From: an uncultured Sulfurovum sp.
Lineage (GTDB): Bacteria > Campylobacterota > Campylobacteria > Campylobacterales > Sulfurovaceae
DNA: 33,326 nt
NCBI GenBank assembly: GCA_902727995.1
Contig: CACVAZ010000117.1
Span: 1-33,326, forward strand
Reading direction: 5' to 3'
The position numbers and the translations under genes are program-made. Each line of letters begins with the position of its first letter. Within the stretch, counting starts at the first letter, position 1. Shown here piece by piece: positions 1 to 33,326 of this stretch. The notes beneath the pieces are model-generated. The model made no database searches. It was given only the letters and a program-made list of their open reading frames with translations, and was not told the origin of the DNA.

Positions 1-615
1 TCGGATAATCTTTTGTATGATGGCAGCACTTTAAATGATCAAAACTTAGAAGATAAACGTTATTATTTACGTTTAGAGTATTTTACCTATGTTAAAGATA
101 CTTTTAATTTAAACCTTGGTGGAGGGGTTCGTTTTCGTGATGCTAACTTGGTTCCATATCTTAACATTAACTCAAAATATGAACTTTACAATCAAGATAA
201 GCATAAATCTCAACTACTGAATAGATTCCGTTATTACAGTGATGGTGAAATTGAAAATAATTTTGAACTAGACGTTTTATATACACTTTATAAACATTTG
301 TATTTAACTTGGAATAATAATTTTTATTATAGTAATAAGCATGAGTTTGAAACACTTTTTGATGACTTATCTTTGGTTTATATTCTTAATGAAAAACAAC
401 GAGCGACATTTGGTTTGGGTATATCTTCTAGTGTTGAGAAATTTGAACATTTAGAGGTTAATTACTATTCTTTATACTCATCATTTCATCATTTATTTTA
501 TAAAAATTTGGTTTATTATGAACTTTCTCCTTCAATTTTGAAACGAAATATTAATGATTTTAAAACATCGTATCGTTTTTTAGTTAATTTTGGTATTTAT
601 TTCAAAAGTGAATAA
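1..615 (+). CDS. C-terminal part of a putative outer-membrane beta-barrel-like protein (5' truncated by window)
   Basis: Frame 1 is open from base 1, so the listed TTG start at 13 is probably not real; alternating aromatic/polar strand pattern (YYLRLEYFTYV, LNLGGGVRFRD, YRFLVNFGIYFKSE); stop at 613-615. Confidence 0.5.
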   Translation, partial: SDNLLYDGSTLNDQNLEDKRYYLRLEYFTYVKDTFNLNLGGGVRFRDANLVPYLNINSKYELYNQDKHKSQLLNRFRYYSDGEIENNFELDVLYTLYKHLYLTWNNNFYYSNKHEFETLFDDLSLVYILNEKQRATFGLGISSSVEKFEHLEVNYYSLYSSFHHLFYKNLVYYELSPSILKRNINDFKTSYRFLVNFGIYFKSE

Positions 616-654
616 ATACTTCTTTTGGTTATAATTTCAGAAAAAAAGAGAAAA

Positions 655-1626
655 ATGAATTTACAATCATTTGAAGTTGAGTCTTCTGGAAGATTAGACA
701 AAATTTTAACAGACATCTTAGGTGAGAGCCGAAATCAAGTAGAACAGCTGATTAAAGAAGGTTTGGTTAAGGTGAATGGTAAAGAAGTTTTAAAAACAGG
801 AAAAAAACTTATACTTGGGGATAGAGTAGAATATGTTTTTAAAGAAGTTATTCCTAAAGTAGCAGTGATTATAGACTTTGATGTTGAGATTATTTATGAA
901 GATGATACCATGATGGTAGTTAATAAACCAGCAGGTTTAGTCGTTCACCCAGCTCCTTCTGTAAAGGAAGCTACCTTAGTTGATTGGTTAGTACATAAAG
1001 GGGTTTCTCTTTCAACTATTTCAGGTGAAGAACGTCATGGTATTGTACATAGAATAGATAAAAATACCACGGGTGCTTTGGTCATTGCTAAGACCAATGA
1101 AGCCCATCAAAAATTGAGTGAACAACTAGAAGATAAAAGTATGGGACGGTATTATTTAGCCCTCATTGATTATCCTTTAAAAGAGTCAGGTATCCTTGAA
1201 AAACCAATTGGACGAAATCCCAACAATAGACTTAAAATGGATGTCGTATTAAAGGGTAAAGAGGCAAAATCAGCTTTTTATAAATTGACTGAAACAAGAA
1301 AGCAAATAGAGTTAATTGCTGTTAAACTTTTTACAGGGCGTACCCATCAAATTAGAGTACACTTGGAGAGTTTAGGACGGCATATCTTAGGAGATGATTT
1401 ATATGGATTTAAGAGCAAAAAAGATACAATCAAAAGAGTTTATTTACATGCATATAAGTTATATTTAAGACATCCTTCATCGGGGAAAAAGATGGAGTTT
1501 GTAGCTCCCCTTTTTGGAGACATGCAAAATTATATAGATAAAGAATTTAAAGAAGGAGAAGTTCATGAAAAAATTAACCCAAATCGCATTAACAGCTATT
1601 TTACTACTCTTAATCACAGGTTGTAA
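655..1626 (+). CDS. rluD: RluA/RluD-family 23S rRNA pseudouridine synthase with N-terminal S4 domain
   Basis: S4-like N-terminus (SGRLDKILTDILGESRNQVEQLIKEGLVKVNGKEV), RluA motif HGIVHRIDKNTTGALVIAKT, C-terminal GRTHQIRVHLESLGRHILGDDLYG; ATG at 655 is a more likely start than the listed start at 625. Confidence 0.9.
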   Translation: MNLQSFEVESSGRLDKILTDILGESRNQVEQLIKEGLVKVNGKEVLKTGKKLILGDRVEYVFKEVIPKVAVIIDFDVEIIYEDDTMMVVNKPAGLVVHPAPSVKEATLVDWLVHKGVSLSTISGEERHGIVHRIDKNTTGALVIAKTNEAHQKLSEQLEDKSMGRYYLALIDYPLKESGILEKPIGRNPNNRLKMDVVLKGKEAKSAFYKLTETRKQIELIAVKLFTGRTHQIRVHLESLGRHILGDDLYGFKSKKDTIKRVYLHAYKLYLRHPSSGKKMEFVAPLFGDMQNYIDKEFKEGEVHEKINPNRINSYFTTLNHRL

Positions 1627-2248
1627 TCCAACGACAATGTTAAATAATGAGCAATTAGACCCCTCATTACCAAAGTTAAATGATGTAAAAGCCATACCTA
1701 GTAATACTTCTGTTGCCTTTGAATGGCAATCATTGGCACAACAAGGGATTACTGGTTTAAATATTTATAGAACTGATATTAATGAATATGTTAACAGTCC
1801 AACCAAACAACTAAATAAAATTGCTACGGTACATAATCGTTTTGCAACGCATTATGTCGATACGAAGTTAAAGCAAGGTAGCTCATATACTTATACCTTT
1901 ACTACTGTAAAAAATGGTTTTGAATCAAGCCATGGACAGGTTATTAATGTAAAGACATTAGCAGCATTTGATTCCATAACTTTTTTTCAAGGTTTTCAGA
2001 AAACTCAAAATACCATTAAATTGATTTGGAGACCCCATGCAAATGAAAAAGTTAGTTGGTATAGAGTTGAAAGATCTGTGAATGCAGGAGAATGGAAATG
2101 GGTGGGTACGGTTAAAGAGCGTATGATGTCTGAATATATTGATACGAGTATTATTCCTGGTAATTCATATACTTATCGTATTATTGCTATTGGTTATGAT
2201 CATAGCTTTTCAAAGTCAAGCACCAATATTTCTATTCAATCTAGGTAA
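1565..2248 (+). CDS. Fibronectin type III-like lipoprotein, resembling the Campylobacter FlpA locus by position
   Basis: Signal peptide and lipobox MKKLTQIALTAILLLLITGC; two Fn3-like repeats (VAFEWQSLAQQGITGLNIYRT..SYTYTFTTV and IKLIWRPHANEKVSWYRVERS..SYTYRIIAIG); AAGGAG upstream of ATG. Confidence 0.8.
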   Translation: MKKLTQIALTAILLLLITGCNPTTMLNNEQLDPSLPKLNDVKAIPSNTSVAFEWQSLAQQGITGLNIYRTDINEYVNSPTKQLNKIATVHNRFATHYVDTKLKQGSSYTYTFTTVKNGFESSHGQVINVKTLAAFDSITFFQGFQKTQNTIKLIWRPHANEKVSWYRVERSVNAGEWKWVGTVKERMMSEYIDTSIIPGNSYTYRIIAIGYDHSFSKSSTNISIQSR

Positions 2249-2256
2249 GGTAGTTA

Positions 2257-3438
2257 ATGCCTCATATTACCGTTAAACCTTTTGATACTTCATGTATTAA
2301 AAAAGGTAACTATACTAAAAATACAGAAGTACTTTTTAAAGCAGAAGATAACTTTTCTTCTGATGAATTAATCGCTATTAATCATGGTCATGAAAATTTT
2401 TTATTATGTTTAAAAAAGAATCCAAAGTCATGGTTATTAAAATATGATAAAGTAACACGACCATTAAAAGTAAATTTACTTAAACAAGGTATTGCTGATG
2501 TTTCTACAGGATTAAATCTAGAAGTTTTACAGTCAAATATTACTATTCATCCAACAAAATTAACACCTTCAAGTGAATATGAAAAAAGTATTGAAGATTT
2601 TACAAATATTGAATTTCCTTTTCCCTCAGTAGCTATTGAGGTTGGTTTTGGTTCAGGTAAACATTTACTTTATCAAGCTATAAAAAATCCCAATCGACTT
2701 TTTATAGGTATTGAAATTCATACCCCCTCAGCTGCACAAGTGTTAAAACAGATAGAGATTTTAGGGCTAAAGAACATTTGGGTTGTCAACTATGATGCAC
2801 GGTTACTTTTAGAGATGATACCTTCCAATACTTGTCATCAAATTTTTGTACATTTCCCTGTACCATGGGATAAAAAACCTCATAGACGGGTGATATCACC
2901 TTCCTTTTTAGAAGAGTCGATGCGTGTTTTAGAAGTGAAAGGAAGACTTGAACTTAGGACAGATTCACCAAAATATTTTTGGTATTCTATGGAAACTTTT
3001 TTAGGAGATACCGTTAGTAAAACGGCTGTAGAGATTCGTAAAAATGAAGCTTTAGACATAACTTCTAAGTATGAAGCAAGATGGCTTCGACAAGAAAAAG
3101 ATATTTATGATGTTTATGTAACATGTCGCGAAGCATCTGAAACTAGAGTCTTAGATTTTGATTTTTCTTTTAAAGAACTTGTTTATAAAAAAGAACTTTT
3201 AGAGAAAATATCTTATAAGCCTGAACTTTTTGATGGATTTTTCATTCATTTTGAACGTTTGTTTAAAATAGGAGATGAGGCTATTTTAATTAAACTAGCC
3301 TTTGGTAGTTTTGATAGACCAGAACATAAATATATTTATTTAGACAAGCTTCAATCATATTATTTTAATAGCAGTCCTGTAAAAACACTAACCAATCATA
3401 AAACGCATCTAAAAATTATGGAGTATTTAAATGTCTAA
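2257..3438 (+). CDS. trmB: tRNA (guanine-N7-)-methyltransferase, long form
   Basis: SAM-binding EVGFGSGKHLLYQAIKNPNRLFIGIEIHTPS and TrmB-like IFVHFPVPWDKKPHRRVISPSFLEE..LRTDSPKYFWY; upstream of ftsEX. Confidence 0.88.
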   Translation: MPHITVKPFDTSCIKKGNYTKNTEVLFKAEDNFSSDELIAINHGHENFLLCLKKNPKSWLLKYDKVTRPLKVNLLKQGIADVSTGLNLEVLQSNITIHPTKLTPSSEYEKSIEDFTNIEFPFPSVAIEVGFGSGKHLLYQAIKNPNRLFIGIEIHTPSAAQVLKQIEILGLKNIWVVNYDARLLLEMIPSNTCHQIFVHFPVPWDKKPHRRVISPSFLEESMRVLEVKGRLELRTDSPKYFWYSMETFLGDTVSKTAVEIRKNEALDITSKYEARWLRQEKDIYDVYVTCREASETRVLDFDFSFKELVYKKELLEKISYKPELFDGFFIHFERLFKIGDEAILIKLAFGSFDRPEHKYIYLDKLQSYYFNSSPVKTLTNHKTHLKIMEYLNV

Positions 3439-4105
3439 TGTTATAGCAGCGAATAATTTAACGCTCTCTTATGATAATGAAGATGTAATTATTAAGAATG
3501 CAAATTTTTCCATTAAAAAGGGTGATTTTGTTTTTATAACGGGTCCTAGTGGTTCAGGTAAATCTACACTTCTTAAATCTTTTTATGGAAATCTCTCGAT
3601 AGATGATGGCTCTTTGGTTGTTGGTGGTTTAGACATGGTTAATATTAAAAAAGATAAATTACAAGAACTTAGAAGCCATTTGGGAATCGTTTTTCAAGAT
3701 TATCGTCTCATCAATGAATGGACAGTTGAAAAAAATGTGGTTTTACCTTTGTGGATTTCAGGTTATTCAGAAGATGTTCAAACGACACAAGCTGAGCGAC
3801 TTTTACACCATGTAAAACTCTCAGGAAAAGAGAAAAAATACCCAATGGAACTTTCTGGTGGAGAGCAACAAAGAGTGGGTGTGGCACGTGCTTTAGCAAA
3901 AAACCCTTTTCTTATTTTAGCCGATGAACCAACAGGTAACCTTGATGAATATTCTTCAAATGTTATTTGGGATTTAATGGAAAATGCTTGTCATCAGTTA
4001 GATACAACGGTCGTTGTGGTCACGCACCACATTCCTGTGGTATTTAACATTCCTTACCGACATTTTACAATCGATGAAAATGGGAGTGTTTATGAAATTC
4101 ATTAA
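3431..4105 (+). CDS. ftsE: Cell division ABC transporter ATP-binding protein FtsE
   Basis: Walker [10 protein letters not shown], signature [19 protein letters not shown], Walker [13 protein letters not shown]; followed by FtsX-like gene. Confidence 0.88.
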
Positions 4106-4901
4106 AACACATATTTCATTAATTTTTCCGTTAGTTGCTATTTTACTTGGCTTGGAATTTTTCATTGTTTTTGACCGTACAACAGACAGTTTTGAGAAGA
4201 GCTTACAAAATGGTTATAGCATGATGGTTGTTTCTAAAAATGAGATGAGCATTGATGACTTTAAAGCGTGGGATGAACACATAGAACAAGTAATTGAGCT
4301 TGAAAAAAACAAAATTTTAGAACGTTTAGACATGAATAAAGATGAGGTAAAGAAAAAAAAATTTGCAGCTTCTTTACCAAATTTTTATTCTTTAAAACTT
4401 GATGAATATGTAACGGTTTCAGAACTAGAAGGTGTTAAATCAAATTTAGAAAAATCCGAAAATATTTTAAGTATTGAAAATTTTCATTCATCTTATCAGT
4501 CAAAATATGAGTTATTTTCTTTTATTAAATTAGCTTTTCAAACCTTTATTATTTTTATGTCCATCATTGGTTTCTTTTTAATTGTTAAACAGATGGAAGT
4601 TTGGAATTTTTTACATGCCCAACGTATGAAAATTATGGAGATATTTGGTGCTTCACTTTTTTTAAGATCTAAAGTTTTGATAAATATGGCATTTATCGAT
4701 GCTGTAATTTCAGCACTAATAACTTCTACTATTTTTTATGCCATTCAAAATATTTGGGTGAGAGGTAGTCAAATGGAAATATTAAAAGATAATGTGGAAG
4801 CAATGTTCTCTTTTAGCGATGTTATTATTTTATTAGTTGCCTCAATAGTAGTAGTAATGATTGCAGTTTATTTGGTTGTTGTCAATGTAAAGGAAGAGTA
4901 G
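4092..4901 (+). CDS. ftsX: Cell division protein FtsX-like permease
   Basis: N-terminal TM, extracytoplasmic loop, three C-terminal TMs; directly after ftsE. ATG at 4092 ([12 protein letters not shown]) preferred over listed 4014 start, which lies deep in ftsE. Confidence 0.82.
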   Translation: MKFIKTHISLIFPLVAILLGLEFFIVFDRTTDSFEKSLQNGYSMMVVSKNEMSIDDFKAWDEHIEQVIELEKNKILERLDMNKDEVKKKKFAASLPNFYSLKLDEYVTVSELEGVKSNLEKSENILSIENFHSSYQSKYELFSFIKLAFQTFIIFMSIIGFFLIVKQMEVWNFLHAQRMKIMEIFGASLFLRSKVLINMAFIDAVISALITSTIFYAIQNIWVRGSQMEILKDNVEAMFSFSDVIILLVASIVVVMIAVYLVVVNVKEE

Positions 4902-6110
4902 ATGAAATTTTTTCTTTATATTGTTCTCTCTTTTTCTCTTCTATTTCCTGCTTCAGTGGAGAGTAAAATTAAACAAAGTAAAAGAGCATTAAATTCTAAA
5001 AAAACTGAATACAAAAAAATGGACAGAGAGCTTTCCTCGGTGGCTAGAAAGATAGAAGCTGCAAAGCAAGAGCAAAAAAAATTAGAGTCTAAACTTTTTC
5101 TTTTATCTCAAAATATTAAAAATAATGAAGTTATTTTTACGACCTTACAAAAAGAAGATAAAAAATATGCTAATAGTTTAATAGAATTTAATTCTAAGAT
5201 TGAGAAAAAGCAAAAGAAGTTTTTAGAACTTGTTTCAAAAAACTTTTCACTAGCCTTGGCACTTGAAGAACTCAATCAACCAACGACAGACTCGGTTATG
5301 ATGAAAGAAGCGTATAAGCTCTATGAAAAGAAAAACAGTGAAGAAATTTCTAAACTAACTAAAGATATTGAATTTTTGAATTCTAAAAAAAATATTTTAA
5401 AAACTAAGAAAGAAAACATTCAAAAAGCAATTGCTGTTTACCAAATTGAACGTGAAGAGTATAGAAGTAAGAAAGAAGAACAAGATAAATTGCTTAGTAA
5501 CCTAGCAAGAGACAGAGCCATTTATAAAAAACGTTTTGATAAAATTAGAGCGAGTAGAAAAAGTTTAGAAAGAAAGTTGGCTAAATTAAAAATTATTAAA
5601 CGTTCAAATGACAAGGCAGCCAATGAAGCTAAGATAGCTAAGGCAAAAAGAATAGCTAGAGCAAGTGTTCAGTCCAATACTAAAGCACCTAGAATCATAG
5701 CAACACCTCCTAGTGTAAAATATCAAGGTGGTAAAACCATCTCTCCGTTAAAAGGTGCAAGACTTATTAAAAAATTTGGTACTTATATAGACCCAATTTA
5801 TAAGTTCAAAATTTTTAATAAATCCATTACTTTAAAAGCACCACATGTTGGTTCAAAAGTACGTTCGGTACTTGCTGGGAAAGTAGTATTTGCAGAAAAT
5901 TCAGGAGGCATGTTAGGAAAAGTTGTCATCGTTGAACATGCAAATAATATGCACACTATTTATGCAAAACTTTCACGTTTAGCTCCAGGGATACATGTAG
6001 GAAAAAGACTTTCACATGGTACTATCATTGGTAAAGTAGATAAGAGTCTTATGTTTGAGGTAACAAAGAGTAATAAACATATGAACCCCTTGAAGTTGAT
6101 TAGCTTATAA
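4902..6110 (+). CDS. EnvC-like murein hydrolase activator: signal peptide, coiled coil, C-terminal LytM/M23-like domain
   Basis: Signal peptide, long coiled coil, LytM-like KAPHVGSKVRSVLAGKVVFAENSGGMLGKVVIVEHANNMHTIYAKLSRLAPGIHVGKRLSHGTIIGKV; adjacent to ftsEX. Confidence 0.82.
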   Translation: MKFFLYIVLSFSLLFPASVESKIKQSKRALNSKKTEYKKMDRELSSVARKIEAAKQEQKKLESKLFLLSQNIKNNEVIFTTLQKEDKKYANSLIEFNSKIEKKQKKFLELVSKNFSLALALEELNQPTTDSVMMKEAYKLYEKKNSEEISKLTKDIEFLNSKKNILKTKKENIQKAIAVYQIEREEYRSKKEEQDKLLSNLARDRAIYKKRFDKIRASRKSLERKLAKLKIIKRSNDKAANEAKIAKAKRIARASVQSNTKAPRIIATPPSVKYQGGKTISPLKGARLIKKFGTYIDPIYKFKIFNKSITLKAPHVGSKVRSVLAGKVVFAENSGGMLGKVVIVEHANNMHTIYAKLSRLAPGIHVGKRLSHGTIIGKVDKSLMFEVTKSNKHMNPLKLISL

Positions 6111-6129
6111 AAAGAAGGGAGTTTTATAA
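6105..6129. terminator. AT-only inverted repeat shared by convergent EnvC-like and DUF445 genes (possible bidirectional terminator)
   Basis: TTATAAAA-(AGAAGGGAG)-TTTTATAA, 8-bp perfect stem, contains both stop codons. Confidence 0.4.
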
Positions 6130-6849
6130 CAAAAATGAAGACCCCAGTCCAATTAGTCCACCAAAGATACCACCCCAAACGACTAACCATCCTAAATGAG
6201 TATGAATGAGTTCATGTACCAATTCATTGATCATTTGAGGAGTTAATTCATTTAATCGTTTTGTAATAAGTTGATCTACGGTATTTAAAATATCATCATT
6301 GAGTGATGAGTTACTTAGATGATGTTCCATTTGTGTTTTAAAGGCATCTGAACTTACAATGCCCACGACAGCTAATTTAAGCTTTTTAGCAAAAGGTTCT
6401 TTGAGTCCATCTAAGGCTTTTTCTCCACCAAAAAGGTTAAGCATTTCACCGAGTTTTGATTCCATAACACTTTGTTTTAAAGCATAAAAAGCAGGAGAAA
6501 AGTCAGCACTTTCAACCAAAGGGGCAAGATTTATTTTTTTCTCTTCATTTTGAAAGAAAGAAGTCAGTTGCTCTTTGTTGAAAAACTGTTTCATAATCAT
6601 CTCTTTAATAGAAGCTTTAAATTTTTCAAAATTCTCTTCTATCACCCCTGAACCATAAAGAAAAGGAACTTTGTTAAAAAGCATGTAGATGGCTACTTGA
6701 TTGGTAACGGCACCTGAAAAGGCAAAAAGACCAGTGTAGAGAATCGGTTTTGCAATGGGTGCTGTGACTAGTAATCCAATACTTATGAGTGATATGGATA
6801 TTCCATCTGTTATGGTTGCTTTTGAAATAGATTTGTTAAAAAGTTGCAT
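6124..6849 (-). CDS. DUF445-family membrane protein
   Basis: LFAFSGAVTNQVAIYMLFNKVPFLYGSGVI..F..FK..IKEMI and C-terminal HLGWLVVWGGIFGGLIGLGSSF are typical of DUF445/YheB-like proteins. Confidence 0.72.
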   Translation of the reverse strand: MQLFNKSISKATITDGISISLISIGLLVTAPIAKPILYTGLFAFSGAVTNQVAIYMLFNKVPFLYGSGVIEENFEKFKASIKEMIMKQFFNKEQLTSFFQNEEKKINLAPLVESADFSPAFYALKQSVMESKLGEMLNLFGGEKALDGLKEPFAKKLKLAVVGIVSSDAFKTQMEHHLSNSSLNDDILNTVDQLITKRLNELTPQMINELVHELIHTHLGWLVVWGGIFGGLIGLGSSFLL

Positions 6850-7478
6850 TAAAGCTCCAGAATTTTTTCTTTGAGTTTATCTATGCTATGAATGGCATCT
6901 TCATAGTCTGAAAATCCCCAATTTATCATGATATAATCCATTTTTAGAGTGTTAGCAGCCATGAGATCTCGTTCACTGTCCCCTACAAATATGGCATCAC
7001 TTATCTCTAATTTTAAATCTTTTAAATTTTTCTCTAGCATATCAGGAGCTGGTTTACCTCGATTAACATCATCATAACAGGCAATACTTGAAAAATAATC
7101 AAGTATTTTTAAATGCCCTAAGGACTCTAAAGTCGAACCTTTATAAGCATTGGTTGCTATGGCTAGAATATAATTTTTTTCTTTTAATTCTTTTAAGAGA
7201 GCTTCTATACCCTTATATAATTCTAACTCTTTTTCATGATTATCGGTATAGTATTGCGAAAACCATTGTTCATGTTCTTCTGAAAACTCTTCAACTTCAT
7301 AGAAAAAGAGAGCAGGGTTAAGTAATGGGTCATTGACTTTGGTTAAGATAAGCTCTTTGTCTAAGGCTTCTAAGTTTAATTTTGAACGAACATAATTAAT
7401 GGCATTAACAATGGTAATAGAGCTATCGACTAATGTTCCATCCATATCGAATATAATAAGTTTTTTATTGGTTGACAT
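6849..7478 (-). CDS. HAD-superfamily hydrolase (phosphoglycolate phosphatase-like)
   Basis: IIFDMDGTLVDS, motif II IATNAYKG, RGKPAPDML, motif IV FVGDSERDLMAA; TAATG junctions on both sides. Confidence 0.88.
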   Translation of the reverse strand: MSTNKKLIIFDMDGTLVDSSITIVNAINYVRSKLNLEALDKELILTKVNDPLLNPALFFYEVEEFSEEHEQWFSQYYTDNHEKELELYKGIEALLKELKEKNYILAIATNAYKGSTLESLGHLKILDYFSSIACYDDVNRGKPAPDMLEKNLKDLKLEISDAIFVGDSERDLMAANTLKMDYIMINWGFSDYEDAIHSIDKLKEKILEL

Positions 7479-8293
7479 TAGTTTAGTACTCCTATATTTT
7501 CTGAAAATTTAACTTTTTGATTGATTGTTACATTGGGTGTGTAAGCACCCTCTTGACTAAAAAGTAAAATGGTTGATCCCATTTCGAACCAACCAAAGAG
7601 TTCTCCTTTTTCAAGTGTGAGGTTATCGTAAGTATAATGTTGAGGTTCTTTTATTTGTGTGTTGGTATTAATCTTTTCTTCAAAGGTTACAACCATTTTA
7701 CCCACATTTAATGCACCGACTAGAACCATAACAAAAATGTTCTCTTTGTGGTCTCTACACTCTATGATGACGCGTTCATTTTCAATAAAAAGATTCTTTT
7801 TATTTCTTAATAAAGGAAAGTTTACAGGGTAAAGTTTTCCCGGAATATGGGTTAGAGAAATAATAGTTAGTTTATCAGGGGTATGGTAACGATGATAATC
7901 TTTTGGAGAGAGATAAAGATTCACAAACTGACCCCCTTCTACAGCATTACTGGCAACTTTATGATGTTCTCCAAAAAGCTCTATAATATCATATTCCATA
8001 CCTTTTATTTGATATGCTTTTCCCTCACAAATTTCACCAAAATCAGTTACTAATGCATCAGCTGGAGAGATCATAACCTTAGAATCTTTAGTAATTTCTT
8101 TTGGCTTGATAAATGATCTGGTAAATAACTTGTTGAGAGTAGGATAATTTGCTGGAGTATCAAATTCTGTCATGTCTAAACCCATAAGCTTTACATAACT
8201 ATTGTTAATAAACTTTTGTACAGGCTTGGAAAAAGGTTTTGAGGCAAATTTGCCAAAAGCACTTGAAATGAGAGAGGAATAGTGTTTTTTCAT
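7478..8293 (-). CDS. psd: Phosphatidylserine decarboxylase proenzyme
   Basis: SPADALVTDFGEI, LSPKDYHRYHTP, VGALNVGKM, C-terminal FEMGSTILLF pyruvoyl cleavage motif (GST). Confidence 0.93.
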   Translation of the reverse strand: MKKHYSSLISSAFGKFASKPFSKPVQKFINNSYVKLMGLDMTEFDTPANYPTLNKLFTRSFIKPKEITKDSKVMISPADALVTDFGEICEGKAYQIKGMEYDIIELFGEHHKVASNAVEGGQFVNLYLSPKDYHRYHTPDKLTIISLTHIPGKLYPVNFPLLRNKKNLFIENERVIIECRDHKENIFVMVLVGALNVGKMVVTFEEKINTNTQIKEPQHYTYDNLTLEKGELFGWFEMGSTILLFSQEGAYTPNVTINQKVKFSENIGVLN

Positions 8294-8324
8294 TAAAGTT
8301 GTTCTTTCTTAGTTAATTGATGAC

Positions 8325-8330
8325 ATTATA
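8325..8330 (-). promoter_or_regulatory. Putative -10 box (TATAAT) for psd operon
   Basis: attata on + strand reads TATAAT on - strand, about 30 nt upstream of psd ATG. Confidence 0.45.
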
Positions 8331-8396
8331 TCAATAATAACACAAAAAAAATTTAATGAATTTTTCTAAACTCTTTATCATTTTTTGGGAAAACGC

Positions 8397-8402
8397 TATA
8401 AT
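8397..8402 (+). promoter_or_regulatory. Putative -10 box (TATAAT) for lptA operon
   Basis: gcTATAATggcg, 25 nt upstream of the preferred lptA ATG (8428). Confidence 0.55.
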
Positions 8403-8427
8403 GGCGAAAAAACAGGGTATATTTTAT

Positions 8428-8892
8428 ATGAAACGATTTTTTATATTATTTATTTTTCTTTATACTATGAATCTAATGGCTGATATTGTTGATATTAAAG
8501 CTGACCACTTTTATGCTAATGATATTAATCATGAAGCTTATTTTGAAGGTAATGCAAAAATTAAACAAGGTGCTAATGAATTTAATGCTTCTAAAATAAC
8601 GGTTTTCTTTAATGATAAGAAAAAGGCTGAAAAATACATTGCTAAAGGAAAAGTCAATTTTGACTTGACAGAGAATAGAGTTCACTATGCAGGTAAAACA
8701 AATAGTGTGACTTATTCTCCTAAAAATTCAAAATATTTTTTTGAAGGGGATGTTATTTTAAAAGACCTAACCAATAATCGTTTGATTAAAGCTGAATCTG
8801 TCTCTTTAGATTTAAAGACAGGCTTAGCCGATATTAAGGGTAAATCAAAAAAACCAGTCCATTTTAGATTTGAAATTGAGGATAGAAAATAA
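8428..8892 (+). CDS. lptA: LPS transport periplasmic protein LptA-like
   Basis: Signal peptide MKRFFILFIFLYTMNLMA, OstA-like DIKADHFYANDINHEAYFEGNAKIKQGANEFNASKITVFF; start moved from listed 8356 because that ORF start lies upstream of the -10 box. Confidence 0.75.
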   Translation: MKRFFILFIFLYTMNLMADIVDIKADHFYANDINHEAYFEGNAKIKQGANEFNASKITVFFNDKKKAEKYIAKGKVNFDLTENRVHYAGKTNSVTYSPKNSKYFFEGDVILKDLTNNRLIKAESVSLDLKTGLADIKGKSKKPVHFRFEIEDRK

Positions 8893-9509
8893 TGCTTATA
8901 CCAAGATTAGTAGATGCTAATTTTATGAAGTCTGCCCAATCATTGGCTGACTCTGTAGAAGACACTGTCTCTGAAGTTGTTTTTTTGGGACGTTCAAATG
9001 TTGGGAAAAGCTCAACGATTAATGGATTAACAGCACGTAAAAATTTGGCAAAATCTTCAGCAACCCCAGGAAAAACACAGCTGATTAATTTCTTTGATAT
9101 TCGTTATATTTATGATGAAAAAGATTGGGGTATTCGTTTTGTAGATTTACCTGGTTTTGGTTATGCTAAAGTATCTAAAGACTTAAAAGGGGTTTGGCAA
9201 AAAAATTTAGTTGAATTTATCAAGCATAGAGTTTCAATTCGGGTTTTTGTACATTTAAGAGATGCACGACATCCTAATGCCGAAATAGATAAAGGAGTGA
9301 ATGAATATGTTAAAAAGTTTATTCGTGGAGATCAACTTTATTTGGATGTATTTACAAAAATAGATAAGTTAAATATGAAAGAAAAAAGAGCACTTAAAAA
9401 AGCATTTCCAGGTTGTATCACGATTTCGAATTCAAAACGTGATGGTTATGATAAGATTCATCAAAAAATCTTTGAACATATTTTTGGGATTAATGAATGG
9501 TCAAATTAA
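8892..9509 (+). CDS. engB: Ribosome biogenesis GTPase YihA/YsxC (EngB)
   Basis: G1 GRSNVGKSS, TPGKTQLINFF, G3 DLPGFGYAKV, G4 TKIDK; TAATG junction with lptA. Confidence 0.93.
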   Translation: MLIPRLVDANFMKSAQSLADSVEDTVSEVVFLGRSNVGKSSTINGLTARKNLAKSSATPGKTQLINFFDIRYIYDEKDWGIRFVDLPGFGYAKVSKDLKGVWQKNLVEFIKHRVSIRVFVHLRDARHPNAEIDKGVNEYVKKFIRGDQLYLDVFTKIDKLNMKEKRALKKAFPGCITISNSKRDGYDKIHQKIFEHIFGINEWSN

Positions 9510-9964
9510 GTAAAGCAACGCTTTTAGATATTCCTGAAATGCAGAAAATGGTTCAGAATGAAGTCAAAGATGGCATTATTTTAGAACGAAATGAAGATGA
9601 GGTTGCAACGAATATTCGCTCTTATGTTTTAGCTAAGGAAAACAACATAATTTTAGGTTATGTAGCACTACATATACATTCAGTAAGATTGGCTGAGATT
9701 CGATCTTTAATTGTGGCTGAGGAACATAGAGGAAAAAATATAGGAAAAAAAATAGTACTTTTTGCTTTAGAAGAAGCAAGATCATTAAAGATTAGTGAAG
9801 AGGTATTAGTTTTAACTTACTTACCAGATTTTTTTAAGAAAATGAATTTTGTAGAGATAGCAAAAGAGACCATTCCTGAACATAAAATATGGGCAGATTG
9901 TATCAAGTGTATTCATTTTCCAATTTGTAATGAAATCTCATTGGTTTATAAGTTAGCTGTTTAG
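9497..9964 (+). CDS. GNAT-family N-acetyltransferase (amino-acid N-acetyltransferase-like)
   Basis: AEIRSLIVAEEHRGKNIGKKIVLFALEEA acetyl-CoA-binding motif; FFKKMNFVEIAKETIPEHKIWADCIKCIHFPICNEI C-terminus typical of ArgA-type GNATs. Confidence 0.78.
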   Translation: MVKLSKATLLDIPEMQKMVQNEVKDGIILERNEDEVATNIRSYVLAKENNIILGYVALHIHSVRLAEIRSLIVAEEHRGKNIGKKIVLFALEEARSLKISEEVLVLTYLPDFFKKMNFVEIAKETIPEHKIWADCIKCIHFPICNEISLVYKLAV

Positions 9965-9972
9965 GGGAATGG

Positions 9973-10440
9973 GTGCATAAATACAATCGTTTTGATGATG
10001 ATGAAGAGGGGATAGGTTTTCTAAAAAAGACAGCACTTATTCTTTTCGTTGCTCTTTATCCATTAGTTGTTTCTATGTATCCGATGATACCTCCTTTTAT
10101 TGGTTTGGCAGGTTATGTCTTGATTCTTCATATTGAAAAAGAAAAAACATATATGATTGCCCCCTTATTTTATTTGTTAAATTTAGATTTGAATTTGAGC
10201 TTACCTTTATTTCTTTCTATCTTTATCATCATATTTGTTTATATGTTTATCTATATGCCACTGAAGCGTTTGATTCGTTGTAAAGTTTGTTTGTTGTTTG
10301 CACTTATTGTGATTATTGACTTTTTATACTATATTTCCTTGTTTTTTTATGATTTTATTTTTACGACAACCACGGTTTTAGCTGATATGTTGTTAGTTTA
10401 CTATATTGTAATAGATATTTTATTAGGAGTTTTACTATGA
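9973..10440 (+). CDS. Multi-pass membrane protein, possibly MreD-like
   Basis: Several TMs, GTG start, overlaps start of the PBP2 gene; MreD-like call rests mainly on context. Confidence 0.45.
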   Translation: MHKYNRFDDDEEGIGFLKKTALILFVALYPLVVSMYPMIPPFIGLAGYVLILHIEKEKTYMIAPLFYLLNLDLNLSLPLFLSIFIIIFVYMFIYMPLKRLIRCKVCLLFALIVIIDFLYYISLFFYDFIFTTTTVLADMLLVYYIVIDILLGVLL

Positions 10441-12305
10441 GATTTTCTGTTATTTTTATTATTTTTATTGTATTTTGGATTATACTTATTTCAAGAATTT
10501 ATCAAATATCGGTAAAGTCAAATTATTATTATGACAACTTGGCACAAATGAACATTGAACGGAAGTATTTTATAAAACCTGTACGAGGAGAAATACTTGA
10601 TAGAAATAGAAAATTATTGGCTGTGAATGATATTGGTTTTTCGATTAAAATTGCTCCTCATTTGACAAAATATGATAAAAAGCAGAAAAAAAGAGTACCT
10701 AATCAAAAACTTTTTAAATTAATAAATGGTATTGTTAAAGAGTTTCCAGAGTTAAATGCAACAAAACTTACAAAAAAATATGTGACTAAGGACTCTTCTT
10801 ATAATCACAGATACATTCCTGTGGTTGATTTTATTGCTTATGATGAAATGATTGGGGCTTATCCAAAGCTTAGTATTAATAAAGCTTTAAAAATAGAATC
10901 TGAGACTAAAAGATTGTATCCAGCTGGAGCTATGGCGACCCATATAATAGGTTATGTAGGACGTTCAAACTTAGAAGAAAATGAAAAAGATCCAGTCGTG
11001 GAAAAAGTAGGAGTGATTGGTAAAACAGGTCTTGAACGCCAATACAACTCTGTACTACAAGGTGAGTTAGGCTACCGTTTGGTAAAAGTCTCTGCTAGAA
11101 ATAAAGAAGTAGCCGAAATAGAAAAAGTTGAACCTAAAGATGATCAAAATTTAGTTTTAAATATTGACTTAGGTTTACAAAAAAGAATAAATCAACTCTT
11201 TGTTGGACAAGCTGGGGTAGCTGTTGTTATGGGTGTTGAGGGGGATATTATCGCTGGTGTTTCTTACCCCTCTTATGATCCAAATTTATTTGTTGGAGGA
11301 ATTTCATCTAAAAAATGGAAAGACTTAATTACCGATCTAGATCACCCTTTTACTAATAAAATTATTGGAGGAGCTTATCCTCCAGGTTCGGGTATTAAAA
11401 TGGGTATGGCATTGGCCTACTCAAAAGCAGGAACAGCTGTTGAAAACACAGAGTTTTGTAGAGGTTACATTAAATTAGGAAAAAGTAGACATAAGTTTCG
11501 ATGTTGGTCACGTTATGGTCATGGAACTGTAGGATTAAGAAAAGCCATTCGAGAGAGTTGTGATGTTTATTTTTATAATAAGGCTTTAAAGACAGGTATT
11601 AATGCAATGGCTAAATCTTTGAGACAGATGGGTCTTGGCGTTAAATCAGGGGTTGATTTACCTCGTGAAAGAGCAGGGATTGTTCCTGATAAAGCATGGA
11701 AAAGAAAACGTTATAATCAAAGTTGGTATCGAGGTGAAACGGTTATCTCCTCTATTGGGCAAGGTTATAATTTAGCTACCCCCTTACAAATTGCACGTTA
11801 TACAGCATTTTTAGCAACAGAACGTTTGCCTACACCACAATTCGTATCTGTTATTGCAGGAGAAAAAGTTGAAAAAAAGTATGAACTTTTTGAAGTGAAT
11901 AAACAACATTTAAATACCATACGTTTAGGGATGTATGATGTTTGTAATTCGCCTAGAGGAACAGCGAGACGTACCATGTCAAAGCTACCCATAATTGTTG
12001 CAGGAAAAACTGGAACGTCTCAGGTTGTTTCCATTCCTCAAGGTGAAAAAAAGAGAATGTTAGAGTCACAATTAGACTATTACAGTCGTTCTCATGCATG
12101 GCTGACTACTTATGCTCCTTTTGATAATCCTAAGTATGTAGTAACCGTATTGGTAGAACATGGTGGGCATGGTGGTTCTACAGCTGGTCCAATTGCAGCA
12201 GAAATTTATAAGTGGATGGCAAATGAGGGTTATTTTGGAGAGCATCTTAAGGGAAAAATAAAACTTAAAAACTTAACAAAGCAGAAAAAAAAGAAGGGGC
12301 ATTAA
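10437..12305 (+). CDS. mrdA: Penicillin-binding protein 2 (peptidoglycan transpeptidase)
   Basis: N-terminal TM, VRGEILDRNRKLLAVND dimerisation domain, YPPGSGIKMG (SxxK-region variant), RESCDVYFY, GKTGTSQV. Confidence 0.9.
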   Translation: MRFSVIFIIFIVFWIILISRIYQISVKSNYYYDNLAQMNIERKYFIKPVRGEILDRNRKLLAVNDIGFSIKIAPHLTKYDKKQKKRVPNQKLFKLINGIVKEFPELNATKLTKKYVTKDSSYNHRYIPVVDFIAYDEMIGAYPKLSINKALKIESETKRLYPAGAMATHIIGYVGRSNLEENEKDPVVEKVGVIGKTGLERQYNSVLQGELGYRLVKVSARNKEVAEIEKVEPKDDQNLVLNIDLGLQKRINQLFVGQAGVAVVMGVEGDIIAGVSYPSYDPNLFVGGISSKKWKDLITDLDHPFTNKIIGGAYPPGSGIKMGMALAYSKAGTAVENTEFCRGYIKLGKSRHKFRCWSRYGHGTVGLRKAIRESCDVYFYNKALKTGINAMAKSLRQMGLGVKSGVDLPRERAGIVPDKAWKRKRYNQSWYRGETVISSIGQGYNLATPLQIARYTAFLATERLPTPQFVSVIAGEKVEKKYELFEVNKQHLNTIRLGMYDVCNSPRGTARRTMSKLPIIVAGKTGTSQVVSIPQGEKKRMLESQLDYYSRSHAWLTTYAPFDNPKYVVTVLVEHGGHGGSTAGPIAAEIYKWMANEGYFGEHLKGKIKLKNLTKQKKKKGH

Positions 12306-12389
12306 CATTAAACTAAGTTTTCACCCCTCTCTTAGTCATATTTAGTTAGAATCTGCCTCAAAATTACACAACGATTGGAGCAAAGATTC

Positions 12390-14102
12390 ATGAAGATGAA
12401 TGGTGCACAAATGGTTTGTGAAGCACTGATAGCCGAGGATGTAAAGACCGTATTTGGTTACCCTGGTGGTGCTATCATGAACGTATATGACGCAATATAT
12501 AAGCAAGATGGCTTTGAACATATTTTAAATAGACATGAACAGGCTTCTGTTCATGCTGCAGATGGTTATGCCAGAGCGAATGGTGAAGTTGGTGTTGCCA
12601 TGGTAACTTCTGGACCTGGTTTTACCAATGCTGTAACAGGCCTAGCTACAGCCTATATGGATTCTATTCCTATGGTTGTTATTTCAGGTCAAGTACCACA
12701 ATCTTTACTGGGAACTGATGGTTTTCAAGAGATTGATGCTGTGGGTATTTCAAGACCTTGTACTAAGCACAATTATTTGGTACGAGACATTGCTGATTTA
12801 CCTCGTATCCTAAAAGAGGCTTTTCACATTGCTCGTACAGGACGACCAGGTCCTGTTCTTGTGGATATTCCAAAAGACATTACAGCTGAAGAGGGTGAGT
12901 TTATTTATCCTAAATCAGTAAATTTACCGAGTTATTTAAAAGTACCTCAAGCCAAACAAGAAGATGTTGATGCAGCTGTTGAAGCAATTTTAGCTGCGAA
13001 GAAACCTCTGCTTTATCTTGGTGGTGGAGCTGTACTTTCTAATGCCAGTGAGAGAATTCGTAAATTGGCTGCACTTGGACAACTTCCTACAGTTGAGACT
13101 TTAATGGCATTAGGTGTAATGGGTGCTAAAAATCCTTTACGTTTAGGAATGCTTGGAATGCATGGTAATTATGCTTCAAACATGGCAATGTCTGAGACAG
13201 ATTTGATTATTTCATTAGGAGCAAGATTTGATGATCGTGTAACTGGAAAACTTTCTGAATTTGCTAAGTATGCAAAAGTAATTCATGTGGACATTGATCC
13301 AGCAAACATTGGTAAATTAGTACATGTACAGTATCCAATCATTGGTGATGTTAATGATGTCGTTGACATGTTGATTAGAGGACTTAAGGGTAAAATAAAG
13401 CCTAGTCAATATGCTGATTGGCGAGAAGTTTTAGCACGTTATGATGCTTTGTATCCTCAATCTTTTGAAGACTCCGATGAGGTTATTAAACCTCAATGGG
13501 TTATTGAGCGTTTAGGAGAACTTGTTGGTGAAAAAGCGATTATTACCTCAGATGTTGGACAACATCAGATGTGGGCTGCTCAACATTTTCCATTTGATAG
13601 ACCTCGACAGTGGATTAACTCTGGGGGTTTAGGCACAATGGGTTTTGGACTACCTGCAGCATTGGGTGCTAAAAAAGCATTTCCAGATAAAACAGTTATT
13701 AACATTACAGGTGATGGTTCAATCTTAATGAATGTTCAAGAGTTGGTAACGGCTTCTGAATACAAGATACCCGTTATCAATGTGATTTTAAACAACCATT
13801 TTCTAGGTATGGTTCGTCAATGGCAAACTTTTTTTTATGAAGGACGTTATGCTGAGACAGATTTGAGTTTTCAACCTAATTTTAAAGCATTAGCTGAAGC
13901 ATGTCATGGAATTGGTTATAATGTTTCCACCAAGGAAGAGTTTGACCTTGCTTTAAAAGATGCTATTGAACAAGATAAAGTTGCTTTTATAAATATTCAA
14001 GTAGCTCGTTTTGAAGATGTTTTACCAATGGTTCCAGCAAATGGTGCATTGAATAATATGATGTTACCTAAAATTTCAAATCCAGATAAAGGAGCGAAGT
14101 AA
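12390..14102 (+). CDS. ilvB: Acetolactate synthase large subunit
   Basis: FGYPGGAIMNVYDAIY, EQASVHAADGYARANGEVGVAMVTSGPGFTNAVTG, ThDP motif GDGSILMNVQELVTASEYKIPVINVILNN; GGAG 9 nt before ATG 12390 supports this over TTG 12375. Confidence 0.95.
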   Translation: MKMNGAQMVCEALIAEDVKTVFGYPGGAIMNVYDAIYKQDGFEHILNRHEQASVHAADGYARANGEVGVAMVTSGPGFTNAVTGLATAYMDSIPMVVISGQVPQSLLGTDGFQEIDAVGISRPCTKHNYLVRDIADLPRILKEAFHIARTGRPGPVLVDIPKDITAEEGEFIYPKSVNLPSYLKVPQAKQEDVDAAVEAILAAKKPLLYLGGGAVLSNASERIRKLAALGQLPTVETLMALGVMGAKNPLRLGMLGMHGNYASNMAMSETDLIISLGARFDDRVTGKLSEFAKYAKVIHVDIDPANIGKLVHVQYPIIGDVNDVVDMLIRGLKGKIKPSQYADWREVLARYDALYPQSFEDSDEVIKPQWVIERLGELVGEKAIITSDVGQHQMWAAQHFPFDRPRQWINSGGLGTMGFGLPAALGAKKAFPDKTVINITGDGSILMNVQELVTASEYKIPVINVILNNHFLGMVRQWQTFFYEGRYAETDLSFQPNFKALAEACHGIGYNVSTKEEFDLALKDAIEQDKVAFINIQVARFEDVLPMVPANGALNNMMLPKISNPDKGAK

Positions 14103-14572
14103 TGAACGAAGTAAGAAGAGTAATTTCCATTGTTGTTGAGAATGAGAGTTCAGTACTTTCTCGTGTTGCTGGACTTTTTGCTGGTCGTGGTTACAACATT
14201 GAGACTTTAACCGTAGCACCTATTCCTAGTACTCAACGTTCTCGTATTACCATTGCAACGCGAGGTGATGAACGAACTATTATCCAAATTACAAAGCAAC
14301 TGAATAAGTTAATACCTGTTTATGAAGTAGTTGAGCACAGTGAAATGGTTGAAAAAGAAATGGTATTGGTTAAGTTTCCATTGAGTGAAAGTTTAGCTGA
14401 TATTGAAGTTTTATGTGAAGCATATAATGGAACCATTGTGAATGTGGGAGTAGATATGTGTATTGGAATGGTGGCTGATGAACCTTGTAGAATAGAACAC
14501 TTTATTGAAGCAACAACACGTTTTAATCCTATTGAAACGGTACGTGGTGGAGTTGTTGCCATAGAACGATAA
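14102..14572 (+). CDS. ilvH: Acetolactate synthase small (regulatory) subunit
   Basis: ACT domain [41 protein letters not shown] coupling with ilvB. Confidence 0.95.
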
Positions 14573-14600
14573 AGATTATAAAAATAAAGAAGGAGTTGGC

Positions 14601-15551
14601 ATGAAGTTAAGCCAAATATGTGAAGAGATTAATATAGCATTTTCTGGACAAGATATAGATATTCAAGGGCTTCACACACTTAGTGTTGCCACTCCTTTTC
14701 AAATTTCTTTTTTTAATGATAAAAAATACCTAGATGATTTAGGAACAACTAAAGCTGGAGCTGTATTTATCTCTTTAGAATATGCCCCTTTCCTTCCCTC
14801 TTCTACAATAGCACTTATAACGGATGAACCCTATTTAAAATTGGCAGAAACATCTAAGTTTTTTGCACCTAAAATTTTAACTGTGGCTGAAAAACCAAAG
14901 CTTGGTAAAACTTGTGATATAGATATTAAAGTAAGTTTTGGAAAAGGGGTAGTGATAGGGGATAAGGTAACAATAATGGCTGGGGTTTATATTGGCAATA
15001 ATGTTTATGTTGGTTCTAACACGCTTATTTATCCTAATGTAAGTATTTATCATGGTTCAATTATTGGTGAAAATTGTATCATTCATGCTGGAACAGTGAT
15101 TGGTTCAGATGGTTATGGTTTTGCCCATACAAAACAGGGTGAACATGTTAAAATTTATCAAAATGGTAATGTTATTATTGAAAATGATGTTGAAATTGGG
15201 GCAAACTGTGTGGTTGATAGAGCCGTATTTGGAACAACTTACATTCGTAAAGGTTCAAAACTAGATAATTTAATTCAAGTAGCACATAATTGTGATCTTG
15301 GAGAATATTCACTTTTAGCGTCACAAGTTGGACTGGCAGGTTCTACTACAACAGGTAGAAATGTTGTTATGGGTGGTCAAAGTGGAAGTGCTGGACATTT
15401 ACATATCGATGATTTTACAACAATTGCTGGTAAGGGTGGCGTAACTAAGTCTCTTAAAGGTCATAAAACTTATGCAGGATTTCCTGCAATAGACCATAAA
15501 ACTTGGCTACGCCTTCAGGCGAAACTGGCTTTTTTTGTTAAACGAAAATAA
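14601..15551 (+). CDS. lpxD: UDP-3-O-(3-hydroxyacyl)glucosamine N-acyltransferase
   Basis: Left-handed beta-helix hexapeptide repeats, [78 protein letters not shown]. Confidence 0.94.
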
Positions 15552-15559
15552 ATTTATTT
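15546..15559. terminator. 14-bp perfect AT palindrome containing both stop codons of convergent lpxD and tlpA-like genes
   Basis: AAATAAATTTATTT; lpxD TAA at 15549-15551, opposite-strand TAA at 15554-15556. Terminator role is a guess. Confidence 0.3.
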
Positions 15560-16051
15560 AGAGTACTTTTCTATGTAATCTTCGAGTGTTTTTTCAGAAC
15601 TAAGACCTACTTTTAGAACTTGTACTTTACCTTTTGTATCAATTACAGCTAAAAAAGGAATGGCTCCAGCCCATTCTGCATTATCGGCCATATATCTTAC
15701 TACTAATCCAATATCATAGTTAGAAAAAGTAGTGTAATTAATATGATGCTCTTCTTTATAATTATTAATAGGGTCAATGTCATTATTTTGTACTTCTATT
15801 GCCATAATTCTTAGTTTATTAGGATATTTATCTTGAAGTTTTATAAGTGTAGGCATAAGTTCTCTACATGCTGGACATCTTAGACCAAAAAATTCAAGAA
15901 ATACGACTTTACCTTTCATCCCTTCAATCTCAAATTGATCACCTTGTACCTGGACTTTGTAACTTTCTCCATTGGTATCTGTCATTTCCATCTCTTGAGC
16001 ATGGAGCGTAATGTTTAGTAATATAAGCAGTGATATGATAATTTTTTTCAT
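15554..16051 (-). CDS. TlpA/ResA-like periplasmic thioredoxin-fold protein
   Basis: Signal peptide MKKIIISLLILLNITLHAQ, VFLEFFGLRCPACRELMPTLIKLQDKYP with CPAC motif; listed start 16177 replaced by 16051 (AAGGA RBS upstream). Confidence 0.8.
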   Translation of the reverse strand: MKKIIISLLILLNITLHAQEMEMTDTNGESYKVQVQGDQFEIEGMKGKVVFLEFFGLRCPACRELMPTLIKLQDKYPNKLRIMAIEVQNNDIDPINNYKEEHHINYTTFSNYDIGLVVRYMADNAEWAGAIPFLAVIDTKGKVQVLKVGLSSEKTLEDYIEKYSK

Positions 16052-16081
16052 ATAAATCCTTCGTATGATATAGAATTTTAC

Positions 16082-16087
16082 TATAAT
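16082..16087 (+). promoter_or_regulatory. Putative -10 box TATAAT for DUF1653 gene
   Basis: TATAAT with 6 nt (ACTACT) before ATG at 16094. Confidence 0.5.
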
Positions 16088-16093
16088 ACTACT

Positions 16094-16321
16094 ATGAAAA
16101 AAGATAAAAAAGTTAAAAGAGGGATATACAAGCATTATAAAGGAAATCTTTATGAGGTGCTTGATGTTGGAAAACATTCCGAAACAGAAGAGTGGATGGT
16201 AATTTATCGAACATTATATGGAGATAAAGGTACTTGGGTTCGCCCTTATGATATGTTTTTTGAAACAGTTGATGTTGGGGGAAAAATATTAAAACGTTTT
16301 GAATACATGGGGAAAAGTTAG
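16094..16321 (+). CDS. DUF1653-family protein
   Basis: KRGIYKHYKGNLYEVLDVGKHSETEEWMVIYRTLYGDKGTWVRPYDMFFETV matches the DUF1653 pattern. Confidence 0.82.
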   Translation: MKKDKKVKRGIYKHYKGNLYEVLDVGKHSETEEWMVIYRTLYGDKGTWVRPYDMFFETVDVGGKILKRFEYMGKS

Positions 16322-16407
16322 AAAACTCTTGAGGTAATTTTACGAGAGATGAAGCATATGTTGCGTAGAATGCCATTAAATGATTATTGATATAAAAAGG
16401 AAATTGA

Positions 16408-16776
16408 ATGTTTAAACCACTTAATGTTTTTAATGAACCTCTGCAACTTTGTTCAAAGAAACCTATGACTGGATTCTATAGAGATGGTTATTGTAATTCT
16501 GGCTTGGACAATCAAGGTAGACATACACTTTGTATTTTGGCAACGGTTGAATTTCTTGAGTATTCTAAAAAAATAGGGAATGATCTTTCTACACCAATGC
16601 CACAATATGGTTTTGAAGGAGTTAAACCAGGAGATAAATGGTGTCTTGCTGCAGGAAACTTTTTTAGAGCGATGGAACATGGTAAGGCACCACAGGTTTT
16701 CTTAGAATCTACGCATATTGCTATTTTAGAAGACATAGATTTAGAAGTTTTAAAAGGTTTTGCTGTAGAAGCTTAG
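16408..16776 (+). CDS. DUF2237-family protein
   Basis: NVFNEPLQLCSKKPMTGFYRDGYCNSGLDNQGRHTLCILATVEFLEYSKKIGNDLSTPMPQYGFEGVKPGDKWCLAAGNF matches the DUF2237 pattern. Confidence 0.82.
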   Translation: MFKPLNVFNEPLQLCSKKPMTGFYRDGYCNSGLDNQGRHTLCILATVEFLEYSKKIGNDLSTPMPQYGFEGVKPGDKWCLAAGNFFRAMEHGKAPQVFLESTHIAILEDIDLEVLKGFAVEA

Positions 16777-16778
16777 TC

Positions 16779-17027
16779 ATGACAAATAATTTTAAATCGC
16801 GTATAAAATCTTATAGGGAACCTCTTTTTTATAATTCAAGAGGGAGTACGGATGCTTATAAACTTTGTGTTCGTCATCTTTCATGTGCTATGAGTGCAGG
16901 ATTTGCAAAACTTTCAAATGGCTATATGATTCCAAATGATGTTTTGCACCTAGTAGATTTAGAAAATGAAAAAATTCTAATTATTAGCGATGAAATAAAA
17001 CTTATTGAATTGGAAATATTAAAATAA
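16779..17027 (+). CDS. Hypothetical 82-aa protein, family not recognised
   Basis: ORF starts 2 bp after the DUF2237 stop; overlaps the 3' end of tmk by 9 bp. Confidence 0.55.
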   Translation: MTNNFKSRIKSYREPLFYNSRGSTDAYKLCVRHLSCAMSAGFAKLSNGYMIPNDVLHLVDLENEKILIISDEIKLIELEILK

Positions 17028-17600
17028 TTTGTGGATTCTTTTTGTGATGATGTTATGAATATTTTCAATGCTATCGGTCGCATCTATGAGTAAATAGGGG
17101 ATATCTAATTTTTTTAAACTCTCTTCCATATGATTTTGGACGCTAAGCAAATATTCTAGACCTCGTAATTCAATACCATCTAATTTTTTTTCTCCCATTC
17201 TTTGCTTTAGGGTTTCCATATTACTAATAAATAGAATAATCAGTTCAGGGAAATGTGATTCAAGTGCAAATTTATTGAGTTCAACTAGATGGTTAAATTC
17301 AAAATCACCATTGGCTAAAGCATAACCAATTCCTGAGAGAAACCCACGATCAGAGATGATAAGAGTGTCTTGATTGCTTTTGATAACTTGAGTATAGTGT
17401 TCAGCTCGATCAGCTAGAAAAAGTAAAAGTTCTGCTCTTTTTGAAGAGAGAGAATCTTGTAGTAAGATCTCTCTTGCTTGTACACCAAACTTTGTTCCTC
17501 CTGGTTCTTTGGTAAGAATTACATGGTCAAATACTTTATTTAGCATTGCAATTTGAGTACTTTTTCCACAAGTATCAATGCCTTCAAAAAGTACATACAT
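17019..17600 (-). CDS. tmk: Thymidylate kinase
   Basis: YVLFEGIDTCGKSTQ P-loop, LTKEPGGTKFG, LLFLADRAEHYTQVI, ISDRGFLSGIGYA. Confidence 0.92.
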   Translation of the reverse strand: MYVLFEGIDTCGKSTQIAMLNKVFDHVILTKEPGGTKFGVQAREILLQDSLSSKRAELLLFLADRAEHYTQVIKSNQDTLIISDRGFLSGIGYALANGDFEFNHLVELNKFALESHFPELIILFISNMETLKQRMGEKKLDGIELRGLEYLLSVQNHMEESLKKLDIPYLLIDATDSIENIHNIITKRIHKLF

Positions 17601-18097
17601 TAGTTAAGTCCTTTTCTTTTTGCTTCAACTTCTTCTAAAATAGACTTTGGAACAAGAGGTTCAATACTTCCATCAAATTTTAGTATAGCACGAACAACAG
17701 AAGATGAAATGTAAGAATATTCAAGGCTTGGCATAAGATAAATAGTTTCTAAATCTTTTCTTAAACGCTTATTGGCATAACCCATTTGTGATTCATATTC
17801 AAAGTCAGTGGCTGTTCGAATACCACGAATAATAATATTTGCATTGAGTTGACTGGCTAAATCAATAAGTAGTGAGTTAAATTTTACAAGGGTAATATTG
17901 GGAAGATGTTGTGTAGCTTTTTTAATCATACTTGTACGTTCCACAACAGTAAACAGTGGATTTTTGTCTGGGTTATCACCAATGGCAACAACAATTTCAT
18001 CAAATATTTTAGAAGAACGTTCAATAATATCTAAATGACCATTGGTTAAAGGATCAAAGGTTCCTGGATAGATTGCTCGTCTTGAATGATTACTCAT
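17600..18097 (-). CDS. coaD: Phosphopantetheine adenylyltransferase
   Basis: AIYPGTFDPLTNGHLDIIERSSKIFDEIVVAIGDNPDKNPLF, IIRGIRTATDFEYESQM, YSYISSSVVR. Confidence 0.95.
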   Translation of the reverse strand: MSNHSRRAIYPGTFDPLTNGHLDIIERSSKIFDEIVVAIGDNPDKNPLFTVVERTSMIKKATQHLPNITLVKFNSLLIDLASQLNANIIIRGIRTATDFEYESQMGYANKRLRKDLETIYLMPSLEYSYISSSVVRAILKFDGSIEPLVPKSILEEVEAKRKGLN

Positions 18098-18619
18098 CTA
18101 TTTCCATCTTTCATATAAAGTGTTTTCTATGCCTAAAACGTCGTACCATTTCCCAATGAGAAAATATTCCATCTCTTCTAAACTTGAAGAATCAGAATAG
18201 TAACCCATAACAGGAGGAGCAATAATGACATTTAATCTAGAAAGTTTAAGCATGTTTTCAAGGGCAATGGCTGAAAATGGCATTTCTCTAGGAGCGAGTA
18301 GAAGTTTTTTTTGTTCTTTAATCGCAACAGAGGCAGCTCTTGTTACCAAATTATCTGCTATGCCACAAGATATTTTTGCAAGAGTATTCATACTACAAGG
18401 AATAATAACCGTTATATCAACTTGAAAAGAACCAGAAGCAATGGAGGCTGCAATATTTTTGTTGTTATGTAAAGTAACATTCTGATTTTCAAAATGTTCA
18501 ACGGTTAAAGCATGTTTTGAGGTGATAATATGAACTTCAATATCTTTAGGAAGATATTGGACAAATTTTTTTCCGAGTTCAATACCCGAAGCACCAGTTA
18601 TGGCAACAACTAATCTCAT
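18098..18619 (-). CDS. ubiX: Flavin prenyltransferase UbiX
   Basis: VVAITGASGIELG, IPCSMNTLAKISCGIADNLVTRAASVAIKEQKKLLLAPREMPFSAIALENM, APPVMGYY. Confidence 0.92.
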   Translation of the reverse strand: MRLVVAITGASGIELGKKFVQYLPKDIEVHIITSKHALTVEHFENQNVTLHNNKNIAASIASGSFQVDITVIIPCSMNTLAKISCGIADNLVTRAASVAIKEQKKLLLAPREMPFSAIALENMLKLSRLNVIIAPPVMGYYSDSSSLEEMEYFLIGKWYDVLGIENTLYERWK

Positions 18620-18687
18620 GTATTTTCTTTTAGATTTTTATATTTAATGTTTAAAAACAATTTTATTATATTAGGAAAGTTTAAATG

Positions 18688-18772
18688 TGGTACCACAGGT
18701 CGGATTCGAACCGACACGCCCTAAGGCAGAAGATTTTGAGTCTACCAAGTCTACCAGTTCCATCACTGTGGC
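18688..18772 (-). tRNA. tRNA-Leu (anticodon CAA), CCA encoded, short variable arm
   Basis: Reverse complement GCCACAGTGATGGAACTGGTAGACTTGGTAGACTCAAAATCTTCTGCCTTAGGGCGTGTCGGTTCGAATCCGACCTGTGGTACCA; 85 nt; perfect T-arm GTCGG-TTCGAAT-CCGAC; anticodon loop CTCAAAA. Confidence 0.88.
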
Positions 18773-18813
18773 ACATTCCAAAAAACGCTTTAAGTAGGTG
18801 AATTTGGAGTGCA

Positions 18814-18819
18814 ATTATA
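18814..18819 (-). promoter_or_regulatory. Putative -10 box for tRNA-Leu
   Basis: TATAAT on - strand, 41 nt upstream of the mature tRNA 5' end. Confidence 0.45.
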
Positions 18820-18846
18820 CAGTGAGATTACTTAAAAATTTGTTAA

Positions 18847-19119
18847 TTATGCCACTGTATCTTTTAAAGATTTACCAACTTTAAATTTAACAGCATTTCT
18901 GGCAGGAATTTGAACCGTTTTACCTGTTAAGGGTACTCTGGCTTCTCTGGCTTCTCTATGTACTGTAGAAAATGAACCAAAACCAATAAAACTGACTGTT
19001 TTTTTAGCTTTTAATGCCTCTGTAATGGTTTCTAGTATAGCATTTAATGCTTCATTAGCATCTTTTTTAGATAAACCTGATTTCTCTGCTATTGTGTCAA
19101 TAAACTCTGCTTTTTTCAT
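18847..19119 (-). CDS. hup: HU-family DNA-binding protein
   Basis: MKKAEFIDTIAEKSGLSKKDANEALNAILETITEAL..VSFIGFGSFSTVHREAREARVPLTGKTVQIPARNAVKFKVGKSLKD. Confidence 0.93.
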   Translation of the reverse strand: MKKAEFIDTIAEKSGLSKKDANEALNAILETITEALKAKKTVSFIGFGSFSTVHREAREARVPLTGKTVQIPARNAVKFKVGKSLKDTVA

Positions 19120-19250
19120 TAAATCATCCTTTGTATTGTGTTGATCGTCAATTCTACAATTATTTTTTTAAAATAACAAGGAATTCATAAAAAATATGTT
19201 AAAAAAGGTTTAAAAGACACTGTTTTTGGGATTTTTGTTTAAAAAAATGT

Positions 19251-19256
19251 TATAAT
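19251..19256 (+). promoter_or_regulatory. Putative -10 box TATAAT for ftsK
   Basis: TATAAT about 24 nt upstream of the GTG start; TAGGAG RBS between. Confidence 0.5.
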
Positions 19257-19280
19257 TTTTTAAATTTTTTAGGAGTTTTA

Positions 19281-21683
19281 GTGCATATTTTTATACTAAT
19301 TATTATAATAATATTTTTATATGGAGCCTTTTCAACTTCATTTCATTCTACAGAAATGGTAGGAAAAATAGGTAAGGCTTACGGTGAGGGAAATATCAAA
19401 CTTTTTGGGTATTTGGCTTATGTAGATTTACTAATTATTACTTATCCTCTTTATCAAATCTATAAAAATAAAAACTTAATAAATGATATAGAATTTTATA
19501 CAGGTTGGATATTATTTATGATATCTTTAGTCTTGTTCCAAAGTTTAGTTGTAGATATTTATAATACAGGAACCATAGGTCTAAGTTTGTATGACTTTTT
19601 AAATCCTTTTGTTGGAAAAGCTGGAATGTGGCTTTTATGGTTCTTAATTACAACTATTTCTTTAGTATTGATTTTAGATGAAATACCTGATTTTAAAGCA
19701 TATCTGAATACCTTTAATAAATATCGAAAACTTAGTATGGCTAAAATAATGGTTTTATGGGAAAAAATTGGCTTAGAAATCGAAAATCCATTTTTTGATA
19801 AAAAAAGTACGGATAGTATGACTACCATTGTTGCAAGTAGAACAGTGCGTAAAAACTTAAACTTTGATAGTTTAAAGCAAAAAACACCAAGAAAATTAGC
19901 TCATAGAAAAAAGACGCTTAAAAAGAAGATTAAACAGTCAAATATGGAAGCGATGATGTTAGAAGATCGTTCACTGGAAGATATTGGCAATATTCAGATT
20001 CAAGAAATACCAAGCTTACATGATAAGTCAAACGTATCTGTTTCAGTAAAGGTAGAGGGTAAAGATAAAGAAAATATTAAAAAAAATACTAAAGAAAAAG
20101 TAAAACTAAAGCCAAAAGAAAAATCAAAAGAAAAAGTGCCATCTAAACCACAAGAAGAAGAACCTGAAAAGTATACAGAAGAAAGTATTGTAGAAGAGCG
20201 AGAATCTACAGCTAAGATAATAGACGAGCTAAAAGAGAATCGTGCTTTGATGGATCAAATTGAAAAAGGAGAGATTGAATCACCTGATGACTTTATATTA
20301 CCCTATTTAGATTTTTTAGAAGAAGCCCCTCAAACAAAAACAAAAGTTGATGAAGAAGAAATAGACCGAAAAGTACATGAACTTTTGGAGAAGTTAGGAC
20401 AATTTAAAATTACTGGCGAAGTAATGGACATTTATTCTGGTCCCTTAGTCACTACTTTTGAATTTAAACCAGCAGCGAATGTTAAAGTTTCTAAAATTTT
20501 AAATTTACAAGATGACCTTGCTATGGCACTTTGTGCTGAAACTATTAGGATTCAAGCCCCAATCCCTGGTCGAGATGTTGTGGGAATTGAGATTCCCAAT
20601 GAAAAGTCTGATACGATATATTTAAGGGATATTTTAGAAAGTAAACTGTTTACTACTTCTAAATCTCCTTTAACCATGGCAATGGGAAAAGACATTGTGG
20701 GTAATCCTTTTGTTACAGATTTAAAAAAGTTGCCTCATTTACTTATTGCTGGTACAACAGGTTCTGGTAAATCTGTTGGGATTAATGCCATGATTTTGTC
20801 TTTACTTTATAGAAATGATCCTGATTCATTAAAGCTTATGCTTATTGATCCAAAGATGTTAGAGTTTTCTATTTATAATGATATTCCCCATTTACTTACA
20901 CCTGTCATTACCGATGCTGTAAAAGCGATAGCTGCTTTAGCAAACATGGTAGGAGAAATGGAACGTCGTTACAAAATGATGGCTGAAAATCGTACCAAAA
21001 ATATTGATAACTATAATGAAAAAGCAGGGAAAAAAGGCTTAGATACTTTACCTTTTATTGTCATTGTCATTGATGAACTAGCCGACCTTATGATGAATGG
21101 GGGAAAAGATGTTGAATTTTCCATAGCCCGTTTAGCACAAATGGCCAGAGCTGCTGGTATACATCTTATTGTTGCAACTCAAAGACCCTCGGTTGATGTG
21201 GTAACAGGACTTATTAAAGCGAATCTTCCCTCACGACTTTCTTATCGAGTCGGACAAAGAATTGATTCAAAAGTTATTTTAGATGCTTTAGGGGCAGACA
21301 GTTTATTAGGAAAAGGAGATGCACTTTTTACCCCTCCTGGGTCTAATACCTTAGTGAGAATTCATGCTCCATGGAACTCTGAAGATGAGATTGAAGAAAT
21401 AGTAGAGTTTTTAAAAGCACAAAGAACACCTGATTATGATGAACGTTATTTGGTTAAAGAAGATCAAGAAAATAAAGTAGGGTTGGGTATACAAGGTGAT
21501 TTAGATGCACTTTATGAAGATGCAAAGCAGATTATTATTACAGATCAAAAAACTTCGATCTCTTATTTACAACGTAAACTGCAAATAGGTTATAACCGTT
21601 CAGCTAATATTATTGAACAACTTCAAGAGATGGGGGTACTTTCTACTCCAAATAATAAAGGACAAAGAGAAATAATACTTTAA
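19281..21683 (+). CDS. ftsK: DNA translocase FtsK
   Basis: N-terminal TMs, Lys/Glu-rich linker, LLIAGTTGSGKSVGINAMILSLLYR, IVIVIDELADLMM, LIVATQRPSVDVVTGLIKANLPSR, C-terminal winged-helix gamma domain; GTG start. Confidence 0.95.
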   Translation: MHIFILIIIIIFLYGAFSTSFHSTEMVGKIGKAYGEGNIKLFGYLAYVDLLIITYPLYQIYKNKNLINDIEFYTGWILFMISLVLFQSLVVDIYNTGTIGLSLYDFLNPFVGKAGMWLLWFLITTISLVLILDEIPDFKAYLNTFNKYRKLSMAKIMVLWEKIGLEIENPFFDKKSTDSMTTIVASRTVRKNLNFDSLKQKTPRKLAHRKKTLKKKIKQSNMEAMMLEDRSLEDIGNIQIQEIPSLHDKSNVSVSVKVEGKDKENIKKNTKEKVKLKPKEKSKEKVPSKPQEEEPEKYTEESIVEERESTAKIIDELKENRALMDQIEKGEIESPDDFILPYLDFLEEAPQTKTKVDEEEIDRKVHELLEKLGQFKITGEVMDIYSGPLVTTFEFKPAANVKVSKILNLQDDLAMALCAETIRIQAPIPGRDVVGIEIPNEKSDTIYLRDILESKLFTTSKSPLTMAMGKDIVGNPFVTDLKKLPHLLIAGTTGSGKSVGINAMILSLLYRNDPDSLKLMLIDPKMLEFSIYNDIPHLLTPVITDAVKAIAALANMVGEMERRYKMMAENRTKNIDNYNEKAGKKGLDTLPFIVIVIDELADLMMNGGKDVEFSIARLAQMARAAGIHLIVATQRPSVDVVTGLIKANLPSRLSYRVGQRIDSKVILDALGADSLLGKGDALFTPPGSNTLVRIHAPWNSEDEIEEIVEFLKAQRTPDYDERYLVKEDQENKVGLGIQGDLDALYEDAKQIIITDQKTSISYLQRKLQIGYNRSANIIEQLQEMGVLSTPNNKGQREIIL

Positions 21684-21751
21684 ATAAAATTAACTTAAAA
21701 TCTGATATTTATATTAATAATTAAAAAAGTTATATTGTTTTTTTTACTTTG

Positions 21752-21780
21752 TTATTAATAGTATTTGTCTTATTAATAGT
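21752..21780. repeat. 11-bp perfect direct repeat TTATTAATAGT x2 (18-bp period) upstream of acnB
   Basis: Copies at 21752-21762 and 21770-21780, each containing palindrome TATTAATA; a third TATTAATA at 21712-21719. Confidence 0.6.
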
Positions 21781-21869
21781 TAGAGTAAGCGTTAAAACAT
21801 GTCTAAAGCTTGTAACACAATTACACAAAAAAATAACTAAGAGATAAATACTCCTACTTCAAGTGAGAT

Positions 21870-21875
21870 TATAAT
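21870..21875 (+). promoter_or_regulatory. Putative -10 box (TATAAT) for acnB
   Basis: TATAAT within 10-bp palindrome GATTATAATC, about 50 nt upstream of acnB. Confidence 0.4.
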
Positions 21876-21924
21876 CACGATAGTATAGAATATGTAAAAT
21901 TTATTTTAACTACAGGAGACATTA

Positions 21925-24495
21925 ATGTCATTACTAGCCGATTATAAAGCACACACAGCAGAACGTGCCCAGTTAGCTGCAACACCCCTTGCCTTAACAG
22001 CTGAGCAAACTGCAGAGCTTGTTGAACTACTCAAAGCAAACCCAATTGTTGATAGCGACTATGCTATGGAATTATTTAAGAATCATATTCCAGCAGGGGT
22101 TGATGATGCAGCATACATTAAGGCAGCATTTTTAAATGACATCATTCAAGGGAATGCTTCATGTACTGAGATTGATACCGTTTTTGCAACAGTAATTCTT
22201 GGAACAATGCTTGGTGGATTTAACGTAGCACCTCTTGTTTCGGCACTTTCTCATAGTGACCTTAGAGTGGCAGAATCAGCAGCTGGACAATTGAAAAATA
22301 CTTTACTTGTGTATGATTCATTTAATGATGTAAAAGCACTTATGGATGAAGGTAATCCCTTGGCAAAAGAGATTATTCAATCTTGGGCAAATGCTGAGTG
22401 GTTCTACAACAAACCAGCAATGGCTGAAGAAATTTCACTTACAGTCTATAAAATTCCGGGTGAAACAAATACTGATGACCTTTCTCCTGCATCTGAAGCA
22501 TTTACAAGAGCCGATATTCCTATTCACGCAAACTCATTTCTTATTAATAGAATGGAAAATCCATTAGATAAAATGAAAGAACTTAAAGAAAAAGGTCATC
22601 CTTTAGCTTATGTTGGTGATGTTGTTGGTACAGGTTCATCAAGAAAATCAGGTATTAATTCACTTCAATGGCACATGGGTGAAGACATTCCTTTCATTCC
22701 AGGTAAGAGAACAGGTGGGGTTGTTATTGGTGATATTATTGCTCCAATTTTCTTTAACACAGCCGAAGATGGTGGATGTATTCCTATTCAAGCACCAACA
22801 GGAAAACTAAATACTGGTGATGTGATTACACTTAAGCCATATGATGGTGTCATTGAGTGTAATGGTGAAGTAGTTTCTGAGTTTACAATTGAGCCAAACA
22901 CACTTCCAGATGAAATGAGAGCTGGTGGACGTGTACCACTTATTATTGGTAAAGGTCTTACTGTAAAAGCCAGAGAAGCGATGGGTATGGATGCTGGAGA
23001 TATCTTCATGACTCCTGCATTACCAGAAGACAATGGTAAAGGGTTCACCCTTGCACAGAAAATGGTTGGTAAGGCTTCTGGTATGGAAGGCGTTAAACCA
23101 GGTGTTTACTCTGAGCCAGTATGTACAACAGTTGGTTCTCAAGATACAACAGGTGCGATGACAAGAGATGAAGTAAAGGATTTAGCTGCACTTAACTTTG
23201 GTGCTGATTTTGTACTTCAGTCATTCTGTCACACCTCTGCTTACCCAAAACCTGCCGATATTGTACTTCAACATACACTTCCAGACTTTATGACAGATAG
23301 AAAAGGGTTTACACTTAGACCAGGTGATGGTGTTATTCACTCATGGTTAAACAGAATGTGTCTTCCAGATACAGTTGGTACAGGTGCAGATAGCCACACA
23401 AGATTCCCAATAGGTATCTCTTTCCCTGCTGGTTCTGGACTTGTTGCATTTGCAGCTGTTACAGGTGCTATGCCACTTACTATGCCAGAGTCTGTAATGG
23501 TACGTTTCTCAGGTGAAATGCAACCGGGTATTACACTTAGAGACATGGTAAATGCTATTCCTCATCAAGCAATTAAAGATGGTCTTTTAACGGTTGAAAA
23601 AGCTGGTAAGAAAAACATTTTTGCTGGTAGAATCTTAGAGATTGAAGGTCTTGAGCAACTTAAAGCTGAACAAGCATTTGAGCTTTCTGATGCTTCTGCT
23701 GAGCGTTCTGCTGCTGCTTGTGTCGTTAATCTTGACAAAGAACCAATCATTGAGTACTTAGAATCAAACATTGCACTTATTGAAGAGTTAATTGCTCAAG
23801 GTTACGAAGATAGAGCAACACTTGAAAGAAGAGCTCAAAAGATGAGAGACTGGGTTGCTAACCCTGTACTTCTTCAAGCTGATGCAGATGCAGAATATGC
23901 TGCTGTTATTGAGATTAACATGTCTGAAATTACCGAGCCAATCGTAGCTTGTCCAAATGATCCAGATGATGTTAAAACACTTTCTGAAGTTCATGAAGCT
24001 GGTCTTAGAGTAGAGGTAGATGAAGTATTTATTGGTTCTTGTATGACTAATATTGGTCTGTTTAGAGCCAATGCAGAAGTACTTAGAGGAGAAGGTGCTG
24101 TTGAAGCTAAACTTTGGGTTTGTCCTCCAACTAAAATGGATGAGAAAACACTTCAAGAAGAAGGTTATTACTCTATCTTTGGAATGGCTGGAGCGAGAAT
24201 TGAGCCTCCAGGATGTTCTTTATGTATGGGTAACCAAGCAGCTGTTAAGCAAAATGCATGGGTATTCTCAACATCCACTAGAAACTTCGATAACAGACTT
24301 GGAAAAGGTTCACAAGTTTATCTTGGTTCTGCAGAACTAGCAGCTGTTGTTGCTCTTAAAGGTAAGTTGCCAACGGCTGCTGAGTATCTTGAAATTGTTC
24401 AAGACAAAATCAAGCCAGAGATGACAGACGAAATTTATAAATACTTAAACTTCAACAAAGTTTCTAAAGAAGAACTTGTTGCTATGGTTGAGTAG
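21925..24495 (+). CDS. acnB: Bifunctional aconitate hydratase 2 / 2-methylisocitrate dehydratase
   Basis: [95 protein letters not shown] Fe-S ligands; CAGGAG RBS. Confidence 0.97.
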
Positions 24496-24522
24496 AAAGC
24501 TTTCGATATTTTAATATCAAGA

Positions 24523-24556
24523 ATGTTTCCAACTTGTTAGTTGGGAACATTTTTTT
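24523..24556 (+). terminator. Rho-independent terminator downstream of acnB
   Basis: ATGTTTCCAAC-TTGTTA-GTTGGGAACAT followed by TTTTTT; 11-bp stem with one T-G pair. Confidence 0.9.
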
Positions 24557-24657
24557 AAAACCCTTCTCCTTAAAATCAATCTCCTAATTTAATAAAATTA
24601 TATTTAATATCTTTTGTGATAAAATAACAGTAAAAAGCTTTTATTGAAAGGGAAAAT

Positions 24658-25773
24658 TTGAATTTTGTTTTTACAACTATTGACCAATGGTCACTGAAAA
24701 TTTTAGAAATATTTAAACGTTTTCCTCTTGCGATGCTCTCTTCTTTTATAGCGACAATTCTACTATTAATATTAATTGAAATTGGAAAACAAGCTCCTGT
24801 AGACTTTTTACTTGTGGCAAATAAGTTAGCGATGGTTTTAAGTCTTGGTATATTTCTTTTTCCTGCTTTACATTTACTTTCAAAAAAAATATGGTTTAAG
24901 TTAGTAGGTATAGGACTTTTAGCATTTTATTATTACTATTTACCTTTCAATATTTTAAACTCAAATACTGTAATACAGCATATGCTTTTAGTTTTTGCTC
25001 TTTCCTTCATGTTTCTTTGGGCTCCATTTATGGATGTTAAAATTTCTAATCAAAATATTTGGGAGTGGACACAAAAAATTATTCAAAACTTGTTGGTTGG
25101 CTTACTCTTAAGCTTGGTTATTTTTATTATGTTTTATGTCAGTATGTATGCTTTGGAAGAATTATTTTTTGTCACTTTAGCCACACGTCACTATGTTCAG
25201 TTTGCATTGTTTTTGTTAGGTATTTTTAGTACTGGTTACTTTTTAGGAAAAATACCAAAATATATTATGTTGGTACAAAAAAATAAGTATGATGATTTAG
25301 GTCTAGTTTTTACCAAATTTATGTTGACTCCAGCACTCTTAATTTATTTTTTACTTATTTTTGCTTATATTATTAAAATTATTTTAGAACAGAGTTGGTT
25401 AAGTATTAATATTGATCTTTTGGCTGTGGGTTATACCTTTGTTGCTATAGGAACGTATATGCATTGGACACCACTATGGGATGATGCAAATCAAAAATTT
25501 AGACTGTTTATTTGGGGTTCTACTCTAATGTTAAGTATTACTTTAGGAGTTTCTATTTATTTTCGTATCTTAGATTCTTCATTGGATGAACATTATTTAA
25601 TCTCACTTTTTACACTATGGTTAGGACTTATTTCACTCTATTTCCTCTTTATTAAGGAAGCCAGTTATAAGTGGTTATTTTTTTCTATTTCCCTACTTAT
25701 TCTCATTTCGCAATCTCAGCAACTCATTGACGTTTCTTTAGAGCTTTATACAAGGATTTTACCTTTTTTATAG
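24658..25773 (+). CDS. Multi-pass membrane protein, DUF4153-like
   Basis: Many TMs; FKRFPLAMLSSFIATILL N-terminus and RILDSSLDEHYLISLFTLWLGLISLYFL C-terminus resemble DUF4153 proteins; TTG start after GAAAGGGAAA. Confidence 0.55.
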   Translation: MNFVFTTIDQWSLKILEIFKRFPLAMLSSFIATILLLILIEIGKQAPVDFLLVANKLAMVLSLGIFLFPALHLLSKKIWFKLVGIGLLAFYYYYLPFNILNSNTVIQHMLLVFALSFMFLWAPFMDVKISNQNIWEWTQKIIQNLLVGLLLSLVIFIMFYVSMYALEELFFVTLATRHYVQFALFLLGIFSTGYFLGKIPKYIMLVQKNKYDDLGLVFTKFMLTPALLIYFLLIFAYIIKIILEQSWLSINIDLLAVGYTFVAIGTYMHWTPLWDDANQKFRLFIWGSTLMLSITLGVSIYFRILDSSLDEHYLISLFTLWLGLISLYFLFIKEASYKWLFFSISLLILISQSQQLIDVSLELYTRILPFL

Positions 25774-25805
25774 TTTCTATTTTACACATTTAACCCAAAC
25801 TATGC

Positions 25806-25811
25806 CATAAT
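25806..25811 (+). promoter_or_regulatory. Putative extended -10 box (TGC-CATAAT) for response regulator
   Basis: CATAAT with 6 nt (GGCTTT) before ATG at 25818; no obvious Shine-Dalgarno between. Confidence 0.4.
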
Positions 25812-25817
25812 GGCTTT

Positions 25818-26489
25818 ATGCAAAATGAACATATTGAAATTGTCATCATTGAAGATGAAGAGGATATTTTAGAGCTTCTTGAGTATCATTTACAAAAAGC
25901 AGGTTATGCTACCATAGGGTTTACTTGTACTCAAAATGTTGAACAGTTTCTAGAAGAAGAACACCCTTCTTTGCTCATTGTTGACCGAAATTTACCCAAG
26001 GTGGAAGGTTCAAAGTTTATTGCCAAGATGAGAGAAAAAGGGCATGATATCCCAGTTATTTTTTTAACAGCAAAAGATACTGAGCGAGATGTGGATGATG
26101 GATTTATTCGTGGAGGAGATGATTATATCACTAAGCCATTTAGAATGAATGAAGTATTACATCGTATTAAAGCGATTTTAAAACGTGTTGGTGTGATAGA
26201 GCAAAATAGACTAAAGCATCGAGATTTATTATTAGATTTAGAAAAACAAGTGGTATTGATTGATGAAAGGGTAATTAAATTAACTAAAATGGAATTTAGA
26301 CTCTTACATATTTTTATCAAGAATGCTCATAAGCCTTTACAACGTGAATTTTTACTTGAAGAAGTTTCTGGGGATTCACAAGGCAAAACTATTAATGTAG
26401 CAATTAATCGTTTAAAAAATAAAATTGATCCTGATGGAAGTAAAGAGTATATTATTTCTATTTGGGGAGTAGGTTATAAATTGGCTTAA
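25818..26489 (+). CDS. OmpR/PhoB-family two-component response regulator
   Basis: Receiver IVIIEDEEDILELLEYHLQKAGY, LLIVDRNLP, IFLTA, YITKPF; C-terminal winged helix LTKMEFRLLHIFIKNAHKPLQREFLLEEV..TINVAINRLKNKID..IISIWGVGYKL. Confidence 0.9.
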   Translation: MQNEHIEIVIIEDEEDILELLEYHLQKAGYATIGFTCTQNVEQFLEEEHPSLLIVDRNLPKVEGSKFIAKMREKGHDIPVIFLTAKDTERDVDDGFIRGGDDYITKPFRMNEVLHRIKAILKRVGVIEQNRLKHRDLLLDLEKQVVLIDERVIKLTKMEFRLLHIFIKNAHKPLQREFLLEEVSGDSQGKTINVAINRLKNKIDPDGSKEYIISIWGVGYKLA

Positions 26490-26503
26490 AAGAGAGTACT
26501 TTT

Positions 26504-26530
26504 GTAACCATTTGGTAACATTTTTATAAT
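26504..26530 (+). promoter_or_regulatory. Candidate response-regulator operator plus -10 box upstream of pit
   Basis: GTAAC-CATTTG-GTAAC (11-bp period, 26504-26519) followed 5 nt later by TATAAT (26525-26530). Confidence 0.5.
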
Positions 26531-26569
26531 AGAATTTTAAAACTTGAAAATTACAGGGAGATTTATCTT

Positions 26570-28105
26570 ATGAATAACATGATTAAAACATTACTCGGAG
26601 CAGCCTTTGCTATTGCTGTTGCTTTTTACGTAAACTTTGCCTTTGGAGATGTTCCAAATGTTGGTTTCTTAATGATGGCTGCTGTATTTGGTGCGTACAT
26701 GGCAATGAACATTGGAGCAAATGATGTTGCAAATAACGTGGGACCTGCAGTTGGTGCTGGGGCATTAACCATTGGTGGGGCAATTATTATTGCCTCTATT
26801 TTTGAAGCAGCTGGAGCGTTGATTGCTGGTGGTGATGTTGTTAAGACCATTAAAAAAGGGATTATTGACCCCGTTGCATTTGCTGGTGATCCTATGATAT
26901 TTGTTTATGCAATGGCTGCTGCTTTGTTAGCTGCTGCACTTTGGTTGACCTTGGCCACAGTGCTTAAAGCACCTGTTTCTACAACACACTCTATTGTTGG
27001 TGGAGTAATGGGTGCTGGTATTGCTGCTGGTGGTTTTGCCGTTGTTTCATGGGCAACGATGGGTAAAATTGCTGCTTCATGGGTTATTTCTCCTGTGCTT
27101 GGTGGTTTAATTGCTGCTGGTTTTCTTTATATTATTAAATCAGAAATTCTTCATAAAGATAATCGATTAGAATCTGCTAAAAAAATTGTTCCTATCTTGG
27201 TGTCTATTATGGCAATGGCATTTATTACTTACTTGACATTAAAAGGTCTTAAAAAAGTATGGGTAGACATTGTAGATATTCTTCCTTTTTTGCCTGAAAC
27301 AAAAAAACCAACTTTATCTGTAGCTTTGCTATTTGGATTTATTGGTGCAATCATTACTTACTTTATGGTAAAACCACGTGTTTCAGCTAAAGTGGCAACA
27401 TTAGAAAATGATCGTACAGCGATTAATACACTTTTTACTATTCCACTTATTTTTGCTGCAGCGATTCTTTCATTTGCACATGGTGCCAATGATGTTGCAA
27501 ATGCTGTAGGTCCTTTGGCTGCCATTTATGATGCTTTGGCACATACAACTATTTCTGCAAAAGCTTCTATTCCATTATGGGTTATGATAGTTGGTGGTGT
27601 TGGTCTTTCCATTGGTTTGGCACTCTTTGGTCCAAGACTGATTAAAACTGTTGGTACAGAGATTACTGAACTTGATCAAATGAGAGCTTTTTCAATTATG
27701 ATGGCAGCTGCCATTACCGTGGTTATTGCTTCTCAACTTGGTCTACCTGTTTCTTCTACGCACATTGCTGTTGGTGGGGTATTTGGTGTTGGTTTTCTTA
27801 GAGAATGGATGGACAGAAAAGGGAGTGATGAAAAACGCATTGCATTAAATGCTCAGTTGGAAAAAGTAGAAGGTTTTAAAGCCGAGCTTGAAAATGTGGG
27901 AGATGACTACAAAAGAAAATCAGAACTTTTTGAAACGCTTAAATTTGAAAAGAAAAAAACAAAAGTCTTAAAACGTTCACTTAAAGAGACCTATGTTAAA
28001 CGTGGAATGGTTCGAAAAATTGTTGCTGCATGGGTTATCACGGTTCCAGCTGCTGCAATACTTTCAGCAATTATCTTTTATATTATTAAAGGTATTGGGG
28101 CGTAA
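26570..28105 (+). CDS. pit: Inorganic phosphate transporter, PiT family
   Basis: Duplicated signatures MNIGANDVANNVGPAVGAGALT and AHGANDVANAVGPLAAI; PVSTTHSIVGGVMGAG and PVSSTHIAVGGVFGVG. Confidence 0.93.
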   Translation: MNNMIKTLLGAAFAIAVAFYVNFAFGDVPNVGFLMMAAVFGAYMAMNIGANDVANNVGPAVGAGALTIGGAIIIASIFEAAGALIAGGDVVKTIKKGIIDPVAFAGDPMIFVYAMAAALLAAALWLTLATVLKAPVSTTHSIVGGVMGAGIAAGGFAVVSWATMGKIAASWVISPVLGGLIAAGFLYIIKSEILHKDNRLESAKKIVPILVSIMAMAFITYLTLKGLKKVWVDIVDILPFLPETKKPTLSVALLFGFIGAIITYFMVKPRVSAKVATLENDRTAINTLFTIPLIFAAAILSFAHGANDVANAVGPLAAIYDALAHTTISAKASIPLWVMIVGGVGLSIGLALFGPRLIKTVGTEITELDQMRAFSIMMAAAITVVIASQLGLPVSSTHIAVGGVFGVGFLREWMDRKGSDEKRIALNAQLEKVEGFKAELENVGDDYKRKSELFETLKFEKKKTKVLKRSLKETYVKRGMVRKIVAAWVITVPAAAILSAIIFYIIKGIGA

Positions 28106-28122
28106 TTTTTATTCGTTTTGAG

Positions 28123-28150
28123 CAGAACTTGATTGTTCTGTTCTTTTTTT
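28123..28150 (+). terminator. Rho-independent terminator downstream of pit
   Basis: CAGAAC-TTGATT-GTTCTG then TTCTTTTTTT. Confidence 0.85.
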
Positions 28151-28193
28151 AATCTAAACTTTCTTCAATTTTACTAAGACTCAAAGGCTTATC

Positions 28194-31100
28194 ATGTCTA
28201 AAATTTTTCGTACGCTTTTATTTTCTCTTATTTTTTTCACTCATGCACTTTATGCCATAGAAAGTAGTGAACTTCCTAAAACTTTACAAGATTGGACAGC
28301 TTGGATACTAGACAATGAAAAAGAAAAAGATTGCCCTATTGACTTTTCTACCAATGAACACATTTGTACCTACCCTACACAGATAGCAGTGCATGTTCAT
28401 GAACATGGGTTAACTTTTAATATGATGGTGGCTGTGTTTAAAAATCAGCAAAAAATTGAGCTTCCTCATGCTTATCAGAATTGGGTGAAAGAAGTTCACA
28501 TTGATGGTGAAAAGAGAGCTGTGTTGGGTTCTTCTAAAGCAATGGTTTTTTTAGATGAGGGAGAACACAAGATTGAAGGTACTATAGTATGGAAAGAAGC
28601 ACCAAAATATTTACAACTTTCATCAAATATGGCATTGATTACACTTTATAAAGAGGGAAAAAAGATTACTACACCTAAAGTAGATGCACAGTCACGATTA
28701 TGGTTAAGTGATAATGAAGAAGAAAGTAATAAAAAAGGCACCTTATCCGTCTCTATTTATCGGAAACTTATGGATGGGCATCCTATGAAAATGCAAACCA
28801 ATTTGCATTTTAGGGTTTCAGGAAAAATGCGTTCAGTACTTTTAGATGGCATTGTCTTAGAGGGGTTTTACCCTTCACGTGTTTTAGGAAACTTAGATGC
28901 TAAGATTAACAAAGATAAAAAGTTAGAAGTGCAAGTCAAAGCAGGGGAATGGGTGCTTAATATTGACTCTTTTTCTCCTACAAATCTTTTAGAATTGCGT
29001 GTGCCAAAACATAGTTTTAAGTATGCCAATCAAGAAACTCTTTCTTTACAAACTGACGCTAGTTATCGTAGCATAGAGATTTTAAATGCTCAGTCGATTG
29101 ATCCTTCTCAAAGTAACCTTCCTAAAGCTTGGAAAAATTTAGCCCTTTACCTTTTAGAAGAAGAAAAAAGTTTAACTATAAAAGAGTTGTACAAAAGTGT
29201 GAAACAGCAAGAGCAAAATGATTTTGTATTAAAACGGGAAGTTTGGTTGGATTATGACGGAAAAGGCTATTCCTTTAAAGACAATATCCAAGCCAATATT
29301 TCCAAGGTAAAACGTTTGGAGAGTTCAGGGGTATTTGATTTGGGCTCAGTTTCCATTAATACTAAACCAATGCTTATTAATACACTTAATAGTAGTGAGA
29401 AAAAAGGGGTAGAGCTAAGAGAAAAAAATATGGACATAGAGGCTTCAAGTCGTTATGAAAATAATAGAGCTTTACTTCCTGTCAATGGTTGGAGTGAAGC
29501 ATTTGATAAAGTGTCTCTTTATTTGAACCTTCCTCCTGGTTGGCGTGTTTTTGCTTCGTTTGGCAGTGACAGTCAAAGTGCAAAATCATGGGTGAAATCA
29601 TGGAATTTAATGGATATTTTCTTAGTATTACTTCTGAGTATTGCTATTTATCAACTTTTTGGATTAAAATGGGCTATTCCTGCAACTTTTTTTCTCTTAA
29701 TACTTTGGCATGAAGCATCTGCTCCGACGATTATTTGGTTATGGATTTTGGCACTAGTGGCACTCATTAGAGTTTTAGGAGAAGGGAAAATGAAAAAGGT
29801 TTTGCAAGTTGTTTTTGCACTCTCTTCGATTGTGGTGATTTTAAATGTATTGCAGTTTTCAGTGTATAAAGTACGAACTACCCTCTACCCTCAATTGGAA
29901 AAAGTACCTTATGTCTCGACTTATGCTTCAGAAAAAGACAATGCACAAAGCAGGGGAAGGATAAGCAAAGAGGTGTACCAACAAGAATCTATGGATCAGA
30001 TGGTAGTGCAAAGTTCAAATTATGCGAAAACAAAAAAGATGATGATTCCCAAAAAGAAACAAATTCTATTACAAAATAAAATTGATCCCAATGCCATTGT
30101 GCAGACAGGAGAGGGGACACCTACATGGAATTGGAGTCATCACTCTTTCTTTTGGCAAAGTACTGTTGGTTTGGAAGACAAGCTAGAGATTTGGTTCATT
30201 ACCCCAACCATGACCAAGGTTTTAAACATATTAAATGTTGTGGGAATGCTCTTTTTATTATGGATGTTTTTACAAGCTTTTTTGAAAAGTTCATTTCAAG
30301 GTTTAAAAGAAAAATTGAGTAAATCACAAGGTCTAAAGGCAATGTTTTTTCTTCCTTTTTTATTGCTTGGAACAGCAGAAGAATTAAAAGCCAATGAGAT
30401 TCCATCGACAGAGCTTTTGCAGCAGCTTAAAGAAAAACTCTTAGAAAAACCTACTTGTTTACCTCATTGTGCGAGTATTGAGCAGATGGAGGTATTGGTT
30501 GAAGAGGAGACACTTTTTATAAATATAAACATCTCTGCTGGGCTGGATGTGGCTGTACCTATTTTAGGAAACCGAAACATTTGGCTTCCTGAAGATGTGA
30601 GTGTAAATGATAGCGATAAGAGTTATTTACAATTGGATAAAGAGGGTGGTTTATGGGTGATGTTACGTAAAGGGATTCATAAAGTATCTTTGCGTGGTAG
30701 CATTAAAGGTTTAAATCAGATTATGCTCATGTCTAAATTACCCATTCATAATTTAGATTTAAAAGAGAGTGCGTTATGGAAGCTTAACAGTGACGATAAG
30801 AGTTATATTGAGCTTGTTAATGTTGATAAAAAATCAAGTGAGTCTAGGGAAAAAACAAAAAGTTCGCTTGAACCTATGGTTGAGGTCACACGAACGTTTT
30901 ACTTTGGTTTACGTTGGTATGTTGAGACCCAAGTGAGATTGTTAAATAAGATTGATAAACCCTATACTTTAAATTATGCTCTACTTGAAAATGAGTCGGT
31001 ACTAAATAAAGAGATAGAGGTGAATGGGAAAGAAGCTATTTTACAGTTGCATAATAATCATCCTGCTTATCAATGGCGTTCCTCTTTGCCCATTAGTTTA

Positions 31101-32237
31101 GCTTTATTGTTAAAAGCTTCAGCTCAAAATTCAGTAATGGAAGAGTGGAAAATGGATATCTCTTCCATGTGGAATATGCATCATGAAGGGGTAGAGAGTG
31201 AAAAACAAGTAGCCCATAGCAATCAGCTCATGCCAACATTTAGACCATGGAAAAATGAAACCTTGAATTTAACGTTGGAAGCCATCAAAGCTGTTAAAGG
31301 AAAAAGTTTAACCATAGAGTCGAGTGATTTAAGCATTGTTCAGTCTCAAAGGTACCGAGATTTAACCCTTAAACTCAGAGTTCAAAGTTCACGAGCTCAG
31401 CAACATACGATTGTTTTAGAGAATGTGAAAGAGCTTAGTTCAGTAAAAATAGATGAACAAGATCATTATCTTAAAATTAAAAATGCTGAACTCTCCATTC
31501 CTTTAAAAGGAAAAGCACAAACAGTGGTGATTAAATGGAAAGAGGAATCAGGAACTCAGAGTATTTATAACTTCTCTAAAATTAATTTAAATAAAGATTC
31601 AGTCAATAGTAATGTTAAGTTACACTTGCCTCAAAACCGTTGGGTACTTTGGACAAATGGACCTCTTTTAGGACCTGCTGTGTTGTTGTGGGGTGTGTTA
31701 TTAAGTGTATTAATCTTTGCTCTTATTTTAGGACGTGTTTCAAATTCACCATTAAAAGTAAGTGATTGGTTACTTTTAGGGGTTGGGGTGAGTACGAGTT
31801 CAGTGATGATTATGATTCCAATTGTGGCTTGGATATTTTTACTACGTTACAAAGAGCAAAAAAAAGAAGCACTACAAGGAGGAATGAGAAACTTTATTCA
31901 AGTACTCATTGGGTTGTTTACCGTGGTAGCATTGGCAACGCTTGTAGGGGCTGTATCGGTAGGGTTGTTAGGTAATCCTGACATGATGATAGAGGGTAAT
32001 AATTCTTATGGACTCAACTTAAATTGGTACTCGGATAGAATAGGTGAAACATTGGCACAGCCAATGGTGGTCTCGGTTTCGATGTGGTATTACCGTGCCT
32101 TAATGCTTCTTTGGGCGATTTGGATTTCTTTCTCATTAATTAACTGGTTGAAATGGGCATGGAAAGTGTTTTCTGCTGGAGATATGTGGGTTAAGAAAGA
32201 GAAAGTAGCGATAAAGGCTAAGAATGAAGAAAAATAA
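28194..32237 (+). CDS. Large (1347 aa) membrane protein of unknown function with apparent internal duplication
   Basis: Signal peptide, extracytoplasmic beta-rich region, TM clusters around aa 472-565 and 673-695, second hydrophobic/signal-like segment near aa 714-727, second extracytoplasmic region, TM clusters near aa 1158-1260 and 1300-1325. Confidence 0.85.
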   Translation: MSKIFRTLLFSLIFFTHALYAIESSELPKTLQDWTAWILDNEKEKDCPIDFSTNEHICTYPTQIAVHVHEHGLTFNMMVAVFKNQQKIELPHAYQNWVKEVHIDGEKRAVLGSSKAMVFLDEGEHKIEGTIVWKEAPKYLQLSSNMALITLYKEGKKITTPKVDAQSRLWLSDNEEESNKKGTLSVSIYRKLMDGHPMKMQTNLHFRVSGKMRSVLLDGIVLEGFYPSRVLGNLDAKINKDKKLEVQVKAGEWVLNIDSFSPTNLLELRVPKHSFKYANQETLSLQTDASYRSIEILNAQSIDPSQSNLPKAWKNLALYLLEEEKSLTIKELYKSVKQQEQNDFVLKREVWLDYDGKGYSFKDNIQANISKVKRLESSGVFDLGSVSINTKPMLINTLNSSEKKGVELREKNMDIEASSRYENNRALLPVNGWSEAFDKVSLYLNLPPGWRVFASFGSDSQSAKSWVKSWNLMDIFLVLLLSIAIYQLFGLKWAIPATFFLLILWHEASAPTIIWLWILALVALIRVLGEGKMKKVLQVVFALSSIVVILNVLQFSVYKVRTTLYPQLEKVPYVSTYASEKDNAQSRGRISKEVYQQESMDQMVVQSSNYAKTKKMMIPKKKQILLQNKIDPNAIVQTGEGTPTWNWSHHSFFWQSTVGLEDKLEIWFITPTMTKVLNILNVVGMLFLLWMFLQAFLKSSFQGLKEKLSKSQGLKAMFFLPFLLLGTAEELKANEIPSTELLQQLKEKLLEKPTCLPHCASIEQMEVLVEEETLFININISAGLDVAVPILGNRNIWLPEDVSVNDSDKSYLQLDKEGGLWVMLRKGIHKVSLRGSIKGLNQIMLMSKLPIHNLDLKESALWKLNSDDKSYIELVNVDKKSSESREKTKSSLEPMVEVTRTFYFGLRWYVETQVRLLNKIDKPYTLNYALLENESVLNKEIEVNGKEAILQLHNNHPAYQWRSSLPISLALLLKASAQNSVMEEWKMDISSMWNMHHEGVESEKQVAHSNQLMPTFRPWKNETLNLTLEAIKAVKGKSLTIESSDLSIVQSQRYRDLTLKLRVQSSRAQQHTIVLENVKELSSVKIDEQDHYLKIKNAELSIPLKGKAQTVVIKWKEESGTQSIYNFSKINLNKDSVNSNVKLHLPQNRWVLWTNGPLLGPAVLLWGVLLSVLIFALILGRVSNSPLKVSDWLLLGVGVSTSSVMIMIPIVAWIFLLRYKEQKKEALQGGMRNFIQVLIGLFTVVALATLVGAVSVGLLGNPDMMIEGNNSYGLNLNWYSDRIGETLAQPMVVSVSMWYYRALMLLWAIWISFSLINWLKWAWKVFSAGDMWVKKEKVAIKAKNEEK

Positions 32238-32631
32238 TATTTTAAGTTTGATATTTTGGGTATTTTTATTGAGTGCTTGTAGTAAAACAGTCAATGCATG
32301 GAAAGATAATCCTAATAAGGAGTATTTAGAAGTTTATGGAAAAGAAGATTTACCATTGAAGTTAGGAGAAAAAGGAGTAGATTATCGATGTGTTGATTTA
32401 GTTTATTCTTCTTCAGGGCATACTAAAAAATGTTATGTGTTAAAAAACTCAGCAGAAAAAATTGATAGTTGGTCATCTAGGCTTTATCAAACGTCAAAAG
32501 GTGTTTTGATGGATACTGGTGAAAATATATTAGTTTTTGGAGCATTAACATTATGTGCTATGGGAGCTGCTTGTACGAATTTTGATGTTAGTAAAGATAA
32601 GAGTTTATTTGAAACAATATATGGAGATTAA
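32224..32631 (+). CDS. Putative lipoprotein of unknown function
   Basis: MKKNNILSLIFWVFLLSACSKT lipobox; start overlaps upstream gene by 14 bp. Confidence 0.7.
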   Translation: MKKNNILSLIFWVFLLSACSKTVNAWKDNPNKEYLEVYGKEDLPLKLGEKGVDYRCVDLVYSSSGHTKKCYVLKNSAEKIDSWSSRLYQTSKGVLMDTGENILVFGALTLCAMGAACTNFDVSKDKSLFETIYGD

Positions 32632-32940
32632 ATGCAAGACTTTCTAAACTTCAAAACATTTATAAGTCCTATGGCACTTATAGTCTTTTATTATCTAGGG
32701 GCAATTGTTATGCCCCTTTTTATTTGGTTCTTTTCACGTTGGATTATGAAAAAAATTAGCATGATGGAACAAAGTTATCAAGTAGCTAAAAATATGGCAT
32801 GGGGAACATTAAGCTTTAAACAGAAGATACTTTTTATGGTTTTATTTATAATAATGTTTCTGTTCATGCAACTTCTTTGGCGAATGATGTTTGAATTTTT
32901 GATTGCTTATATGCAGATTAGAGAAGCTTTATATACTTAA
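32632..32940 (+). CDS. Small membrane protein, DUF4282-like
   Basis: FLNFKTFISPMALIVFYYLGAIVMPL...LLWRMMFEFLIAYMQIREAL resembles the DUF4282 pattern; starts immediately after the lipoprotein stop. Confidence 0.65.
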   Translation: MQDFLNFKTFISPMALIVFYYLGAIVMPLFIWFFSRWIMKKISMMEQSYQVAKNMAWGTLSFKQKILFMVLFIIMFLFMQLLWRMMFEFLIAYMQIREALYT

Positions 32941-32950
32941 CTTTGATGAT

Positions 32951-32976
32951 GGAACTGACTATTTAAAGTCAGCTCC
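32951..32976. terminator. Imperfect hairpin at convergent DUF4282/pyrD junction, overlapping pyrD stop
   Basis: GGAACTGACT-ATTTAA-AGTCAGCTCC, 9 of 10 pairs; no T-tract on either side. Confidence 0.35.
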
Positions 32977-33326
32977 AATAGCCTCTGAAATATTTGCATA
33001 CCCATCTGCTTTAAGCAACTCTATTAACCCCTCATTTATCTCTTTTATCATAACTGGACCATTATAAATAAGCATTGAATAGACTTGAACAAAGGTTGCT
33101 CCAGCTTTGATTCTTCGGTAGGCATCTTCAGCTGTTTCAATTCCACCAACAGAAATGAGAATGGTTTTGTCATGAAGTTCTTTTCCAATGGCTTTAAAGA
33201 GTTCATAGGATTTTTCACGGACTAAAGCTCCTGAAATACCACCAAAGTCTTTGGCATGTTTTGTTACAGAATAGTCGATGGTAGTGTTGGTTGCAATGAT
33301 TCCTGAGGCTCCTGCATTGACAGCTG
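32959..33326 (-). CDS. pyrD: Dihydroorotate dehydrogenase (quinone), C-terminal part; 5' end outside window
   Basis: Reverse-strand translation AVNAGASGIIATNTTIDYS...GGISGALVREKSYELFKAIG...ILISVGGIETAEDAYRRIKAGATFVQVYSMLIYNGP...GADFK-stop; absent from the ORF track because no start is in the window. Confidence 0.92.
   Translation of the reverse strand, partial: AVNAGASGIIATNTTIDYSVTKHAKDFGGISGALVREKSYELFKAIGKELHDKTILISVGGIETAEDAYRRIKAGATFVQVYSMLIYNGPVMIKEINEGLIELLKADGYANISEAIGADFK

Follow-up and report, generated by a model that had tools for sequence, protein, structure and literature searches.

A 1347-residue Sulfurovum membrane protein composed of two diverged copies of one module, with a conserved signal-peptide layout at the joint

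The window, the whole 33,326-nucleotide stretch of DNA analysed here (uncultured Sulfurovum sp., assembly GCA_902727995.1, contig CACVAZ010000117.1), belongs to a 2.4 Mb genome in 222 contigs. Reading of its open reading frames (ORFs) shows that a single 1347-aa ORF on the forward strand is the whole gene, with its ATG at 28194 and a stop codon ending at 32237, exactly where an earlier note on this DNA had placed it. No family was matched when Pfam and NCBIfam were searched with the protein, and both these searches and those of PDB sequences returned only sub-threshold noise. The 3′ end of the gene is overlapped by 14 bases by a 135-aa putative lipoprotein ORF (32224–32631), after which comes a DUF4282 protein (32632–32940); this arrangement was not found beside the relatives of the 1347-aa gene. 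Elsewhere in the window, 24658–25773 encodes a 371-aa protein with multiple TM segments, for which neither Pfam nor NCBIfam gave a convincing match; genes for a PhoB-like response regulator and for a PHO4-type phosphate transporter lie downstream of it.

Both halves of the protein have the same layout, namely a signal peptide, a cysteine pair, two beta-saddles, four transmembrane (TM) helices, a periplasmic hairpin and a fifth TM helix. The features, with the basis of each, are as follows.

28194..32237, + strand: whole gene, predicted precursor of two homologous modules, 1347 aa (ORF; homology of the halves)
28194..28256, + strand: N-terminal signal peptide, aa 1-21, predicted cut after ...LYA (sequence; layout kept in relatives)
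28257..29606, + strand: module 1 periplasmic beta region, aa 22-471, with invariant Cys47/Cys58 (AlphaFold2, Foldseek, conservation)
28380..28601, + strand: M1_N-like beta-saddle A1, about aa 63-136 (sub-repeat matches, one of them weak)
29208..29465, + strand: M1_N-like beta-saddle B1, about aa 339-424 (place in the Ost1-like fold; weak profile match)
29607..29867, + strand: module 1 TM helices 1-4, aa 472-558 (hydropathy, model helices, positive-inside loops across the family)
29868..30212, + strand: module 1 periplasmic segment between TM4 and TM5, aa 559-673 (model; sequence of relatives)
30213..30284, + strand: module 1 TM5, aa 674-697 (hydropathy, model)
30285..30329, + strand: cytoplasmic basic linker, aa 698-712, differing widely in length and sequence among members (loop charges)
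30330..30392, + strand: internal signal peptide, about aa 713-733, predicted cut after ...LKA/NEIPS (layout in 53/53, Ala column in 51/53)
30393..31661, + strand: module 2 periplasmic beta region, aa 734-1156, with invariant Cys755/Cys759 (AlphaFold2, Foldseek, conservation)
30462..30713, + strand: M1_N-like beta-saddle A2, about aa 757-840 (sub-repeat; second match of the M1_N profile, weak)
31311..31547, + strand: M1_N-like beta-saddle B2, about aa 1040-1118 (Peptidase_M1_N profile; PepN match in the 399-genome survey)
31662..31964, + strand: module 2 TM helices 1-4, aa 1157-1257 (hydropathy, model, loop charges)
31965..32081, + strand: module 2 periplasmic hairpin NPDMMIxGNNSxxxxLNWYSDR, aa 1258-1296 (model; sequence of relatives)
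32082..32150, + strand: module 2 TM5, aa 1297-1319 (hydropathy, model)
32151..32234, + strand: basic cytoplasmic C-terminal tail, aa 1320-1347 (loop charges)

The segment between TM4 and TM5 of module 1 consists of a variable, low-confidence insert followed by the hairpin, IDPNAxVQTGxGxPxWxW. Four cysteines are invariant across the 53-member family, two at the beginning of each module, and 12 members lack any further cysteine, which suggests that the pairs form periplasmic disulfides. In the family as a whole, loop charges put the TM5 end, the TM1–2 loop, the TM3–4 loop and the C-terminus inside; they are compatible with five TM helices per module and consistent with the same topology for both.

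Relatives are unevenly distributed. Among close relatives the gene is patchy, being present in 11 of 60 genomes, all of the window's own genus, with three further carriers in two other genera of the same bacterial family. The earlier note had mentioned similar long uncharacterised proteins in other Proteobacteria, rightly, as a full-length protein of 29% identity, annotated as hypothetical, is encoded by the Azoarcus plasmid pAZKH. Its gene (448951–453045 of the 738-kb plasmid, L022) lies directly upstream of an isoaspartyl peptidase/L-asparaginase gene, with a 4-base overlap. A contig scan with the single protein as query found no relatives; one with a profile of the conserved C-terminal region gave 32 loci, from Azoarcus, Aromatoleum, Propionivibrio, Photobacterium, Teredinibacter, Lysobacterales and Sulfurovum, among others. 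In 399 sampled Pseudomonadota genomes, the C-half profile matched 29 and the N-half profile 28, including two (an aminopeptidase and a fragment) and one (a fragment), respectively, that are not complete members, and complete members were present in about 27. No relatives were found in the viral contigs searched, and literature searches returned no paper on this ~1350-aa family. Gene neighbourhoods of the relatives hold no neighbour conserved across lineages. In one gammaproteobacterial clade, a ~310-aa caspase-like gene (C14-type by eye) lies directly downstream of the family gene, 9–143 bp away on the same strand (L139, L140, L142, L144 and L148), a possible operon; the pairing was not seen in other lineages.

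The earlier note had read the protein as two diverged copies of one module. To compare the halves by HHalign, we cut the family alignment at residue 705. As single sequences the halves show nothing significant (best BLASTP E=0.024; HHalign probability 1), as would be expected if they were alike only by chance or by convergence on a generic composition of beta strands plus TM helices. Family profiles, however, give a significant match: 10 sequences from the window's own bacterial family yield P=4.2e-6 (probability 86.9), 29 sequences from Campylobacterota, beta- and gammaproteobacteria yield P=1.4e-15 (probability 98.6, 502 columns), and 53 full-length sequences yield P=1.3e-15 (probability 98.6, 482 columns), the alignment being colinear at all three depths. 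Reversing the C half reduced the score to 27 from 137 (probability 1.2), and 10-column block shuffles scored at most 31. The signal comes from 372 columns of the periplasmic region (P=1.2e-13). The TM parts keep the same order but give a weak match (P=0.023), and the N-terminal and TM5 segments, when compared separately, reach no significance. At ten aligned positions conservation reaches at least 90% in each half, and at eight of these the residue is identical (C58/C759, G123/G827, R190/R900, E281/E983, W283/W985, G457/G1156, W470/W1166 and P566/P1262), and predicted secondary structure agrees at 75% of aligned positions, compared to 44–56% when the halves are slid. The profile match with its controls, the colinearity and the residue agreement at conserved positions refute chance or convergence. 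Thus, the halves are distantly related copies of one membrane-anchored module, arranged head to tail, and the duplication is real; equal topology and a common best structural match (below) agree with the profile alignment. Two of the four segment pairs that had been picked out by eye, VHIDG.../VSVND... and LYLNLPPGW/VKLHLPQNRW, lie in the significant alignment, while the other two, the signal-peptide-plus-IPS start and DPN...WNW/NPD...LNW, fall at equivalent places in the topology without reaching significance by themselves.

All complete members are single fused ORFs of about 1320–1490 codons, and partial members stop at contig ends. Split two-gene versions, a search for which the earlier note had proposed, and single-module versions were found neither in close relatives nor in the phylum sample nor in the 399 Pseudomonadota. 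Its picture of two tandem genes that fused is therefore supported as to duplication and fusion, with the amendment that the event appears ancient, since no searched set holds a split version.

AlphaFold2 models of the two halves (mean pLDDT 78.7 and pTM 0.45 for module 1; 79.9 and 0.41 for module 2) independently show a beta-rich periplasmic region with shared strand order, a four-helix bundle, the hairpin and a fifth helix. The best PDB match in Foldseek is Ost1 (6ezn_A, E=2.2e-7) for module 1 and ribophorin I in OST-A (6s7o_E, E=7.5e-8) for module 2, with M1 aminopeptidases or leukotriene A4 hydrolase lower down in both lists. Global TM-scores against Ost1 are low (0.15–0.27, rmsd 17–23 Å), as are the pTM values, and the likeness is therefore one of individual domains and not of overall arrangement. 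A weak M1 likeness also appears at the level of sequence profiles: the one clear outside match of the C-half profile in the 399-genome survey was the Peptidase_M1_N domain of aminopeptidase N (PepN), and when we built an M1_N profile, it matched aa 1040-1118 (P=8.5e-5, probability 60), with no significant match at the other saddles. A sub-repeat within the C half (P=1.1e-4) is in keeping with a pair of saddles in each half and hence a total of four.

These resemblances invite two functional readings, neither of which we consider probable. Like both halves, Ost1/ribophorin I has tandem M1_N-like beta domains on the exoplasmic side followed by a membrane part, and it is the best structural match of each half; moreover, Sulfurovum genomes carry STT3/PglB, as a bacterial ribophorin I acting as accessory subunit of an oligosaccharyltransferase (OST) would need. 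However, the likeness is at fold level only, and the present protein differs in having two modules with five TM helices each, separated by an internal signal peptide, and in showing no association with STT3. There is no sequence match to the Ribophorin_I family (PF04597) in the protein or in the window's genome, and in eight family-bearing genomes nothing exceeded the cut-off, two weak matches lying at other places. STT3 occurs in only 5 of 33 carriers outside Sulfurovum, and within that genus it is independent of the gene (7/8 genomes with it, 8/9 without). OST1 has been reported from eukaryotes and from TACK and Asgard archaea, but not from bacteria (PMC11417166). The STT3 distribution and the failed Ribophorin_I search thus disfavour an OST partner, and we regard this role as very improbable. 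An M1-type peptidase, which the saddles might suggest on account of their fold and weak profile similarity to the M1 aminopeptidase N-terminal domain (PF17900, strongest at aa 1040-1118), is even harder to credit: the saddles are here anchored to TM bundles, the Peptidase_M1 catalytic domain is absent in every family scan, HExxH occurs in 1 of 53 members, and no catalytic motif was found in the 53-member family. The missing catalytic domain contradicts this assignment.

With five TM helices, module 1 ends in the cytoplasm, so that the topology calls for a second export signal, and module 2 can adopt the orientation of module 1 only if export restarts, which the internal signal would bring about. 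Residues 713-733 have a signal-peptide layout in 53/53 members, across Campylobacterota, beta- and gammaproteobacteria, with a basic n-region, a hydrophobic core often of only 8–16 residues and an AxA-type end; the −1 column is Ala in 51/53, with small or aliphatic residues at −3. An acceptable −3/−1 site is found in 53/53 internal segments and in 8–46/53 at control TM ends, in a search that tolerated a 6-residue shift either way, which favours a find (one control reached 46/53). The linker that separates this segment from TM5 varies freely in sequence, and its length runs from a few residues to about 70. To the earlier note, the middle hydrophobic segment had looked like a relic signal peptide; the layout holds in every member while the preceding linker drifts, and the segment is not a relic. 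Because both signal and cutting site are kept at the joint in 53/53, the cell may cut the gene product there into two partner proteins, and most likely signal peptidase I does so, which would yield two subunits of the same topology. The same duplication could also have left an uncut signal-anchor, giving one chain with eleven membrane segments and two periplasmic heads. Some members have an uncharged stretch of at least 20 residues (in Aromatoleum 21–22, enough to span the membrane), making such an anchor possible, and the resulting topology would be identical. However, the core in many members, at 8–14 residues, is short for a TM helix, and Ala is kept at −1 despite drifting surroundings, although an anchor needs no AxA site. 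Short cores and the preserved AxA-type end favour cutting, and we consider the uncut anchor a serious but distinctly less probable alternative.

The reading that we prefer, cleavage included, has a probability of roughly 0.6 as a whole. An ancient tandem duplication with in-frame fusion would have retained the signal peptide of the second copy. Module 1 would be exported by the first signal, with the chain back in the cytoplasm after TM5, and the internal signal would then re-open export so that module 2 inserts in the same topology. Cutting by signal peptidase I after both signals would release two homologous inner-membrane subunits of five TM helices each, produced from a single message in a 1:1 ratio. 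They would probably pair as a pseudo-symmetric heterodimer showing four M1-aminopeptidase-N-domain-like beta-saddles in the periplasm, and might act as a binding or assembly scaffold; such a non-enzymatic role of the paired subunits in the envelope is our guess. That a widespread polyprotein, once cut, supplies two five-TM homologues to a large periplasmic complex made up of four Ost1/M1_N-like saddles, an envelope machine as yet unnamed, seems to us evenly balanced between right and wrong. A parallel is offered by Bradyrhizobium FbcH, the cytochrome b/c1 precursor, which likewise has an internal signal peptide, the site of its cutting, between two membrane-associated parts. In FbcH these parts are unrelated subunits of the bc1 complex, whereas those of the present protein are copies of one unnamed module, homologous to each other, and their cutting is only predicted; the conserved in-frame internal signal of the FbcH type is present in 53/53 members.

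These data describe an uncharacterised family of ~1350-aa proteins across Campylobacterota and Pseudomonadota that has no Pfam or NCBIfam entry. At the level of fold, a bacterial Ost1-like structure may bear on the origin of a non-catalytic OST subunit. Polyproteins of duplicated subunits are rare outside viruses, and the conserved internal signal peptide predicts that this family would be a bacterial one.
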